From contig SCNI01000021.1 in NCBI GenBank assembly GCA_005502775.1, positions 1-62,869 of the forward strand: a DNA stretch of 62,869 nt, read 5' to 3'. Position numbers and translations under genes: made by a program. The stretch is from Microbacteriaceae bacterium 3FA27C10. Its GTDB lineage: Bacteria; Actinomycetota; Actinomycetes; Actinomycetales; Microbacteriaceae. The notes below the pieces were generated by a model. The model worked only from the letters and a program-made list of their open reading frames with translations. It did not search any database and was not told the origin of the DNA. Positions 1 through 62,869 of this stretch are shown here, one piece after another. Positions within the stretch are counted from its first letter, which is position 1. Each line of letters starts with the position of its first letter.

Positions 1-84
1 CCCCACACGACGATCTCGACACCCCCATGCCCCCGGCCGCGGAGGCGGGCGGGGGCATGGGGGTGTCGAGATCGTCGTGTGGGG
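1..84. repeat. Perfect 34-bp inverted repeat
   Basis: Bases 1-34 and 51-84 are exact reverse complements, separated by a 16-base GC-rich loop (35-50). The element may continue to the left, because the left arm begins at the window edge. It lies downstream of the minus-strand FGGY kinase gene and could act as its terminator, although no T-run is visible inside the window. An extragenic palindromic repeat or a small mobile-element end is equally possible. Bases 85-217 are strand-skewed (rich in G and T on the plus strand) and show no gene. Confidence 0.8.
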
Positions 85-217
85 TCACGCGGTGGCTCCT
101 CGGGGTGGTGTCGTTCGGTGGTCGGGTGGTGGTCATGTGGTGCGGAGGCTGTGCGTCGGAGGCGGCGGTCGTGTGGTGGGCGCGGGGCGCGAGGTGGGCT
201 CGCGCGCCGAGTGCCTC

Positions 218-1879
218 CTACAGCGCCTCGACGGCGGCACGCTCGACGGCGAGTCCGGCGTCGTAGCGCTCGAGGTAGGCGGCGAAGCCGGCTGCGTCGG
301 CGGGGTCGGCCTCGCTGGTCTCGAAGCCGGCGTCGCCGAACACGCGGTCGCGCAGGTACTCGTCGAGGCCGAGTTCGAGACCGCCGATGACGGCGGCGCT
401 GTACGACGCCAGCACGGCCACGCCCCACGGTCCGCCCTCCGAGGCGGTCGCCGCGACCGACACCGGGGCGTCGAGTGCGCCGGCGAGGAAGCGCTGTGCC
501 ACCCCTGCCGTGCGGAACAGGCCGCCGTGCGCGAACATCCGGTCGAGCCGGACGCCCTCGCCGGCGAGCACGCGCATGCCGAGCGCGAGGGTGCCGAACA
601 CGCCGTAGAGCTGCGCGCGCATGAAGTTGGCGAGCGTGAAGGAGCTGTCCGGGGTGCGCACGAAGAGCGGACGGCCTTCGGCGAGGCCCGCGATGGGCTC
701 ACCGGCCAGGTGGTTGTAGGCGAGCAGGCCGCCGGCGTCCGCGTCGCCGGCGAGCGCCTCGCGGAACAGCACATCGAACACGGCGTCGGTGTCGCCGGCG
801 GTCTCGGACGCCGGCGTTCCCGGAGCCGACGCGGCAGCGAAACGTCCGAACAACCCGGCCCACGCGGCGAGCTCGCTCGCGCCGTTGTTGCAGTGCACCA
901 TGGCCACCGGGTCGCCGGCGGGGGTCGTGACCAGGTCGAGTTCGTGGTGCACCTGGTCGAGCGGGCCCTCGAGCACCACCATGGCGAAGATGCTCGTGCC
1001 GGCGCTCACGTTGCCGGTGCGCGGGGCGACCGAGCAGGTGGCGACCATGCCGGTTCCGGCGTCACCCTCGGGCGGGCAGAGGAGTGCGCCGGGGCGGAGT
1101 GCTCCGCTCGGGTCGAGCAGGGCGGCGCCCTCGGCGGTGAGCGCGCCTGCGCTCTCGCCCGCGACCAGAACGTGCGGCAGCAGCTCGGCCACAGGGTGAC
1201 CGAGCGCGGTGCCGGCGACGAGTGCGTCGTAGCGGGCGAGCATCCCGGCGTCGTAGTCGTTCGTGCCGGAGTCGATGGGGAACATGCCGGAGGCGTCGCC
1301 GACGCCGAGCACCTTCTCGCCGGTGAGGCGCCAGTGCACGTAGCCGGCGAGCGTGGTGACGAAGGCGATCGAGGGCACGTGGGGCTCCTGGTCGAGCACG
1401 GCCTGGTGCAGGTGCGCGATCGACCAGCGGAGCGGGATGTTCACGCCCAGCAGCTCGGTGAGCTCGGCGGCCGCTGGGCCGGTGTTGGTGTTGCGCCAGG
1501 TGCGGAAGGGCACGAGCAGCTCGCCGGCCTCGTCGAAGGCGAGGTAGCCGTGCATCATGGCCGAGACGCCGAGGGCGCCGTAGCTCACGGGGCGCACGCC
1601 GTGGCGCCGCTCGGCGTCGTCGACGAGGGCGGCGTGGGCAGCCTGGAGGCCGGTCCAGGCGTCGTCGAGGGAGTAGGTCCAGAGGCGGTCGACGAACTCG
1701 TTCTCCCACTCGTGGCTGCCGACGGCGAGAACGATCTCGGGGTGGTCGGCGTCGACGAGGCAGGCCTTGATGCGGGTGGATCCGAGCTCGATGCCCAGCG
1801 CGGTGCGCCCGGCGAGGATGGCCTCCCGTGCGGCGTCGGGACTGGTCGACGGGGCGGGGGCGGCGGTCGGCTCGCTCAT
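218..1879 (-). CDS. FGGY-family carbohydrate kinase (ribulokinase/xylulokinase type)
   Basis: This 553-residue protein is a cytoplasmic sugar kinase with the FGGY fold. The N-terminal phosphate-binding strand reads GIELGSTRIK (about residues 29-38). The C-terminal half has the adenosine-side motif HGGLF followed by a Gly-rich SEGGPWG stretch. The RTWRNTNT segment resembles the kinase found in some clostridial and Bacteroides arabinose operons, so L-ribulose or D-xylulose is the likeliest substrate, but this is inference. An AAGGAG site at 1890-1895 supports the ATG start. A LacI-type operator lies at 1904-1919, and a LacI regulator is encoded just upstream on the same strand. No partner isomerase or epimerase is visible inside the window. 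Confidence 0.88.
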   Translation of the reverse strand: MSEPTAAPAPSTSPDAAREAILAGRTALGIELGSTRIKACLVDADHPEIVLAVGSHEWENEFVDRLWTYSLDDAWTGLQAAHAALVDDAERRHGVRPVSYGALGVSAMMHGYLAFDEAGELLVPFRTWRNTNTGPAAAELTELLGVNIPLRWSIAHLHQAVLDQEPHVPSIAFVTTLAGYVHWRLTGEKVLGVGDASGMFPIDSGTNDYDAGMLARYDALVAGTALGHPVAELLPHVLVAGESAGALTAEGAALLDPSGALRPGALLCPPEGDAGTGMVATCSVAPRTGNVSAGTSIFAMVVLEGPLDQVHHELDLVTTPAGDPVAMVHCNNGASELAAWAGLFGRFAAASAPGTPASETAGDTDAVFDVLFREALAGDADAGGLLAYNHLAGEPIAGLAEGRPLFVRTPDSSFTLANFMRAQLYGVFGTLALGMRVLAGEGVRLDRMFAHGGLFRTAGVAQRFLAGALDAPVSVAATASEGGPWGVAVLASYSAAVIGGLELGLDEYLRDRVFGDAGFETSEADPADAAGFAAYLERYDAGLAVERAAVEAL

Positions 1880-1903
1880 GGTGCAGGGACTCCTTCGGCT
1901 CTA

Positions 1904-1919
1904 ATGTGATCGCTCACAT
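1904..1919 (-). promoter_or_regulatory. LacI-type operator before the FGGY kinase
   Basis: The sequence ATGTGATCGCTCACAT is a perfect 6-4-6 inverted repeat centred about 33 bases upstream of the kinase start. It closely resembles the TGTGAGCGCTCACA palindromes bound by LacI-family repressors. The LacI gene at 2058-3158 is the obvious candidate binder. Protein binding is inferred; only the palindrome is seen. Confidence 0.65.
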
Positions 1920-2057
1920 CGTGGCCGAGTCTACGGCATCAGCCCTCGCGGCGAAAGCGTGGAGGCGGCGTCCGCCGAACGGAATGAGAACCGGGGGTCC
2001 TGCCTGCGACACGCCGAGATTTCCCCCGAATCTCCTTCCGTTCGGGCGGCCGGCAGG

Positions 2058-3158
2058 TCAGGAGGCGCGTGCGGGCGCCGCCGTCGAGGCGCGCACCACG
2101 AGTACCGGTTCCACCGAGGGCGCCGCATCGGCTCCGTCGAGCAGCAGAGCGAGGGCGCGGCGGCCGGCTTCGGCGAAGTCCTGCCGCACGGTCGTGAGCG
2201 GAGGGAGGTAGTGCCGCGCCTCGGGGGTGTCGTCGAAGCCGACGACGCTCAGCCCGCCGGGAACCGGGATGCCCGCATCCTGAGCCGCGTGCAGCAGCCC
2301 GAGCGCCATCTGGTCGTTCGCGGCGAACACTGCGGTGGCCCCCGCGGCGAAGAACGCGCTCGCGGCGGCGTAGCCGGAGTCGGAGCTCCAGTCGCCGGCC
2401 GCGATCCCGGCCGGCGACAGCCCACGCGCCGCCAGCTCCGCCTCGAAGCCGGCGAGGCGCGAGGTGGCGTCGATCCAGTCCGACGGGCCCGCGAGGTGCC
2501 CGATGCGGGTGTGGCCGAGCTCGGCGAGGTGCGCGGTGGCGAGCCTCGCCCCGAGATGCTGGTCGACGGCCACGGCAGGGGCGGCGTCTCCGGCGCCCGC
2601 GTCGGGCGTCCGCATCTCCGGGCCCGCGACGCCCGCGTCAGGCAGGCCCGCATCGGCCGAGCCCGCCCCGGCGCGCTCCAGCGCCTGCAGTGTCACGAAC
2701 GGAACCCCGAAGGAGTGCGCGGCGAGCGTCGCGAGCACCTGCGGCTGCGGTGCCACGATCACGATGCCCTCCACCGACAGTGCCACGAGATGCTCGACGG
2801 CCTCGTCGATCGAGGCCTGCTCCACGCCGTCGGCGTTCGCGATGTTCACGCTGTACCCCCGCGCCCGCGCCGCCGCCTCGATGGCCGCCACGCTCGACGC
2901 GGGCCCGTACTCGCCGCCGGCCGTCGACAGGATGCCGATGATGCGCGAGCGGCTCGTCACCAGTGCCCGGGCGGCCAGGTTCGGCCGGTACTGCAGTGCC
3001 TGCATGGCGTCGAGCACCTTCTGGCGGGTCGCCGGGCGCACGCTCGGATGGTCGTTCAGTACGCGTGACACCGTCTGGTGGGAGACCCCCGCGGCCTTCG
3101 CCACGTCGAACACGCTCGCGGCGCGCGCCTTGCCGGGCTCGGGCATCCGTTCGACCAT
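2058..3158 (-). CDS. LacI-family transcriptional regulator
   Basis: This 366-residue protein has a LacI-type DNA-binding region at about residues 13-60 (VFDVAKAAGVSHQTVSRVLN, then a hinge-like segment containing NLAARAL). A periplasmic-binding-protein-like sensor domain follows. The family represses sugar genes and releases DNA on binding a sugar ligand. A Gly/Ala/Asp-rich insert occurs near residues 175-205. The ATG start at 3158 shares one base with the stop codon of the upstream HxlR gene (TGATG), so translation is probably coupled. A GTG lies slightly upstream but inside the HxlR gene. Its likely target is the neighbouring FGGY kinase through the palindrome at 1904-1919. Confidence 0.88.
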   Translation of the reverse strand: MVERMPEPGKARAASVFDVAKAAGVSHQTVSRVLNDHPSVRPATRQKVLDAMQALQYRPNLAARALVTSRSRIIGILSTAGGEYGPASSVAAIEAAARARGYSVNIANADGVEQASIDEAVEHLVALSVEGIVIVAPQPQVLATLAAHSFGVPFVTLQALERAGAGSADAGLPDAGVAGPEMRTPDAGAGDAAPAVAVDQHLGARLATAHLAELGHTRIGHLAGPSDWIDATSRLAGFEAELAARGLSPAGIAAGDWSSDSGYAAASAFFAAGATAVFAANDQMALGLLHAAQDAGIPVPGGLSVVGFDDTPEARHYLPPLTTVRQDFAEAGRRALALLLDGADAAPSVEPVLVVRASTAAPARAS

Positions 3159-3628
3159 CACGCTCCGATTATGGCCGCCGCACCGTGAGCATCCGCATCG
3201 CCCGACGCCGCGGCTCCGGCATCCTGCCCGCCGCGGGCTCTCTCGGCCGGCGCCTCGGTCTGCGCCGCACGCGCCCGCCCCGGACCGTTCCAGGCCGGCG
3301 TGCCCCAGCGCTGCCCCCACGACACGAGCGGCTGCAGCGAGCGCATGAGATCCGCCCCGCTCTCGGTGAGGTGGTAGCGCACCTGCACCGGAGTCGTGGC
3401 GATGACGTCGCGTTCGACCAGTCCGGAGTGCTCGAGTTCCTTCAGCCGCTGCGAGAGCAGCCGGTCGGAAAGGCCGGTCACCGTGGCCAGGATCTCGCTG
3501 AAACGAACCGCTCCCTGCGCGATCGCCAGCAGGATGCCCGAACTCCAGCGCTTGCCCACGAGTTCGACCGACGACTGGAATCGCCGGCACTCGTCGTCGT
3601 CGATGTGGTGCCACTCGGTATTAGTCAC
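3158..3628 (-). CDS. HxlR-family transcriptional regulator
   Basis: This 156-residue winged-helix regulator carries the HxlR core at about residues 10-105. Visible signatures are VGKRWSSGILLAI, RFSEI, LSDRLLSQRLKELE and RYHLTESG. The last 45 residues are Ala/Gly-rich and atypical. The start is GTG at 3628. It is divergent from the fused flavoprotein gene at 3693, and an imperfect inverted repeat (3620-3650) spans its start codon, so it probably controls that gene and itself. HxlR proteins often respond to electrophiles or redox signals. Its stop overlaps the LacI start by one base, which puts two unrelated regulators in one transcript. Confidence 0.85.
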   Translation of the reverse strand: MTNTEWHHIDDDECRRFQSSVELVGKRWSSGILLAIAQGAVRFSEILATVTGLSDRLLSQRLKELEHSGLVERDVIATTPVQVRYHLTESGADLMRSLQPLVSWGQRWGTPAWNGPGRARAAQTEAPAERARGGQDAGAAASGDADAHGAAAIIGA

Positions 3629-3650
3629 TTACCTAGCATAAGTCACTAAT
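3620..3650. promoter_or_regulatory. Candidate HxlR operator
   Basis: ATTAGTCACTT (3620-3630) and AAGTCACTAAT (3640-3650) form an inverted repeat that mismatches only at one central position, with a 9-base AT-richer spacer. The left arm overlaps the GTG start of the HxlR gene, and the right arm ends 42 bases before the divergent flavoprotein gene. The position suits autorepression plus control of the divergent gene. Binding is inferred. Confidence 0.55.
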
Positions 3651-3692
3651 GGCCGCATTGGCCGGGTCGGCTCGCGGCCCCACACTGGACTC

Positions 3693-6026
3693 ATGCCCCA
3701 CTACGGTCACCGTCTGCAGTTCGGAACCTTCGTCACCCCGGTGAACTCCCCGCCGGCCCGCGCCGTCGAGCTCGCGCAGCTGAGCGAGCGGCTCGGCTAC
3801 GACCTCGTGACCTTCCAGGACCACCCCTACCAGGCCGCCTTCCACGACACCTGGACCCTCATGACCTGGGTCGCGGCTCGCACCGAGCGCATCCGCATCG
3901 CTCCCAACGTGCTGAACGTGCCGCTGCGCCCGCCCGCGGTCACGGCCCGCGCCGCCGCGAGCCTCGACCTGCTCTCGGGCGGCCGCTTCGAGCTCGCGCT
4001 CGGCGCCGGCGGCTTCTGGGACGCCATCGAGGCAATGGGCGGTGACCGCCTCACCCCGGGCCAGGCTGTGGATGCGCTCAGCCAGGCCATCGACGTCATC
4101 CGCGGCATCTGGGACGCCGGCGAGCGCTCCCCGCTTGGCGCCGGCGGCGAGTACCACCACGTCGACGGCGCCAAGCGCGGCCCCGCGCCGGCCCACGACA
4201 TCCCGCTCTGGATCGGCGCCCTCAAACCCCGGATGCTGCGCCTCGTCGGCCGCAAGGGCGACGGCTGGCTGCCCTCCCTGCCCTACCTCCAGCCCGGTGA
4301 CCTCACGCGCGGCAACGTCGCCATCGACCAGGCGGCGACGGATGCGGGGCGCGACCCGCGCGAGATCCGCCGGCTCCTCAACATCGGCGGCCGGTTCGGG
4401 GCAGCCACGGGAGCGAGTGCAGCGGCACGCACGGGCCGCGAAGCCGGCATGCTCGACGGCCCGCCCGCGCGGTGGGTCGAGCAGCTCCTTCCGCTGGCTC
4501 TCGACGAGGGCGTGAGCACTTTCATCCTCCTGGGCGACGACCCCACGGCGATGGAGCGCTTCGCCGCCGAGGTGGCCCCGGGCCTGCGCGACGCCGTCGA
4601 ACGGGAGCTCGGCATCGACACGACCGCCGAGGCGCTCGTGCGCAGCCCGCTCGCGCGCCGCCGCGCGGGCATCGACTACGGCGCGATTCCGGCCTCGCTC
4701 GCCGCCCGGGCCGTCGAGCCCGGCGACTCCGCGTTCCGCAGCGTGCGCTCCACCTACCTGCGCGGAGGCTCGCCCGGCCTCGTTCTCCGGCCCGGCAGCG
4801 TCGACGAGGTGGTCGAGGCGCTCGCCTTCGCCCGCGCGCATCCGGAGCTCCCGCTCGGCGTGCGCAGCGGCGGGCACGGCATCAGCGGGCGCTCCACCAA
4901 TGACGGCGGGCTCGTCATCGACCTCGGCGCGCTCAACGCGATCGAGGTGCTCGACGAGGCCAGCCGGCGCGTGCGCATCCAGCCCGGCGCGCGCTGGATG
5001 GACGTCGCCGCCGCCCTCGGCGAGCACGGCTGGGCCTTGAGCTCCGGCGACTACGGCGGTGTGGGGGTGGGCGGCCTCGCGACGGCGGGCGGCATCGGTT
5101 GGCTCGTGCGCGAGCATGGACTCACCATCGACCACCTCCGGGCGGTCGACATCGTGCTCGCCGACGGCCGCGTGGTGCGTGCCGACGCCGAGCAGAACGC
5201 CGAGCTGTTCTGGGCCGTGCGGGGCGCCGGCGCGAACTTCGGCATCGTCGTGGCCTTCGAGTTCGAGGTCGACGAGGTGGGCGACATCGGCTGGGCGCAG
5301 CTCGCCTTCGACGCCGGGGAGGGCATCGAAGGAACGGCGGCCTTCCTCGAGGGCTGGGGTCGCCTGGTCGAGGAGTCGCCGCGCGAGCTCACGAGCTTCC
5401 TCATCCTGGGGGCGCCCCGATCGGGTCGCCCGGCGGTGGCGCAGATGCTCGCGGTCGTCGACTCCGACGACCCCGAGACCGTCATCGGCGAGCTGCAGCC
5501 CTTCGCCCAGCTCGGGCCGCTGCTCGACCAATCGGTGCAACTCACCTCCTACGCGGGCCTGATGGCGAACGCGCAGCCCGGTGAGCACGACGGCCGCGGC
5601 GAGCCGGCGGCCCGCACCGGCCTGATCGAGCACCTCACGCCGGAATTCTCCCTGGCCGCCGCCGAGATGATCGCGAGCGGCACCGTCTACTACTTCCAGA
5701 TCCGCGCGGTCGGCGGGGCGGTGAACGACGTGGCGCCGGATGCGACGGCCTACGCGCACCGCTCGGCCAACTTCTCGGTGGTCGCGTTCGGCGCCTCCAA
5801 GGAGCGCTTCGACCCGGTCTGGGATGCTCTCGCCCATCACTTCGACGGCCTCTACCTGAGTTTCGAGACCGACCAGCGGCCCGAGAGGCTGCGCGAGGCG
5901 TTCCCGCCGGCCACGCTGGCACGCCTACGGACACTGAAGCGCCGCTACGACCCGCAGAACGTCTTCCGCGACAACTTCAACATCGCGGAGGCGAAGGTCG
6001 AGCCGGAGCCCGCGCCGACGAGCTGA
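3693..6026 (+). CDS. Fusion of luciferase-like oxidoreductase and FAD-linked (BBE-type) oxidase
   Basis: This 777-residue protein joins two redox enzymes. Residues about 1-300 are a luciferase-like (LLM) TIM-barrel oxidoreductase of the F420 or FMN type, with GRFELALGAGGFWDA and an IPLWIGALKP segment. Residues about 345-765 are a FAD-linked oxidase of the PCMH/berberine-bridge class, ending with the BBE motif RRYDPQNVFRDNFNI. His395 in the RSGGHG motif is the usual covalent FAD anchor. The second anchor, a Cys in GxCPTVGVGG, is absent here (GDYGGVGVGG), so at most a single covalent bond to FAD is expected. There is no signal peptide. The substrate is unknown. The gene is divergent from the HxlR regulator. 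Confidence 0.85.
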   Translation: MPHYGHRLQFGTFVTPVNSPPARAVELAQLSERLGYDLVTFQDHPYQAAFHDTWTLMTWVAARTERIRIAPNVLNVPLRPPAVTARAAASLDLLSGGRFELALGAGGFWDAIEAMGGDRLTPGQAVDALSQAIDVIRGIWDAGERSPLGAGGEYHHVDGAKRGPAPAHDIPLWIGALKPRMLRLVGRKGDGWLPSLPYLQPGDLTRGNVAIDQAATDAGRDPREIRRLLNIGGRFGAATGASAAARTGREAGMLDGPPARWVEQLLPLALDEGVSTFILLGDDPTAMERFAAEVAPGLRDAVERELGIDTTAEALVRSPLARRRAGIDYGAIPASLAARAVEPGDSAFRSVRSTYLRGGSPGLVLRPGSVDEVVEALAFARAHPELPLGVRSGGHGISGRSTNDGGLVIDLGALNAIEVLDEASRRVRIQPGARWMDVAAALGEHGWALSSGDYGGVGVGGLATAGGIGWLVREHGLTIDHLRAVDIVLADGRVVRADAEQNAELFWAVRGAGANFGIVVAFEFEVDEVGDIGWAQLAFDAGEGIEGTAAFLEGWGRLVEESPRELTSFLILGAPRSGRPAVAQMLAVVDSDDPETVIGELQPFAQLGPLLDQSVQLTSYAGLMANAQPGEHDGRGEPAARTGLIEHLTPEFSLAAAEMIASGTVYYFQIRAVGGAVNDVAPDATAYAHRSANFSVVAFGASKERFDPVWDALAHHFDGLYLSFETDQRPERLREAFPPATLARLRTLKRRYDPQNVFRDNFNIAEAKVEPEPAPTS

Positions 6027-6054
6027 GGCGGGCCCGCGGCCGCCGCGCGCGGCC

Positions 6055-6939
6055 TCAGAGCGACCGGATGCGCGCCGCCGCCTCCACGAGAACGTCCTCC
6101 GACCCGGCGTAGATGCCGTCGTGCCGCGGCCAGTGGCTGATCACATCGGTGAAGCCGAGCCCGGCGGCGCGCCCCGCCAGGTCTTCGAGGGCGGAAGCGC
6201 TCTCGAACGAGAACCGCTGCCCGGAGTCGAGCGAGAGGTAGCGGTCGATCGTCGCCGGGTCGCGACCCGCGGCGGCCGCGGCGTCGTCGAGCCGCGCCTG
6301 CAGGCCGGCCACCGCCCGCCACCAGCTCTCGGCGTCGCTCTCCTCGCCCGCCGTGGTCACCCAGCCCTGGCCTTTCTGCGCCACGAGGGCGAGTCCCTTC
6401 GGCCCGTTCGCGGCGATCACGAACGGCATCCGCGGCGACTGGGCCGGCGCGCCCACCATGCGCGCGTCCTTGGCGGTGTACCACTCGCCCTCGAAGCCGA
6501 TGCCCGAGCCGCCGGGTGTCTCGAAGCGCAGCAGCTCATCGAGCGCTCCGACGAACTCGCTGAACCGCTCGTGCCGTTGCCGCGGCGAGAGTTCCGGCTG
6601 CCCCAGCGTGTAGGCGTCGAAGCCGGTGCCCCCGGAGCCGACGCCCAGCAGCATCCGTCCGCCCGAGATCTCGTCGACGGTCGCGAGCTCCTTGGCGAAG
6701 GGGACAGGGTGCCGGAAGTTCGGCGAGGCCACGAAGGTCCCGAGCCGGATGCGCGAGGTCACGATCGCCGCGGCCGTCAGCGTGGGCACGGTCGCGCCCC
6801 ACGGCTCGCCGGCGAGCGAGCGCCACGACAGGTGGTCGTAGGTCCACGCGTGGTCGAAGCCGAGCTCCTCGGCGAGCATCCACTTGCGGCGGGCCTCGGG
6901 CCAGGGGTCTTGGGGCAGGATGACGACTCCGTAGCGCAT
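6055..6939 (-). CDS. LLM-class flavin/F420-dependent oxidoreductase
   Basis: This 294-residue protein of the bacterial luciferase superfamily begins MRYGVVILPQDPWPEARRKW. It continues with WTYDHLSWRSL, RIRLGTFVASPNFRHP and GGRMLLGVGSGGTGFDAY, the usual cofactor-binding loops. The frame is open further upstream, but the conserved first strand starts at this ATG, so earlier starts are rejected. It would use reduced FMN or F420H2 as hydride carrier; the substrate is unknown. It is convergent with the fusion flavoprotein (28-base gap) and lies downstream of the MarR-MFS pair on the same strand. Confidence 0.85.
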   Translation of the reverse strand: MRYGVVILPQDPWPEARRKWMLAEELGFDHAWTYDHLSWRSLAGEPWGATVPTLTAAAIVTSRIRLGTFVASPNFRHPVPFAKELATVDEISGGRMLLGVGSGGTGFDAYTLGQPELSPRQRHERFSEFVGALDELLRFETPGGSGIGFEGEWYTAKDARMVGAPAQSPRMPFVIAANGPKGLALVAQKGQGWVTTAGEESDAESWWRAVAGLQARLDDAAAAAGRDPATIDRYLSLDSGQRFSFESASALEDLAGRAAGLGFTDVISHWPRHDGIYAGSEDVLVEAAARIRSL

Positions 6940-6991
6940 GCCGCCAGTCTGCCACCCTCTCGCGCGCGGGCCGAGGAGCAGCGGATGCGCG

Positions 6992-8380
6992 TCAGGCCCG
7001 CCTGGCCTCGGTCTCGTCGAGCGCGAAGTCGCCTTCGAGTTCCTCCTCGCGTGCGGCGGGCGACTCCGCCCCGCGGCCGATCTCCGCGAGCGAGAGCGCG
7101 CCCGTGAGCGTCTCCTCGCCGGATGCGCCGAAGACGAGCCGGGGCCGCAACCGGCCGCGCGCGCCCAGCTGCACGCGCATCCCGCGCCAGCGCACGAGGT
7201 ACACCACTCCGGCGGCGAAAGCCACGAACCCGGCCAGGGCGGCCACCCCGAGCCCCCAGCGGGCGCCGAAGGTGTTCGCCACGGCACCGAGCAGGGGAGC
7301 GCCGAGGGGGGTGCCGCCCATGAAGATGGCCATGTAGAGCGCCATCACGCGTCCGCGCATCCGCTGATCGGTGGTGGTCTGCACGGTGCCGTTGGCCGTG
7401 GTCATCAGCACCTGGCCGGCGAAGCCGATGAACATCAGGGCCACGGCGAACAGTGCGAGGGTGGGCGAGACCGAGGCCGCGAGCGCGCTCACGCCGAAGC
7501 CCGCGCAGGCGAGGAACACCAGCCGCACGCGCGGCTTGTCGCGGCTCGCGGAGAGCAGCGCTCCGGCCACCGAGCCCACCGCCATCACAGAGGTGAGCAG
7601 TCCGAAGCCGGCCGAGTCGAGTCCGAACACCGAGGTCGACATGGTCGAGACGAAGATCTGGTAGTTGAAGCCGAAGGTGCCGATGATGAACACGATCACG
7701 AAGAGGATCATGAGGTCGGGCCGCCCGCGGACGTAGCGGAACCCGGCGAGCAGCTGCCCTTTCGCGCGCGGCGCCCGCGCCAGCACCACGAGCGCCGAGC
7801 GCCGGATGAACAGCAGCGACACCACGACGGCGGCGAACGAGGCCGCGTTCAGAAGGAACACCCAGCCCGCGCCGATCACCGCCACGAGCAGCCCCGCCAC
7901 GGCGGGCCCGATGGTGCGTGCCGCATTGAAGGAGGCCGAGTTGAGGGCCACGGCGTTCGATACGTTGGCACCTGAGACGAGTTCGGCCACGAAGGTCTGG
8001 CGCACCGGCGCGTCGATCGCCGAAGCGATGCCGAGCAGCAGCGCGAAGACGTAGACGATCCAGAGCTGGGCGAGCCCGGAGAGCACGATCAGCCCGAGAG
8101 CGAGGCCCAGGACGCCCATCGCGACCTGCGTGACCATCAGGGTGCGGCGGCGGTCGAAGCGGTCGGCGATGAGCCCGGAGATCGGCACGAGCAGCAATTG
8201 CGGGCCGAGCTGCAACGCGGTGGTGATGCCGAGGGCCACGGCGTCGTGGTCGCTCAGCTCGGTGAGCACGATCCAGTCCTGAGCCGTGCGCTGCATCCAG
8301 GTGCCCACGTTCGAGACCAGGGCCCCGGCGAACCAGATGCGGTAGTTGAGGCTCGAGAGCGAGCGGAACATCGCGCTCAC
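6992..8380 (-). CDS. MFS transporter, efflux type (EntS/MFS_3-like)
   Basis: This 462-residue membrane protein has about 12 hydrophobic segments within residues 10-400. The opening LNYRIWFAGALVSNVGTWMQ and the ADRFDRRRTLM loop between helices 2 and 3 are typical of the MFS_3 drug and siderophore exporter group. An acidic cytoplasmic tail of about 60 residues follows. The ATG overlaps the MarR stop by four bases (ATGA), so both are translated from one transcript and MarR probably controls export. The substrate cannot be read from the sequence. Confidence 0.87.
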   Translation of the reverse strand: MSAMFRSLSSLNYRIWFAGALVSNVGTWMQRTAQDWIVLTELSDHDAVALGITTALQLGPQLLLVPISGLIADRFDRRRTLMVTQVAMGVLGLALGLIVLSGLAQLWIVYVFALLLGIASAIDAPVRQTFVAELVSGANVSNAVALNSASFNAARTIGPAVAGLLVAVIGAGWVFLLNAASFAAVVVSLLFIRRSALVVLARAPRAKGQLLAGFRYVRGRPDLMILFVIVFIIGTFGFNYQIFVSTMSTSVFGLDSAGFGLLTSVMAVGSVAGALLSASRDKPRVRLVFLACAGFGVSALAASVSPTLALFAVALMFIGFAGQVLMTTANGTVQTTTDQRMRGRVMALYMAIFMGGTPLGAPLLGAVANTFGARWGLGVAALAGFVAFAAGVVYLVRWRGMRVQLGARGRLRPRLVFGASGEETLTGALSLAEIGRGAESPAAREEELEGDFALDETEARRA

Positions 8381-8820
8381 TGGTCGGCCATCCGGCGCAG
8401 GATGCCCGCGGCTCCCTCGAGCACGGCGAGCTCGTCGGCGTCGAGCGCGGCCAGGCGCTGGTCGAGCCAGGCGTCCCGGCGCCGGCGGGTCTCGAGCACG
8501 ACGCTGCGGCCGGCGTCGGTGAGGCCCACGAGCACCAGGCGGCGGTCGGCTTCGCTCTTCGTGCGCGTGACGTAGCCCGCGGCCTCGAGGATGTTCAGTG
8601 TGCGATTCATCGACGGCGGCGTCACGCGCTCGTGGGCGCTGAGGGCGGCCGGGGTGAGCTCGCCGCGCCGCAGCAGCGCGCCGAGCACGCCCGACTGCGT
8701 GTCGCTCAGCTCGTCGTCGGCCTTCTCCCGCCGCAGCCGCCGGGAGAGTCGGAGAGTGGCAGCGCGCAGCTCAGCGCTGAGGCTGGCTTCGGTTCGCTGA
8801 TCGGTCACGATAGTTAGCAT
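8377..8820 (-). CDS. MarR-family transcriptional regulator
   Basis: This 147-residue winged-helix protein has the MarR core: LSDTQSGVLGALLRRGELT, the recognition helix region PSMNRTLNILEAAGYV, and the wing RTKSEADRRLVLVGLT. The start may be ATG 8820 or GTG 8808; I chose the ATG. A perfect 8-3-8 palindrome at 8825-8843 lies immediately upstream, where a MarR dimer would block transcription. The four-base overlap with the MFS gene indicates a regulator-pump operon. It is divergent from ffh. Confidence 0.88.
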   Translation of the reverse strand: MLTIVTDQRTEASLSAELRAATLRLSRRLRREKADDELSDTQSGVLGALLRRGELTPAALSAHERVTPPSMNRTLNILEAAGYVTRTKSEADRRLVLVGLTDAGRSVVLETRRRRDAWLDQRLAALDADELAVLEGAAGILRRMADQ

Positions 8821-8824
8821 ACGC

Positions 8825-8843
8825 TCATTAGCTTTGCTAATGA
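8825..8843 (-). promoter_or_regulatory. Candidate MarR operator
   Basis: TCATTAGC-TTT-GCTAATGA is a perfect inverted repeat with 8-base arms and a 3-base spacer. It is AT-rich against GC-rich surroundings and sits 5 bases upstream of the marR ATG. It fits the dyads bound by MarR dimers and probably mediates autorepression of the marR-MFS operon. Binding is inferred. Confidence 0.65.
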
Positions 8844-8929
8844 AATGGCGACGTCTCGGGGGCTGCCGGCCCGCGCATCCGCGGGAGCACGCCCGATGCA
8901 CAGCCCGGTGCGGTTAAACTGGCTGCACG

Positions 8930-10507
8930 ATGGCTACTTTTGGAAACCTCTCGGACAGGCTCGCCGAAACCTTCAAGAACCTCCGCACGAAGGGAAAGCT
9001 GAGCCCGGCGGATGTCGACTCGACCGTTCGCGAGATCCGTCGCGCCCTGCTCGACGCCGACGTCGCGCTCGACGTGGTGAAGGACTTCACCAGCAAGGTG
9101 CGCGAGCGCGCGCTCGGCGACGAGGTGAACAAGGCGCTCAACCCCGCCCAGCAGGTGGTGCAGATCGTCAACGAGGAGCTCGTGCAGATCCTCGGCGGCA
9201 CCCAGCGCCGGCTCGAGTTCGCGAAGAAGCCGCCGACCGTCATCATGCTCGCCGGCCTTCAGGGGGCCGGTAAGACGACGCTCGCGGGCAAGCTCGCGAA
9301 GTGGCTCGCGAAGGACAATCACACCCCGCTGCTCGTGGCGGCCGACCTCCAGCGCCCCAACGCGGTGAACCAGCTGCAGGTCGTGGGCGGCCAGGCCGGT
9401 GTTCCGGTCTACGCGCCGGAGCCGGGCAACGGCGTGGGCAACCCCGTGCGCGTGGCGAAGGACAGCATCAAGTACGCCGTCGACAAGCAGTACGACACGG
9501 TCATCATCGACACGGCCGGCCGTCTCGGCGTCGACGCCGACATGATGAAGCAGGCCGCAGACATCCGCAAGGCCGTCGACCCCGACGAGGTGCTCTTCGT
9601 CATCGACGCGATGATCGGTCAGGACGCCGTGGCCACGGCCCGCGCCTTCCAGGAGGGTGTCGACTTCACCGGTGTCGTGCTCACCAAGCTCGACGGCGAC
9701 GCCCGTGGCGGTGCGGCGCTCTCGGTGGCCTCGGTCACCGGCCGGCCGATCATCTTCGCCTCGACGGGGGAGACGCTCGACGACTTCGAGCCGTTCTACC
9801 CCGACCGCATGGCTTCGCGCATCCTCGATCTCGGCGACATCCTCTCGCTCATCGAGCAGGCCCAGGAGGCCTTCGACGAGGACGAGGCGCGCAAGGTCGC
9901 CGAGAAGTTCGCGACCGACAGCTTCACGCTCGACGACTTCCTCAAGCAGATGCAGCAGCTGCGCAACATGGGCTCCATCAAGAAGATGATGGGCATGCTC
10001 CCGGGCGCCGGCGGCCTCAAGCAGCAGCTCGACAACTTCGACGAGAAGGAGATCGTGCGCACCGAGGCCATCATCCAGTCGATGACCAAGGCCGAGCGCA
10101 CCAACCCCAAGCTCCTCAACGGCTCGCGCCGCCTCCGGATCGCCAAGGGTTCCGGAATGACCGTCACCGACGTCAACTCGCTCGTGCAGCGCTTCGAGCA
10201 GGCCTCGAAGATGATGAAGACCGTGGCCAAGGGCGGCGTGCCGAACGTGCCCGGCATGGGCCCCATCCCGGGCGCCGGCTTCGGCGGAGGCCGCGGCAAG
10301 CCGCAGGCCAAGAAGAAGCAGGGCTCCCGCTCAGGCAACCCGGCGAAGCGCGCGGCCGAGAACGCGGCGCGGGCGAGCGGCGAGAAGCCGGCCGTCACCG
10401 CGGGTTCCGGCGGGGGAGCGGGCTTCGGCCTCGCCTCGAAGGCACCGAGCGGGCAGCCGAACCCGAGCCCCGAAGAGCTCGAGGCGCTGCAGCGTTTCCT
10501 TCGCTAG
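8930..10507 (+). CDS. ffh: Signal recognition particle protein Ffh
   Basis: This 525-residue GTPase binds 4.5S RNA and signal sequences and delivers nascent membrane proteins to FtsY. The N domain covers residues 1-95. The G domain has GLQGAGKTT at about 107, DTAGR at about 192 and TKLDG at about 252. The Met-rich M domain (about 300-440) includes the GSGM RNA-binding motif. The C-terminal tail of about 80 residues is rich in Gly, Lys and Ala, longer than in E. coli (453 residues in total) and typical of actinobacteria. A TAAACT hexamer 9 bases before the ATG, with no clear ribosome site, suggests a very short or absent leader. A strong terminator follows. Confidence 0.98.
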   Translation: MATFGNLSDRLAETFKNLRTKGKLSPADVDSTVREIRRALLDADVALDVVKDFTSKVRERALGDEVNKALNPAQQVVQIVNEELVQILGGTQRRLEFAKKPPTVIMLAGLQGAGKTTLAGKLAKWLAKDNHTPLLVAADLQRPNAVNQLQVVGGQAGVPVYAPEPGNGVGNPVRVAKDSIKYAVDKQYDTVIIDTAGRLGVDADMMKQAADIRKAVDPDEVLFVIDAMIGQDAVATARAFQEGVDFTGVVLTKLDGDARGGAALSVASVTGRPIIFASTGETLDDFEPFYPDRMASRILDLGDILSLIEQAQEAFDEDEARKVAEKFATDSFTLDDFLKQMQQLRNMGSIKKMMGMLPGAGGLKQQLDNFDEKEIVRTEAIIQSMTKAERTNPKLLNGSRRLRIAKGSGMTVTDVNSLVQRFEQASKMMKTVAKGGVPNVPGMGPIPGAGFGGGRGKPQAKKKQGSRSGNPAKRAAENAARASGEKPAVTAGSGGGAGFGLASKAPSGQPNPSPEELEALQRFLR

Positions 10508-10524
10508 AACGGCGCGGTACGTCG

Positions 10525-10562
10525 AAAGGCCCGCCCCCGTCCGAGACGGGAGGCGGGCCTTT
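10525..10562. terminator. Bidirectional rho-independent terminator
   Basis: A GC-rich hairpin with arms AAAGGCCCGCC and GGCGGGCCTTT encloses a CCGTC/GACGGG inner stem. It lies between the convergent ffh and apionate-operon ends and has A/T tails on both sides, so it can stop transcription from either direction. Confidence 0.88.
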
Positions 10563-10592
10563 CCGATGAGCTCAGCGCCTGCGCTCGGCCGA

Positions 10593-11456
10593 TCAGCGCT
10601 CGATCTTGTCGAGGTGCAGCATCGCGGCGAGGTTCTTGTCGAGCTCCTCGTCGGTGAAGACCTTCTTCCAGTCCTCCTTGATGATGGCTCCGTGGCCGTA
10701 GTCCATCGCGATCAGGCAGGCGTCGCTGAACGGGTTGTCGCCCTTCAGCGTGTTCGCGAGCGCCACCTGGGTGTGTCCGAGCAGGATGGCGCGGGCAGCC
10801 GGCTCCGGAACGCCCATGGTGTTCACGGCCTCGTCGAGCGACTCCTTCAGCAGGGCGCCGATCATGCAGGCGATAGTCTCCACGAGGGTGGGCTCGAGCT
10901 GCGCGAGCTGCTTCACGGTGGTCCAGTGCACGTCTCCCACGGGGGCGAAGATGGCGCGCACGACCTGCTCGACCTGGGCCTTCTTGGTCTCGTCGTCGCT
11001 CTCGATCGCGGCGATCGCATCCTGAAGCGCGGCGATGCCGCCGAAGGTGTCGGCGTATTCCTCGGGCGTGTGACGCTCGACGAACACCGAGGGGTGACAG
11101 GGGTGCGTGACGGCCTGGATGACGTCGTCACGGCGGGTGAGGAGGCCCGCGTAGGCGGCGGCCGGGTCGAGCGTCAGCACGATCGAGCCCGACTTCATCT
11201 GCGGCACCACGTCGGCCGACACGGCCTTGAGCGCGAGGTCGGGAACGGCGAGCACCACGACGTCGGCGTCGCGGACGGCGTCGGGCGTCTCGGTGAGGGT
11301 GCGGCCGGTGGCGGTCACTCGCTCCTGGCCGGCGGGCGAGTTCTCGCTGTAGTACACGGTGTAGTCGGTCTTGACGAGGTTGTTGGACACGCGCATGCCC
11401 ATCTTCCCGCCTGCGCCGATGACCGCGATGGTGAGAGTGTCAGTTGACGTCGACAT
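10593..11456 (-). CDS. apnO: PGDH_C-type NAD-dependent dehydrogenase, probable D-apionate oxidoisomerase
   Basis: This 287-residue cytoplasmic enzyme has an N-terminal Rossmann motif (AVIGAGGKMGMRV, about residues 11-23) and a helical C-terminal domain of the phosphogluconate-dehydrogenase-like family, with THPCHPSVF and GALLKESLDEAVNTMG. The family includes ApnO, which oxidises and isomerises D-apionate to 3-oxo-isoapionate. The neighbours supply the remaining steps expected after that reaction, which is the main reason for this assignment; a different sugar acid cannot be excluded. It is the last gene of the operon, and its start lies inside the end of the preceding gene (17-base overlap). 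Confidence 0.65.
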   Translation of the reverse strand: MSTSTDTLTIAVIGAGGKMGMRVSNNLVKTDYTVYYSENSPAGQERVTATGRTLTETPDAVRDADVVVLAVPDLALKAVSADVVPQMKSGSIVLTLDPAAAYAGLLTRRDDVIQAVTHPCHPSVFVERHTPEEYADTFGGIAALQDAIAAIESDDETKKAQVEQVVRAIFAPVGDVHWTTVKQLAQLEPTLVETIACMIGALLKESLDEAVNTMGVPEPAARAILLGHTQVALANTLKGDNPFSDACLIAMDYGHGAIIKEDWKKVFTDEELDKNLAAMLHLDKIER

Positions 11457-12261
11457 GGTTGCTCCTTAGGTAGTCGAGGTTGTGGGTGTTCCAGTCGTTC
11501 TCCAGCCGGATGGTCTCCTCCAGGGAGTCGCCCAGCGGAAGCCAGTGTTCGATCACGAGATTGATGCCACGCTCCTCGGGCCGCACGGTCTTCATCAGGT
11601 GCTCGAAGTCGAGCAGCCCGGTGCCGAGCGCCGCGCCTTCGAGGGTGAAGCCCACCCAGCCGCCACGACGGGTGAACGCGAAGTCCTTCACGTGCACGTT
11701 GGCCGTGTACGGGGCGCAGCGGTCGATCACGTCGACCGGGTTCTCGAGGGCGGCGACGGTGTTGGCGGGGTCGAGGCAGATGCCGAGTCTCGGATGTGCG
11801 AGCTGCTCCACGAGGCCCACCAGCGCCGTCGACGACACCTGCTCGTAGGTCTCGAGGGCGAGTGTGACCCCGGCGTCGTCGAACGCGCCGAGCACCTCGC
11901 CGAGCTGCTGCTCGGCCTGGACGAGAGTGGGCCGGGAGGCGGGGGAGTACAGCATCGAGCGCAGCAATGGGGCGCCGAGCGCCTGCGCGATGCCGAGGTA
12001 CCGGCGCAGGTGGTCGGGGGAGATGCCTTTCGTGCCCACTTCGAGCACGATGTCGAGCTCCTCGGCCAGCCCCGCCAGGCGGGCGAGCTCGGCGGCGCTG
12101 AACTCCTCGATCGGCGCGTAGTCGCAGATCTGGAAGAGCGGCACGCCGAGCTCGTGCGTGCGGCGCAGCATGTCGAAGGCGTCGAGCCGGCGCAGCCCGG
12201 GCTGCTCGCCCGCGAGCTCGGAGTGCTGCCAGAAGAAGGCATACGTGCTGAGCCCGATCAT
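11440..12261 (-). CDS. oiaC: Xylose-isomerase-like TIM barrel, probable 3-oxo-isoapionate decarboxylase
   Basis: This 273-residue sugar-phosphate isomerase/epimerase-like TIM barrel shows metal-ligand strands: ALETYEQV (Glu), GICLDPANT (Asp), NVHVKDF (His, Lys, Asp) and a late Glu in LVIEHW. In D-apionate pathways a member of this fold (OiaC) decarboxylates 3-oxo-isoapionate to L-erythrulose, which would link the dehydrogenase to the tetrulose kinase and isomerases encoded here. An epimerase of the EryC type is the alternative. The start overlaps the preceding stop by four bases (ATGA), and the 3' end overlaps the next gene by 17 bases. Confidence 0.62.
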   Translation of the reverse strand: MIGLSTYAFFWQHSELAGEQPGLRRLDAFDMLRRTHELGVPLFQICDYAPIEEFSAAELARLAGLAEELDIVLEVGTKGISPDHLRRYLGIAQALGAPLLRSMLYSPASRPTLVQAEQQLGEVLGAFDDAGVTLALETYEQVSSTALVGLVEQLAHPRLGICLDPANTVAALENPVDVIDRCAPYTANVHVKDFAFTRRGGWVGFTLEGAALGTGLLDFEHLMKTVRPEERGINLVIEHWLPLGDSLEETIRLENDWNTHNLDYLRSNHVDVN

Positions 12262-13004
12262 GCGCGGGCCCCCGCTTCGGCGAGCACACGTTCGAGCGCG
12301 GCAGGGTCGTGCGCGAACCGGCCGAGGAACAGGCCGTCGACCTCGGGGCCGAGCTCGGAGAGGAGGCCGGGGCCGGCGCTGCCGCCGTAGATCACGGCGC
12401 TGCCCGGCCGGTGGGCCACGGCGGCATGCAGAAGGGCGCACACGGCGGTGACGTAGGCGGGCTCCGCAGGTTCGGCGGCGCCGATCGCCCACACCGGCTC
12501 GTAGGCCACGATCACGGGGCCGTCGACCGCGCCGGCCAGGGCCGATGCGATCTGCCGCAGGCATTCGCCGGCGGCCGCGGCCGGCTCGGCGCGCATCCGC
12601 TCGCCCACGCAGAGCACGGGAGTCAGCCCGTTGCGGAGGGCCGCGGCGGTCTTCTGCGCCACGGTCTCGTCGGTCTCGCCGAACAGCGAGCGGCGCTCGG
12701 CGTGGCCGACCTCGGCCAGGCGCACGCCGATCTCGGCCAGCTCGGGGCCGCCCACTTCGCCGGTGAAGGCGCCCGTGTCGGCGGCTGCGACATCCTGTGC
12801 CCCCACGAGCACCCGAGAGCCCTCGAGCGCGCGGACGCTCGAGGCCAGCGAGAGATAGCCCGGGATGACGAACAGCTGCACCCGGCCCTCGGCCACCGCC
12901 GGGGTCGCGCGCCCGATCTCGCCGACCCGCTCGATCCAGGAGGCGGTCTGCGCGTGCCCGAAGTACATCTTCAGGCTCACACCGACGAGGGTGGGAGAAC
13001 TCAT
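12258..13004 (-). CDS. lerI: Triose-phosphate-isomerase-like enzyme, probable L-erythrulose 1-phosphate isomerase
   Basis: This 248-residue TIM barrel keeps the triosephosphate isomerase catalytic set: Lys12 (SLKMYFG), His101 (GHAERR, usually GHSERR) and Glu169 (AYEPVWAIG). The altered N-terminal motif (VSLKMYFG instead of NWKMN) separates it from housekeeping TpiA and matches the LerI/EryH branch, which converts L-erythrulose 1-phosphate to D-erythrulose 4-phosphate. It starts one base inside the preceding RpiB-type stop (TGATG), so translation is coupled. The function rests on the family split and the operon context. Confidence 0.72.
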   Translation of the reverse strand: MSSPTLVGVSLKMYFGHAQTASWIERVGEIGRATPAVAEGRVQLFVIPGYLSLASSVRALEGSRVLVGAQDVAAADTGAFTGEVGGPELAEIGVRLAEVGHAERRSLFGETDETVAQKTAAALRNGLTPVLCVGERMRAEPAAAAGECLRQIASALAGAVDGPVIVAYEPVWAIGAAEPAEPAYVTAVCALLHAAVAHRPGSAVIYGGSAGPGLLSELGPEVDGLFLGRFAHDPAALERVLAEAGARA

Positions 13005-13471
13005 CAGCAGGAGCCCGTGGTCTCGTACTCGCTCAGCACGGCGACCTTCTCGGCGCTCGCGCTCTTTTCGTCGAAGCGGTAGGTGAGCCACTCGCGCACG
13101 AGGCGGCGGGCGAGCTCGATGCCGATCACGCGCTGGCCCATGGTGAGCACCTGCGCGTTGTTGGAGAGGATGAGGCGCTCCACCGAGAAGCTGTCGTGCG
13201 CCACCGAGGCGCGGATGCCCGCGACCTTGCCCGCGGCCATCGCCACGCCGATGCCGGTGCCGCAGAACAGCAGCGCGCGGTCGGCGGCGCCTGCGGCGAT
13301 GAGCTCGCCCGCGGCCACTCCCACGCGAGGGTAGGGCGTGTGCCCGTCGGCGTCGACGCCGACGTCGGTGACCGACTCGACGAGATCGCTGGCGAGGAGA
13401 TCCGTCTTCAGGATCTCCTTGTAGTCGTAACCGGCGTCATCCGATCCGATGACGATGCGGAGCTTGTCCAT
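13004..13471 (-). CDS. derI: RpiB-type sugar-phosphate isomerase, probable D-erythrulose 4-phosphate isomerase
   Basis: This 155-residue LacAB/RpiB-family protein has the opening [13 protein letters not shown] and the catalytic Cys70 in [37 protein letters not shown] forms the phosphate- and sugar-binding region. In tetrulose pathways this family (DerI/EryI) turns D-erythrulose 4-phosphate into D-erythrose 4-phosphate, an intermediate of the pentose phosphate pathway. Ribose-5-phosphate isomerase activity is the alternative. The gene follows the kinase stop by 3 bases and overlaps the next start by one base. Confidence 0.75.
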
Positions 13472-13474
13472 GCT

Positions 13475-15211
13475 CTATTTCTCCTCTTCTCCGCCGGTCA
13501 GCACCGGCGCGATCGCGTGCGCGATCAGTGCGAACGAGTACGCTCCGGGATCGGGCGTGCCCAGGCTCTTCTCCGCGTGCGGGCGCGCGCGGCCCATCAG
13601 CGGCAGCAGCTCGGCGGTGGCCTCCGCGGCGGCGCTCGCGGCGTCGGCGGCGAGCGTCCAGGCCTCGGCCAGCGGATGCCCGGCCGCGACCTCGGCGGCC
13701 AGAGTCTCGGCGAAGGGCACGAGGGCGTCGACCATGGTCTTGTCGCCGGGTTGCGCCTTGCCGAAGGCCATGATGGCCTCGACCGCGTCGGTGACGCCGG
13801 CGCTCACGGAGACGCCGGTGGGCGCATCCGTGTCTCCGAGCCGACCGCCGAGAGCGGCGAGGGCGGCGCCCCAGAGCGCGCCCGACGTGCCTCCGGCCTT
13901 GTTGGCCCAGGCGTCTCCGGCGAGGCTCAGGGTGGTCTGGATGCCCGCGCCGGCCTCCACGGCGGCGCTCGCTGCGGCGGCGCCCGCCCGGGCCCCGCGT
14001 TGCATGCCGATGCCGTGGTCGCCGTCTCCGGCGATCGCGTCGATGCGGCCGAGCTCCTCGACGTTCTCGTCGACCACGGTCACGATCGCGGCCAGCGCGC
14101 GTTCGGCCTGCCGTGCGGCGGCCTGCGAGACCTCGCTCGCCTCGGGGATCGGCACCTCGTCGGTGCGCGCGATCTCCGCCGCGTCGAGCTGCTCGGCGGG
14201 GGCGACGGAGCCCTTGCGGTAGGCGGGGGTGTCGGCCGGAGCGCGCCAGAAGCCCTCGAGCTCCTCGTCGAGCCAGAACAGCGTGAGCGAGAGTCCCGCC
14301 ATGTCGAAGCTCGTCACGAGCTCGCCCACCTCGGGGTCGACCACCTCCAGGCCGGCGGCCTCGAGCAGGCGGGCGACACAGCGGTAGACCACGAAGAGCT
14401 CCTCGTACTTCACCGAGCCGAGGCCGTTCAGGATGACGCCCACGCGGTGCCCGGCGGCCTCCTCGATGCCCTCCGGCAGCTCGGCGAGCAGCGCGCCCAC
14501 GAGCTGCCCGGCGAGCTCGTCGGCGCTCGGGACGCCGGTCTCGTCGATGCCGGGCTCGCCGTGGATGCCCATGCCCACCGCCATCCGCCCCTCGGGGACG
14601 GAGAACAGCGGATGCTCGGCGCCGGGCAGCGTGCAGCCGCTGAACGCGACGCCGAAGGAACGGGTGCGTTCGTTGGCGAGAGTCGCGACGCGCACCACCT
14701 CGTCGAGCGGGTAGCCCGCCTCGGCGGCGCCGGCGGCGGCCTTGAACACCGTGAAGTCGCCCGCGATGCCGCGGCGCTTGTGCTTCTCGGCGGGCGGCGC
14801 GCTCGAGATGTCGTCGGTCACCACCACCGTGCGGGTGGGGATGCCGGCGGCGTTCAGCTTCTCCTCGGCGCGGCTGAAGTGCAGCACGTCGCCGGCGTAG
14901 TTGCCGTAGCTCAGCAGCACGCCGGCGCCGCGCTCGGCCGCGGTGACCACCGACTCGACCTGCTGCGCCGAGGGCGAGGCGAAGAGGTTGCCCATGGCCG
15001 CGCCGTGGGCGAGGCCCGCACCGACGATGCCGCCGAAGGCCGGGTAATGGCCCGAGCCGCCGCCGATCACCAGGGCGACCTGACCGTCGGGGGTGCGGGT
15101 GCTCCGCACCACGCCGCCGGCGACCCGGCGCACATGGTTGCGGTTGGCGGCCACGAAGCCGTCGATCATCTCGTCGGCGAAGTCGGCCGGGTCGTTGTAC
15201 AAACGCGTCAT
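13475..15211 (-). CDS. lerK: DhaK-DhaL fusion kinase, probable L-erythrulose kinase
   Basis: This 578-residue ATP-dependent kinase has a DhaK domain (about 1-335) fused to a DhaL domain (about 370-575). Gly-rich GGGSGHYPAFGG opens the substrate site. His217 (GMGIHGEPG) is the residue that binds the keto-substrate covalently in dihydroxyacetone kinases. The DhaL nucleotide and metal site is DAIAGDGDHGIGM. LerK and DerK, which phosphorylate erythrulose, share this fused architecture. Neighbouring tetrulose-phosphate isomerases favour erythrulose over dihydroxyacetone. An AAGGAG site precedes the ATG, and the permease gene lies 16 bases upstream. Confidence 0.8.
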   Translation of the reverse strand: MTRLYNDPADFADEMIDGFVAANRNHVRRVAGGVVRSTRTPDGQVALVIGGGSGHYPAFGGIVGAGLAHGAAMGNLFASPSAQQVESVVTAAERGAGVLLSYGNYAGDVLHFSRAEEKLNAAGIPTRTVVVTDDISSAPPAEKHKRRGIAGDFTVFKAAAGAAEAGYPLDEVVRVATLANERTRSFGVAFSGCTLPGAEHPLFSVPEGRMAVGMGIHGEPGIDETGVPSADELAGQLVGALLAELPEGIEEAAGHRVGVILNGLGSVKYEELFVVYRCVARLLEAAGLEVVDPEVGELVTSFDMAGLSLTLFWLDEELEGFWRAPADTPAYRKGSVAPAEQLDAAEIARTDEVPIPEASEVSQAAARQAERALAAIVTVVDENVEELGRIDAIAGDGDHGIGMQRGARAGAAAASAAVEAGAGIQTTLSLAGDAWANKAGGTSGALWGAALAALGGRLGDTDAPTGVSVSAGVTDAVEAIMAFGKAQPGDKTMVDALVPFAETLAAEVAAGHPLAEAWTLAADAASAAAEATAELLPLMGRARPHAEKSLGTPDPGAYSFALIAHAIAPVLTGGEEEK

Positions 15212-15227
15212 GATGGAACTCCTTGGG

Positions 15228-16625
15228 TCAGTGCAGGACGACGGTGTCCGGGGCGTCGAGGCCGGAGACCCGGCCGCGGCGGGCGAGCAGCACCATGAGC
15301 ACGGCCGAGAGCAGCATGAAGAAGCCCACGATCGCCATCGGCACGATGTACTGCGGGGTGCCGTCGGCGTTCTTGGTCCAGTCGGCGACCGCGCCCGTGA
15401 TGTACGGCGCGCCGAAGCCGGCGATGTTGCCCACGGTGTTGATCAGCGCCACACCGGCCGCTGCGGCGACTCCGGTGAGGAACTGCGTGGGCAGCGTCCA
15501 GAAGTTCGGCAGCACCGCGAAGATGGCCATCGCCGTGATCGCGATGATGGCGATCGTCGCGACCGGCGACCCGGCGAGCAGCGCGAAGGGGATGGTCAGC
15601 GCGGCGACGACCGCGGGGCCCGCGATGTGCCAGGTCTTGAGACCTCGGCGGCTGACATCCTTCGTCCAGAACCACAGCGCGATGGCCGCGGGGATGTAGG
15701 GGATGGCCGTGATGAGGCCCTTCTGGAACACGTCGTACTTCACGCCGTAGAGCTCCTGGAAGCCCGAGATGATGGTGGGAAGGAAGAAGGCGAGCGTGTA
15801 GAGGCCGTAGATGAAGCCGAAGTAGATGAACGCCAGCGTCCAGACCCGGCCGCTCGAGAAAGCCTGCTTGAACCCGCCGCGCTTCTTGCCGCCGGAGCTC
15901 GTGAGGTTGAGCGACTCGGTCTTCACCTTCTCGTTCTCGAGTTCGGTGGTGAGCCACTGCTGCTCCTCCGGGGTGAGCCACTTCGCGTCGGTGGGCTTGT
16001 CCTTGAGGTAGAACCAGGCGACCACGCCGATGACGATGGCCGGGATGCCCACGCCGAGGAACATGACGCGCCAGCCCTCGAGGCCGAACAGACCGTGTGC
16101 CCCGATGAGGAGTCCGGCGAGCGGGGCGCCGACCACCGTGGTGAGGGGCTGCGCCAAGTAGAAGAGGGCGAGGATCTTGCCGCGGTGGCGGGCGGGCACC
16201 CAGAGGCTGAGGAAGAGGATGGCGCCGGGGAAGAACCCGGCCTCGGCCACGCCCAGCAGGAAGCGGAGCACTGCCAGCTGCTCGAAGTTGCCCACCCAGG
16301 TGAACAGAACCGCGACGATGCCCCAGCTCACCATGATGCGGGCGAGCCAGCGGCGGGCGCCGAAGCGGGCCAGCGCCAGGTTCGAGGGCACCTCGAGCAG
16401 GATGTAGCCGATGAAGAACACGCCCGAGGCGAAGCCGACCTGCGTGACGCTGAGCGCCAGATCGTCGTTCATGCCGTTCGGCGCGGCGAAGCCGATGGCC
16501 GAACGGTCGAGGTAGTTGATGAAGAACATGAGAGCGACGAACGGCACGAGTCGCCAGGCGACTTTGCGGATCGTCGACTTCTCGACGGCGGAAACGGTGG
16601 TTTCCGCGCTGGTGGTGACAGACAC
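15228..16625 (-). CDS. MFS permease, ACS (organic anion) family
   Basis: This 465-residue membrane protein has about 12 transmembrane segments. INYLDRSAIGFAAP in helix 1, GYILLEVPSNLALARFGARRW in the next loop and FFPGAILFLSLWVPARHRGK mark the anion:cation symporter family, whose members import sugar acids, tartrate and similar carboxylates. This supports a sugar acid such as D-apionate, rather than a neutral tetritol, as the operon substrate. The start is GTG with an AAAGGAG site. It is the first gene of the operon, downstream of the promoter and palindrome at 16690-16718. Confidence 0.85.
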   Translation of the reverse strand: MSVTTSAETTVSAVEKSTIRKVAWRLVPFVALMFFINYLDRSAIGFAAPNGMNDDLALSVTQVGFASGVFFIGYILLEVPSNLALARFGARRWLARIMVSWGIVAVLFTWVGNFEQLAVLRFLLGVAEAGFFPGAILFLSLWVPARHRGKILALFYLAQPLTTVVGAPLAGLLIGAHGLFGLEGWRVMFLGVGIPAIVIGVVAWFYLKDKPTDAKWLTPEEQQWLTTELENEKVKTESLNLTSSGGKKRGGFKQAFSSGRVWTLAFIYFGFIYGLYTLAFFLPTIISGFQELYGVKYDVFQKGLITAIPYIPAAIALWFWTKDVSRRGLKTWHIAGPAVVAALTIPFALLAGSPVATIAIIAITAMAIFAVLPNFWTLPTQFLTGVAAAAGVALINTVGNIAGFGAPYITGAVADWTKNADGTPQYIVPMAIVGFFMLLSAVLMVLLARRGRVSGLDAPDTVVLH

Positions 16626-16689
16626 GAGAACTCCTTTGTCAGTGTTGGCGGGCGACGCTGATCGACGATCATGACGAGGCGATGACGAG

Positions 16690-16718
16690 AACCTATCAAC
16701 CGGTTGACCAATTTACAA
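16690..16718 (-). promoter_or_regulatory. Catabolic operon promoter with embedded operator
   Basis: On the minus strand, TTGTAA (16713-16718) and TAGGTT (16690-16695) are spaced by exactly 17 bases and fit -35 and -10 boxes for the permease gene. The spacer contains a perfect 12-base palindrome, TCAACCGGTTGA (16696-16707). A repressor bound there would block RNA polymerase. The divergent FadR/GntR regulator starting at 16758 is the natural candidate. Confidence 0.68.
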
Positions 16719-16757
16719 GCGACACCGGGACATCGCCGAAGTTGATAGCGTGATCGC

Positions 16758-17531
16758 GTGCCCGCTTATCCCGGATCCGCGTCGCAAGACATGAGCGCCG
16801 CCATCGGCAGCGTGCCGATCGGCACGGCCGTGAGCGCCGTCGCGAAGCGGCTGCTCGACTACTTCACGAGCGGCGAGATCGAGCCGGGCACGCGGCTGCC
16901 GCCCGAGCGGCAGCTGGCAGCCTCGCTCGGCATCGGCCGCTCGGCGGTGCGCGAGGCGCTCGCCGCCCTCGAGATCCTCGGCATCGTCGACGTGCGGCCC
17001 GGCTCCGGAACCTACCTGCGCAGCACTGCCTCCGAGCTACTGCCCGAGACTCTCAACTGGGGCCTCATGCTCGCCGCTCCCCGCACCGAGGAGCTCATCG
17101 CCGTGCGCGGCGAGCTCGAGGTGTTCGCGGCGCGCACCGCCGCCGTGACCATCACGGAGGAGCAGCTGCGCAAGCTGCACGAGCACCTCGTGGCCATGCG
17201 GGAGAACCTCTCCGTGCGCACGCGCTTCATCGAGGCCGACCTCAAGTTCCACCTGCAGATCGCCCAGGCGGCGGGCAACCACGTGCTCGCCGACCTGCTG
17301 CAGAGCATCCGCTCACTGCTGCGCATCTGGGTGGAGCGCGGGCTCGAGGCCGACGAGGATGCACAGCGCGCGTTCGAAGAGCACGAACGCGTCTACGAGG
17401 CCCTGCGCACCCGGGATCCGGCTGTGGTCGAGCAGGCGATGCGCCAGCACATGGACACGGCCGGTGAGCGCTTGCGCCGCACGGTCGGAGAGGGCCGCCC
17501 CGCGGTCGGCGAGGCCGCCGCAGAAGCTTAG
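16758..17531 (+). CDS. FadR/GntR-family transcriptional regulator
   Basis: This 257-residue regulator has an N-terminal winged helix (about residues 22-90: GTRLPPERQLAASLGIGRSAVREALAALE, then VRPGSGTYL). A helical FCD effector domain follows, with metal-binding-type residues in DLKFHLQIAQAAGNH and a late EEH/RQHMDTA. FCD regulators usually sense small carboxylates. It is divergent from the apionate-like operon, whose promoter carries a 12-base palindrome about 50 bases away, so it is probably the operon's repressor. The start is GTG at 16758; a later ATG at 16791 is possible. Confidence 0.88.
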   Translation: MPAYPGSASQDMSAAIGSVPIGTAVSAVAKRLLDYFTSGEIEPGTRLPPERQLAASLGIGRSAVREALAALEILGIVDVRPGSGTYLRSTASELLPETLNWGLMLAAPRTEELIAVRGELEVFAARTAAVTITEEQLRKLHEHLVAMRENLSVRTRFIEADLKFHLQIAQAAGNHVLADLLQSIRSLLRIWVERGLEADEDAQRAFEEHERVYEALRTRDPAVVEQAMRQHMDTAGERLRRTVGEGRPAVGEAAAEA

Positions 17532-17540
17532 GCTTGGCGT

Positions 17541-18350
17541 ATGACCTTCTCCTCTGCTTCGCGCCCTGTGCGCGTGGGCGTGCAGATCGCGCCCCAGCAC
17601 TCGTCTTACGGCACCATCCGCGACACCCTCGCCGAGCTCGAAGACCTCGGCGTCGACATCGCCTTCAACTGGGACCACTTCTACCCGCTCTCCGGGGAGC
17701 CCGACGGCCTGCACTTCGAGGGCTGGACGATGCTCGCGGCCTGGGCGGAGCAGACCTCGCGCATCCAGTTCGGCCCGCTCGTGACCTGCAACAGCTACCG
17801 CAACCCCGACCTGCTCGCCGACATGGCCCGCACCGTCGATCACATCTCCGCCAAGGACGGCGCCGAGGGCCGCCTGGTCTTCGGCATCGGCTCGGGCTGG
17901 TTCGAGCGCGACTACGACGAGTACGGCTACGAGTTCGGCACGGCCGGCCAGCGGCTGGATGCGCTCTCCGAGGCGCTGCCCCGCATCGAGGCCCGCTGGG
18001 CCAAGCTGAACCCGGCGCCCACGCGCGACATCCCCGTGCTCATCGGCGGTGGCGGCGAGAAGAAGACGCTGCGCATCGTGGCCGAGCACGCTGACATCTG
18101 GCACTCGTTCAGCGATGTCGAGACGCTCACCCGCAAGCTCGCCGTGCTGCGCGAGTGGACCGACAAGGTCGGCCGAGACTTCTCCGAGATCGAGATCTCG
18201 ACGGGCGTCGCCGGCGCCGACGGCACGCGCCAGCCGGCGCTCGAGCAGCAGCTCGAACTCGGCGTCACCCTCTTCACCCTCGGCGTCACCGGCCCCGACA
18301 TCGACATGCAGGCCGTCCGCGACCTCGTCAAGTGGCGCGACAGCCTCTAG
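17541..18350 (+). CDS. LLM-class F420-dependent oxidoreductase
   Basis: This 269-residue luciferase-superfamily TIM barrel shows FNWDHFYPL, RIQFGPLVTCNSYRNP and GRLVFGIGSGWFERDYDEYG, all typical of the F420-dependent TIGR03560-like group. It has no signal peptide and its substrate is unknown. It starts nine bases after the GntR stop. A TAGGCT hexamer exactly 6 bases before the ATG suggests a leaderless transcript of its own. It ends at a pair of GC hairpins facing the YbdK gene. Confidence 0.85.
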   Translation: MTFSSASRPVRVGVQIAPQHSSYGTIRDTLAELEDLGVDIAFNWDHFYPLSGEPDGLHFEGWTMLAAWAEQTSRIQFGPLVTCNSYRNPDLLADMARTVDHISAKDGAEGRLVFGIGSGWFERDYDEYGYEFGTAGQRLDALSEALPRIEARWAKLNPAPTRDIPVLIGGGGEKKTLRIVAEHADIWHSFSDVETLTRKLAVLREWTDKVGRDFSEIEISTGVAGADGTRQPALEQQLELGVTLFTLGVTGPDIDMQAVRDLVKWRDSL

Positions 18351-18358
18351 CTGCCTCC

Positions 18359-18381
18359 GGGGCCGTGCTTCGCGCGGCCCC
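18359..18381 (+). terminator. Hairpin after the F420 oxidoreductase
   Basis: A 10-base stem (GGGGCCGTGC / GCGCGGCCCC, one G-U pair) with a TTC loop begins 8 bases after the stop codon. It lacks a T-run, so termination strength is uncertain. Confidence 0.55.
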
Positions 18382-18420
18382 TCCGGGTCGCGCCGGTCCC
18401 TGCCCGGCGCGACGCGACAT

Positions 18421-18456
18421 GTGACGGTTCGGTCGCTAGCGCGGCCGAGCCGTCAC
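18421..18456 (+). terminator. Second hairpin in the convergent gap
   Basis: A 16-base stem (18421-18436 with 18441-18456) closes a TAGC loop. Its two non-Watson-Crick positions become G-U pairs only in the plus-strand RNA, so it probably folds from plus-strand transcripts. No T-run follows. Confidence 0.5.
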
Positions 18457-18538
18457 CCTGGGTCGGCGAGTACGGCCCGCGGCATGCAATTTCGTGCTGT
18501 GCGATGGGGCAGGTGCATGCCTGATCCTTCGTGCCCGG

Positions 18539-19672
18539 CTAATTGAGCCCGTGCCTCAGCTCCCGCGCCAGCGAGGCCACCACCGCCCGCAGGCTCCCGC
18601 CGTTGGCCTCGGCCACGCGGAGCTGGCGCTGGTAGCTGGCGCCGTGCTCGAGGATCAGGTTCACCTGGTCGAGCTCGGCCGCGCAGCCCAGCCGCTCGGC
18701 GACCGGCGCGAGGCGTTCGAGCTCGCCGGCCACGGCATCCGTCACCAGCTGCTCGTCGCCCGCCGCGTTCAGGATGATCTCGGCGTCCATGCCGTAGCGG
18801 GCCGCGCGCCACTTGTTCTCGCGCACGAACCACGGCTGCATCGTGGGCAGCTCCTCGCCGTCGTCGAGGCGCTGCGACATGTCGTCGACGAGGCACTGGA
18901 TGAGTGCGGCGACCGCCCCGATCTCCTCCGCACTCGAGAGCCCGTCGCACGCCCGCATCTCCACGGTGCCCCACTGCGGGCTCGGCCGGATGTCCCAGCG
19001 CACCTCGGTGTGGTCGCTGATGACGCCGGTCTTGAGGAGGTCGTCGACGTACTCCTCGTAGTTCGCCCAGCTGCCGAACTGGTAGGGCAGCCCCGCGGTC
19101 GGGAGCTGCTGGAACATCAGCGCCCGGTTGCTCGCGTAGCCGGTGTTGACACCGCCCCAGAACGGGCTCGAGGCGCTCAGGGCCTGCAGGTGCGGGTAGT
19201 AGTTGAGCAGCGAGTTGACGATCGGCAGCGCCTTTTCGCGGTCATCGATGCCGACGTGCACGTGGATGCCCCAGATCATCATGTTGCGGCCCCACCACTG
19301 GGTGCGGTCGATGAGCTTGTGGTAGCGCTCCTTGTCGGTCACCTGCTGGTCGAACCATTGCCCGAAGGGGTGCGATCCGGCGCAGATCAGCTCCACGTCG
19401 AGCGGGTCGGTGACCGCGCGCACCTCGGCGAGCTGCGCCTGCAGATCGGCGACGGCGTCGCCCACGCGATGATGCACGCGCGTGACCAGTTCGACGGTGT
19501 TGAGCAGCAGTTCGCCGGTGATCTGCGGATGCTCGGAGCCGTCATCCTGCCGCAGCGCGTTCATGACGTCGTCGGCCACCGAGACCAGATCACCCGAGCT
19601 CTGCTCCACCAGCGCGACCTCCCACTCGATGCCGAGGGTCGAGCGTTCGGAGGGGGCGAAGGAGATCTCCAT
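18539..19672 (-). CDS. YbdK-type carboxylate-amine ligase (glutamate-cysteine ligase 2 family)
   Basis: This 377-residue ATP-grasp-like ligase belongs to the GCS2/YbdK family. Motifs include [12 protein letters not shown] (about 12-23, acidic metal ligands), [32 protein letters not shown] and VEMRACDG. Members make gamma-glutamylcysteine-like amides, but the real substrate of YbdK proteins is often unknown and actinobacteria normally use mycothiol. It is convergent with the preceding oxidoreductase and divergent from the rpsP operon. Confidence 0.88.
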
Positions 19673-19847
19673 CGAGTGCCTTTCGGGAAATTACCGCTTT
19701 GCCAGCAATATCTGTCAGAATAGCCAGTCGAGTCCTGCCCCGCCCGACCCTCTAATCAGGCGGGCAGATTCCCTTAGAGCTTTTGCCGAGTGTGCCCCCA
19801 CGCTCACGGCTGTCAGTTCGCCCACCTTTACATCACACAGGAGAATT

Positions 19848-20318
19848 GTGGCTGTCAAAATCCGTCTGAAGCGTCTCGGCAAGATCCGTGCGCCCTACTA
19901 CCGCATCGTCGTCGCCGACTCGCGCACCAAGCGCGATGGTCGAGTGATCGAGGAGATCGGTCTCTACCACCCCACCGAGGAGCCCTCGGTCATCAAGGTC
20001 GACTCCGAGCGTGCGCAGTACTGGCTCGGCGTCGGCGCGCAGCCGACCGAGCAGGTCGCCGCGCTCCTCAAGCTCACGGGCGACTGGGGCAAGTTCAAGG
20101 GCGACAAGGACGCGGTCTCCACCGTCCGCGTCAAGGGCGAGAAGGAAGCCTTCGTCGCCGACGAGAAGAAGAAGCCGGTGCTCAAGCCCAAGGCCGAGCC
20201 GAAGGCCGCTCCGGTCGAAGCTGAAGCCGCTGCCGACGCCGAGGCTGCCGCCGCGACCGACACCGAGGCGAACGAGGCGGCCGTCGAGGCCGCCGAAGAC
20301 GCCGCCGACAAGGCCTGA
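19848..20318 (+). CDS. rpsP: 30S ribosomal protein S16
   Basis: This 156-residue protein has its S16 core in residues 1-85 ([47 protein letters not shown]). The remainder is a Lys/Ala/Glu-rich tail, about double the E. coli length and common in actinobacteria. The start is GTG at 19848, preceded by an AGGAG site; the frame is open upstream, but the conserved sequence begins here. First gene of the rpsP-khpA-rimM group. Confidence 0.97.
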
Positions 20319-20320
20319 CG

Positions 20321-20557
20321 TTGCTCGCTCCTGCTCTTGAACACCTCGTCAAGGGGATTGTCGACAATCCCACCGAGGTTCGTGTCGTCACGAAGAGCTC
20401 GCCGCGCGGCGAGGTCCTCGAGGTGCGTGTGCACCCCGATGACCTCGGCCGCGTGATCGGCCGTTCCGGTCGCACCGCTAAAGCGCTGCGCACCCTCGTC
20501 TCCGCGCTGGCCGATGGCAAGCGCGTTCGTGTAGACGTGGTGGACACCGATTTCTGA
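20321..20557 (+). CDS. khpA: KH-domain RNA-binding protein KhpA
   Basis: This 78-residue protein has a single KH domain with the GRVIGRSGRTAKALRTL motif (GxxG loop). KhpA binds RNA with KhpB and influences cell division and elongation in Gram-positive bacteria. It starts with a rare TTG two bases after the rpsP stop, so it depends on translation from rpsP. Its stop overlaps the probable rimM start region. Confidence 0.93.
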   Translation: MLAPALEHLVKGIVDNPTEVRVVTKSSPRGEVLEVRVHPDDLGRVIGRSGRTAKALRTLVSALADGKRVRVDVVDTDF

Positions 20558-21161
20558 GAACAACAAGACCCAGCTCCGGGTCGGGCGGCTCACGAAGGCC
20601 CACGGCCTGAAGGGCGCGATCAAGCTGGAGCTGTTCACCGACGACCCGGAACGACGCTTCGTTCCGGGCGCGGTGTTCACCCTCCAGGTCCCGACCTCCT
20701 CGCCGTGGCACGGCAAATCCCTCGAGCTCTCCGAGCTCCGGTGGTACAACGGACACCCGGTCGGCTTCTTCAAAGACGTCGCCGACCGCTCGGCGGCCGA
20801 GACCCTCATCAAGGCGATCCTCTGGATCGACCTCGACGACGAGGCGTCCGACGAAGAAGACGCCTGGTACGACCACCAGCTGGTCGGCATGAAGGTCGTG
20901 CGCGACGGCGAGACGGTCGGCACGGTCAAGCTCGTCGAGCACATGCCCGCCCAAGACCTGCTGATCGTCAAGACAGCCGCCGGCGAGGTGATGGTGCCCT
21001 TCGTGAAGGAGATCGTCCCCTCGGTCGACGTCGCGGCGGGCGTGGTGACGGTGACACCGCCGGCCGGGCTCTTCGAGGAACTCCCCGACGAGCCCGACGA
21101 CGAGCAGCCGCCCGCCGCCGCGGCGCCTCCGGCGCCTGCGCCCGCTGCCGAAGCGGAGTAG
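20550..21161 (+). CDS. rimM: Ribosome maturation factor RimM
   Basis: RimM assists 30S assembly by binding S19. The N-terminal beta barrel reads LRVGRLTKAHGLKGAIKLE, followed by LFTDDPERRF; the PRC-barrel half includes DLLIVKTAAGEVMVPFVKEIV. A Pro/Ala-rich tail ends the protein. The conserved N-terminus lies upstream of the first ATG/GTG/TTG in frame (GTG 20673), which would delete about 40 residues. The frame is open only back to 20535, and ATT at 20550 is the best available start (about 203 residues, with GGTGG 7 bases before). An ATT start, or a sequencing or assembly error, is needed to explain this. Confidence 0.85.
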   Translation: MSENNKTQLRVGRLTKAHGLKGAIKLELFTDDPERRFVPGAVFTLQVPTSSPWHGKSLELSELRWYNGHPVGFFKDVADRSAAETLIKAILWIDLDDEASDEEDAWYDHQLVGMKVVRDGETVGTVKLVEHMPAQDLLIVKTAAGEVMVPFVKEIVPSVDVAAGVVTVTPPAGLFEELPDEPDDEQPPAAAAPPAPAPAAEAE

Positions 21162-21182
21162 CGCGAAAAACGCTGCATTTCA

Positions 21183-21222
21183 CGAGGACCGACGCCGTAT
21201 ACGGCGGCGGTCCTCGTCTTTT
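21183..21222 (+). terminator. Rho-independent terminator after rimM
   Basis: Arms CGAGGACCG and CGGTCCTCG enclose a second small dyad around GCCGTATACGGC, and TCTTTT follows. This is a classical intrinsic terminator that separates rimM from the nuclease-like gene and trmD. Confidence 0.9.
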
Positions 21223-21251
21223 GCAGCCTTTTCTGCGTCATCCTCCACAAT

Positions 21252-22178
21252 ATGAGCATGAATCATGTTCTGGAGCAACTCGAGCGGGAAGGCGGCGTCT
21301 CCTCCACTGTCCAGTTGCAGTTGGCGGGAGTGAGCCTCACCGAGGTCGGTCGCGCGATCCGTGCCCAGACCGTGCTGCGCCTGCGCTCCGGCTGGGTGGG
21401 CCTCCCGGACGCACCCCAGGATGTCCTCCGCGCTGTTCGGGTCGGCGGGCGGCTCAGCTGCCTCTCGGTATTGCAGCGGGAGAAGCTCTGGTGCGCGCGC
21501 GACCGGCGTCTGCACGTGCGCGTGCCAACTCGGGCGACGCACCTCTCGGCACCCCACGACCGCTCCGTGCCGCTCGGTGACCCCGCCCGCTGGGGCGTCG
21601 TGGTGCATCGGGCCAAACGTGCCTACGATCTCGACGAGCCCTCTGGGCCCGTCGACACGCTCGAGTGGGCGTTGCTGCATGCCGTCGCCTGCCAGAGCAA
21701 GGCCGACGCCATCGTGACGCTCGATTCGGCGCTCAACAAGCAGCGCATCTCCCGCTGGGAGCTCGAGTTCCTCCTGTCGGAGCTGCCGGCGTCCTACCGC
21801 GCCTACCTCGATCTCGTCGACCCGACGGCCCAGTCCGGTCTCGAGACGAAGGCGCGCCTGGGACTCCGCCGCTACAACATTCCTTACCGGAGCCAGGTCG
21901 CCATTCCCGGCGCCGGCTACGTCGATCTGCTCGTCGGCGACCGCCTCGTGCTCGAGCTCGACGGCCGCGAATTCCACTCGAGTGACGAGGCCTACGAGGA
22001 AGACCGCCGCCGTGATCTGGAACTGCACGAGCGCGGGTTCATGGTGATCCGCCTCACCTACGACCAGGTCATGCAGGAGTGGGGTCGGGTGATCGCCCTC
22101 ATCCGCGCGCTCGTGGCCCGAGACGAGCATCGCTGGGCACCGCGCCATCGCAAGGCCGGTCTCACGCTGACGGTGTGA
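21252..22178 (+). CDS. DUF559 endonuclease-fold protein with AbiEi-like N-terminus
   Basis: This 308-residue protein has a VSR/PD-(D/E)XK-like C-terminal domain (DUF559) at about 200-295: Asp225 in YVDLLVG and Glu235 in LELDGREFH, followed by RRRDLELHERGF and the final strand VIRLTYDQV. The N-terminal 80 residues resemble the winged-helix domain of AbiEi-type antitoxins. The function is unknown; such genes are common in actinobacteria without a toxin partner, and none is visible here. It has its own transcription unit after the rimM terminator and interrupts the usual rimM-trmD adjacency. Confidence 0.8.
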   Translation: MSMNHVLEQLEREGGVSSTVQLQLAGVSLTEVGRAIRAQTVLRLRSGWVGLPDAPQDVLRAVRVGGRLSCLSVLQREKLWCARDRRLHVRVPTRATHLSAPHDRSVPLGDPARWGVVVHRAKRAYDLDEPSGPVDTLEWALLHAVACQSKADAIVTLDSALNKQRISRWELEFLLSELPASYRAYLDLVDPTAQSGLETKARLGLRRYNIPYRSQVAIPGAGYVDLLVGDRLVLELDGREFHSSDEAYEEDRRRDLELHERGFMVIRLTYDQVMQEWGRVIALIRALVARDEHRWAPRHRKAGLTLTV

Positions 22179-22201
22179 GACCCCGCGGTTAGGCTGGGGG
22201 G

Positions 22202-22945
22202 ATGCGCATCGACGTCGTCACGATCTTTCCTGAGTTCTTCGACGTGCTCGACATCTCGCTGCTCGGCAAGGCCAGGCAGACCGGCATCCTCGACGTCACC
22301 GCGCACAACCTCCGGGAGTTCACGCGCGACCGGCATCGCACCGTCGACGACACGCCCTACGGCGGCGGCGCCGGCATGGTCATGAAGCCCGAGCCGTGGG
22401 GCGAGGCGCTCGACGCCATCCTCGGTGGCGGGCCCGGGGCATCCGGAACCGGCCCCGGGGACGACGTCCCCGCATCCGCTGCCGGGCCCGTCGTGATCTT
22501 CCCCTCGCCCGCCGGCACCGTGTTCACGCAGAAGATGGCGCGCGAACTCTCCCGGCGCGAGCACCTGGTCTTCGGATGCGGTCGTTACGAGGGCATCGAC
22601 CAGCGCGTCTTCGAGTACACCGCCACGCGCGCCGAGGTGCGGCTCGTGAGCATCGGCGACTACGTGCTGAACGGGGGCGAGGTCGCCGTGATGGCGATGA
22701 TCGAGGCGATCGGGCGGCTGATCCCGGGCGTCGTCGGCAACCCCGAGAGTCTCGTCGAGGAGTCGCACGAAGACGGCCTGCTCGAGTACCCGAGCTACAC
22801 CAAGCCTGCCGAATGGCGTGGGCTCGAGGTGCCGCCGATCCTGCTCAGCGGCAACCACCGTGCCATCGACACCTGGCGCCACGAACAGCAGCTCGAGCGT
22901 ACCCGCCGCGTGCGCCCCGACCTGCTGCCGCCCGAGAGCGACTAG
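22202..22945 (+). CDS. trmD: tRNA (guanine-37-N1)-methyltransferase
   Basis: This 247-residue SPOUT methyltransferase methylates G37 of tRNAs. It begins [16 protein letters not shown], with [17 protein letters not shown], the trefoil-knot cofactor site [12 protein letters not shown], and [21 protein letters not shown] Gly/Pro/Ala-rich insert of about 20 residues sits at about 75-98. A TAGGCT hexamer lies exactly 6 bases before the ATG, suggesting leaderless transcription separate from rimM. Confidence 0.97.
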
Positions 22946-22990
22946 GTTCCGGATGCGCGGAGCCGAGCCGCCGGGGCCCGGTCGCCGCGG

Positions 22991-23761
22991 TCAGCCGCGG
23001 GCGGTGAGAACCAGCGGCCCGTCCTCGGTGATCGCCACCGTGTGCTCCATGTGGGCGCCCACCGAGCCGTCGGCGGAGCGGAGCGTCCAGCCGTCCTTGT
23101 CGGTGTAGATCTTGTCGGTGGTCTCGAGGAACCACGGCTCGATCGCGATCACGAGGCCGGCGCGCAGGGGCAGTCCGCGCCCGGCGCGGCCCTGGTTCGG
23201 CACGTGCGGATCGCCGTGCATCGTGCGGCCGACGCCGTGCCCGCCGAAGTCGGTGTTCACGCCGTAGCCCGCCGCGGTCGCGACGGCGCCGATCGCGGCC
23301 GAGATGTCGCCCAACCGCCCGCCCGGCTGCGCGGCCGCGATGCCGGCGGCCAGAGCATCCGTCGTCACCTGGATGAGCCGCGTGTCCTCGTCGGAGCGAG
23401 GCGTGCCCACCACGACGGTGAGCGCCGAGTCGGCCACCCAGCCGTTCACCGAGGCGGCGAAGTCGAGGCTCAGCACGTCGCCGTCGCGCAGGGCGTAGTC
23501 GTAGGGGAGGCCGTGCAGCACGGCGTCGTTGACGCTCGTGCAGAGAACCTTGCCGAACGGGGAGGCGCCGAAGGAGGGGTGGTAGTCGATGTAGCACGAC
23601 TCGGCGCCGCGAGCCCTGATCATGTCGTGCGCGATCCGGTCGAGTTTCAGCAGGTTGACGCCGACGGCGCTGCGCTTGGCCAGTTCGGTGAGCACCTCGG
23701 CCACGAACGTGCCGGCAGGGCGCATCTGCTCGATCTCGGCGGGGGTCTTGAGCTCGATCAC
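22991..23761 (-). CDS. map: Type I methionine aminopeptidase
   Basis: This 256-residue metalloprotease removes N-terminal methionine from new proteins. The pita-bread-fold metal ligands are visible in LSLDFAASVNGWVADSA (two Asp), GGHGVGRTMHG (His), VIAIEPWF (Glu) and AHMEHTVAI (Glu). His in YDYALR-adjacent HGLPYDY is the usual substrate-side residue. It lies on the opposite strand inside the trmD-rplS interval and is convergent with trmD. In many actinobacteria map is also found beside secY-adk, so this may be a second copy. Confidence 0.95.
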   Translation of the reverse strand: MIELKTPAEIEQMRPAGTFVAEVLTELAKRSAVGVNLLKLDRIAHDMIRARGAESCYIDYHPSFGASPFGKVLCTSVNDAVLHGLPYDYALRDGDVLSLDFAASVNGWVADSALTVVVGTPRSDEDTRLIQVTTDALAAGIAAAQPGGRLGDISAAIGAVATAAGYGVNTDFGGHGVGRTMHGDPHVPNQGRAGRGLPLRAGLVIAIEPWFLETTDKIYTDKDGWTLRSADGSVGAHMEHTVAITEDGPLVLTARG

Positions 23762-23855
23762 GTGATTCCTTCCCTCGAACGCTTCAGAGCGCTCATGAAG
23801 ACCCTACCGACCCGGGTCACAGCGAACATCCGGAGTCGCTGCATACTCTGGAGGG

Positions 23856-24359
23856 GTGTTGATCCGTCGGGCCTTCTTCTACTGGCAGTTCCCTGCCGCA
23901 GTGATCCTGCCCGCCTGGATCCTGGTGGGCTGGGGCGTATTCGCCGCCACCGGCTGGCAGATCATCGGCCTCATCGTGGGCGTGATGATGCTCACGGTCG
24001 CGATGCTCGCGACGGCCGGACTCATCTTCGCCCGCAAAGACGTGCGGGCAGAACGCGCCGTCTCGTGGCTGGATGTCGGCCTCCTCACCGTGCTGCACGC
24101 GCTCATCATCGCCGTCGGCTTCTTCACCTCGGCCACCGCCCTGCTCGGCACGCTCTCGGTCGTGGCCGTGATCGCCCTGTTCTGGTCGGGCATCATCCAG
24201 CTCGTGATGGAGACGCGCCGACGGGTGCGTGCGGCGATGGCGGGCTTCGAGGCCCAGGCCCAGGCCACGCGCATCAACACCGCGCCGCGGAGTCCGCGCA
24301 TCGACGGCGAGTACATCGTCATCGAGACGAGCGACCGGCAGTCGCCGCCCCGCGTCTGA
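23856..24359 (+). CDS. Small four-helix membrane protein, unknown function
   Basis: This 167-residue protein has four hydrophobic segments (about 12-32, 36-57, 73-93 and 97-118) and a polar cytoplasmic C-terminal tail with MAGFEAQAQATR. I do not recognise a family. The start is GTG 23856 or TTG 23859. CATACT 8 bases upstream may be a -10 box, giving an almost leaderless message. It is divergent from map and precedes the rplS promoter. Confidence 0.72.
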   Translation: MLIRRAFFYWQFPAAVILPAWILVGWGVFAATGWQIIGLIVGVMMLTVAMLATAGLIFARKDVRAERAVSWLDVGLLTVLHALIIAVGFFTSATALLGTLSVVAVIALFWSGIIQLVMETRRRVRAAMAGFEAQAQATRINTAPRSPRIDGEYIVIETSDRQSPPRV

Positions 24360-24376
24360 GGGCTCCCGTGTGCGCT

Positions 24377-24406
24377 TTGCGCGCATCCGTCGATCTGTGG
24401 CACAAT
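24377..24406 (+). promoter_or_regulatory. rplS: Probable rplS promoter
   Basis: TTGCGC (24377-24382) and CACAAT (24401-24406) are spaced by 18 bases and lie about 115 bases upstream of rplS. The resulting leader of about 110 bases could hold a control structure; I see only a TGTGCCACGGCCAGG/CTGCCACAGG repeat-like stretch in it. Confidence 0.45.
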
Positions 24407-24522
24407 TGACCCTTGTGCCACGGCCAGGTTCTGCCACAGGGGAACCAGCAACTCGCGGGCACTCCCTTTCTTGACAACGAAGCCGTGCTCGACCTGTGGC
24501 GGGTGCAGATTGCGAACTACAG

Positions 24523-24870
24523 ATGCATATCCTCGACAACGTCGATGCAGCGTCGCTCAAGAGCGACATCCCCGACTTCCGCGCCGGTGACACCGTCAAG
24601 GTGCACGTGAACATCATCGAAGGTACCCGCTCGCGTATCCAGGTGTTCCAGGGCGTCGTCATCGCCCGCAAGAACGAGGGCGTCCGCGAGACCTTCACGG
24701 TCCGCAAGGTCAGCTTCCAGGTCGGCGTCGAGCGTACCTTCCCGGTGCACTCGCCGGTCATCGACCACATCGAGATCGTGACCCGCGGTGACGTCCGCCG
24801 CGCGAAGCTGTACTACCTCCGCAACCTGCGCGGCAAGAAGGCGAAGATCAAAGAGAAGCGCGACGCGTAA
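24523..24870 (+). CDS. rplS: 50S ribosomal protein L19
   Basis: This 115-residue protein lies at the 30S-50S interface. The diagnostic core is [20 protein letters not shown], followed by [19 protein letters not shown] and the basic C-terminus [14 protein letters not shown]. The frame extends 9 codons upstream to another ATG, but family N-termini begin at MHILD, so ATG 24523 is preferred. The ribosome site before it is weak. Confidence 0.97.
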
Positions 24871-24920
24871 GCCTCCGCACCTTCGAATTCTCTGCGTGCT
24901 GAGCACGCCCCGAGAGTCAT

Positions 24921-24959
24921 CCTGAGCTCCCGACCACTACAGTGGTTCGGGAGCTCAGG
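24921..24959 (+). promoter_or_regulatory. Long hairpin overlapping the lepB ribosome site
   Basis: Perfect 13-base arms (24921-24933 and 24947-24959, CCTGAGCTCCCGA and its complement) enclose a second short CCACT/AGTGG stem. The right arm ends in the AGG of the AGGCGG ribosome site, 7 bases before the lepB ATG. There is no T-run, so it is a poor terminator. It could hide the lepB ribosome-binding site. Confidence 0.6.
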
Positions 24960-24966
24960 CGGTTAA

Positions 24967-25929
24967 ATGACAGAAACATCTCTGCCCATACAGGGCGAGC
25001 CCACACAGGGCCAACCCACACAGGGCGAACCCAATCGGGGCGACCCCGCGCAGGGCGGACGAACAGGCGATCAGCGTCCTCGTCGTTCGCGCAGCGCCTG
25101 GCTGTTCGCTCGCGATCTCTTGATCATCTTCGTGATCGCGCTGCTCGCGTCGGTGCTCATCAAGACGTTCCTGGTGCGCTCGTTCTACATCCCCTCGGGG
25201 TCGATGGAGAACACGCTGCAGATCGACGACCGCATCCTCGTCAACCAGCTGGAACCGGGCCTCATGCCCCTCTCCCGCGGCGACGTGGTGGTGTTCAAAG
25301 ACCCGGGCGGATGGTTGCCGCCGGCCGTGGAGCCCACCAAGAACCCCGTGGCCGCCGCGCTCGACTGGGTGCTGCAGGGCGTCGGCCTCGCCGCCGACAA
25401 CGCGAACGACCACCTCATCAAGCGCGTGATCGGCCTGCCGGGCGACCACGTGACCTGCTGCAACGCGCTGGGGCAGATGTCGGTGAACGGCGTGCCGCTC
25501 GACGAGAGCGCCTACCTGAAGCTCCCCGACGGGGTCTCCGCCGTCTCGCAGCAGCCCTTCGACATCACGGTGCCGGCGAACTCGCTCTGGGTGATGGGTG
25601 ACAACCGCTACAACTCGGCCGACTCGCGCTTCAACCAGGACAAGCCGGGCAAGGGCTTCGTGCCCATCTCGAACGTCGTGGGCCGCGCCATCCTGGTGAC
25701 CTGGCCCGTCGACCACTGGACCTGGCTCGACAACTACGGCAGCGTCTTCAGCGGCATTCCGGATGAGCCGGCCGCAGCCTCGCCGGCGGCCACCCCGTCG
25801 GCCCTGGAGCCGCCGGGTGCCCCCGGAGCGGTGCCGTCTCCGGCGGTCGAGTCTCCGCTCGCGGCCCTGGCCGGTGCAGCCGCGTCCTCCGGTTCGCCGG
25901 GTTCCGGCAGCGTCGCGGGTTCGGGTTGA
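24967..25929 (+). CDS. lepB: Signal peptidase I
   Basis: This 320-residue membrane protease cleaves signal peptides from secreted proteins. The cytoplasmic N-terminus contains an imperfect repeat of QGEP/TQG units (residues 8-30). A transmembrane anchor follows (about 48-68). Catalytic Ser79 is in IPSGSMENTL and catalytic Lys152 in HLIKRVIGLPGD; WVMGDNRYNSADSR forms the conserved C box. The last 65 residues are a Pro/Ala/Gly-rich extracytoplasmic tail. The stop overlaps the rnhB ATG (TGATG). Confidence 0.96.
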   Translation: MTETSLPIQGEPTQGQPTQGEPNRGDPAQGGRTGDQRPRRSRSAWLFARDLLIIFVIALLASVLIKTFLVRSFYIPSGSMENTLQIDDRILVNQLEPGLMPLSRGDVVVFKDPGGWLPPAVEPTKNPVAAALDWVLQGVGLAADNANDHLIKRVIGLPGDHVTCCNALGQMSVNGVPLDESAYLKLPDGVSAVSQQPFDITVPANSLWVMGDNRYNSADSRFNQDKPGKGFVPISNVVGRAILVTWPVDHWTWLDNYGSVFSGIPDEPAAASPAATPSALEPPGAPGAVPSPAVESPLAALAGAAASSGSPGSGSVAGSG

Positions 25930-26660
25930 TGGCTCCGGTCGCCGACCCGACGCTGCAGGTCGAGCGATCGCTTCTGCCCGGGCGCCAGGGTGTCATCATC
26001 GGCTGCGACGAGGTGGGCCGCGGTGCGCTGGCCGGCCCGGTCGCGGTCGGCGTGTGCGCGGTCGACGTGCGCGTCTCGTCGCGGGTGCCGCACGGCCTCC
26101 GCGATTCGAAGATGCTCTCGGAGCCGCGGCGCGAGGAGCTCGCGCCGATCGCCCGCTCCTGGGCGCTGGCCCACGGCGTGGGCTACGCCTCGGCCGAGGA
26201 GATCGACACCCTCGGCATCTCCGCCTGCCTCGGCCTCGCGGGAAAGCGGGCCCTTGCCGAGCTGCACGCGGCCGGCATCGATGTGGCCGGGTCGACCATC
26301 CTTCTCGACGGCCAGTTCGACTGGCTCACCCCGGCTCTCGTGACGCCGCTGTCGGTGCGCACGCGCATCAAGGCCGACCGCGACTGTGCGTCGGTCGCGG
26401 CCGCCTCGGTCATCTCGAAGGTCGCGCGCGACCGGCTCATGATCGAGCACCACGAGGGCTTTCCCGACTACGGCTGGGTGCGCAACAAGGGCTACGCGAG
26501 CGAGGAGCACCGGGCGGCGATCGTCGCCCGCGGTGCCACGCGGCTGCACCGGCACACCTGGCTCACCAACATCGTCGCCGGCGGCGAGGACATCGGTGCC
26601 ACTGCCGGTTCGCCCGGAGGTTCGCCCGTGGCGGACTCGGCGGATGAATCCGCGGCCTAG
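25929..26660 (+). CDS. rnhB: Ribonuclease HII
   Basis: This 243-residue enzyme removes RNA from RNA-DNA hybrids and single ribonucleotides. The active-site motif CDEVGRGALAGP supplies Asp-Glu and GRG. HGLRDSKMLS, the middle Asp in ILLDGQFDW, and KADRDCASVAAASVISKVARD complete the catalytic core. ATG 25929 overlaps the lepB stop by one base; a TTG directly before it is less likely. The tail is Gly/Ser/Ala-rich. Confidence 0.96.
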   Translation: MAPVADPTLQVERSLLPGRQGVIIGCDEVGRGALAGPVAVGVCAVDVRVSSRVPHGLRDSKMLSEPRREELAPIARSWALAHGVGYASAEEIDTLGISACLGLAGKRALAELHAAGIDVAGSTILLDGQFDWLTPALVTPLSVRTRIKADRDCASVAAASVISKVARDRLMIEHHEGFPDYGWVRNKGYASEEHRAAIVARGATRLHRHTWLTNIVAGGEDIGATAGSPGGSPVADSADESAA

Positions 26661-26672
26661 ACTGGACACACG

Positions 26673-26996
26673 ATGGACGAAGACGAATTCGAAGACTACG
26701 ACCGAGAGGTCGAGCTGGCCCTCTACCGCGAGTATCGCGACGTGGTCTCGCAGTTCAAGTACGTGATCGAGACCGAGCGCCGCTTCTACCTCGCCAACGA
26801 GGTCGAACTCAACCGTCGTGACACCGAGCACGACTTCTACTTCGAGCTCACCATGAACGACGTGTGGGTGTGGGACGTCTATCGCTCCGACCGCTTCGTG
26901 AAGTCGGTGCGGGTGCTGACCTTCAAAGACGTCAACGTCGAGGAGCTCTCGAGCAAGGACTTCGAGCTCCCGAAAGAGCTCGCGCTCGACGAGTAG
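26673..26996 (+). CDS. DUF2469 protein
   Basis: This 107-residue acidic protein is conserved throughout actinobacteria directly after rnhB. It contains YDREVELALYREYRDVVSQF, then FYLANEVEL and FYFELTMNDVWVWDVYR. The function is unknown. The TAGACT hexamer overlapping the rnhB stop, 9 bases before the ATG, may serve as a -10 box in addition to operon transcription. Confidence 0.92.
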   Translation: MDEDEFEDYDREVELALYREYRDVVSQFKYVIETERRFYLANEVELNRRDTEHDFYFELTMNDVWVWDVYRSDRFVKSVRVLTFKDVNVEELSSKDFELPKELALDE

Positions 26997-27096
26997 CACT
27001 TCTCCACACCCCGCGGCTGCGCGCTAGTTCTCCACAGATCGCCGCTCCGGGCCGCACTGCCCGCCCGCCTCCCGCACGCTGGTCGCGGAGGTAGTG

Positions 27097-27468
27097 ATGA
27101 AGGCGAAAGACGCACTGGGCCGCCGGGGTGAAGACCTCGCGGCGGCCTTTCTCGAGGTGGCCGGGTTCCGGGTGGTGGCGCGCAACTGGCGGTGCCCGCT
27201 CGGCGAGATCGACATCGTGGCGCATCATGACGGCACGGTGGTCGTCGTCGAGGTGAAGACGCGAACGACGGATGCCTTCGGGCACCCGTTCGAGGCCATC
27301 ACCCCGGCGAAGCTGAAGCGCCTGCATCTGCTCTCGGCGGCGTGGGTGGCGGCGCACGCCGATTCCGGCGCTCCTCATCGGCGGCCGTCTGTCCGTGTCG
27401 ACGTGATCGGCATCCTGTGCCCGCCCGGCGGCGAGCCCGCCATCCAGCACCTGCGGGCGGTGAGCTGA
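27097..27468 (+). CDS. YraN-family endonuclease-like protein (UPF0102)
   Basis: This 123-residue protein has a PD-(D/E)XK-type core: LGRRGEDLAAAFLE, ARNWRCPLGEIDIVAH and VVVVEVKTRT. The Asp and Glu-x-Lys residues match nuclease folds, but the cellular role is unsettled; it often accompanies comM and dprA. GGAGG at 27087-27091 favours ATG 27097 over the adjacent GTG 27094. The stop overlaps the comM ATG by one base. Confidence 0.92.
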   Translation: MKAKDALGRRGEDLAAAFLEVAGFRVVARNWRCPLGEIDIVAHHDGTVVVVEVKTRTTDAFGHPFEAITPAKLKRLHLLSAAWVAAHADSGAPHRRPSVRVDVIGILCPPGGEPAIQHLRAVS

Positions 27469-29003
27469 TGGTCGCGCGCACTCTCTCGGTGGCGCTGCTC
27501 GGCATGACCGGTGCGGTGGTGGAGGTCGAGGCCCACATCGCCAGCGCGATTCCGGGGTTCCAGATCATCGGGCTGCCCGACACCGCGCTGTCCGATGCGA
27601 AAGACCGCGTGAAGGCGGCGGCCGCGAACGACGGATGCGCGTTGCCGGCCAAGAAGATCGTCGTCAACCTCTCGCCGGCCTCGCTGCCCAAGCACGGTTC
27701 GGCCTTCGACCTGGCGATCGCCGTCGCGGTGCTCGCGGCCGACGGCGGCGTCTCCGCCGAGAACATCGCCACCGTGGTGCACCTCGGCGAGTTGAGCCTC
27801 GACGGGCGGGTGCGCCCGATGAGCGGGGTGCTTCCCGCGATCGTGGCGGCGCGCCAGGCGGGCTACACGCGCTTCGTCGTGCCGCGCGGCAACGAAGACG
27901 AGGCTCGGCTTGTTCCGGGCGTCGAGGTCGTGACGGTGCGATCGCTGCGCGATGCGCTCATCCACCACGGTGCAGAACTCGAACCGGTGCCCGTCGAGCC
28001 GCTGCTGCAGCCCGTGGCCGTACCGCTCGCGGAGTCGGCCGGAGACCTGGCCGATGTCGCCGGCAACCCCGACGCGGTGGAGTCGTTGGTGGTCGCCGCT
28101 GCGGGTGGGCATCACCTCTTCCTACTGGGGCCGCCCGGCGCCGGCAAGACGATGCTCGCCCAGCGGCTTCCGGGGCTGCTGCCCGACCTCGACCCGGAGC
28201 AGGCGCTCATGGCCACCTCCGTCTCGTCGCTGGCCGGGCGCCCGCTCAGCGGTCTCGTCGTGCGGCCGCCGTGGGAGAGTCCCCACCACACCTCCTCGGC
28301 CGCGGCGCTGGTGGGTGGGGGCTCGAAGCTCATCCGGCCGGGAGCGGCAGCGCGAGCGGCGTTCGGTGTGCTCTTCCTCGACGAGGCTCCGGAGTTCCCC
28401 AGCTCGGTGCTGGACACCCTGCGGCAGCCGCTCGAATCCGGAACCATCACCATCCACCGGGCGAACGCGATCGCGCACTTCCCCGGCCGATTCCAGCTCG
28501 TGATGGCGGCGAACCCCTGTCCGTGCGGCCAGTTCGGCACGAGCGACATCGCGTGCACCTGCACACCGATGGCGCGCCGTCGTTATCTCGCGCGCCTGTC
28601 CGGGCCGTTGCTCGACCGCGTCGACCTGCAGCTGCGGGTCAATCGGGTCACGACCGCCGAGATGCGCCTCACCGGCGACACGACCGAGCGCCCGAGCACG
28701 GCCGTGGCGCGCGCCCGGGTCGAGAACGCCCGAGCGGTGGCACGGCATCGGCTCACCGGTACACCGTGGAAGACGAATGCCGAAGTGCCCGGCGCCTGGT
28801 TCCGCTCGGGGGCGCGTCGTCTTCCGCCGGCCACGGTCGCCTCGATCGACCGTGCGCTCGAGCGGGGTTCCCTCACGATGCGCGGCTACGACCGGGTGCT
28901 GCGCGTGGCCTGGACCATCGCCGACCTCGACGGCGCGGATGCGGCGCCGACGGCCGATCACATCGGCTGGGCCCTCTACCTGAGACGGTCGGTGGCCGCA
29001 TGA
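27468..29003 (+). CDS. comM: ComM/YifB-family AAA+ ATPase (Mg-chelatase-like)
   Basis: This 511-residue protein has an N-terminal Lon-substrate-type domain (GLPDTALSDAKDRVKAAA, FDLAIAVAVLAADG). An AAA+ module follows, with Walker A GPPGAGKTML at about 222 and Walker B GVLFLDEAPEF. The Cys-rich NPCPCGQFG... CTCTP segment is family-typical. ComM is a hexameric helicase that promotes branch migration during natural transformation. It is coupled by overlaps to yraN (TGATG) and dprA (ATGA). Confidence 0.95.
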   Translation: MVARTLSVALLGMTGAVVEVEAHIASAIPGFQIIGLPDTALSDAKDRVKAAAANDGCALPAKKIVVNLSPASLPKHGSAFDLAIAVAVLAADGGVSAENIATVVHLGELSLDGRVRPMSGVLPAIVAARQAGYTRFVVPRGNEDEARLVPGVEVVTVRSLRDALIHHGAELEPVPVEPLLQPVAVPLAESAGDLADVAGNPDAVESLVVAAAGGHHLFLLGPPGAGKTMLAQRLPGLLPDLDPEQALMATSVSSLAGRPLSGLVVRPPWESPHHTSSAAALVGGGSKLIRPGAAARAAFGVLFLDEAPEFPSSVLDTLRQPLESGTITIHRANAIAHFPGRFQLVMAANPCPCGQFGTSDIACTCTPMARRRYLARLSGPLLDRVDLQLRVNRVTTAEMRLTGDTTERPSTAVARARVENARAVARHRLTGTPWKTNAEVPGAWFRSGARRLPPATVASIDRALERGSLTMRGYDRVLRVAWTIADLDGADAAPTADHIGWALYLRRSVAA

Positions 29004-30586
29004 GCGTCTACGAGCTCGACCGGCGCCTGGTGCGCGAGCTGGTCGAATCCGTCAGCATCGCGGCCCGCGGAAGCGCCCGCGGCCCGGCCCGCCGCCGCCC
29101 ACCCGCGCCCGCCGTCGCAACCCTGCCGCACCAGGGGGCCGCTTCTGTGCCGAAACCGGCCGGCGCTTCCTCTCCGCCCCTGGCCGGCGCTTCCGCGTCG
29201 ACCCCGGCCGGCGCCGCTGTATCGGGCACGGGCCTTGATGACGGATCGATCACGAACAGCACTGCTGCGCCGAATTCGGCCGACGTCACGTCGCCGGGTG
29301 CGGTCGGCGCTCTGGCGTCGGCCAGGGGCTCGCTGGGTCGTGGGCCGACGCCCGAGGGCCCTGCGGCTCCGGCGACGGGAGGTGCGACCACAGCCGGGGG
29401 AGCACGAGTCGGAGATTCTCCGACGAGCAATCTCGACGACGACGCTGTGGCGCGATTGTTCGCGACCGCCACGTGGTCGGCGCTGGCGGAGCCCGGCGAC
29501 GCGGTGGCGGGCGTCGTCGTGGCCGCCCTCGGGGCCGACCGGGCGCTGTCCATGCTGCTCGAGCGGCGCACTGGCCGAGAGTGGTGGCGTGCGATGGGGG
29601 AGGAGTACCGGGCCGTCGTTTCCGAGGCCGATCTCGCTGCAGGCGTGGAGCGGTGGCGGCCGCGGCTCTCCTCCCGCCTCGCGGTCGCCGCATTCCGCAG
29701 CGCGGCGAACTGCCGCGCGCGCCTGTTGACCCCGGGCGACATAGAGTGGCCACGAGGCTTCGACGGGCTCGGCGCGCACGCTCCTCTGGCGCTCTGGGTG
29801 CGCGGGGACGCTCGCGAACTCTCGCACGCGGCCGGATCGATCGCGATCGTCGGTTCCCGCGACGCCACCACTTACGGTGAGCACGTCGCCACCGAGCTCG
29901 CCTCGGGACTCTCCGACCGTGGCTTCGCCGTGTTCTCGGGAGCAGCCTACGGAATCGACGGCATGGCGCATCGCGCGGCTCTGGCGAGCCGCGGAACGAC
30001 GGTCGCCTTCCTCGCCGGGGGAGTCGACCGCCTCTATCCGGCCGCCCACCACGACCTGCTCCTCCGGGTCGAGGCCACCGGAGCGATCGTGTCCGAGCTT
30101 CCCTGCGGCTCGGCGCCGACGAAGTGGCGCTTCCTGCAGCGCAACCGGCTGATCGCGGCCGCCAGCGACGCCACCGTGGTGGTCGAGGCGGGCAGGCGGT
30201 CCGGTTCGCTCAACACCGCGGGCCATGCGGCAGCGCTGGGCCGTCCGCTCGGAGCGGTTCCCGGCCCGGTCACGAGCGTCACCTCGGCGGGTTGCCATCG
30301 GCTGCTGCGGGAGTTCGATGCCGTGTGCGTCACCTCGGCGGCGGATGTCGTCGAACTCGTGCTCGGTCCCTCCGATCTGGTCGAGCGATCCTGGGCGGAA
30401 CAACCGCCGGAGCGAGGTGCCGACTTCACGCGGGTGCTCGATGCGCTGAGCCGGCGATCGGCTCGGACGGTCGCGGAGCTGGCGAGGGTCAGCGGGATGT
30501 CGTCGCGGTCGGTGGCGGTCACGCTGGGCGCGCTGTCGCTGGAGGGTGCGGCGACCGAGTCTCCGACGGGATGGCGGCGCTCGTGA
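29000..30586 (+). CDS. dprA: DNA processing protein DprA
   Basis: DprA loads RecA on incoming single-stranded DNA. This copy is long, at 528 residues. The Rossmann-like core begins near residue 280 (IAIVGSRDATTYGEHVA), with FSGAAYGIDGMAHRAAL, FLAGGVDRLYPAAH, FLQRNRLIAAASD and EAGRRSGSLNTA. A winged helix closes the C-terminus. Residues about 28-140 are a Pro/Ala/Gly/Ser-rich low-complexity linker with repeated PAGAS-like units, not present in ordinary DprA. ATG 29000 overlaps the comM stop (ATGA). Confidence 0.93.
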   Translation: MSVYELDRRLVRELVESVSIAARGSARGPARRRPPAPAVATLPHQGAASVPKPAGASSPPLAGASASTPAGAAVSGTGLDDGSITNSTAAPNSADVTSPGAVGALASARGSLGRGPTPEGPAAPATGGATTAGGARVGDSPTSNLDDDAVARLFATATWSALAEPGDAVAGVVVAALGADRALSMLLERRTGREWWRAMGEEYRAVVSEADLAAGVERWRPRLSSRLAVAAFRSAANCRARLLTPGDIEWPRGFDGLGAHAPLALWVRGDARELSHAAGSIAIVGSRDATTYGEHVATELASGLSDRGFAVFSGAAYGIDGMAHRAALASRGTTVAFLAGGVDRLYPAAHHDLLLRVEATGAIVSELPCGSAPTKWRFLQRNRLIAAASDATVVVEAGRRSGSLNTAGHAAALGRPLGAVPGPVTSVTSAGCHRLLREFDAVCVTSAADVVELVLGPSDLVERSWAEQPPERGADFTRVLDALSRRSARTVAELARVSGMSSRSVAVTLGALSLEGAATESPTGWRRS

Positions 30587-30670
30587 CGTCTCCCACGATT
30601 CCGAAACTGTTCGGCCGGCGTTGGCGCAGGCCGAGCCGGGGGCCTGCGCGAGTCTGCGAAACTGGGACGC

Positions 30671-31588
30671 ATGTCTCAGTACGGCGAGCCCCTGCACACG
30701 ATCGTCCACATCAGCGACACCCACTTCCTGGCCGACAAGAAGCCTCTGCATGGAGCGATCGACACGGATGCGACGCTCACCCGGGCGCTCCGCCAGCTCG
30801 AAGCGTCTGGCATGCGCCCCGAGCTCCTGGTGTTCACGGGAGACATCGCCGACCTGGGCGAAGACGATGCCTACCAGCGCATCCGCTCGATCGTCGACCC
30901 GGCGGCGGAACGCCTGGGCGCCCGCGTGCTGTGGGTCATGGGCAATCACGACGACCGGGGCCGGCTGCGCACCCAGCTCCTCGACGAGGCGGCGGCGACC
31001 GAACCCGTGGTGTCGAGCTTCCGGCTCGGCGGTCTGCGGGTCATCGCGCTCGACTCGACCGTTCCGGGCTTCCACCACGGGGAGCTGTCGGCCTCGCAGC
31101 TCGACTGGCTGCGCGCCGAGCTCGCCGGGCCCGCGCCCGAGGGCACGATCGTCGCGCTGCATCACCCGCCGGTGCCGACCACCATCCCGCTGATGCCGAT
31201 CCTCGAGCTCCAGCGGCAGTCCGATCTCGCCGAGGTCATCGCGGGCAGCGACGTGCGGGCGATCCTCGGCGGCCACCTGCACTACTCCACCATGAGCATG
31301 TTCGCGGGTGTGCAGGTCTCGGTCGCCGCAGCGACCTGCTACACGATGGACGTCGCTGCGGCGCGAGGCCGCCTCACCGGCCTCGGCGGCGGACAGTCGT
31401 TCAACATCGTGCACGTCTACGATGACCGCATCGTGCACTCGACGGTGCCGATCGGCGACTTCCCGGTGGTCTCCGGCTTCGACAACGAGTTCGTCGACCG
31501 GGTGTACGCCCTCTCCGAGCCCGAGCAGCGCGAGGCCTTCTCCCGCCAGCAGCCGCCCATCAGCCAGCCTCTCCCGCCGACCGAGTAG
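30671..31588 (+). CDS. Metallophosphoesterase, cyclic-nucleotide phosphodiesterase-like
   Basis: This 305-residue calcineurin-like phosphoesterase shows the full metal set: HISDTHF, FTGDIADLG, MGNHDD, ALHHPPV and GGHLHYS. It resembles class III 3',5'-cyclic nucleotide phosphodiesterases (CpdA/Rv0805). Substrate range in this family is broad. A 35-base segment covering the last codons and stop is repeated 45 bases downstream. It lies between dprA and xerC on the same strand. Confidence 0.88.
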   Translation: MSQYGEPLHTIVHISDTHFLADKKPLHGAIDTDATLTRALRQLEASGMRPELLVFTGDIADLGEDDAYQRIRSIVDPAAERLGARVLWVMGNHDDRGRLRTQLLDEAAATEPVVSSFRLGGLRVIALDSTVPGFHHGELSASQLDWLRAELAGPAPEGTIVALHHPPVPTTIPLMPILELQRQSDLAEVIAGSDVRAILGGHLHYSTMSMFAGVQVSVAAATCYTMDVAAARGRLTGLGGGQSFNIVHVYDDRIVHSTVPIGDFPVVSGFDNEFVDRVYALSEPEQREAFSRQQPPISQPLPPTE

Positions 31589-31635
31589 CGCGGGTCTGCT
31601 CCCATCAGCCAGTCCCTCCCGCCCACCGAGTAGCG
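31556..31635 (+). repeat. Tandem duplication of the phosphoesterase 3' end
   Basis: Bases 31556-31590 and 31601-31635 match at 32 of 35 positions. The first copy contains the last ten codons and stop of the phosphoesterase gene; the second is non-coding and ends in the same CCGAGTAGCG. The unit length is 45 bases. The rest of the gap to xerC (31636-31858) shows no gene. Confidence 0.85.
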
Positions 31636-33386
31636 TTCCGTCGCCGTTCGCTCGCGCGCAGTGGGCGACCCCGGCCGGATGCTGTGGCCGATCCGTCCTC
31701 GAGGTGCGCCCACGCGGGATCCACTCCACGCGGCGCCGTTCTCCTGGGCGACCCGTTCGGTCGCGGTGGCCGGACGGCGATTCCGAACAAGACAGTGGCG
31801 GGCCGGCGCTGGGCGCGGCGCGGCGGCCGGGTGAGGCGCGGCGCGGCATGCTGGGGGCATGAGGATCTCGGAGGCGCGGGCGGAGTACGAGCGCTACCTG
31901 CGGCTCGAACGAGGGTATTCCGACCACACGGTGCGGTCCTACGGCTCCGATCTCGCTGATCTCGACGCCTTCGCCGCACAGCGCGGTGTCGCCGATGTGA
32001 GCGGACTCGAGCTCGAGCTCTACCGGGACTGGCTCTGGGCAGCCTCCCAGCGTGAGCTCGCGAAGTCGACCCTCGCGCGGCGCGCGGCCTCGGTGAAGAC
32101 GTTCTCGGCGTGGCTGCGCCGCAGTGGGCTCGTCGAGGTCGACGCCGCGACCCGCTTGCGCGCGCCCCGGCCTGATCGCACTCTCCCTCGTGTGCTCTCG
32201 GGCGACTCGATGGCCACCGTGCTCGAGGGGCTGCAGGCGGCAGCCACCGATGGCGACGGCGAACCGGTTCCGGTGCGCGACCTCGCCCTCGTCGAGCTGC
32301 TCTACGCCTCGGCTCTCCGCGTGTCCGAACTCGTAGGCATCGACCTCGACGACCTCGATCTCGACCGCCGCACCGTTCGCGTCGTCGGCAAGGGCTCGAA
32401 AGAACGCGTCGTGCCCTTTGGCGGCCCGGCCCACCTCGCGCTCGTCGACTACCTCGCGCGAGCACGCCCGCTGCTGCTCGCCCGGCGCTCCGGCGACTCG
32501 TCGACGCCCGCCCTCTTCCTCGGTGCCCGCGGCGGACGGCTCGGAACCCGCGCGGTCTACGAACTCGTGGCCCAGCTGCTCTCGGCGGTGCCCGGGGGCG
32601 GCCCTGCCGGGCCGCACGCCTTCCGTCACACGGCGGCGACCCATCTCCTCGACGGCGGCGCCGACCTCCGCGCAGTGCAGGAGATGCTCGGGCACGCCAG
32701 CCTCGGCACGACCCAGATCTACACGCACGTGACCGTCGAGCGCCTGCGAGCCTCCTACCAGGCGGCGCACCCCCGCGCCTGAGCTGGGCGGCCGCGGCCG
32801 ATCGTCGCCCGAGCGACCTCGGCACCGATCCGGTGCCGAGCGGCAGCAGCACGGCTCGTGGGATCTCGCCCACGAGGCCGCGCGGATTCACGTACCAGCC
32901 GTCGCGGCGAACGCCGAAGTGCACGCATCCGGAGCAGTGTCCGCCGCTCGACACGACGCCGAGCACCTGTCCGGGCGCCACCGGGTCGCCCACCGCGACC
33001 GAAGGCGCGACCGGTTCGAGGGAGGTGCGCAGGCCACCGGGGTGGTCGATGGACACGAGCGTGCGGCCGCCCACCGGCCCGGCGAACACCACGACCCCTT
33101 CGGAAGGGGCCAGCACGGGCGTGCCGACGGCTGCCCGAAGGTCGGTGCCGCGGTGCCCCGCCGCGTAGTCCGATGCCGGCGCGACGAACTCCGCCACGAC
33201 CTGCGCCGGTGCGTCGACCGGCCATCGCCACCGAGCTGAGGCCCCGGTGCCCCGTGCGCCTCCTCCGCCGACATCGCCGGCCCCGATCGAGCCCGCGCCG
33301 GCGGGCGCACACCCGGCGGCGGAGACGATCGCGACGGCAGCCGTGACCACCAGTACGTGCGCTGCGAGAGAGCGGAGGAATTCCAT
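31605..33386 (-). CDS. M23-like (LytM) lipoprotein with a runaway 3' end
   Basis: Residues 1-205 form a normal M23 peptidoglycan-hydrolase homologue. They comprise a lipoprotein-type signal (SAAGC, Cys26), HRGTDLRA (Zn His and Asp), a GGHCSGCVHFGV motif, and the closing YVNPRGLVGEIPRAVLL. The HxH motif reads CVH, so the first (catalytic) His is missing. No stop follows: the frame stays open for another 390 Arg-rich residues, antisense to all of xerC, to 31605. A stop in another frame at 32755-32757 would give about 210 residues, so a frameshift (real or technical) near the end is likely. The true 3' end is uncertain. Confidence 0.5.
   Translation of the reverse strand: MEFLRSLAAHVLVVTAAVAIVSAAGCAPAGAGSIGAGDVGGGGARGTGASARWRWPVDAPAQVVAEFVAPASDYAAGHRGTDLRAAVGTPVLAPSEGVVVFAGPVGGRTLVSIDHPGGLRTSLEPVAPSVAVGDPVAPGQVLGVVSSGGHCSGCVHFGVRRDGWYVNPRGLVGEIPRAVLLPLGTGSVPRSLGRRSAAAAQLRRGGAPPGRRLAGARRSRACRSGSCRGWRARASPALRGGRRRRRGDGSPPCDGRRAARQGRPRAPPRAAGPRVRRPRGFRAVRRGHRGRGRASTSRRSAGRAAAGVLARGSRRARGGPGRQRARRVLSSPCRRRERCGGRDRGRRGRCLRVRTRGEPRRRAARRGRGRAPEPVRRRHRWLPPAAPRARWPSSRPRAHEGECDQAGARASGSRRRPRRAHCGAATPRTSSPRPRAARGSTSRAHAGRLPRASPGRARARVRSHRRHRAVRRRRRDQRDRSRRTAPCGRNTLVRAAGSARTPPAPPRSSCPQHAAPRLTRPPRRAQRRPATVLFGIAVRPPRPNGSPRRTAPRGVDPAWAHLEDGSATASGRGRPLRASERRRNATRWAGGTG
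31859..32782 (+). CDS. xerC: Tyrosine recombinase XerC
   Basis: This 307-residue site-specific recombinase resolves chromosome dimers at dif with XerD. The N-terminal SAM-like core-binding domain covers about 1-90. The catalytic domain has Arg154 (SALRVSEL), a Lys in GKGSKERVVP, His253/Arg256 (HAFRHTAATH), the GHASLGTTQ His, and nucleophile Tyr288 (QIYTHVT). Location after dprA and the lack of phage genes argue for housekeeping XerC, not an integrase. Confidence 0.92.
   Translation: MRISEARAEYERYLRLERGYSDHTVRSYGSDLADLDAFAAQRGVADVSGLELELYRDWLWAASQRELAKSTLARRAASVKTFSAWLRRSGLVEVDAATRLRAPRPDRTLPRVLSGDSMATVLEGLQAAATDGDGEPVPVRDLALVELLYASALRVSELVGIDLDDLDLDRRTVRVVGKGSKERVVPFGGPAHLALVDYLARARPLLLARRSGDSSTPALFLGARGGRLGTRAVYELVAQLLSAVPGGGPAGPHAFRHTAATHLLDGGADLRAVQEMLGHASLGTTQIYTHVTVERLRASYQAAHPRA
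32818..32840. terminator. Hairpin between xerC and the M23-like gene
   Basis: Perfect 10-base arms (CTCGGCACCG and complement) close an ATC loop, 36 bases after the xerC stop. It probably ends xerC transcription, though no T-run is seen. On the minus strand it lies inside the over-extended M23 reading frame. Confidence 0.55.
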
Positions 33387-33560
33387 GACGTCACCCTGCC
33401 CTCCGGCGCCACCGTGTGGCCCGTCAGATCAGCGATTGTGCAAGAACCGTGCCAGGATCAGAACGGTGGAGGAGTAGAGGACATCGACTTCCTCCACGGT
33501 GATCCCGCAAGAGACCACGCCGCACGAAGCACCGCCTGCACAGGTACTAAGGAGTACGCC

Positions 33561-35057
33561 ATGTCCGCCACCGATTCCGGACGCTCCCGCTCGAGCGTCG
33601 AAGACCCGAATGTCGCGAAGAAGCTCCGTCGCAAGGTCATCGCCCTCTCCATCGCGGCAGCCCTCGGTGGCTTCCTCTTCGGGTTCGACTCCTCCGTGAT
33701 CAACGGCGCGGTCAAGGCCATCGAATCGAACTTCAACCTCGGCGACCTGCCTCTGCTCAGCGGCTTCACCGTCGCATCCGCTCTGCTCGGCTGCGCGATC
33801 GGCGCCTACTTCGCCGGCCGCATCGCCGACCGCATCGGCCGCATCCCGGTGATGCTCATCGGCGCGGGGCTCTTCCTCGTCAGCTCCATCGGCTCCGGCT
33901 TCGCCTTCGCCGTGTGGGACCTCATCCTGTGGCGCGTCATCGGCGGTCTCGGCATCGGCATCGCGAGCGTCATCGCGCCGGCGTACATCGCCGAGATCGC
34001 GCCGAAGGCCGTGCGCGGCGGGCTGGCCAGCCTGCAGCAGCTCGCCATCACCCTCGGTATCTTCGCCGCCCTGCTCTCCGACACCCTGTTGCAGGCCGCG
34101 GCCGGCGGGGCCGACCAGCCGCTCTGGTTCGGCGCCGACGCCTGGCGGTGGATGTTCGTGGCCTGCGCCGTCCCGGCCATCGTCTACGGCCTGCTGGCCT
34201 GGCGCCTGCCCGAATCGCCCCGCTACCTCGCCGGCAAGAACCGCAACGACGACGCCCGCGACGTGCTCACCAGCGTGATGCCGCAGGCCGAGGTCGACTC
34301 GGCGCTCGCGGAGATCGAGCAGTCCCTCAAGGAGGACCGCGAGAACGCCCGCACGGCGAGCCTCCGCGGCAAGATGTTCGGCCTGCTCCCCGTGGTCTGG
34401 GTGGGCATCCTGCTGTCGATGTTCCAGCAGCTCGTGGGCATCAACGTGATCTTCTACTACTCCACGAGCCTGTGGAGCTCCGTCGGCTTCGACACCGGCA
34501 ACTCGAGCACGAGCTTCACCATCTCGGTCGTGACGAGCATCATCAACGTGGCGGTCACCTTCGTGGCCATCTACTTCGTCGACAAGGTGGGCCGCCGCCC
34601 GCTGCTGCTGACCGGCTCCGCCGGCATGGTGGTCTCGCTCGGTGCGATGGCCGTCGCGTTCTCGCAGGCCGTCGTGGTCGACGGCGCCCCGCAGCTGCCC
34701 GGCGCCTGGGGCCCGATCGCCCTCGTCGGCGCCAACCTCTTCGTCATCTTCTTCGGCGCCACCTGGGGCCCGATCGTCTGGGTGCTGCTCGGCGAGATCT
34801 TCCCGAACCGCATCCGCGGCAAGGCGCTCGGCATCGCGGCGGCGGCGCAGTGGCTCACGAACTTCGCCATCACCGAGACCTTCCCCGCGCTGTCGGGCTT
34901 CTCGCTGGCCTTCACCTACGGGCTGTACACCTTCTTCGCCCTGGTGAGCTTCGTGTTCGTGTTCTTCGCCGTGCCCGAGACGAAGGGCCGCTCGCTCGAG
35001 AGCATGGACAGCCTGAAGGTCGTCCGCAAGCGCGATCGCGAAGTGCAGCCGCAGTAA
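33561..35057 (+). CDS. Sugar porter family MFS transporter
   Basis: This 498-residue 12-helix transporter belongs to the GLUT/XylE/IolT type. The signatures are GGFLFGFDSSVINGA in helix 1, GRIADRIGRIPVM, RVIGGLGIGIASVIAPAYIAE, PESPRYLAGK, FQQLVGINVIFYYS, and the closing PETKGRSLESM. It imports a monosaccharide or inositol, probably with protons; the exact sugar is not readable. An AAGGAG site sets ATG 33561. The gap before it (33387-33560) holds an 8-base inverted repeat, GTGGAGGA/TCCTCCAC (33466-33497). Confidence 0.92.
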   Translation: MSATDSGRSRSSVEDPNVAKKLRRKVIALSIAAALGGFLFGFDSSVINGAVKAIESNFNLGDLPLLSGFTVASALLGCAIGAYFAGRIADRIGRIPVMLIGAGLFLVSSIGSGFAFAVWDLILWRVIGGLGIGIASVIAPAYIAEIAPKAVRGGLASLQQLAITLGIFAALLSDTLLQAAAGGADQPLWFGADAWRWMFVACAVPAIVYGLLAWRLPESPRYLAGKNRNDDARDVLTSVMPQAEVDSALAEIEQSLKEDRENARTASLRGKMFGLLPVVWVGILLSMFQQLVGINVIFYYSTSLWSSVGFDTGNSSTSFTISVVTSIINVAVTFVAIYFVDKVGRRPLLLTGSAGMVVSLGAMAVAFSQAVVVDGAPQLPGAWGPIALVGANLFVIFFGATWGPIVWVLLGEIFPNRIRGKALGIAAAAQWLTNFAITETFPALSGFSLAFTYGLYTFFALVSFVFVFFAVPETKGRSLESMDSLKVVRKRDREVQPQ

Positions 35058-35063
35058 GAGCGG

Positions 35064-35099
35064 TGTTATGATTCTCGGAGCACCCCGCATGCCGGGGTG
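35064..35099 (+). promoter_or_regulatory. rpsB: rpsB promoter and first leader hairpin
   Basis: TGTTATGAT (35064-35072) is an extended -10 element. A 7-base-arm hairpin (CACCCCG/CGGGGTG, 35081-35099) would form at the very start of the RNA. The leader to rpsB is about 180 bases and also holds a CCTC/GAGG stem near 35137-35155. Control by S2 itself is a plausible but unproven use. Confidence 0.5.
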
Positions 35100-35261
35100 A
35101 CTACGCGTGCCCATTCGGCCACCGCATCCCTTCGGTCCTCCTCGAAAGAGGGGTTCAGGATGCGTGCCGGGCACCAGGATCCGCGGCCACCGTCGCGGAG
35201 AAACCGAGAATGGCAAGCCCCGAACCCCGGTTCGGCGTGCGCCGAGAACAGGAGAACGGCC

Positions 35262-36287
35262 ATGGCCGTCGTCACCATCCGCCAGCTGCTCGACAGCGGC
35301 GTCCACTTCGGGCACCAGACCCGCCGCTGGAACCCGAAGATGAAGCGATTCATCTTCACCGAGCGCTCCGGCATCTACATCATCGACCTGCAGCAGTCGC
35401 TGGGCTACATCGACAAGGCCTACGACTTCGTCAAGGAGACCGTCGCGCACGGCGGCACCATCCTCTTCGTCGGCACGAAGAAGCAGGCCCAGGAGTCCAT
35501 CGCCGAGCAGGCGACCCGCGTCGGCCAGCCCTACGTGAACCAGCGCTGGCTCGGTGGCCTCCTCACCAACTTCCAGACGGTCTCCAAGCGCCTCGCGCGC
35601 ATGAAGGAGCTCGAGGAGCTCGACTTCGAAGACACCTCGAAGAGCGGCTTCACCAAGAAAGAGCTGCTCATCAAGAAGCGCGAGCTCGACAAGCTGCACA
35701 AGTCGCTCGGCGGAATCCGCAACCTCACCAAGACGCCGTCGGCGCTGTGGGTCGTGGACACCAAGAAGGAGCACCTCGCCATCGACGAGGCCAAGAAGCT
35801 GGGCATCCCGGTCATCGGCATCCTCGACACCAACTGCGACCCCGACGAGGTCACCTACCCGATCCCGGGCAACGACGACGCGATCCGTTCCGTCGCCCTG
35901 CTGACCCGCATCGTGGCCGACGCCGCCGCCGAGGGCCTCATCCAGCGCCACCAGAAGCCCGAAGAGGGCGACGCCCCGGCCGAGCCCCTGGCCGAGTGGG
36001 AGCGGGAGCTCCTGCAGGCTTCGGAGAACCCGCAGTCGGAGGCCGAGAAGATCGAGGCCGTCGACGGTGAGATCTCGGGCGAGGTGAACACCGAGGCCGT
36101 TGCCGAGGTCATCGCCGCCGAGACGCCCGTCGAGGAGAACGACGCCGACGCGCAGGCCGAGGCCGACCTCGCTGCGATCACCGACGAGACCCTGGTCGTC
36201 GAGCACCACGTGGTGAGCGACGCCGACGCCGAGGCGAAGATCGAGGCCGAGGCCACCGAGGCCGAGAAGGCTCCCGCCGCCGAGTAG
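35262..36287 (+). CDS. rpsB: 30S ribosomal protein S2
   Basis: This 341-residue protein has its S2 core in residues 1-235 ([58 protein letters not shown]). An acidic Glu/Ala-rich C-terminal tail of about 100 residues follows, long even for actinobacteria. ATG 35262 has GGAG seven bases ahead; the 55 codons open upstream lack conservation-like features and are rejected. Confidence 0.97.
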
Positions 36288-36355
36288 TCGCCCGCCGTTC
36301 ACATCTGGACGGCATGCTGACACCGACACCAACTTTTCAAGGAGTTTGAACAAAC

Positions 36356-37183
36356 ATGGCAACAATCAGCCTGGCTGATGTCAAGGCGCTGCGCGAGCAG
36401 CTCGGAACCGGCATGGTCGACACCAAGAACGCCCTCGTCGAGGCCGACGGCGACATGGAGAAGGCCGTCGAGATCCTGCGTCTCAAGGGTGCGAAGGGCA
36501 ACGCGAAGCGCGCCGACCGCTCCACGAGCGAGGGCCTCGTCGCCGCCAAGCAGGGCGACGGCGCTGCGACACTGATCGAGCTCGCCTGCGAGACCGACTT
36601 CGTCGCCAAGGGCGACAAGTTCATCGCTCTCGCCGACGGCGTGCTCGACGCGGCCTTCGCGGCCGGCGCCACGACGGTGGAAGAGGCCCTGGCCGCTCCC
36701 GCCGGTGACAAGACGGTGGCCGACCTCATCAACGACGAGGCCGCCATCCTGGGCGAGAAGATCGAGCTCCGCCGCATCGTCCGTCTCACGGGCGACGCGT
36801 TCGAGATCTACCTGCACAAGACCTCCAAGGACCTGCCCCCGCAGGTCGGTGTGGTCGTCGCCTACTCCGGTTCCGACGCCGAGACCGCTCGCTCCATCGC
36901 GCAGCACATCTCGTTCGCCGACCCGCAGTACCTCTCCCGCGAAGACGTGCCCGCCGAGGCCGTCGAGAAGGAGCGCGCGATCGTGACCGAGATCTCGAAG
37001 AACGAGGGCAAGCCCGAAGCGGCTCTCCCGAAGATCGTCGAGGGTCGCGTGCAGGCCTACTTCAAGCAGGTCGCCCTGCTCGAGCAGGACTACGCCAAGG
37101 ACAACAAGCTGTCGGTCGCGAAGGTGCTCGCGGATGCCGGCATCACGGTGACCGGATTCGCCCGCTTCAAGGTCGGCGCGTAA
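36356..37183 (+). CDS. tsf: Elongation factor Ts
   Basis: This 275-residue protein is the nucleotide exchange factor for EF-Tu. It has the UBA-like N-terminus VKALREQLGTGMVDTKNAL, the TDFVAKGDKF motif that contacts EF-Tu, and two core subdomains ending in VTGFARFKVGA. AAGGAG precedes the ATG. It is cotranscribed with rpsB and followed by a terminator. Confidence 0.98.
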   Translation: MATISLADVKALREQLGTGMVDTKNALVEADGDMEKAVEILRLKGAKGNAKRADRSTSEGLVAAKQGDGAATLIELACETDFVAKGDKFIALADGVLDAAFAAGATTVEEALAAPAGDKTVADLINDEAAILGEKIELRRIVRLTGDAFEIYLHKTSKDLPPQVGVVVAYSGSDAETARSIAQHISFADPQYLSREDVPAEAVEKERAIVTEISKNEGKPEAALPKIVEGRVQAYFKQVALLEQDYAKDNKLSVAKVLADAGITVTGFARFKVGA

Positions 37184-37201
37184 TACTGTAGAGAACACGA
37201 G

Positions 37202-37234
37202 AAAGGGCTCGGGTCGATTGACCCGGGCCCTTTT
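37202..37234 (+). terminator. Rho-independent terminator after tsf
   Basis: The stem AAAGGGCTCGGGTC pairs with GACCCGGGCCCTTTT (one G-U) around a GATT loop, 18 bases after the tsf stop, ending in a T-run. Confidence 0.92.
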
Positions 37235-37301
37235 CTCTGCCCGCGGCGGGTGCGCGGGAACGATAACCTGATGACGGGTACGACGAAGGGACGCATGACG
37301 G

Positions 37302-38024
37302 ATGTCTGAGCCGGACGAGAAGCGCAGAGTTCTACTGAAACTGTCCGGAGAGGCGTTCGGGGGAGGCTCCCTCGGGGTGAATCCCGACGTCGTCAGCAGC
37401 CTGGCCCGGGAGATCGCCGAAGCCGCGCGCGAGGTCGAGGTCGCGATCGTGGTCGGCGGCGGCAACTTCTTCCGTGGCGCCGAGCTCTCGCAGCGCGGCA
37501 TGGACCGTGGGCGTGCCGACTACATGGGCATGCTCGGAACGGTGATGAACGCGCTGGCCCTGCAGGACTTCCTCGAGCAGGCCGGTGCCGAGACGCGCGT
37601 GCAGTCCGCCATCTCGATGACCCAGGTGGCCGAGCCCTACATCCCGCGCCGCGCCATCCGTCACCTCGAGAAGGGCCGCGTCGTGATCTTCGGAGCGGGA
37701 GCCGGCCTGCCCTACTTCTCCACCGACACCGTCGCCGCCCAGCGGGCGCTCGAGATCCACGCCGTCGAGGTGCTCGTCGCCAAGAACGGTGTCGACGGCG
37801 TCTACTCGGCCGACCCCCGCGTGGTGGCCGATGCCGTGAAGCTCGACAAGCTGACCTACAACGAGGCCTTGCAGCAAGGGCTCAAGGTGGTCGACTCGAC
37901 CGCGTTCAGCCTCTGCATGGACAACGGGATGCCCATGCACGTCTTCGGCATGGAGCCGGCCGGCAACGTGGCCCGGGCCATCCGGGGCGATCGCATCGGC
38001 ACGCTGGTGGCGACGAGCCACTGA
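37302..38024 (+). CDS. pyrH: Uridylate kinase
   Basis: This 240-residue amino-acid-kinase-fold enzyme phosphorylates UMP to UDP. The motifs are [59 protein letters not shown] and [10 protein letters not shown]. An overlapping four-codon mini-frame, ATGACGGATGTCTGA (37295-37309), spans the start codon and could lower initiation. Confidence 0.97.
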
Positions 38025-38086
38025 ACAGGAGCCTGCGGGCACCACTGACTACACTGGACACCACAGATCCACCGAAGGAGTTCCCC

Positions 38087-38641
38087 GTGATTGCGGATGT
38101 ACTGGCCGACGCGACCGAGCGCATGAACAAAGCCGTCGAGGTGGCGAAAGACGATTTCTCCACCGTGCGCACCGGGCGGGCGAACCCCGCGCTGTTCCAG
38201 AAGATCATGGTGCCCTACTACGGCACCCCCACCCCGCTGGCCCAGCTGGCGTCGCTGCAGAACCCCGAGGCGCGCACGCTCATCGTGACGCCCTACGACA
38301 AGGGCGCCCTGCGCGACATCGAGCAGGCCATCCGCGACGTGCCGAACCTCGGCGCCAACCCCACCAACGACGGCAACATCGTGCGCATCACGCTGCCCGA
38401 CCTCACCGAGGAGCGCCGCAAGGAATACGTGAAGATCGTGCGCACCAAGGCCGAAGACGGCAAGGTGTCGATCCGCAACATCCGCCGCAAGGCCAAGGAT
38501 GACCTCGACGCCCTGAAGAGCGAGGTGGGCGACGACGAGGTCTCGCGCGGTGAGAAGGAGCTCGAGCAGATCACCAAGAAGGCCGTCGACTCGATCGACG
38601 ACGCCCTGAAGCGCAAGGAAGCCGAACTCCTCGAGGTCTGA
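38087..38641 (+). CDS. frr: Ribosome recycling factor
   Basis: This 184-residue protein splits post-termination ribosomes with EF-G. The GTG start has an AAGGAG site. Typical segments are [61 protein letters not shown], and the long helical C-terminus. It belongs to the rpsB-tsf-pyrH-frr-cdsA order common to most bacteria. Confidence 0.98.
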
Positions 38642-38657
38642 CCTCGACCGGCACCCC

Positions 38658-39614
38658 ATGACCCACGATCCGGGAACCCCGCGCACACCGCCCGCCCGGC
38701 GGGGCCGGCCGCTCTCGCGGGCCGACATCCAAGCCCAGGTGCGGGCGCGCCGCGAGCAGTTCGAGGAGGCCAACGAGAAGATCACGGCGCGCTCGGGCCG
38801 CAATCTGATCTCGGCGATCGCGATCGGCGTGGTGCTGGCCGCGGTGATGGTGCTGAGTCTCGTGCTCATCAAGGAGATCTTCCTGGTGCTCGCCGCCGCG
38901 CTGGTGGCGTTCGGCACGCTGGAGCTCGCAACCGCTCTGCGGCACGCGGGCATCCATGTGCCCCGGATCCCGGTGATGGTGGCGGGCGTGGCGCTCGTGC
39001 CGGCCTCCTACTACTGGGGCGCCGAGGGGCAGTGGCTCGTCTTCGTGGGCGGGGTCGTGCTCGTGGCCCTGTGGACGGTGGTCGAGCGCGTGGCGATGCC
39101 GCGGCTCCCGGATGCGCAGGGTCTCGTGCACGACCTGGCCGCGGGCGTCTTCGTGCAGGTCTACGTCTCGTTCCTCGGCAGCGTGGCGGTGCTGCTGCTC
39201 TCGCAGGACGGCGGCCAGTGGTGGGTGCTCTCCTTCATCGTCGTCGTGGTGCTCACCGACGTCGGGGCCTATGCGAGCGGGCTGAACTTCGGCAAGCATC
39301 CGATGGCCCCCACCATCAGCCCGAAGAAGACCTGGGAGGGGCTCGCGGGCGCCGTGGTCGTGGCGCTCATCGGAGGAGTTCTGCTCGCGATCTTCGCCCT
39401 GGGGCAGCCCTGGTGGTTCGGTCTCATCCTCGGCGCGGTGATCGTGACCACGGCGACCATCGGCGATCTCTCCGAGTCGCTGCTGAAGCGCGACATCGGC
39501 ATCAAGGACATGAGCTCCTGGCTCCCGGGTCACGGCGGCTTCCTCGATCGGCTCGACTCCATCCTCCCCTCCGCAGCCGCCGCCTACGTCCTCTGGGTGG
39601 TCTTCGCGAGCTGA
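38658..39614 (+). CDS. cdsA: Phosphatidate cytidylyltransferase
   Basis: This 318-residue integral membrane enzyme makes CDP-diacylglycerol for phospholipid synthesis. It has a basic N-terminal cytoplasmic stretch (1-50), eight or so hydrophobic segments, VVVLTDVGAYASG and SPKKTWEG. The family signature KRDIGIKDMSSWLPGHGGFLDR lies near the end. The gene starts 16 bases after frr. Confidence 0.95.
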   Translation: MTHDPGTPRTPPARRGRPLSRADIQAQVRARREQFEEANEKITARSGRNLISAIAIGVVLAAVMVLSLVLIKEIFLVLAAALVAFGTLELATALRHAGIHVPRIPVMVAGVALVPASYYWGAEGQWLVFVGGVVLVALWTVVERVAMPRLPDAQGLVHDLAAGVFVQVYVSFLGSVAVLLLSQDGGQWWVLSFIVVVVLTDVGAYASGLNFGKHPMAPTISPKKTWEGLAGAVVVALIGGVLLAIFALGQPWWFGLILGAVIVTTATIGDLSESLLKRDIGIKDMSSWLPGHGGFLDRLDSILPSAAAAYVLWVVFAS

Positions 39615-39663
39615 ACACGCGGTTCGGGCGACGTTGCCAGCCAATCGTTGGCACAATAGGAAC

Positions 39664-40221
39664 GTGAGCGTACCCTTCCCCCGCACCCGCAATTCGAGTC
39701 TCGGCTATGACGTGACCGAGGTCGACGAGTTCCTCGCGCAGGCGCGGGTCGCCTACGACGAGCGCGCCACCGAGGGGAACGGCGCCGTGCTGACCAGCGA
39801 GGTGGTGCGCAGCAAGGCCTTCTCGATGACGAAGGGCGGCTACTACGCCCCTGCCGTCGACGCCGCCCTGGAGCGGCTCGAAGACGCCTTCGCCCTGCGC
39901 GAGCGCGACCGCGCCTACCAGGCCGCGGGCGACGAGGCCTGGTTCTCGAGCGCGCGCTCGCGGGCGGCGGAGATCCTGGCACGCCTCGAACGGCCCGAGC
40001 GGCAGAAGTTCGCGAAGGCGGGATTCCTGCAGGTGGGGTACCACCCCAAGGACGTCGACGCCTTCGTGGCGTACCTCGTCGAGTACTTCCGCGCCGGGGC
40101 AGACGTGACGGTGACGGATGTGCGCACGGTGGTCTTCCGCTCCAAGCGCGGCGGCTACCGCGAATCGCAGGTCGACGCCGTGCTGGATGCCGTGGTCGAC
40201 GTCATGCTCGCCGTGCGCTGA
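39664..40221 (+). CDS. DivIVA-domain protein
   Basis: This 185-residue protein contains two DivIVA-domain repeats: SLGYDVTEVDEFLAQARVAY (about 12-31) with KGGYYAPAVDAALERLE, and VGYHPKDVDAFVAYLVEYF with KRGGYRESQVDAVLDAV. It lacks a long coiled coil, so it is not DivIVA/Wag31 itself; the function is unknown. CACAAT 6 bases before GTG 39664 suggests a leaderless transcript. A GCCAATCGTTGGC dyad (39640-39652) overlaps this promoter. Confidence 0.85.
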   Translation: MSVPFPRTRNSSLGYDVTEVDEFLAQARVAYDERATEGNGAVLTSEVVRSKAFSMTKGGYYAPAVDAALERLEDAFALRERDRAYQAAGDEAWFSSARSRAAEILARLERPERQKFAKAGFLQVGYHPKDVDAFVAYLVEYFRAGADVTVTDVRTVVFRSKRGGYRESQVDAVLDAVVDVMLAVR

Positions 40222-40345
40222 TTCATCGCGCTTTTTGCGCGTTGCGTGGCACCCCGTTTTCGCGAGGATTTCGAGCGTTTCGGAGAGAATTCGCGCGTGA
40301 ACATTTCGATCTTGTAAAGATGACCCTCTTCCGCGGGTAACCCCT

Positions 40346-40374
40346 TTGGGTCACAGACACCTGTTGTGTTAGCT
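40346..40374 (+). promoter_or_regulatory. Probable promoter of the ABC importer operon
   Basis: TTGGGT (40346-40351) and TTAGCT (40369-40374) have 17-base spacing. GTCACAG occurs on both sides (40350-40356 and 40379-40385), a possible activator or repressor site. The leader from here to the ATG is about 80 bases. Confidence 0.45.
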
Positions 40375-40389
40375 ATGTGTCACAGCAAA

Positions 40390-40423
40390 GCACGGGGTGC
40401 GCGATCAGTCGCGCCTGCCGTGC
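40390..40423 (+). promoter_or_regulatory. Leader hairpin before the ABC importer
   Basis: The outer stem GCACGG/CCGTGC and the inner stem GCGCGA-TCAG-TCGCGC form one nested hairpin in the predicted 5' leader, 37 bases before the substrate-binding-protein ATG. It may stabilise the message or regulate it; no T-run follows. Confidence 0.5.
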
Positions 40424-40460
40424 CTATCGCAACACGGATCAGGAAGAGGTATCGACGGAT

Positions 40461-42086
40461 ATGACATCCGCAACCACATTCACGCGGCGCACGCTCGCCG
40501 TGGCAGCCGGAGGAGCCGCCTTCGCCCTCGTGCTCGCCGGGTGCTCCGCCTCCTCGGGCGGTTCGACGTCGAGCGCCTCCGACGCGATCGTCGTCGGCAC
40601 GACTGACAAGGTCACCACCCTCGACCCCGCGGGCTCCTACGACAACGGCTCCTTCGCCGTGATGAACCAGGTCTTCCCGTTCCTCATGAACACCCCGTAC
40701 GGCAGCCCCGACGTGCAGCCCGACATCGCCGTCAGCGCGGAGTTCACGGCCCCCACGGCCTACACCGTCAAGCTCAAGCCGGGCCTCAAGTTCGCGAACG
40801 GCAACGACCTGACCTCCTCGGACGTCAAGTTCACCTTCGACCGCGACATCGCGATCGCCGACCCCAACGGGCCGTCCTCGTTGCTCTACAACCTCGCGAG
40901 CGTCGACACCCCCGACGCCACCACCGTCGTGTTCAACCTGAAGAACCCCGACGACCAGGTCTTCCCGCAGATCCTCTCCAGCCCCGCCGGCCCGATCGTC
41001 GACGAGCAGGTCTTCTCGGCCACCGCGGTCACGCCCGACAAGGAGATCGTTGACGGCAAGGCCTTCGCCGGCCAGTACACGATCACGAGCTACGACTTCA
41101 ACAACCTGATCTCGTACGCGCCCTACGACGGCTACCAGGGAGTGCTGCCGAAGGCCGTCTCGCCGATCAACGCGAAGTACTACGCCGATTCGTCGAACCT
41201 CAAGCTCGACGTGCAGGAGGGCAACATCGACGTGGCGTTCCGCAGCCTCTCGGCCACCGACGTCGCCGACCTGTCGACCAACGACAAGGTGAAGGTGTGG
41301 GACGGCCCCGGCGGCGAGATCCGTTACATCACCTTCAACTTCAACACGCAGCCCTACGGCGCCACCACCGCCGAGGCCGACCCGGCGAAGGCCCTGGCCG
41401 TACGCCAGGCCGTGGCCGACCTGATCGACCGCAAGGAGATCGCCGACCAGGTCTACAAGGGCACGTACACGCCGCTCTACTCCTTCGTTCCGGCCGGGCT
41501 CACGGGAGCCACCGAGGTGCTGAAGAGCGAGTACGGCGACGGATCCGGCGGCCCCTCGGTCGACAAGGCGAAGGCCGCACTCACCGCAGCCGGCGTCACC
41601 ACGCCGATCGCGCTGAACCTGCAGTACAGCCCCGACCACTACGGCCCTTCCTCGGGCGACGAGTACGCGCTGATCAAGAGCCAGCTCGAGACCTCGGGCC
41701 TGTTCACCGTGAACCTGCAGTCGACCGAGTGGGTGCAGTACGCGAAGGACCGCACGGCCGACCTCTACCCGGCCTACCAGCTGGGCTGGTTCCCCGACTA
41801 CTCCGACGCCGACAACTACCTGACCCCCTTCTTCCTGAAGGACAACTTCCTCGGCAACCACTACGACAACCCCACGGTCAACGACCTGATCCTCCAGCAG
41901 GCGTCGACGGCCGACCCGGCTGCTCGCCAGAAGATCATCGAGGACATCCAGGCCAAGGTGGCCGCCGACCTGTCGACGGTTCCCTACCTGCAGGGCTCCC
42001 AGGTCGCCGTGGCGGGAACGAACGTCTCGGGCGTCACGCTCGACGCCTCGTTCAAGTTCCGCTACGCCCCGCTCACCAAGGGATGA
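40461..42086 (+). CDS. ABC transporter substrate-binding lipoprotein, peptide/nickel family 5
   Basis: This 541-residue extracytoplasmic lipoprotein has a signal with twin Arg (TRRTLAV) and the lipobox LAGC (Cys28), so export by Tat is possible. The SBP_bac_5 fold shows VVGTTDKVTTLDPAGSYDNG, LKPGLKFANGNDLTSSDVKFTFDR and WFPDYSDADNYLTPFF near the end. The family binds peptides, nickel chelates or opines; the ligand is unknown. The stop overlaps the permease ATG by four bases. Confidence 0.93.
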   Translation: MTSATTFTRRTLAVAAGGAAFALVLAGCSASSGGSTSSASDAIVVGTTDKVTTLDPAGSYDNGSFAVMNQVFPFLMNTPYGSPDVQPDIAVSAEFTAPTAYTVKLKPGLKFANGNDLTSSDVKFTFDRDIAIADPNGPSSLLYNLASVDTPDATTVVFNLKNPDDQVFPQILSSPAGPIVDEQVFSATAVTPDKEIVDGKAFAGQYTITSYDFNNLISYAPYDGYQGVLPKAVSPINAKYYADSSNLKLDVQEGNIDVAFRSLSATDVADLSTNDKVKVWDGPGGEIRYITFNFNTQPYGATTAEADPAKALAVRQAVADLIDRKEIADQVYKGTYTPLYSFVPAGLTGATEVLKSEYGDGSGGPSVDKAKAALTAAGVTTPIALNLQYSPDHYGPSSGDEYALIKSQLETSGLFTVNLQSTEWVQYAKDRTADLYPAYQLGWFPDYSDADNYLTPFFLKDNFLGNHYDNPTVNDLILQQASTADPAARQKIIEDIQAKVAADLSTVPYLQGSQVAVAGTNVSGVTLDASFKFRYAPLTKG

Positions 42087-43168
42087 CCACCGCACTCCTC
42101 CCGAGTGACGCACCGTCGCCGGTCGCCCCCACGCCGAAAAGCGCTGGGGGCGGCCTCGGCCGGTACCTGCTCGTGCGGTTCCTGCTGATCTTCCCGACCA
42201 TCTTCATCCTGGTCACGCTCGTGTTCATCCTGATGCGCAGCATCGGCGACCCGATCACGGCGGCCCAGGGCGGCAAGCTGCCGGCCGACCAGCTGCAGGC
42301 GCTCATCCACGCCGCCGGCTACGACCGGCCGGTGATCGTGCAGTACTTCGAATACCTGGGCCAGGTGTTCACCGGAGACTTCGGCAACACCCTGAGCGAC
42401 AACCGTCCCGTCACCCAGGTGCTGCTCACCTACGGCGGGGCGACTCTCGAGCTCGCCTTCTACGCGCTCATCGTGGCCTTCATCGTGGGAATCCCGCTCG
42501 GGATGCTCGCCGCGTACTTCCGCGACCGCTTCCCGGACGCGGCCCTGCGCATCTTCGCCATCCTCTGCTATGCCACCCCGGTGTTCTTCGCAGGGCTCCT
42601 GCTGAAGCTCGTCTTCTCGGTCTGGTTGCAGTGGCTGCCGGTGGCCGGCCGCGCGTCGACGCGCACCGAGCTCGCGATGCAGACCCTGCCCAACAAGACC
42701 GGCATCTACCTGATCGACGCCATCGCCCTCGGCAATCCGGCGGCCGTCGGCGACGTGCTCGCGCACGCCGTGCTCCCGGGCATCGCACTCGGGCTCCTCA
42801 CCGCCGGGGTGTTCCTCCGCCTGGTGCGCACGAACGTCATCGGCACGCTCTCCACCGACTACGTCGACGCCGCGCGTTCGCGAGGAGTGAGCGAGTACCG
42901 GCTCGTGCGCAGGCACGCCTACAAGCCCGCCCTCATCCCCATCATCACGGTGATCGGCCTGCAGATCGCGCTCCTGCTCGGCGGGGCCGTGCTCACCGAG
43001 ACCACCTTCGAGTGGAAGGGCCTCGGCTTCCAGCTCGCGGCTTACCTCGCCTCGCGCGACTTCGTGGCCGTGCAGGGCATCGTAGCCCTGCTCGCCGTCA
43101 TCGTGGCCGTGACGAACTTCGTCGTCGACGTCATCGCGGCCCTCATCGACCCGAGAGTGAGGTACTGA
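42083..43168 (+). CDS. ABC transporter permease, DppB-like
   Basis: This 361-residue inner-membrane permease has six helices. The N-terminal GRYLLVRFLLIFPTIFILVT, RPVTQVLLTYGGATLELA and the EAA-type loop DYVDAARSRGVSEYRLVRRHA are those of the dipeptide permease B subunit. It pairs with the DppC-like protein encoded next. ATG 42083 overlaps the binding-protein stop (ATGA). Confidence 0.94.
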   Translation: MTTALLPSDAPSPVAPTPKSAGGGLGRYLLVRFLLIFPTIFILVTLVFILMRSIGDPITAAQGGKLPADQLQALIHAAGYDRPVIVQYFEYLGQVFTGDFGNTLSDNRPVTQVLLTYGGATLELAFYALIVAFIVGIPLGMLAAYFRDRFPDAALRIFAILCYATPVFFAGLLLKLVFSVWLQWLPVAGRASTRTELAMQTLPNKTGIYLIDAIALGNPAAVGDVLAHAVLPGIALGLLTAGVFLRLVRTNVIGTLSTDYVDAARSRGVSEYRLVRRHAYKPALIPIITVIGLQIALLLGGAVLTETTFEWKGLGFQLAAYLASRDFVAVQGIVALLAVIVAVTNFVVDVIAALIDPRVRY

Positions 43169-43170
43169 GC

Positions 43171-44202
43171 ATGACCACCGAACTCGTCGCATCCGTCCCG
43201 CCCACCAGCAGAGGCTTCTGGGGCCGGCTCCCCGTGCTCAAGCAGCTCCGGCAGAGCGTGGGTCTCCAGCGCGGGATGCTCGTCGCCGGCCTCGTGATCG
43301 TCGCGATCTTCGTGCTGGTCGCGATCTTCGCGCCCGTCATCGCCCCCTACGGCTTCGCACAGCTGCGGGATGCGCAGGGCCCGTTCGGCGCGCAGCAGCC
43401 GCCGAGCGCCGCCCACATCATGGGCACCACGGTGGGTGGCTACGACGTCTACTCGCGGGTGATCTGGGGCGCGCAGACCGCCGTCCTCGTGATCGTCATC
43501 GCGGTGGTGTTCTCGATCTTCGCGGGCATCTTCCTCGGCCTCGTCTCCGGGTACATCGGCGGCTGGCTCGACCGGGTGCTCGTGGTGATCGGCGACGCCG
43601 TCTACGCGTTCCCCTCGCTGCTGCTCGCGATCGTTCTCTCGATCGTGATCTCGGGCGGGCAGTCGAGCCTGTGGGGCGGCATCTTCGCGGCGGCCCTCTC
43701 GATCACGGTGGTGTACATCCCGCAGTACTACCGCGTCATCCGGGCCGAGACCATCCGCATCAAGGCGGAGCCCTACGTCGAGTCGGCCAAGATGCTCGGG
43801 GCCTCGACCCCGCGCATCATGTTCCGGCACGTGCTGCGCAACGCCACCCGCACGCTGCCGATCATCTTCACGCTCAACTCCTCCGAGGCCATCCTCACGC
43901 TCGCGGGTCTCGGCTTCCTCGGCTTCGGCATCGAGCCGACGGCCGCCGCCGAGTGGGGCTACGACCTCAACAAGGCGCTGTCGGACGTCACGAGCGGCAT
44001 CTGGTGGACGGCCCTGTTCCCGGGCCTCGCCATCGTGCTCTCGGTGCTCGGCATCACCCTGGTGGGCGAGAGCCTCAACGACCTCGCCGACCCGCGGTTG
44101 CGCGGTCGCAAGCGCGTGAAGGCCAAATCCGGCACCATGTCGCTGACCTCGGTCGACGCCGCTCTGCCCTCCGACGTCGAGATCCTGGAGGAGAACCGAT
44201 GA
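43171..44202 (+). CDS. ABC transporter permease, DppC-like
   Basis: This 343-residue permease has the N-terminal OppC-like anchor (about 38-60), SRVIWGAQTAVLVIVIAV, and the EAA loop EPYVESAKMLGASTPRIMFRH. GLGFLGFGIEPTAAAEWG follows, and the protein ends in a charged cytoplasmic tail. It starts two bases after the DppB-like stop and overlaps the ATPase gene by four bases (ATGA). Confidence 0.94.
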   Translation: MTTELVASVPPTSRGFWGRLPVLKQLRQSVGLQRGMLVAGLVIVAIFVLVAIFAPVIAPYGFAQLRDAQGPFGAQQPPSAAHIMGTTVGGYDVYSRVIWGAQTAVLVIVIAVVFSIFAGIFLGLVSGYIGGWLDRVLVVIGDAVYAFPSLLLAIVLSIVISGGQSSLWGGIFAAALSITVVYIPQYYRVIRAETIRIKAEPYVESAKMLGASTPRIMFRHVLRNATRTLPIIFTLNSSEAILTLAGLGFLGFGIEPTAAAEWGYDLNKALSDVTSGIWWTALFPGLAIVLSVLGITLVGESLNDLADPRLRGRKRVKAKSGTMSLTSVDAALPSDVEILEENR

Positions 44203-45914
44203 GCGGTCCTGTCGTGGACATCCGTGACCTCTCGATCTCGTTCGCGACCGACGCCGGTGCGGTCAAGGCCGTCGACGGGGTGAGCCTGCAGGTGAACCGC
44301 GGCGAGGTGCTCGCCATCGTGGGCGAGTCGGGCAGCGGCAAGACCGTGACGGCCAAGTCGATCCTCGGGCTGCTGCCCGAGACGGCCACCACCGGGGGAG
44401 CCGTGCTGCTCTCGAACCGGGCGGGCACCTCGACCTCCGACGTCGTGACTCTCAGCGGCAAGGAGCTGCGCGGCATCCGCGGCTCCGACGTGTCGATGGT
44501 GTTCCAGGAGCCGTCGACCGCCCTGAACCCGGTCTACACGGTCGGCTGGCAGATCGCCGAAGGGCTGCGCGCCCACCGCAAGCTCTCGGCCGGCGAGGCG
44601 AAGCGGGAGGCCGTCGAGATCCTGCGCAAGGTCGGCATCCCCGACCCGGAGACGCGGGTGAACCACTATCCGCACCAGTTCTCGGGCGGGCAGAAGCAGC
44701 GCATCGTCATCGCCTCCGCCCTCGTGCTGAACCCCGGCCTGATCGTGGCCGACGAGCCCACCACGGCGCTAGACGTGACCGTGCAGGCCGAGATCCTCGA
44801 CCTGCTGCGGCGGCTGCGTGACGAGTTCGACACCGCGATCGTGCTCATCACCCACAACATGGGTGTGGTGGCCGACCTCGCCGACCGGGTCGTGGTGATG
44901 TACCAGGGCACGGTGGTGGAGGAAGCGGATGCGACCACGCTGTTCGCCTCGCCGCAGGCCGACTACACGAAGAAGCTCCTCGACGCCGTTCCGCGCATCG
45001 GGCAGGGCCGCGCGCACACCGAGGAGCGCGCCCGCCTGCGCGCCGAACGCACCGCGGGAGCAGCGGCGGAGGTCGCCGTGGTCGAGGCGTCCGGCCTCGT
45101 GATCGAATACCCCGGCCGATTCGGGCGCAAGGGATTCCGGGCGGTCGACGAGGTCTCGTTCGCCATCCGTCCGGGCGAGGTGCTCGGGCTCGTGGGCGAG
45201 AGCGGATCGGGCAAGACGACCATCGGCCGCGCCATCGGCGGACTCACGCGCATCACCGGCGGTTCGCTTCGGGTGCTCGGGTTCGAGATGCTCGACTTCT
45301 CCGAGCGGCGCTTCAAGCCCCTGCGCGCCGACATCGGCTTCGTGTTCCAAGACCCGGCGGCGAGCTTCAACCCGCTGCTGACGATCGCGGACGCCGTGGC
45401 CGAGCCCCTGGTCATCCACGGCCGCGCGAAGAACCCGGCCGCGGCCCGCAAACGAGTCGACGAGCTGCTCGAGGCCGTACAGCTGCCCAAGAGCTACGGC
45501 GATCGCTTCCCGCACGAACTCAGCGGCGGCCAGCGGCAGCGGGCCAGTCTCGCGCGCGGACTCGCGCTCGAGCCGAAGCTGCTCATCGCCGACGAGCCCA
45601 CCTCGGCGCTCGACGTCTCCGTGCAGGCCCGGGTGCTCGAACTCTTCGCCGAGCTCCAGCTCGAGTTCGGCTTCGCCGCGCTGTTCATCAGCCACGACCT
45701 CGCGGTGGTCGATCTGCTGGCCGACCGCATCGCCGTGCTCTACCGCGGCGAGCTCGTGGAGGAGGGGACGGGGGCCGAGGTGCTGGGCGATCCGAAGGAC
45801 CCGTACACCCGCCGTCTGCTCGCCTCGCTGCCGGTTCCCGACCCCGCCGAGCAGGCCGCGCGCCGAGCGACGCTCGCCCGCATCCGGCAAGAAGCAGGAG
45901 ACAATCAGCTCTGA
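44199..45914 (+). CDS. Fused DppD-DppF ATP-binding protein
   Basis: This 571-residue protein contains two complete ABC ATPases in tandem, replacing separate D and F subunits. The first (about 5-270) has Walker A GESGSGKT, signature FSGGQKQR and Walker B LIVADEPTTALD. The second (about 295-560) has GESGSGKTT, LSGGQRQR and LLIADEPTSALD. Each ends in the oligopeptide-transporter C-terminal segment (YTKKLLDAVP, YTRRLLASLPVP). It powers the two permeases encoded upstream. Confidence 0.95.
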   Translation: MSGPVVDIRDLSISFATDAGAVKAVDGVSLQVNRGEVLAIVGESGSGKTVTAKSILGLLPETATTGGAVLLSNRAGTSTSDVVTLSGKELRGIRGSDVSMVFQEPSTALNPVYTVGWQIAEGLRAHRKLSAGEAKREAVEILRKVGIPDPETRVNHYPHQFSGGQKQRIVIASALVLNPGLIVADEPTTALDVTVQAEILDLLRRLRDEFDTAIVLITHNMGVVADLADRVVVMYQGTVVEEADATTLFASPQADYTKKLLDAVPRIGQGRAHTEERARLRAERTAGAAAEVAVVEASGLVIEYPGRFGRKGFRAVDEVSFAIRPGEVLGLVGESGSGKTTIGRAIGGLTRITGGSLRVLGFEMLDFSERRFKPLRADIGFVFQDPAASFNPLLTIADAVAEPLVIHGRAKNPAAARKRVDELLEAVQLPKSYGDRFPHELSGGQRQRASLARGLALEPKLLIADEPTSALDVSVQARVLELFAELQLEFGFAALFISHDLAVVDLLADRIAVLYRGELVEEGTGAEVLGDPKDPYTRRLLASLPVPDPAEQAARRATLARIRQEAGDNQL

Positions 45915-45935
45915 TGGGCTAAAATCGGTCAAATC

Positions 45936-46607
45936 GTGGCAAAGCACTCCCTGACCGAAGCGCGCACGCCGAGACCTCCCCGGGTTGGTGGCGTCGGTCG
46001 GCGAACCACGAAGGCCTCGCGGATCGCCCTGCAGGTGATCGGTCTCGCGGCCGTCACGGCCTGCGCCTTCGTCACCGTCGTGGCGCCGAACGTGGGCGTG
46101 GCCTCGGCCTCCTCCTTCGGCGGCACCTTCTCGGAGACCGGGCTGGCCTCCCAGAAACTCGACGTGAGCGGGTCGGTGGCCGCCAGCATCTTCCGCGACA
46201 ACTACTCCGTCACCGAGGCGCCGAAGCCGATCGTGGTGGCGCTGCCCGCCTCCACCGGCTCGTCGAGCAACGGCTGCCCCGACCCGAACGCCGCCACCGC
46301 CGACCCGGCCGGCGCCCAGGTGATCGCCGCGGCGCTCGCGGCGGAACGCGGCTGGACCGGCGCGCAGTTCGACGCCCTGATCGCCCTCTGGAGCCGCGAA
46401 TCCGGATGGCGCGTGAATGCGCTCAACGCCTCGAGCTGCGCCTACGGCATCCCGCAGGCTCTGCCTGGCTCGAAGATGGCCTCGGCCGGCGCCGACTGGG
46501 CCACGAACCCCGCCACGCAGATCACCTGGGGCCTCAATTACATCCAGGGCAGCTACGGAGATCCGATCACAGCCCTTGCGCATTCCGACGCCGTGCACTG
46601 GTATTGA
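45936..46607 (+). CDS. Secreted transglycosylase-like protein 1
   Basis: This 223-residue protein has a basic N-terminus, a transmembrane or signal segment (about 28-57) and a variable Ser/Thr-rich region. A lysozyme-like C-terminal domain contains WSRESGWRVNALN (probable catalytic Glu), YGIPQALPGSKM and ITWGLNYIQGSYGDP. It probably cuts or remodels peptidoglycan. The start is GTG, 10 bases after a TAAAAT hexamer. Its stop overlaps the ATG of a paralogue (TGATG). Confidence 0.85.
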   Translation: MAKHSLTEARTPRPPRVGGVGRRTTKASRIALQVIGLAAVTACAFVTVVAPNVGVASASSFGGTFSETGLASQKLDVSGSVAASIFRDNYSVTEAPKPIVVALPASTGSSSNGCPDPNAATADPAGAQVIAAALAAERGWTGAQFDALIALWSRESGWRVNALNASSCAYGIPQALPGSKMASAGADWATNPATQITWGLNYIQGSYGDPITALAHSDAVHWY

Positions 46608-47260
46608 TGCAGATGTCTTCCCGAACCTCCACCAATCCCGTCGTGCGCACGGGCCTGCAGGTCACGGCCTTCGCCGTGGCCGTGGCCTTCGTGGGGCTCT
46701 TCGCGCTCAGCGCACACTCGGTCGGCGCCAACGCCTCCGAGGCCTACGCGCCCACGGTGGACGCCTCGGTGGGCGGTCAGCAGTCGCTCTCGGTCGCGGC
46801 CGGAGGCGGTCTCGCCGTCTCCCGTGACGGGTACACGGTGACCGCCGCGCCCGCTCCGGAGCCCGTCGTCGTGCCGGTCTCGGTCGCGGCCGGATCTGCG
46901 GCGTCGACCAGCGCGGCCCCGTCGGCCGGATGCGAGGCCAACGTCGTTCCGACACCCGGTCCTCCCGCGCCCGGCACTCTGCAGGACATCGCCTACCAGG
47001 CGGTCATGGGCTACGGCTGGGGCGAGCAGAACTACTACTACCTGCTGGCGCTGTGGAACCGCGAGTCGGGGTGGAACCCCACCGCATCGAACCCCTCGGG
47101 GGCCTACGGCATCCCCCAGGCGCTCCCGGGCAGCAAGATGGGCCCGGGCTGGGAGTCCGACCCGAACGTGCAGATCAACTGGGGCCTGCAGTACATCGCG
47201 GGTTCCTACGGCACTCCGTGCGAGGCCTGGGCCTCGTCGGAGAACCGCGGCTGGTACTGA
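46607..47260 (+). CDS. Secreted transglycosylase-like protein 2
   Basis: This 217-residue protein is a paralogue of the gene before it. It has a signal segment (about 15-42) ending near SVGANASEAYA, a Pro/Ala/Ser linker, and the C-terminal domain LWNRESGWNPTASN, YGIPQALPGSKM, INWGLQYIAGSYGTPCEAW. The Glu in RESGW matches the catalytic residue of lytic transglycosylases. It starts one base inside the preceding stop, so both are made together. Confidence 0.87.
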   Translation: MQMSSRTSTNPVVRTGLQVTAFAVAVAFVGLFALSAHSVGANASEAYAPTVDASVGGQQSLSVAAGGGLAVSRDGYTVTAAPAPEPVVVPVSVAAGSAASTSAAPSAGCEANVVPTPGPPAPGTLQDIAYQAVMGYGWGEQNYYYLLALWNRESGWNPTASNPSGAYGIPQALPGSKMGPGWESDPNVQINWGLQYIAGSYGTPCEAWASSENRGWY

Positions 47261-47317
47261 GCCGAGCCCCCGCAACACCCGCACGACGGCGCATCCGCCC
47301 TTCAGTAGGCTGATCGC

Positions 47318-48955
47318 ATGAGGCCCGAGCTCGTCGTCGTGATCTGCGTCATCATCATCATCGGCGTCTCCGTGCTCTCGCCGAAGCTCAAGATCGCGAC
47401 GCCGCTCGTCCTCGTGGTGATCGGGCTCGGCATCTCGGTGCTGCCCGGCGTACAGCCGGTCGTGATCCCCTCGGAGTGGATCCTCGCAGGCGTCCTTCCT
47501 CCTCTTCTCTACTCCTCGGCCATCAACCTGCCGCTCGTCGACTTCCGCAAGAACTTCGGCTCGATCTCGGTGCTCTCCGTGGCGCTCGTGATCGTGAGCG
47601 CCCTGGTGACCGGCTTCCTGCTGTTCATGATCCTGCCCCAGCTCAATCTGGCCTCCGCGATCGCCCTCGGTGCGGTGATCAGCCCGACGGATGCGGTGGC
47701 GGCCACCTCGATCGGCAAGCGTCTCGGTCTGCCACCACGGCTGGTGGCCGTGCTCGAGGGCGAGAGCCTCGTGAACGACGCCTCCTCCCTCGTGCTGCTG
47801 CGCACGGCGCTGGCGGCGGCCGCGGGCACCACCGCGATCGCCGGAGGAGGCGGGGCCGTCGTCGACTTCGCGTACTCCTCCGTGATCGGCATCGCGGTCG
47901 GGCTCGCCGTGGGCGCGCTCACCGTGTTCCTGCGGTCGAAACTGCACGACTCGGTCGTGAACACCGCGGTGTCGTTCCTCATCCCCTTCCTCGCGTACAT
48001 CCCTGCCGAGGCGCTGGGTGCATCCGGTGTTCTCGCCGTCGTCGTCGCGGGCCTCTACACCGGGCACATGGGTGCCCGATACTTCTCGGCATCGACGCGC
48101 ATCAGCGAGCGCACGAACTGGCGCACCATCCAGTTCCTGCTCGAGAACGGCGTGTTCCTGCTGATGGGGCTCGAGCTGAAGAACATCGTCGTGGCGGCGA
48201 TCGAGCCGAGCGGCGAGACGGACCACCTCGACGCGCTCGGTGCCGTGGTGCTGGGACTCGGTGCGGCGATCGTGCTGCTCGTCATCCGCTTCGCCTTCGT
48301 GGGGCCGTTGCTGGCGGTGCAGCAAGCTCGGGCCCGGCGCCGCGACCCGACCGGCGCGGAGGCCTCGGATGCCACCGGCTGGCGTGGAGGAGCGGTGCTC
48401 TCCTGGGCCGGGATGCGCGGGGTCGTCACCGTCGCGGCAGCCCAGTCGCTGCCCGACGGAACCCCGTACCGCAACGAGCTCGTGCTGATCGCGTTCACGG
48501 TCTCGATCGTGACGCTGCTCGTGCAGGGCGGCACCCTGCCGTGGATCATCCGGGTCATGAAGCTCACCGGTGTCGACGAACGGGCCGACCACGAGGAGTT
48601 CGCGACCCTCGTCGACGAGCTGCGGGCCGCCGGGCTCCAGGTGCTCGATGCACCCGAGCTGACGCTGCCGAACGGCGACGCCGTCGACGAGAGCGTGGTC
48701 GACCGCGTGCGCAGCGATGCCGACCTCCGGAGCGAATCGGCCTGGGAGCGCGCGCACGCCGACGACTCGGGAGGCACGGCACCGCACCGCCAGTACCGCG
48801 TGCTGCGGCTCGAGGTGCTGAAGGCGGAGCGGGCGGCCCTGCTGGATGCCCGCGGGCGCGGGGAGTACAACTCGCGCATCCTGGTGCGGGCGCAGCTCAT
48901 GCTCGATCAGGAGGAGGCGCGGCTGGCGCAGTCGGACGGCTTCGGGCAGCACTGA
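47318..48955 (+). CDS. Na+/H+ antiporter, NhaP/CPA1 family
   Basis: This 545-residue membrane protein has about 12 helices in residues 1-420, with the ion-site motifs GAVISPTDAVAATSIGKRLG and EGESLVNDASSLVLLR. WAGMRGVVTVAAAQSLP is the late conserved helix. A cytoplasmic tail of about 120 residues follows. It exchanges protons for sodium or other cations. TAGGCT lies exactly 6 bases before the ATG, suggesting a leaderless message. The stop codon lies in a 10-base repeat array. Confidence 0.93.
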   Translation: MRPELVVVICVIIIIGVSVLSPKLKIATPLVLVVIGLGISVLPGVQPVVIPSEWILAGVLPPLLYSSAINLPLVDFRKNFGSISVLSVALVIVSALVTGFLLFMILPQLNLASAIALGAVISPTDAVAATSIGKRLGLPPRLVAVLEGESLVNDASSLVLLRTALAAAAGTTAIAGGGGAVVDFAYSSVIGIAVGLAVGALTVFLRSKLHDSVVNTAVSFLIPFLAYIPAEALGASGVLAVVVAGLYTGHMGARYFSASTRISERTNWRTIQFLLENGVFLLMGLELKNIVVAAIEPSGETDHLDALGAVVLGLGAAIVLLVIRFAFVGPLLAVQQARARRRDPTGAEASDATGWRGGAVLSWAGMRGVVTVAAAQSLPDGTPYRNELVLIAFTVSIVTLLVQGGTLPWIIRVMKLTGVDERADHEEFATLVDELRAAGLQVLDAPELTLPNGDAVDESVVDRVRSDADLRSESAWERAHADDSGGTAPHRQYRVLRLEVLKAERAALLDARGRGEYNSRILVRAQLMLDQEEARLAQSDGFGQH

Positions 48956-49010
48956 GCCGCACTGGGCCGCACTGAGCAGCGCGGAGCAGCACTGAGCCGC
49001 ACTGAGCAGC
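48951..49010 (+). repeat. Six 10-base tandem units
   Basis: Units related to ACTGAGCCGC run in register from 48951 to 49010; the fourth (GCGGAGCAGC) is the most diverged. The first unit contains the TGA stop of the antiporter gene. The remaining gap to 49082 shows no gene. Confidence 0.85.
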
Positions 49011-49081
49011 GCCCGGAGACCGGCGGGCCCAGGCCTCGACGATCGGCCGCCCCCGCCCGCACTGCTCGTAGACTGGAACGC

Positions 49082-49378
49082 ATGCCCCGCAACAACCGCC
49101 CGCGCCGCCGCGCGGACGAGGGCGACGACGAGAGCGACCTCTCGCGGCTGATGGCGGGCTGGCGCCGGGTGGAGCACCGCCGAGGGGGAGACTGGAACGT
49201 GCAGCCGATCTCGGCGGCGAGCGCCGTGAAGGCCTACGCGTGCCCGGGATGCAGCGTGCCGATCGCGCCGGGTGTCGCCCACCTCGTGACCTGGCGGGCC
49301 GACGGTGTGCTCGGTGACACGAGCGACCTCGCCGCGCGACGGCACTGGCACACGCACTGCTGGAGGATCGGAGCCTGA
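49082..49378 (+). CDS. Small zinc-ribbon-like protein
   Basis: This 98-residue basic protein contains CPGCSVPIAPGVAH and a later HWHTHCW, giving a CxxC...HxxC pattern that could bind zinc. Similar small actinobacterial proteins are often labelled ATP/GTP-binding without evidence. The function is unknown. TAGACT seven bases before the ATG suggests a leaderless start. The stop overlaps the hydrolase ATG (TGATG). Confidence 0.78.
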   Translation: MPRNNRPRRRADEGDDESDLSRLMAGWRRVEHRRGGDWNVQPISAASAVKAYACPGCSVPIAPGVAHLVTWRADGVLGDTSDLAARRHWHTHCWRIGA

Positions 49379-50097
49379 TGACCCGGATCGAGATCCGCAG
49401 CGGCACCGAGCTGCCCGCGCGGCGCGAGCAGATCGAGCTGCACACGGCCGACGGGCTCACGCTCGTGGGGGAGCTCGCGCTGCCGCTCTCCGGCGCGCCG
49501 GTCGCGACGCTCGTGACCCTGCATCCGCTGCCCACGCACGGCGGCTTCATGGACTCGCACATCCTGCGCAAGGCGGCTGCCCGCCTTCCGGCACTCGCCG
49601 ACCTGGCGGTGCTGCGCTTCAACCTGCGGGGAGTCAGCTCGCCCCGGGGAACGAGCGAGGGCGCCTTCGACGGCGGCGACGCCGAGCGCTTCGACGTGGC
49701 TGCGGCGATGGATTTCGTGGGTGAGCGCGGGCTCCCGCATCCCTGGCTCGTGGGCTGGTCGTTCGGCACGGAGCTCGTGCTGCGCTACGGTGCGCAGTAT
49801 CCGATCGACGGCGCCATCCTTCTCTCCCCGCCCTTGCATCGGGCCACTCCGGCGGAGGTGGCGGCCTGGGAGGGCAACGGCAAGCGGCTCGTGGCCGTGG
49901 TTCCGGAGTTCGACGACTACCTGCGGCCCGCCGAGGCCCGCGAGCGCTTCGCCTCGGTGCCGAGCCTCGAGCTCGTGGCCGTCGAGGGCGGCAAGCACCT
50001 CTGGGTGGGGGAGCAGCAGACGCGGCGCGTGCTCGACGAGATCGTCGCGCGGGTCAACGCGGCCGCCTACCCGCTTCCGACCAGTTACGAGGCGTAG
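49378..50097 (+). CDS. Alpha/beta hydrolase
   Basis: This 239-residue protein has the alpha/beta-hydrolase fold: TLHPLPTHGGFMDSHI (oxyanion region), nucleophile elbow GWSFGTEL (Ser), ALDELV-like acid in VVPEFDDY, and catalytic His in EGGKHLWVG. It resembles the CocE/YcjY-like short hydrolases. The substrate is unknown. It is coupled to the zinc-ribbon-like gene by a one-base overlap and convergent with the AI-2E transporter gene. Confidence 0.85.
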   Translation: MTRIEIRSGTELPARREQIELHTADGLTLVGELALPLSGAPVATLVTLHPLPTHGGFMDSHILRKAAARLPALADLAVLRFNLRGVSSPRGTSEGAFDGGDAERFDVAAAMDFVGERGLPHPWLVGWSFGTELVLRYGAQYPIDGAILLSPPLHRATPAEVAAWEGNGKRLVAVVPEFDDYLRPAEARERFASVPSLELVAVEGGKHLWVGEQQTRRVLDEIVARVNAAAYPLPTSYEA

Positions 50098-50106
50098 CCG
50101 AGAGCG

Positions 50107-51162
50107 TCAGCGCTCATTCTGGATCGGGATGACGACCTGCTTGATGATGAGCAGGAACGAGGCCGCGATCGGAATGGCCACGAGAGCGCCGAGCACACCG
50201 AGAAGCGTTCCGCCGGCGAGGGCCGCGATGACCACCACGGCGCCGGGCACCGACACCGCCCGGTTCATGATCTTGGGGCTCAGCAGGTAGGCCTCGACCT
50301 GCATGTAGACGATGTAGTAGATGGCGGCCACGAGCGCGGTGAGCGGCGAGCCGAGGCCCGGGATGAGGCAGACGAGCACGATGATCACCGAACCCGAGAG
50401 GGTGCCGACCAGCGGGATGAGCGAGAGCATCCCCGCGAGGAAGGCGAGCACGGCCGAGAACGGCGCCTGGATGATCGAGAGGAAGATGAAGCTCAGGATG
50501 CCGTTGCAGAGCGCCAGGCTGATCTGCCCCACGACGTAGCGGCCCACGGCCCCGGTGACCTGCTCGCTGAGGTCGGCGAAGCGCTCCCGCTTGGAGGCGG
50601 GGGCGAGCCGGTAGACCGCCCGCTTCATGCCGTTCAGTGAGGCGGTGAAGTAGAGCGTCAGGATGAGCACGATGACGGCGCCGAAGAAGCCGCTCGCGAT
50701 GCCGATGCCCACCTGCAGAGCGCCGCCGGCGAGGGCCGTGACGTTTCCCGCATCCTGGAAGTAGCTGACGACCGCGTTGTAGACCTCGTTGACGTTGATG
50801 AAGCCGCCGAGCTGCTGCGTGACGGTGTCGCGCCAGTTCTGGTCGAGAACCTGGTTGATGAGGTTCGGGATGAGCTCGAACAGTTGGGTGGTCTGGCTCA
50901 CGATGATGGGGATGACGGCGAAGACGAGCCCTGTGAAGATGCCGAGAACGGCGATGACCACCACGAGGATGGCGAGCCAGCGCGGCCAGTGCTTCTTCTC
51001 GAGCCACGAGATGATCGGATCCAGCCCCAGGGCGATGAAGATCGCGACGCCGATGTAGGTGAGGATCGTGGCGAGCGACGCCACAGCGCCCAGGATCAAC
51101 AGGCCCACGCCCACACCGAGGGTGGCGACGAGACCGAGGGTGAACGCGTTCTGGATCTTCAC
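50107..51162 (-). CDS. AI-2E family transporter
   Basis: This 351-residue membrane protein has about eight hydrophobic segments. Features are the DPIISWLEKKHWPRWLAIL loop, FGLVFAVIPIIVSQ-like helix, the conserved FLAGMLSLIPLVGTLSGSVIIV, and a final GTLLGVLGALVAIPIAAS. Family members include AI-2 exporters and Na+/H+ antiporters, so the substrate is open. ATG 51162 has AGGAGG upstream. Confidence 0.92.
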   Translation of the reverse strand: MKIQNAFTLGLVATLGVGVGLLILGAVASLATILTYIGVAIFIALGLDPIISWLEKKHWPRWLAILVVVIAVLGIFTGLVFAVIPIIVSQTTQLFELIPNLINQVLDQNWRDTVTQQLGGFINVNEVYNAVVSYFQDAGNVTALAGGALQVGIGIASGFFGAVIVLILTLYFTASLNGMKRAVYRLAPASKRERFADLSEQVTGAVGRYVVGQISLALCNGILSFIFLSIIQAPFSAVLAFLAGMLSLIPLVGTLSGSVIIVLVCLIPGLGSPLTALVAAIYYIVYMQVEAYLLSPKIMNRAVSVPGAVVVIAALAGGTLLGVLGALVAIPIAASFLLIIKQVVIPIQNER

Positions 51163-51320
51163 GGAAACCTCCTCGAGCCAGGCGTCCTGGCCTGCGTTGC
51201 TCCATCCTATGGGGCGGCTGAGATCACGATCCGGTATCGCATCGGGGCTCGATCGTGTCGTGGTGAAAGTGCCCTGAATGCCGGCTGTATGGGGGTGCAG
51301 GGTTCATCGGCTATCTTTTA

Positions 51321-53153
51321 ATGTCTTTGTCAGGAGTCTTCGTGCGCTTTATCTTCGCTATCTTCGCCTTCATCATCGCCACCGCGCTGATCGGTGCCGG
51401 CGTCGCGCAACGAACGGTGTTCCTGCCGCCCAGCACGGTCTCCTCCACGGTGAAGGTCGACGACGGCGCTCCTTACCTGCTGATCGACTCCTCGGCCCTC
51501 ACCGCGCACGCCGGCAAGCAGACTCTCGTGCTCAGCGGCGCGAAGACCATCTTCGCCGCCTACGGCCGAACCGCCGACGTGGAGGCGTGGCTCGATGGAG
51601 CCGCCTACGACAGCATCACCGCCGATCAGGACGGCGGGATCAGCTCCACGGCGGTCAGCGCCAACGCGGATGCCGCCGCCAACGTGGCCAGCGGGTCGGC
51701 GAACCCCGCCGGCAGCGACCTCTGGCTCGAGCAGTTCACGGCGACGGACGCGATGTACCGCACGGTGAACCTGCCCGCGGGGTACTCGATGATCGTGGCC
51801 TCCGACGGCACCGCAGCCGCACCCGGGGAGATCACGATCTCCTGGCCGATCCCGAACGCCACCCCGTGGGTGGGTCCGCTCATCGTCGCCGGTATCGCCT
51901 TCCTGCTCGCGGGCCTCGTGCTGCTCGTGCTCGGGCTGCTGCACCTGCGGCGCTCGCAGCGCCCGCGACGCAAGCCACCGGCGCTGCCGAAGGGCAAGCG
52001 CTTCTCGCCGTCGCGCACGAACGCCATCGAGTCGGGGGTGAAGCGCGGGCGCCGTTCGATCGCCCCGTTCGTCGCTGTGCCGATCGCGCTGGTCTCGCTC
52101 GTCGCGCTCAACGGATGCTCGGCCGACTACTGGCCCCAGGCGGCCGACTCGAGCTCGACCGACTCCGCCACCGCGGTTCCCGAGGCGACGGGCGCCCCGG
52201 ATGCCACCAGCACGGCCGCGCCCACCCCGGTGCCCGACGCCGACTCGAAAGCGCCCGTTCCGGCCGTCACCGAGGCGCAGCTCGAGGGCATCGTCTCCAC
52301 CATCTCCACGGTCACCGCGCAGGCCGACGCGGCCTCCGACGCCGGCGCGCTCGCCGCGCGATTCGACGGCCCCGCCCTCGAACTGCGCAAGGCGACCTAC
52401 GCCATCCGTGCCGCGTATCCGGAGTACCCGGCCCCGCAGGCCATCCCGGCCGGCCCCTTGCAGGTCGTGCTCCCACAGGCGACCGACAGCTGGCCGAAGT
52501 CGGTGTTCACCATCATCCCGGGCGCCGACGCCACGGTTCCCCCTGTCGCGCTCATGCTCGTGCAGGACACCCCGCGCTCGAACTACAAGGTCTATTACGA
52601 GATCACCCTCGAGCCCGACACGAGCCTGCCGCCCGTGGCCGCGGCGAGCGTGGGCACCACGCGCCTGGCGCCCGACACCAAGCTGCTGATGATGACGCCC
52701 GCCCAGCTGAAGACGGCCTACGCCGACATCCTCATGGTCGGAGACGCGAGCCAGTACATCGACAAGATCGACGCGACCGGCGACACCCTCCGCACCCAGG
52801 TGGGCGTCGACTACAAGAACGCCAAGAAGGCCGGGATCACTTCGACGGCCTCGATCGACTTCGCCTCAGTGGCGGGCACCGGCCAGAGCATCGCGCTTTC
52901 CACGAGCGAATCGGGCGCGCTCGTCGCGGTCGACCTGCGCGAATCCGAGACCGCGAAGCCGCTCGAGTCCGGCGCCACCGTGAGCCCGGAGGGCGCCGTG
53001 AAAGCCCTCTCCGGCCTCACCGAGTCGGCCAAGGGCGTCGAGGCGATCTACGGCTACCAGCTGTTGTTCTACATCCCCCCGTTCGGAGACCCCGGAAAGG
53101 CCCAGCTGCTGGGCTTCTCGCAGGGGCTGCTGCAAGCGAAGGAACTGCCGTGA
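51321..53153 (+). CDS. Membrane protein fused to a lipoprotein-like domain, unknown function
   Basis: This 610-residue protein is of no family I recognise. The first part has a transmembrane segment (about 7-28), an extracytoplasmic region (about 30-180) and a second helix (about 183-205), with a basic loop RRSQRPRRKPP. A third helix (about 248-264) ends in VALNGC (Cys266), exactly like a lipoprotein signal, followed by a Ser/Thr/Pro linker and a 300-residue extracytoplasmic domain. It looks like a membrane protein joined to a former lipoprotein. It overlaps the CnoX-like gene (GTGA). Confidence 0.78.
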   Translation: MSLSGVFVRFIFAIFAFIIATALIGAGVAQRTVFLPPSTVSSTVKVDDGAPYLLIDSSALTAHAGKQTLVLSGAKTIFAAYGRTADVEAWLDGAAYDSITADQDGGISSTAVSANADAAANVASGSANPAGSDLWLEQFTATDAMYRTVNLPAGYSMIVASDGTAAAPGEITISWPIPNATPWVGPLIVAGIAFLLAGLVLLVLGLLHLRRSQRPRRKPPALPKGKRFSPSRTNAIESGVKRGRRSIAPFVAVPIALVSLVALNGCSADYWPQAADSSSTDSATAVPEATGAPDATSTAAPTPVPDADSKAPVPAVTEAQLEGIVSTISTVTAQADAASDAGALAARFDGPALELRKATYAIRAAYPEYPAPQAIPAGPLQVVLPQATDSWPKSVFTIIPGADATVPPVALMLVQDTPRSNYKVYYEITLEPDTSLPPVAAASVGTTRLAPDTKLLMMTPAQLKTAYADILMVGDASQYIDKIDATGDTLRTQVGVDYKNAKKAGITSTASIDFASVAGTGQSIALSTSESGALVAVDLRESETAKPLESGATVSPEGAVKALSGLTESAKGVEAIYGYQLLFYIPPFGDPGKAQLLGFSQGLLQAKELP

Positions 53154-54118
53154 GCATGATCCCGCCGTCCGCAGGCAATCTGCGTGGAGCCGTCGATCTG
53201 TCGTCGCTCGTCAACCGGGCGCAGGCGCCGTCCGCCGGCCCGGGAGCCGCTGCGGCACCCGGAGCACCGGCGGGGGCGACGGCGGGCGTGGTGCCCTCCC
53301 TCGTGCTCGAGGGCTCCGACGCGACCTTCACCGAGTTCATCGAGCTCTCGAACACCGTGCCGGTGATCGTCGACCTCAAGGCCGAGTGGGCGGAGGCGAG
53401 CAAGGAGCTCTCCGCCGTGCTGGCCAAGGTGGTCACCGAGTACGCCGGCCGCATCGTGCTCGTGGGCATCGAGGCCGAGGCCAACCCGCAGCTGGCGCAG
53501 GCCTTCCAGGCGCAGTCGGTTCCCACGGTGGCGGCGCTGGTGGGCGGCCGTCCGGTGTCGTTGTTCCAGGGCTCCTACCCCGAGCAGGAGGTGCGGGCGA
53601 TCGTCGAGCAGGTGCTCCAGCTCGCCGCGCAGAACGGCGTGACCGGCACGGTCGCGGTCGACGGTGCTCCGGATGCCGGCGACGCCGAGCCGGTCGAGGA
53701 GCCGCTGCCCCCGCACCACGCCGAGGCGTACGAGGCCATCGCCCAGGGCGACTACGCCACGGCAATCGCCGAGTACCAGACCGCGATCGCCCAGAACCCG
53801 CGTGACGCCCTCGCCGTGGCCGGGCTCGCTCAGGTGAAGCTGCTCGACCGCCTCGACGGAAAGTCGCTCGACGAGATCCGCGGTACCGCGGCGGCGAATC
53901 CCGGCGATCTCGACGCCCAGCTGCTGGTGGCCGACCTCGACGTCTCCGGCGGCCACGTCGACGACGCTTTCGACCGCCTGCTGACGCTGTTCCCGAAGCA
54001 GGACCAGCCGGGCAAAGACGCCATCCGCACCCGGCTGCTCGAGCTCTTCGAGGTCGTCGGGCCTGAGGACCAGCGAGTGACGCAGGCGCGTCGGAGACTC
54101 GCGGGGCTGCTCTACTAG
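53150..54118 (+). CDS. CnoX/YbbN-like thioredoxin-TPR protein
   Basis: This 322-residue protein has a thioredoxin-like domain (about 45-160; VIVDLKAEWAEASKELSAVL) followed by TPR-type helices (about 190-320; HHAEAYEAIAQGDYATAIAEY). The CxxC redox site is replaced by AEAS, so no disulfide chemistry is expected. CnoX proteins act as chaperone-like holdases. GTG 53150 overlaps the preceding stop (GTGA) with GGAA five bases ahead; ATG 53156 is the alternative. Confidence 0.85.
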   Translation: MSMIPPSAGNLRGAVDLSSLVNRAQAPSAGPGAAAAPGAPAGATAGVVPSLVLEGSDATFTEFIELSNTVPVIVDLKAEWAEASKELSAVLAKVVTEYAGRIVLVGIEAEANPQLAQAFQAQSVPTVAALVGGRPVSLFQGSYPEQEVRAIVEQVLQLAAQNGVTGTVAVDGAPDAGDAEPVEEPLPPHHAEAYEAIAQGDYATAIAEYQTAIAQNPRDALAVAGLAQVKLLDRLDGKSLDEIRGTAAANPGDLDAQLLVADLDVSGGHVDDAFDRLLTLFPKQDQPGKDAIRTRLLELFEVVGPEDQRVTQARRRLAGLLY

Positions 54119-55612
<1,494 letters not shown>

Positions 55613-55620
55613 GCCGCGCC

Positions 55621-57839
55621 CTAACCCTTGTGCGGTTTCAGGAAGAGCGCGGCGAGCGGCGGCAGGGTGAGCTGCACCGAGGCCGGGCGACCCGACCACG
55701 GCACGTACTCCGCTTCGACCGAACCGTAGTTGCCCACGCCGGAGCCGCCGTACTCCACCGCATCGGTGTTCACGAGCTCGTCCCAGCGACCGCCGAACGG
55801 CAAGCCGACTCGGTAGGGCCCCACCGGGTTGCCGGAGAAGTTCATCAGCACGGCGATCGGGTTGCCCTCGGAGTCCCAGCGCAGGAACGACACGAGGTTC
55901 TGCGACGACGATCCGCCGTCGATCCACTCGAAGCCCGCCGGCTCGTTGTCGAGCGCCCACAGGGCCGGGTTCTCGGTGTAGACCCGGTTGAGGTGCCCGA
56001 CGAGCGCGAGCAGCTGCTGGTGCACGGGCTGGTCGAGGATCCACCAGTCGAGCCCGCGCTCCTCGCTCCACTCCGAGGGCTGACCGAACTCCTGGCCCAT
56101 GAACAGCAGCTGCTTGCCCGGGTGCGCCCACATGAAGCCGAGGTACGCGCGCAGGTTGGCGAGCTTCTGCCAGTGGTCGCCGGGCATCTTGTGCAGCAGT
56201 GAGCCCTTGCCGTGCACGACCTCGTCGTGCGAGATCGGCAGCATGAAGTTCTCGCTGAAGGCGTAGAGGAACGAGAAGGTGATCTCGCCGTGGTGGTAGC
56301 TGCGGTACATCGGGTCCTGCTCGATGTAGTTCAGCGTGTCGTGCATCCAGCCCATGTTCCACTTCATGCCGAAGCCGAGGCCGCCGCGGTCGGTGGGGTG
56401 GGTGACGCCGGGCCAGGAGGTCGACTCCTCGGCGATCATCACGATGCCGGGGTTCGCCTTGTAGGCGGTGGCCGTCACCTCCTGCAGCAGGCTGATGGCC
56501 TCGAGGTTCTCGCGGCCGCCGTACTGGTTGGGCAGCCACTCGCCCTCCTTGCGGGAGTAGTCGAGGTAGAGCATGCTCGCCACGGCATCGACCCGCAGCC
56601 CGTCGAGGTGGAACTCCTCGAGCCAGTAGAGCGCGTTCGCCACCAGGAAGTTGCGCACCTGGCTGTTGCCGAAGTTGAACACGAGTGTGCCCCAGTCGGG
56701 CTGCTCGCCGCGGCGGGGGTCGGGATGCTCGTAGAGCGCCTCGCCGTCGAAGCGCGCGAGCGCCCACTCGTCTTTCGGGAAGTGCGCCGGCACCCAGTCC
56801 ACCAGCACGCCGATGCCGGCCTGGTGCAGGCGGTCGATCAGGTAGCGCAGGTCGTCGGGGTGGCCGAAGCGGCTCGTGGGCGCGTAGTAACTCGTGACCT
56901 GGTAGCCCCAGGAACCGCCGAAGGGATGCTCGGCGAGCGGCATGAACTCCACGTGCGTGAAGCCGAGGTGCTGCAGGTAGGGGATGAGCTCGTCGGCGAG
57001 GGAGCGGTAGTCGAGGCCGAGCTTCCACGAGCCCACGTGCATCTCGTACACGCTCATCGGATGGGTGTGCGGGTCGCGGGCCGCGCGGTCGCGCATCCAC
57101 TCGCCGTCCCCCCATTCGTAGGAGCTGGTGCCGATCACCGAGGCGGTGAGCGGGGGGACCTCGGTGTAGCGCGCCATCGGGTCGGCGCGGCGCACCCACT
57201 GGCCGGCCTGGGTGAGGATCTCGAACTTGTAGTTGCCGCCGGTGGTGAGCCCGGGGATGAACAGCTCCCAGACGCCCGTGCCGCCGAGGCTCCGCATGGC
57301 GTGGCGGGTGCCGTCCCAGGAGTTGAAGTCGCCGATCACGCGCACGGCCTGGGCGTGCGGCGCCCAGACGGCGAACGCGGTGCCTTCGGCCGGGGCGTCG
57401 ACGCCCCACTTCTGCTCCACGCGGGCGCCGAGCACGGTCCACAGCTTCTCGTGGCGGCCCTCACCGATGAGGTGCAGGTCGAGCTCGCCGAGGGTGGGAG
57501 AGAAGCGGTACGGGTCGTCGGCGGTCCAGACGGCGCCGTCGTCGTAGCGCGCCTCGATCTCGTAGTCGTTGAGGCCGGTGAGCGTGAAGCCCTGCCAGAT
57601 GCCGCCGTAGAGGTGCGTGAGCTGCGCGCGTGCCCCGTTCGAGAGCACCGCGCTCACCTCGCTCGCGAGCGGGCGGAGGGTGCGGATGACCGTGACCGGG
57701 TCGCTGACGCCCTCCGCGTGCACGAGGTGCTGGCCGAGCACGGCGTGCGGGTTGTAGTAGGAGCCGCTCGCCACCCGTTGCAGCACCTCCTCGGGGAACG
57801 CGGGGAGGGTCAAGGCGGTGGAGCCGTCGGGAATGGCCA

Positions 57840-57840
<1 letters not shown>
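55621..57840 (-). CDS. glgB: 1,4-alpha-glucan branching enzyme
   Basis: This 739-residue GH13 enzyme makes alpha-1,6 branches in glycogen-like glucan. N-terminal carbohydrate-binding domains (about 1-225) precede the barrel. The catalytic residues are Asp418 (GLRVDAV), Glu471 (MIAEEST) and Asp539 ([11 protein letters not shown]). ATG 57840 shares one base with the glgE stop (TGATG); earlier in-frame codons lie inside glgE and are rejected. It works with GlgE to build branched alpha-glucan. Confidence 0.97.
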
Positions 57841-59939
<2,099 letters not shown>

Positions 59940-59988
59940 AATCCGACCCTACCGACAAAGGGGGGCGCTGCAACGGGGTTGGGGGAGC

Positions 59989-60049
59989 GGTGTTCGTGCA
60001 TCCGGTGTTCGCGCATCCGTGCATCAGGTGATCGCGCATCCGTGCATCC
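59989..60049 (+). repeat. Imperfect tandem repeats between glgE and glgP
   Basis: Two 23-base units of the form GGTGTTCGCGCATCCGTG+CATC (60004-60026 and 60027-60049) follow a shortened copy (59989-60003). They lie in the divergent promoter region and could be a multi-site regulator target or simple slippage repeats. Confidence 0.75.
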
Positions 60050-60169
60050 GGAGGGCTGGACGCCGTTCACGCTCTCGTAACGCTGCTGTCGTAGGCTGGC
60101 GGGGCCGTCTCCCTGCACCCGGCGGTTCGAGTTCGACCGGCGCCCGGCGCCGAAGAAGGAGTCTCTCGC

Positions 60170-62746
60170 GTGAAGGCGATCCGCAGATTCACCGTCCGTT
60201 CCGTGCTGCCCGAGTCGCTCTCGGCGCTCGGCGAGCTCGCTGCGAACCTCCGCTGGGCCTGGCACGAGCCCACCCGCCAGATCTTCGCCCACATCTCGCC
60301 CGACGACTGGCAGGCCACTCTGGGTGACCCCGTGGCCCTGCTCGGCGCCGTGCGGCCGGAGCGACTCGAGCAGCTCGCCGCCGACCCCGGCTTCGTGGCC
60401 TGGGCCAACAGCCTGCGCGACGACCTGAACGCCTACCTGAGCGAGCCGCGCTGGTACCAGGGCCTCGAAGGGGCCCGGCCCCGCTCGATCGGCTACTTCT
60501 CGCCCGAGTTCGGCATCGCCGCCGCCCTGCCGCAGTATTCGGGTGGCCTCGGCATCCTCGCCGGCGACCACCTCAAGGCGGCCTCCGATCTCGGGGTGCC
60601 GATCATCGGGGTGGGCCTGTTCTACCGCTCCGGCTACTTCACCCAGGCCATCTCGCGCGAGGGCTGGCAGGAGGAGAGCTACCCGGTGCTCGACCCTGAC
60701 GGGCTGCCGCTGTCGGTGCTGCGGCTCGCCGACGGCACGCCCGCGCAGGTCGTGCTCGCGCTGCCCGGCGACCGCGCGCTCTACGCCCGCATCTGGCAAG
60801 CCCAGGTGGGGCGGGTGCGGTTGCTCATGCTCGACACCGACATCCCCGACAACGACGACGATCTGCGCTCGGTCACCGACCGGCTCTACGGCGGCGGCGG
60901 TGAGCACCGTCTGCTGCAGGAGCTCCTGCTCGGAATCGGCGGTGTGCGCGCGCTCGAAGTGGTCTCCGAACTCACCGACCAGCCGATGCCCGAGGTGTAC
61001 CACACCAACGAGGGGCACGCCGGGTTCCTCGGTCTCGAGCGCATCTCGAACCTCATCGGCGGCGGCCTCTCGTTCGACGAGGCGCTGCAGGTGGTGCGGG
61101 CCGGAACGGTGTTCACCACCCACACGCCCGTGCCCGCGGGCATCGACCGCTTCGACCGTTCCTTGATCGCGCGCTACTTCTCCACCGACATGCTCCCGGG
61201 CCTCGAGGTGGACTCGGTGCTCTCGCTCGGCGCCGAGGACTACGACGGCGGATCGCCCGAGGTGTTCAACATGGCGGTGATGGGCCTGCGGCTCGGGCAG
61301 CGCGCCAACGGCGTCTCGGTGCTGCACGGCGAGGTCAGCCGGGGCATGTTCAATGGCCTCTGGCCGGGCTTCGACCGCGGGGACGTGCCGATCACCTCGG
61401 TCACGAACGGCGTGCACGCCCCCACCTGGACCGACCCGCTGCTGCAGGAGCTCTCGCGCGCGAAGCTCGGAACGGGCGACACCACGGCGGCCGACTGGGC
61501 GTCGGAGGCCGTGACCGACGCCGAACTCTGGGCGGTGCGCGGCGACATGCGGCGGCAACTCGTGCTCGACGCCCGCCGTCGCGTGACCGAGGCGTGGCGT
61601 GAGCAGAACCCCGACAGCATCCCGCCGACCTGGTTCCAGACCCTGCTCGACCCGAACGTGCTCACCATCGGCTTCGCCCGGCGCGTGCCCACCTACAAGC
61701 GTCTCACGCTCATGCTGCACGACCCGGCGCGGCTGAAGTCGATCATGCTGAACCCCGAACGGCCGATCCAGTTCGTGATCGCCGGCAAGTCGCATCCGGC
61801 CGACGAGGAGGGCAAACGCCTCATCCAGAAGCTCGTGCAGTTCGCGAGCGATCCCGAGGTGCGGCAGCACATCGTCTTCCTGCCGAACTACGACATCGGC
61901 ATGGCGCAGCTGCTCTACCCGGGAACGGATGTCTGGCTCAACAACCCGCTGCGGCCCCTGGAGGCGTGCGGCACGTCCGGGATGAAGGCGGCGCTGAACG
62001 GCGGCCTCAATCTCTCCATCCTCGACGGCTGGTGGAACGAGTACTACGACGGCGAGAACGGCTGGGCCATCCCCACGGCCGACTCCGCGGGCGACGCCGA
62101 GGAGCGTGACACCCTCGAGTCGGAGGCGCTCTACGACCTGATGGAGAACCAGGTGGCGCCACGGTTCTACGACCGCGACGCCGATGGTATCCCGGTGCGC
62201 TGGATGCAGTCGATCCGCCACACGCTCGCCACTCTGTCGCCCGAGCTCTCGGCCGAGCGCATGGTGCGCGAGTACGTGCAGCGGCTCTACATCCCGGCCG
62301 CGTCGGCCGAGCGCGTGATGACCGCCGACGACCACGAGGCGGCCCGCGAGCTGGCCGCCTGGAAGGAGCGCGTGCGCTCGCTCTGGGGTGGCGTCGCCGT
62401 GGTGCACGTGGAATCGGGCGGGCTCGACGACACCCCGCAGGTCGGCGACGTGCTGCACGTGCGCGCGCACATCCAGCTCGGCGGCCTGTCGCCGCACGAC
62501 GTGGCGGTGGAGGTGCTCTACGGGCACGCCGTGCACGGCGACGACATCGCCGACGCGGCGGCTGTGGAGCTCTCGACGCCGCACGTGCCGGAGACGGCTG
62601 CGGCGGAGCCGCCGGCCGAGCTCGTGTACTCGGGCACGGTCGAGCTCGCGCGCGCGGGGTCCTTCGGCTACACCGTGCGCGTGGTGCCGAAGCACGCGAA
62701 CCTCGCCTCGCCGGCCGAGCTCGGCCTCATCGCGGTCGCCCGCTAG
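60170..62746 (+). CDS. glgP: Alpha-glucan phosphorylase
   Basis: This 858-residue pyridoxal-phosphate enzyme releases glucose 1-phosphate from alpha-glucan. It has the actinobacterial DUF3417 N-terminus (LGELAANLRWAWHEPTRQIF). Active-site regions include YFSPEFGIAAALPQYSGGLG, NEGHAGFLGLERI and EACGTSGMKAALNG, where Lys606 is the expected Schiff-base residue. A C-terminal beta domain (about 740-858) is the usual extra module of this subgroup. The start is GTG with a GAAGGAG site. Confidence 0.95.
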   Translation: MKAIRRFTVRSVLPESLSALGELAANLRWAWHEPTRQIFAHISPDDWQATLGDPVALLGAVRPERLEQLAADPGFVAWANSLRDDLNAYLSEPRWYQGLEGARPRSIGYFSPEFGIAAALPQYSGGLGILAGDHLKAASDLGVPIIGVGLFYRSGYFTQAISREGWQEESYPVLDPDGLPLSVLRLADGTPAQVVLALPGDRALYARIWQAQVGRVRLLMLDTDIPDNDDDLRSVTDRLYGGGGEHRLLQELLLGIGGVRALEVVSELTDQPMPEVYHTNEGHAGFLGLERISNLIGGGLSFDEALQVVRAGTVFTTHTPVPAGIDRFDRSLIARYFSTDMLPGLEVDSVLSLGAEDYDGGSPEVFNMAVMGLRLGQRANGVSVLHGEVSRGMFNGLWPGFDRGDVPITSVTNGVHAPTWTDPLLQELSRAKLGTGDTTAADWASEAVTDAELWAVRGDMRRQLVLDARRRVTEAWREQNPDSIPPTWFQTLLDPNVLTIGFARRVPTYKRLTLMLHDPARLKSIMLNPERPIQFVIAGKSHPADEEGKRLIQKLVQFASDPEVRQHIVFLPNYDIGMAQLLYPGTDVWLNNPLRPLEACGTSGMKAALNGGLNLSILDGWWNEYYDGENGWAIPTADSAGDAEERDTLESEALYDLMENQVAPRFYDRDADGIPVRWMQSIRHTLATLSPELSAERMVREYVQRLYIPAASAERVMTADDHEAARELAAWKERVRSLWGGVAVVHVESGGLDDTPQVGDVLHVRAHIQLGGLSPHDVAVEVLYGHAVHGDDIADAAAVELSTPHVPETAAAEPPAELVYSGTVELARAGSFGYTVRVVPKHANLASPAELGLIAVAR

Positions 62747-62781
62747 TCAACTCCGGCTCGGCCTCTGCCCGGCCCGGCTCG

Positions 62782-62869
62782 CCTCGCTCCGCTCCGCTCC
62801 GCCATCCCCCTCCTCCTTGCTTTTGGCAGTGGAGGCGAGGGGAGGGGAGGGGAGCGGAGCGTAGCGAGG
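62782..62869. repeat. Long imperfect inverted repeat after glgP
   Basis: Bases 62782-62800 and 62851-62869 pair at 18 of 19 positions. The inner part pairs C-rich CCCCCTCCTCC with G-rich GGAGGGGAGG tracts around TTGCTTTTGGCA. It begins 36 bases after the glgP stop and reaches the window edge; it may be the glgP terminator or an extragenic palindrome. Confidence 0.7.

Follow-up and report, generated by a model that had tools for sequence, protein, structure and literature searches.

A route for the degradation of D-apionate through ApnO, OiaC, LerK, LerI and DerI is said to have been described by Carter et al. in 2018 (Nat Chem Biol), and a tetritol pathway through LerK, LerI and DerI was reportedly found in Mycolicibacterium smegmatis by Huang et al. 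in 2015. The locus described here is an operon in a 62,869-nucleotide stretch of DNA (hereafter the window) from a member of the Microbacteriaceae. Compared with the route of Carter et al., it has identical enzyme types for each step and the same predicted end product, but possesses neither a sugar dehydrogenase nor a lactonase gene and has its own ACS-type permease and an FCD regulator. The tetritol pathway of M. smegmatis contains a kinase and two isomerases of the types encoded in the window, giving erythrose 4-phosphate, whereas the entry step is assigned to a polyol dehydrogenase there and would be carried out by an acid oxidoisomerase and a decarboxylase here. The pathway is already known, and the operon looks like a self-contained version of it for the acid alone; we consider it highly likely that it serves the catabolism of D-apionate to D-erythrose 4-phosphate.

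In the rhizobial and roseobacterial D-apiose clusters (three loci of our set and strain LCG007, PMC11747546), the ApnO position is occupied by a homologous dehydrogenase with about 42% identity. The 3-oxo acid is phosphorylated there by OiaK and then decarboxylated by the RuBisCO-like OiaX, and the clusters include a Gfo/Idh-type dehydrogenase, ApnL and an ABC importer, none of these proteins being encoded in the window operon. The plasmid clusters of Erwinia sp. E602 and Pantoea sp. At-9b carry genes for an MFS protein, a kinase, a TPI-type protein, a TIM barrel and a dehydrogenase in the order of the window operon, the last two products being 46-58% identical to those of the window, but their rpiB gene is divergent, on the other strand, and the regulator gene is of another kind.

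The operon occupies positions 10593-16625 of the minus strand. The six overlapping or closely spaced genes and the divergent FCD regulator described in the first-pass annotation were all found at their positions, with gaps of 16 and 3 bases and overlaps of 1, 4 and 17 bases. The likely starts of the TIM barrel and TPI-type genes are the ATG codons at 12261 and 13004 (a mechanical ORF finder extends them to 12564 and 13091), so that the TPI-type and TIM barrel genes overlap by 4 bases and the RpiB-type and TPI-type genes by 1 base. The same six genes occur in 39 of the 62 well-flanked loci of relatives, defined as those with at least 9 kb on either side of the dehydrogenase gene, 38 of the 39 having identical order and strand, and this set is beyond chance. 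The 80 loci of relatives were those with the highest similarity among 384, so counts on them do not come from a random sample; their gene neighbourhoods were derived with a simple codon-usage gene caller and checked by tblastn.

The operon has been inserted between ffh and a gene for an LLM oxidoreductase, and none of the 14 congeners examined has it at that site. A GC-rich inverted repeat spotted by eye at 10525-10563, where ffh and the operon converge, may be a two-way terminator and is absent from the list of the terminator scan. No tRNA was found in the window, no Rfam family in 8000-20500 and no match to a consensus promoter in 10400-17700. The host is described as a soil or plant bacterium.

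According to the reactions of the D-apionate route known from the literature, the permease would bring D-apionate into the cell, the dehydrogenase would oxidise it and shift the hydroxymethyl group to give 3-oxo-isoapionate, and the metal-dependent TIM barrel would decarboxylate the latter to L-erythrulose, all the enzyme activities of the operon being predicted from sequence. The gene at 10593-11456 (minus strand) codes for a PGDH_C-type NAD-dependent dehydrogenase of 287 aa, the proposed D-apionate oxidoisomerase, with a full-length Rossmann and PGDH_C architecture (Pfam PGDH_C, E 2e-55; KARI_N, E 6e-7). It matches PDB 5t57 (E 1e-56), which we take to be ApnO and whose entry title is semialdehyde dehydrogenase. 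Distant relatives of the protein adjoin homologues of the 3-oxo-isoapionate kinase, the decarboxylase or ApnL: among other cases, one in Rhizobium lies beside OiaX (777 bits, above the cut-off of 700) and OiaK (475 bits, below the cut-off of 700), and in Salipiger another lies beside ApnL (633 bits, below the cut-off of 750). The first-pass annotation had made its reading depend on whether the dehydrogenase clusters with ApnO. It belongs to the same family as the OiaK/OiaX/ApnL-associated relatives, but the tree separates it, with a support of 100/100 and a long branch, from the clade that holds the OiaK/OiaX-associated dehydrogenases and 5t57. The two are sister clades, and we therefore call the protein ApnO-like and not ApnO by clade. 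This placement and an identity to the OiaX-associated clade of only about 40% count against the pathway reading. Of the residues of the window protein, 51 are shared by every one of the 11 sequences in the OiaK/OiaX/ApnL-associated clade and by no less than 95% of the 86 sequences in its own clade.

Among 349 Microbacteriaceae genomes, the less biased count although the genomes are mutually related and the probability calculated from it takes no account of this, 70 have the dehydrogenase, 57 an ApnL homologue and 56 both, compared with 11.4 expected. The route from D-apionate to D-erythrose 4-phosphate claimed in the first-pass annotation is the best reading: 56 of the 57 ApnL-bearing genomes have the dehydrogenase, and with the 51 shared residues the refuting condition set in that annotation, to the extent that it could be applied, did not overturn the route. 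At the level of single loci, ApnL lies within about 10 kb of the dehydrogenase gene in 38 of the 62 well-flanked cases, and an SDR gene with at least 50% identity accompanies it in 35 of these 38 loci but is absent from all 24 others; a pair of SDR and ApnL genes is found near the operon in many relatives; some also have apiosidase and rhamnosidase genes nearby. An ApnL homologue matched NF049900 with its N-terminal part (E 5e-61, under the curated cut-off). That the ApnL homologues of Microbacteriaceae do not reach the cut-off curated for the D-apionate lactonase model counts against the pathway reading.

The regulator gene (16758-17531, plus strand) codes for an FCD/GntR (NanR-like) protein of 257 aa (FCD, E 3e-28; GntR, E 2e-17; NanR model NF003011, 128 bits, below the cut-off of 260), which would control itself and the operon via a single palindromic operator, most likely repressing both until the substrate or an intermediate causes its release. 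The proposed operator, CCTATCAACCGGTTGACCAA, is located at 16692-16711 in the divergent intergenic region and has a PWM score of 27.4, the runner-up in the window having 7.5. The operon's palindrome, TTGGTCAACCGGTTGACCAA, is present upstream of nine of the 13 unlinked SDR-ApnL units read, compared with one equal-scoring site in 198 kb of other DNA; it was not found at the remaining four of the 13, which counts against the pathway reading. These 13 units were hand-picked, and at least four more on contigs apart from the dehydrogenase, as well as that of genome G467, were left out. A pattern search of the host genome for the operator core, allowing one mismatch, yielded 10 places, and one intergenic operator was found. 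Beyond the window site, the five places that score at least 19.7 were checked and all lie within called genes, and the remaining four score at most 11.0. Judged by the five checked places, the idea that the operator points to additional regulon genes of the host was rejected.

The TIM barrel gene (11440-12261, minus strand; 273 aa; AP_endonuc_2, E 2e-17) codes for a xylose-isomerase-like protein proposed to be the 3-oxo-isoapionate decarboxylase (OiaC-like). Residues E137, D164, H190 and E238, presumably the metal ligands judging from the fold family, are near-invariant in an alignment of 90 rows. Its AlphaFold2 model has a pLDDT of 95.5. A fold search returned only the general xylose-isomerase-like fold, which does not separate a decarboxylase from an epimerase; that epimerases and isomerases have this fold too and that no solved relative is close counts against the pathway reading. 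No NCBIfam model named for OiaC or ApnO matched. The decarboxylase role is proposed because of adjacency and elimination: the gene adjoins that of the ApnO-type dehydrogenase and the operon has no second decarboxylase. No OiaX or OiaK match at E ≤1e-15 was found in the available DNA of the loci of 80 relatives (best 80 of 384). In a Herbiconiux relative, a homologue of the TIM barrel directly adjoins an OiaX-like protein, which counts against the pathway reading, the second decarboxylase of that locus looking redundant. Four alphaproteobacterial relatives of the TIM barrel (about 30% identity), located in TRAP-transporter clusters with no dehydrogenase in the stretch seen, were set aside as having another function.

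The permease gene (15228-16625, minus strand) codes for an ACS-type MFS protein of 465 aa (MFS_1, E 8e-50; TIGR00893, D-galactonate transporter family, 258 bits, below the cut-off of 395), the proposed D-apionate importer. The first-pass annotation had placed uptake at the acid stage, and this is consistent with the 99.88% complete host genome, where no ApnL was found with a query that detects it in 57 other genomes (a separate family search for ApnL was run without a positive control), no SDR orthologue (no full-length match above 39%) and no apiosidase. Together with the single intergenic operator, this fits uptake of the acid, and a complete D-apiose pathway was not found in a search covering the SDR orthologue and ApnL. 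In relatives the permease gene occurs both with and without ApnL nearby, which counts against the pathway reading, and its proposed cargo is D-apionate, with the plant cell wall as the putative ultimate source. A possible, though rather unlikely, alternative keeps the pathway and has D-apiose or D-apionolactone taken up, D-apionate then arising through a dehydrogenase of another kind and through hydrolysis of the lactone, either spontaneous or non-specific. Permease and ApnL genes together in 24 of the 62 well-flanked loci would suit it, since the cargo may then lie upstream of the acid, as would the 45 SDR-family matches in the host genome and the Gfo/Idh-type apiose dehydrogenase outside the genome-wide search. 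It is at odds with the absences just listed, with the organic-acid type of the permease and with the recurrence of the six genes, regulator and operator without any genomic ApnL match in nine of 11 other genomes with intact upstream DNA (13 lack a match, two of them ending at contig ends). Presence of the permease was also considered in relation to ApnL absence, and there is no supporting contrast (the permease gene is present in 24 of the 38 loci that have ApnL nearby, in 18 of the 24 that do not and in nine of the 11 genomes).

It is improbable that the substrate of the operon is a different branched or C4-C6 sugar acid (e.g. hamamelonate-like) feeding the same end module. The distance of the dehydrogenase from the OiaX-associated clade speaks for it, and D-hamamelose has another branched-sugar pathway, to judge by a title in the reference list of PMC10176493, but the clade is tightly linked to ApnL homologues, both genome-wide and via the common operator, and for the three homologues scanned the D-apionate lactonase model was the sole NCBIfam match under the thresholds applied.

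The remaining minus-strand genes of the operon would make up a LerK-LerI-DerI module: a DhaK-DhaL fusion kinase of 578 aa, the proposed L-erythrulose 1-kinase (13475-15211; Dak1 and Dak2 domains; NF011049, 743.8 bits, above the cut-off of 492), an RpiB-type isomerase in the DerI position (13004-13471) and a TPI-type isomerase in the LerI position (12258-13004; Pfam TIM, E 3e-52). The catalytic residues reported in the first-pass annotation are all present, namely His217 in the kinase, Cys70 in the RpiB-type protein and Lys12, His101 and Glu169 in the TPI-type protein, numbered from the ATG at 13004. The TPI-type protein matches L-erythrulose-1-phosphate isomerase (PDB 11ef, E 4e-35), two entries named triosephosphate isomerase scoring higher. 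The RpiB-type protein passes TIGR02133 (186.7 bits, cut-off 168.2), an equivalog model named ribose-5-phosphate isomerase, and scores 136 bits against the DerI model NF051858, whose name points to rhizobial proteins, below the cut-off of 240; both results count against the pathway reading. Also against that reading, the kinase and TPI sequences alone do not separate C4 from C3 substrates. PMC10733421 reports such a module to be functional in E. coli as LerK, LerI and DerI.

In seven of the 62 well-flanked loci, no kinase or isomerase gene lies beside the dehydrogenase gene. The dehydrogenase is paired with the TIM barrel in six of them, and all five searchable genomes among these six have a kinase (63-66% identity) elsewhere beside an RpiB-type gene, in four cases with a TPI-type gene as well and in the fifth with a TPI-type gene in a second such unit; the seventh, from Jiangella, encodes the dehydrogenase but no TIM barrel, and its kinase matches reach 37-38% identity at best. 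A three-carbon route, with a C4 oxo-acid decarboxylated to dihydroxyacetone, from which the kinase and the TPI-type protein would make triose phosphates, would account for the similarity of the kinase and TPI-type sequences to dihydroxyacetone kinase and triosephosphate isomerase, but it leaves the RpiB-type gene without a role, a more typical TPI is encoded elsewhere in the genome (292.6 bits compared with 178.4), and the three genes move as a single module, all of which makes it very improbable. Hardly any more probable is an operon for erythritol, threitol or L-erythrulose with an unrelated function of the dehydrogenase and TIM barrel: the module alone is a known tetritol end module (PMC10733421 and PMC12780249) and in two loci (L092 and L107) accompanies an Rbs-type ABC transporter on the opposite strand or apart from the dehydrogenase, yet the operon has no polyol dehydrogenase, and the dehydrogenase-TIM barrel pair keeps SDR and ApnL where the module is missing or apart in seven loci, L092 and L107 included, though not in L097.

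We tentatively propose, with rather less than even confidence, that the operon stands for a variant of apiose catabolism that recurs in Microbacteriaceae and uses the acid only, a mobile unit of six genes that has a permease and an operator of its own but lacks sugar-oxidising genes and would scavenge D-apionate that others release, and that the actinobacterial D-apiose dehydrogenase is an SDR and not of the Gfo/Idh type, paired with ApnL under the same FCD operator. The pathway reading links a branched-sugar acid of plants to poorly annotated genes, those for the PGDH_C dehydrogenase, the TIM barrel and the RpiB and TPI paralogues, to which pipelines give housekeeping names. It offers a testable operator sequence and, in the SDR encoded next to ApnL, a candidate for a new type of D-apiose dehydrogenase. 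Carriage of only the second half of the pathway would imply that D-apionate itself is available in the environment.

The first-pass annotation had placed a six-gene operon on the minus strand (10593-16625) and a divergent FCD regulator gene on the plus strand (16758-17531), and both were found at these positions. In transcription order, the operon codes for an MFS permease, a DhaK-DhaL kinase, an RpiB-type isomerase, a TPI-type isomerase, a xylose-isomerase-like TIM barrel protein and a PGDH_C dehydrogenase. Its genes are separated by gaps of 16 and 3 bases and otherwise overlap by 1, 4 and 17 bases, with ATG 13004 and ATG 12261 taken as the starts of the TPI-type and TIM barrel genes, respectively. 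The catalytic residues proposed for the kinase (His217), the RpiB-type isomerase (Cys70) and the TPI-type isomerase (Lys12, His101 and Glu169) are all present. The TPI-type gene is a paralogue, since the genome harbors another, more typical TPI elsewhere (292.6 bits versus 178.4 bits for the operon's). The G+C content of the 62,869-base window is 70%.

The operon together with the regulator gene is an accessory insertion. They fill the 7,033 bases separating ffh from the LLM oxidoreductase gene (10507-17541), with nine bases from the regulator's stop codon to the start codon of the LLM gene. Fifteen other genomes compared belong to the same genus, taken as Herbiconiux, and in all 14 that were read the operon is absent from between these two genes, which lie 27-92 bases apart in 11 of them and 1.05-1.19 kb apart in three. 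The operon, whole or partial, was detected by nucleotide match at different sites in two congeners (G741 and G742). Among the best 80 of 384 relatives' loci, the dehydrogenase shows 95-96% identity to Agreia proteins and 76% to that of H. ginsengi.

D-apionate as the predicted substrate is backed by a survey of the family, the gene neighborhood, a shared operator and the distant relatives of the dehydrogenase. In 349 Microbacteriaceae genomes, the dehydrogenase was found in 70 (E <= 1e-40) and a homologue of the D-apionate lactonase ApnL in 57 (E <= 1e-20), the two occurring together in 56 genomes versus 11.4 expected, with a hypergeometric probability of 3e-50 which ignores the relatedness of the genomes; G467 is the sole ApnL-bearing genome lacking the dehydrogenase. 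The ApnL homologue matches the D-apionate lactonase model NF049900 with E 5e-61 over its N-terminal part, its 206.9 bits being below the curated cut-off of 750; the Agreia homologue scores 178.6 bits. Of the best 80 of 384 loci, 62 extend 9 kb or more to either side of the dehydrogenase, and 38 of these contain an ApnL homologue. An SDR gene whose identity to the reference is 50% or higher accompanies ApnL in 35 of the 38 and is present in none of the 24 loci without it. Gene clusters matching, by their representatives, apiosidase or alpha-L-rhamnosidase occur near 11 and 20 of the best 80 of 384 loci, respectively.

The predicted operator is a palindrome (16692-16711) located between the regulator and the first operon gene, with the consensus TTGGTCAACCGGTTGACCAA. 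Its core is matched with at most two mismatches in 60 of 61 such intergenic regions, a rate which describes rather than tests the motif as it was derived from the same 61 regions, and in 0/61 shuffled and 1/61 random pieces. Thirteen ApnL genes away from the operon were read, all with the SDR gene directly upstream, and an operator scoring at least 15 directly precedes the SDR-ApnL unit in nine of them, five of the nine being from species of a single genus, Agreia; it is missing in the other four (L174, L179, L180 and L181). The background was one site of this score in 198 kb of other DNA. In one of the nine (L177, 3736-7989), the unit behind the operator begins with a TIM barrel gene and comprises SDR, ApnL and an FCD gene of its own; the dehydrogenase of that genome is located elsewhere. 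In the genome studied here, the intergenic operator was found at the window site only, among the places checked.

The dehydrogenase had been proposed to be ApnO, the D-apionate oxidoisomerase. In a tree of 35 sequences thinned from 97, an OiaK/OiaX-associated clade (OiaK and OiaX being the alternative 3-oxo-isoapionate kinase and RuBisCO-like decarboxylase) is separated from a TIM-barrel-associated clade, which holds the window protein, with support of 100/100. The clades share 51 residues, identical in all 11 sequences of the former and conserved in 95% or more of the latter's 86 sequences. Family and context thus make the protein ApnO-like, but it lies outside the clade of PDB 5t57. It also matches KARI_N, the ketol-acid reductoisomerase N-terminal family (E 6e-7), which would suit an enzyme that combines oxidation with group migration.

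Distant relatives (37-49% identity) adjoin at least one of OiaK, OiaX, a Gfo/Idh dehydrogenase and ApnL, or homologues of these, in Rhizobium, Pararhizobium, Salipiger, Shinella, a haloarchaeal plasmid and other hosts. Among 396 genomes of the phylum, seven dehydrogenase matches cover most of the protein; the window's own and three others (L002-L004) adjoin the TIM barrel gene and the remaining three (L005-L007) an OiaK homologue. On Cupriavidus necator plasmid pBB1 (L145, 6609-11496), a gene identical to 5t57 letter for letter over the compared stretch stands between an upstream ACS-type MFS permease gene and genes for OiaK (763 bits, over the cut-off) and for a RuBisCO-like protein whose OiaX score of 437 bits falls short of the cut-off, with no ApnL or Gfo/Idh match within the 16.8 kb read. 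The 5t57 structure was deposited under the name semialdehyde dehydrogenase. On a Haloarcula plasmid (L141, 2195-3454), a gene adjoining an OiaK-like kinase and a dehydrogenase gene is annotated as ribulose 1,5-bisphosphate carboxylase, probably a misannotation; its best match is OiaX (504 bits, under the cut-off). A different apionate cluster is present in Herbiconiux genome G547 (L123, 6773-19001), where genes for an ABC importer, an OiaK-like kinase, a dehydrogenase (49%), an ApnL-like protein, an OiaX-like RuBisCO-like protein and a TIM barrel homologue are all adjacent.

The TIM barrel protein has E137, D164, H190 and E238, residues typical of the metal site in this fold, and all four are near-invariant across 90 sequences. 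Its AlphaFold2 model, built from 44 sequences including relatives, has a mean pLDDT of 95.5. The solved structures closest in fold, Art22 and D-tagatose 3-epimerases, share 14-19% identity among the ten best, so the reaction cannot be read from the fold alone. The protein is called a candidate 3-oxo-isoapionate decarboxylase (OiaC) because it and the dehydrogenase were each called by codon usage in 78 of the best 80 of 384 loci, the operon contains no other candidate decarboxylase, and no OiaX or OiaK match was detected in the DNA covered for these loci. Against this reading, the TIM barrel homologue in L123 adjoins an OiaX-like protein.

Kinase and isomerase genes are missing near the dehydrogenase in seven of the 62 well-flanked loci. 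In one of these, from Jiangella ureilytica (L067), the dehydrogenase (10001-10867, 74% identical to the window's) also has no TIM barrel gene nearby, and no LerK-like kinase was found in the genome (best matches 37-38%); this dehydrogenase lies near a gene of the rhamnosidase-matching cluster. For the other six loci, five genomes were searched (L106 was left out), and all five have the kinase elsewhere (63-66% identity), adjoining an RpiB-type gene; the TPI-type gene is in four of these units, and the fifth genome (G747) carries it in a second such unit. In L149, one of these kinase units, an operator precedes the kinase gene by about 1.5 kb; at the other units, none was seen in the roughly 1.5 kb of upstream DNA covered. 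Separate kinase-isomerase units, with the dehydrogenase-TIM barrel pair elsewhere, point to two pathway parts, as expected if the first would yield L-erythrulose and the second would use it. According to PMC10733421, LerK, LerI and DerI function as a module, and PMC12780249 reports a Curtobacterium isolate, also of the Microbacteriaceae, obtained by L-erythrulose enrichment.

No lactonase gene had been noted in the window, and in the genome (99.88% complete) ApnL was not detected with the query that was positive in 57 others; a family-model search, run without a positive control, found nothing either. No apiosidase was found in this genome, and the SDR that scores highest there shares 38% identity with the ApnL-linked one, with none above 39% over the full length. 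ApnL is without a match in 14 of the 70 family genomes that carry the dehydrogenase, among them this one; two of the other 13 are interrupted by contig ends, and nine of the remaining 11 possess the six genes, regulator and operator, with a different gene order in L189 and L193. The failure to detect these genes, together with the recurring six-gene unit, would be compatible with import of the acid but does not prove it, since the permease is also encoded at loci with ApnL.

Carter et al. 2018 and Huang et al. 2015 reportedly described this pathway with its enzymes. The former is cited for apiose catabolism in PMC6302742 and PMC13001218. A limited literature search turned up no account of such an operon from Microbacteriaceae; as evidence this is weak. 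The operon may be filed as a member of an already known pathway type, with three new and testable details: its operator, the pairing of SDR with ApnL, and the putative acid-only form.

What the first reader, a model, noticed from the sequence alone, without database searches (positions are those of the whole stretch)
10593..17531. Compact operon predicted to convert D-apionate to D-erythrose 4-phosphate
Seen: six overlapping or closely spaced minus-strand genes encoding an ACS-family permease, a DhaK-DhaL kinase with the substrate His217, an RpiB-type isomerase (Cys70), a TPI-type isomerase (Lys12/His101/Glu169), a xylose-isomerase-like TIM barrel and a PGDH_C dehydrogenase, with a divergent FCD regulator. 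Known: D-apionate catabolism can run through ApnO (oxidoisomerase), OiaC (decarboxylase), LerK, LerI and DerI to erythrose 4-phosphate. Inference: this is that route in one operon with its own anion importer, using plant-cell-wall apiose as the ultimate source. No apiose dehydrogenase or lactonase gene is present, so uptake at the acid stage is implied.
Basis: partly seen in the sequence, partly recalled or inferred. Interest (0 to 1): 0.72.

Follow-up and report, generated by a model that had tools for sequence, protein, structure and literature searches.

The report
Bacterial operon for eating D-apionate
An actinobacterium carries a compact, probably transferred set of genes that most likely imports the branched plant-sugar acid D-apionate and turns it into a common sugar phosphate; the route is a known one, but its control switch and the missing first steps of the usual apiose pathway are informative.

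Summary
In detail: six co-directional genes (10593-16625, minus), a divergent GntR/FCD regulator (16758-17531, plus), and the cited residues. The D-apionate reading is well supported by comparative genomics, not by assay. In 149 genomes (own and relatives) ApnO and the TIM barrel co-occur (28 with both, 1 and 1 with one only); 24 of 29 ApnO genomes also hold a homologue of D-apionate lactonase ApnL, against 1 of 120 others. Some relatives carry the same operon beside ApnL and an apiose-locus-type ABC binding protein. The full gene order recurs in 43 of 80 named loci. A conserved operator (core AACCGGTT) lies in 69 of 70 distinct regulator/operon intergenic regions against 1 of 423 control windows. 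No orthologue of ApnL, ApsD or the SDR that adjoins ApnL in relatives was found in this genome, so entry at the acid stage is plausible. The cassette sits between ffh and an LLM gene that adjoin in four of four genus mates examined, and its ApnO is closest to Agreia's: probable horizontal acquisition. Weakest step: no characterised OiaC sequence was available, so the decarboxylase is inferred. New member of a known kind, moderate interest.

The parts
10593..11456 (-). ApnO candidate, D-apionate oxidoisomerase (Rossmann + PGDH_C), 287 aa
   Evidence: PF16896 187.4 bits; 41% identity to the corresponding gene of the Rhizobium anhuiense OiaX/ApnL locus, 81% to that of L048, which sits near ApnL and an apiose-locus-type ABC
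11440..12261 (-). OiaC candidate, 3-oxo-isoapionate decarboxylase (xylose-isomerase-like TIM barrel), 273 aa from the ATG at 12261
   Evidence: PF01261; co-occurs with ApnO, Fisher p 5e-28; AF2 model pLDDT 93.1, closest PDB folds Art22 and D-tagatose 3-epimerase; Glu138/Asp165/His191/Glu239 invariant in 32 sequences, in the numbering of window:11440-12264
12258..13004 (-). LerI candidate, L-erythrulose-1-phosphate isomerase (TPI family), 248 aa
   Evidence: PF00121; a solved L-erythrulose-1-phosphate isomerase (11ef) is the third PDB hit; Ser10-Leu-Lys12 in place of the Asn-Trp-Lys of the genome's other TPI
13004..13471 (-). DerI candidate, D-erythrulose-4-phosphate isomerase (RpiB family), 155 aa
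   Evidence: TIGR02133 186.7 bits over its cut-off 168.2; NF051858 (DerI, rhizobial) 136 bits under its cut-off 240; a second RpiB elsewhere in the genome
13475..15211 (-). LerK candidate, L-erythrulose 1-kinase (DhaK-DhaL fusion), 578 aa, His217
   Evidence: PF02733 + PF02734, NF011049 743.8 bits over its cut-off 492; GGGSGHYP motif in 56 of 58 homologues
15228..16625 (-). MFS permease of the anion:cation symporter type, probable D-apionate importer, 465 aa
   Evidence: MFS_1; TIGR00893 below its cut-off; nearest PDB sequences are sialin and VGLUT2
16696..16711 (-). Probable operator of the FCD regulator, TTGGTCAACCGGTTGA
   Evidence: Core AACCGGTT in 69 of 70 distinct FCD/operon intergenic regions against 1 of 423 control windows; only exact 16-base copy in the genome
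16758..17531 (+). GntR/FCD regulator, divergent
   Evidence: PF00392 + PF07729; homologues of about 49-73% identity beside the operon in relatives
10508..17540 (.). Seven-gene insert between ffh and the LLM oxidoreductase gene
   Evidence: ffh and the LLM gene adjoin directly in 4 of 4 same-genus genomes examined

Best explanation
The operon imports D-apionate (MFS) and degrades it: ApnO oxidises and rearranges D-apionate to 3-oxo-isoapionate, the TIM barrel (OiaC) decarboxylates that beta-keto acid to L-erythrulose, the DhaK-DhaL kinase (LerK) makes L-erythrulose 1-phosphate, the TPI-type enzyme (LerI) makes D-erythrulose 4-phosphate and the RpiB-type enzyme (DerI) makes D-erythrose 4-phosphate for the pentose phosphate pathway. 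The divergent FCD protein binds the shared TTGGTCAACCGGTTGA operator and probably represses both directions until an intermediate or substrate of the pathway appears. Shown by sequence: gene content, order, co-occurrence, operator conservation, no ApnL/ApsD/SDR orthologue found. Inferred: each catalytic step, the permease substrate, the regulator-operator pairing and the inducer. The OiaC reaction sequence is recalled from Carter et al. 2018 (and stated in the finding); I could not read that paper.
For: Co-occurrence in 149 genomes: ApnO/TIM barrel 28 both, 1 and 1 alone, 119 neither; ApnO/ApnL 24 both, 5 ApnO only, 1 ApnL only, 119 neither (related genomes, so the p-values overstate independence). 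ApnL lies within 10 kb of the TIM-barrel gene in 18 of 23 genomes that have both. The Rhizobium protein used as ApnL query is a D-apionate lactonase by NF049900 (1048.9 bits, cut-off 750), and OiaX by NF042437 lies in the same locus (776.7, cut-off 700). L046 and L048 hold operon, ApnL and a binding protein 60-61% identical to the one in that Rhizobium locus; L099 likewise at 62%. Plasmids of Erwinia sp. E602 and Pantoea sp. At-9b carry the same MFS-kinase-TPI-TIM barrel-ApnO run. The TPI and RpiB are second copies in this genome. Operator against control. A strain with an ApnL/ApsD/ApnO/OiaK/OiaX cluster is reported to grow on D-apiose (PMC11747546, passages), which supports the anchor route, not this operon directly.
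Against: No assay. No OiaC reference sequence or model was found, and NCBIfam gives the TIM barrel no match. The RpiB passes the ribose-5-phosphate isomerase model and fails the rhizobial DerI model. The PDB hits of the TPI are mostly plain triosephosphate isomerases. The actinobacterial ApnL homologues are distant: L048 has 212 bits on NF049900, under its cut-off of 750. In two same-genus genomes a TIM-barrel homologue (47-48%) lies beside an OiaX-like RuBisCO-like protein, OiaK-like kinase, ApnO and ApnL (L060, L061), where a second decarboxylase would be redundant, and one genome (G016, L047) has TIM barrel, OiaK-like kinase and RuBisCO-like protein without ApnO. Proteobacterial loci L075, L076 and L079 pair ApnO and the TIM barrel with no LerK/LerI/DerI homologue in the fetched flanks, which are partly cut by contig ends. 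This genome is one of 5 ApnO genomes without ApnL, so its link to apiose is through relatives only.
Confidence: 0.8

Rival explanations
1. Same chemistry on a different branched or linear sugar acid: the genome lacks the apiose front end because its ApnO/TIM-barrel pair has drifted to another substrate that also yields a C4 ketose.
For: No ApnL, ApsD or front-end SDR orthologue found in the genome; 4 further ApnO genomes also lack ApnL. Solved relatives of the TIM barrel include epimerases, isomerases and a hydratase.
Against: ApnO is 80-89% identical to ApnO of ApnL-bearing relatives such as G064, G017 and G082, and the operator is shared with ApnL-bearing loci, which argues against a new substrate.
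Confidence: 0.1
2. An L-erythrulose, erythritol or threitol operon in which ApnO and the TIM barrel are side activities.
For: LerK/LerI/DerI-type genes also serve tetritol catabolism (recalled; one search gave listings only). Kinase, TPI and RpiB are three of the six genes.
Against: In several relatives the unit beside the same type of regulator is only ApnO + TIM barrel + ApnL, without LerK/LerI/DerI in the fetched 18 kb (L042, L045, L049, L052, L056, L057). No polyol dehydrogenase is in the operon.
Confidence: 0.05
3. The TIM barrel is not a decarboxylase but an isomerase or epimerase acting before or after ApnO, and decarboxylation is spontaneous or done by another enzyme; the operon would still serve D-apionate.
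For: Closest folds are the isomerase Art22 and D-tagatose 3-epimerases; it also occurs beside or near RuBisCO-like genes (L060, L061, L047).
Against: No other decarboxylase candidate is in the operon, and the route needs the loss of one carbon to feed a C4 kinase module.
Confidence: 0.15

Closest known systems
D-apiose/D-apionate catabolism, OiaC branch (Carter et al. 2018, Nat Chem Biol 14:696; recalled, only its title seen in a reference list)
   Same: ApnO-type dehydrogenase, TIM barrel, LerK-, LerI- and DerI-type genes in one unit (roles recalled)
   Different: No ApsD or ApnL orthologue found in this genome; MFS importer instead of the ABC system; whether that paper covers this actinobacterial operon could not be checked
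Rhizobial OiaX apiose locus (Rhizobium anhuiense pRA_T24_2, L034)
   Same: ApnO, LerI- and DerI-type genes, sugar-acid to erythrose 4-phosphate logic
   Different: OiaK-like kinase and RuBisCO-like OiaX in place of TIM barrel and DhaK-DhaL step, ABC importer, Gfo/Idh/MocA dehydrogenase and ApnL present
Erwinia sp. E602 and Pantoea sp. At-9b plasmid operons (L032, L033)
   Same: MFS, DhaK-DhaL kinase, TPI, TIM barrel and ApnO in the same order; ApnO 57-58% identical
   Different: rpiB stands apart on the other strand and the adjacent regulator is a sugar-binding transcriptional regulator, not FCD
Agreia spp. operons (L068-L072)
   Same: Same seven genes and order; ApnO 95-96%, MFS 87% identical
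   Different: The ffh-LLM interval of the one Agreia genome examined (L177) does not hold the operon

Membership tests
OiaC-type D-apionate pathway | ApnO (PGDH_C) present | tested here: met
   PF16896 187.4 bits; 41% identity to the ApnO-position gene of an OiaX/ApnL locus. No curated ApnO model exists in the NCBIfam search, so this rests on homology and context
OiaC-type D-apionate pathway | OiaC orthologue | tested here: inconclusive
   TIM barrel co-occurs with ApnO, but no characterised OiaC sequence or model was available
OiaC-type D-apionate pathway | L-erythrulose kinase LerK | tested here: inconclusive
   NF011049 dihydroxyacetone kinase family met; no LerK model matched; specificity inferred
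OiaC-type D-apionate pathway | L-erythrulose-1-phosphate isomerase LerI | tested here: inconclusive
   TPI family with Ser in place of Asn10; 11ef L-erythrulose-1-phosphate isomerase is PDB hit 3 at E 3.7e-35, below a putative TPI and a TPI
OiaC-type D-apionate pathway | DerI by the NCBIfam model NF051858 (rhizobial) | tested here: not met
   136 bits against 240; the actinobacterial RpiB model TIGR02133 is met instead
OiaC-type D-apionate pathway | enzyme activities and growth on D-apionate | not testable with these tools
   no assay possible
Complete D-apiose pathway | D-apionate lactonase ApnL in the genome | tested here: not met
   no match to the Rhizobium ApnL at E 1e-10 or to a 9-sequence profile at E 0.001, while the 4 ApnL-bearing genomes among the 10 were found; assembly of 115 contigs, completeness 99.88
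Complete D-apiose pathway | D-apiose dehydrogenase (ApsD, or the SDR that adjoins ApnL in relatives) | tested here: not met
   ApsD-like matches at most 28% over part of the query; best SDR match 38%, against 75-78% in three ApnL-bearing genomes
RuBisCO-like OiaX/OiaT branch | OiaK and RuBisCO-like protein in the operon | tested here: not met
   none among the operon's Pfam matches; not searched genome-wide

The most novel reading that the evidence does not exclude
The cassette is a mobile, acid-only scavenging module: free D-apionate is itself a nutrient released by other apiose oxidisers, and bacteria gain or drop the front end (an SDR acting as a D-apiose dehydrogenase unrelated to ApsD, plus ApnL) around a constant core, with one FCD regulator and the AACCGGTT operator.
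Probability: 0.4. Interest if true: 0.5.

Novelty: new member of a known kind. Interest (0 to 1): 0.36.

Why it matters
It gives a testable gene set, operator and regulator for a little-studied branch of plant sugar use across many actinobacteria, separates acid-only from complete apiose users, and points to a candidate new D-apiose dehydrogenase (the SDR beside ApnL) in relatives.

Tried and rejected
Considered and rejected: an ordinary glycolysis or pentose-phosphate cluster (the TPI and RpiB are second copies); a RuBisCO-like OiaX branch in the operon (none). A second regulon site in the genome: the three other hits have 2 mismatches, against 2 hits of the reversed control pattern, and the two overlapping ones at C22 fall inside an ORF with no visible link. 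In the window alone, a match with up to 3 mismatches arises in 17 of 100 shuffles, so the operator claim rests on conservation. An operator in front of ApnL itself was found in only 3 of 36 ApnL genes (L126, L130, L143); at the start of the SDR, an operator with up to 2 mismatches was found in 10 of 36 adjacent SDR-ApnL pairs (two of the ten are the same genome seen twice). Repeats in 10400-17650 were short and imperfect, with none that marks the ends of the insert; no promoter-like site was found, and 3 terminator-like sites against 1.5 in shuffles. G+C of the insert (0.703) does not differ from the window (0.701), so composition gives no support for transfer.

Literature: 'apionate' 1 paper, 'isoapionate' 2, 'apiose'+'Arthrobacter' 4, 'apiose'+'catabolic'+'dehydrogenase' 30, and the wider searches (6 papers; 347, 15 listed). 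No listed title or abstract start points to this operon; I saw listings only, except passages of PMC11747546 and PMC6302742. Carter et al. 2018 is not held; recalled only. I therefore cannot say that this operon is not in print.

Counting notes: at least six of the relatives' loci are the same genomes as named loci (L039/L084, L040/L106, L043/L100, L044/L105, L046/L104, L008/L088), so distinct sequences are used for the operator. The control windows are fixed offsets from the same loci and mostly coding. The named loci are the best 80 of 325; many are cut by contig ends; none was dropped from the 80. From, three genomes with only weak TIM-barrel matches (G002, G032, G141) were not counted as having the gene.
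Full report
OBSERVATION. Six minus-strand genes lie head to tail at 10593-16625 with overlaps or short gaps, and a plus-strand GntR/FCD gene starts after a 132-base gap (starts). The quoted residues check out.

IS IT THE APIONATE ROUTE? I used a Rhizobium anhuiense plasmid locus as anchor. Its RuBisCO-like gene passes the OiaX model (776.7 bits, cut-off 700) and its 615-aa 'hypothetical protein' passes the ApnL model NF049900 (1048.9 bits, cut-off 750); its four-carbon acid sugar kinase reaches 475.1 bits on the OiaK model, under the cut-off of 700. The window's ApnO is 41% identical to the ApnO-position gene there, over nearly the whole length. A paper reports growth on D-apiose for a strain with an ApnL/ApsD/ApnO/OiaK/OiaX cluster (PMC11747546, passages), and another cites Carter et al. 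2018 for RuBisCO-like proteins that act on 3-oxo-isoapionate 4-phosphate (PMC6302742, passages). Neither speaks of the TIM-barrel branch, which I take from the finding and from recall.

CO-OCCURRENCE. Among 149 genomes (own and relatives), 29 have ApnO at E 1e-10 and 29 have the TIM barrel at E below 1e-30; 28 have both. ApnL was found in 25, 24 of them with ApnO (Fisher 9e-22). Genomes are related, so the p-values overstate independence. In 18 of 23 genomes with both ApnL and the TIM barrel the two genes lie within 10 kb. L046, L048, L073 and L099 add a binding protein about 60% identical to that of the Rhizobium locus. The actinobacterial ApnL proteins are distant from the curated model (L048: 212 bits, cut-off 750), so their lactonase role is itself inferred.

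HOW WIDESPREAD. A scan of species genomes gave 325 TIM-barrel relatives, best 80 kept. In 43 of 80 the order is FCD(-) MFS LerK DerI LerI OiaC ApnO; in 9 more only the MFS is missing; the other 28 are variants, among them loci cut by contig ends and loci with OiaC-ApnO and no kinase module nearby. Hosts include Agreia, Plantibacter, Microbacterium, Arthrobacter, Glycomyces, Actinoplanes and, with another context, Propionivibrio and Accumulibacter bins. Two enterobacterial plasmids hold the same five-gene run with rpiB apart.

CONTROL SWITCH. The intergenic region between FCD gene and operon holds AACCGGTT in 69 of 70 distinct sequences (75 regions before removal of duplicates, window included) against 1 of 423 control windows of equal length from the same loci, which are mostly coding. 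The window's site is TTGGTCAACCGGTTGA at 16696-16711; it is the only exact match in the 4.0-Mb assembly, with three further 2-mismatch hits against 2 of the reversed-pattern control. The regulon in this genome is therefore probably the operon and its regulator alone. That the FCD protein binds the site is inferred from position and conservation.

THE MISSING FRONT END. No ApnL was found with a single query or a nine-sequence profile, ApsD-like matches were at most 28% identical over part of the query, and the best binding-protein match was 32%. In loci with ApnL an SDR gene of at least 40% identity directly adjoins ApnL on the same strand in 36 of 54 (duplicates included; 26 of 37 among the named 80). 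It is 75-78% conserved in the three ApnL-bearing genomes searched, while the five ApnO genomes without ApnL have at most 40%. I take the SDR for the actinobacterial D-apiose dehydrogenase (inference). So this genome seems to have the acid half of the pathway only, and import of D-apionate by the MFS is the simplest reading. The MFS is not confined to ApnL-less genomes, so it is not proof of an acid-only life.

ORIGIN. In G001, G003, G010 and G013 of the same genus ffh is followed directly by the LLM gene; in the window the seven genes lie exactly between them. Ffh is 94-95% identical within the genus and 86% to Agreia, while ApnO is 95-96% to Agreia and 76% to the genus mate G003, which carries its operon on another contig than ffh. 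Horizontal acquisition from an Agreia-like donor fits; no tree was built, and composition neither supports nor opposes it. The contig length of G003:C2 equals that of Herbiconiux ginsengi NZ_FNPZ01000001.1 and the ffh coordinates of that named genome are the same, so the window is probably from Herbiconiux or a close group.

THE WEAK STEP. The TIM barrel models well (pLDDT 93.1) and resembles Art22 and D-tagatose 3-epimerases at 14-18% sequence identity. Its Glu138, Asp165, His191 and Glu239 are invariant in 32 sequences, and the first three fall on Glu, Asp and His of solved relatives in sequence alignments, which suggests a metal site (the role of these residues is recalled, and the geometry was not inspected). 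A metal-assisted beta-keto-acid decarboxylation is plausible, but an isomerase role is not excluded, and its presence beside or near RuBisCO-like genes in L060, L061 and L047 is unexplained.

VERDICT. The reaction scheme is known; the operator, the acid-only state, the insertion and the SDR-ApnL pairing are what this work adds, without a check against the main paper.

Noticed in passing
L073:7400-8152 and homologues beside ApnL in 36 of 54 loci with ApnL: A short-chain dehydrogenase adjoins ApnL in actinobacteria and may be a D-apiose dehydrogenase unrelated to ApsD.
   Followed up: partly
L060:2419-9208 and L061:8722-15428 (G014, G006, same genus): Another apiose-type locus with OiaK-like kinase, ApnO, ApnL, an OiaX-like RuBisCO-like protein and a homologue of the TIM barrel together; the RuBisCO-like protein of L060 is under the OiaX cut-off (443 of 700 bits).
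   Followed up: partly
L075, L076, L079 (Accumulibacter bin, Proteobacteria bin, Propionivibrio dicarboxylicus): ApnO (41-43%) and TIM barrel (60-63%) without LerK/LerI/DerI homologues in the fetched flanks; TRAP transporter genes lie near in L076 and L079.
   Followed up: partly
L182 (G000:C22:19000-29000), about 4855-4874: Two overlapping two-mismatch matches to the operator inside an ORF at 4596-5423; probably chance.
   Followed up: partly
L066 (G000:C47:14500-31436): Two distant paralogues of the TIM barrel (29% and 33%) with sugar ABC transporter-like ORFs nearby; function not examined.
   Followed up: no
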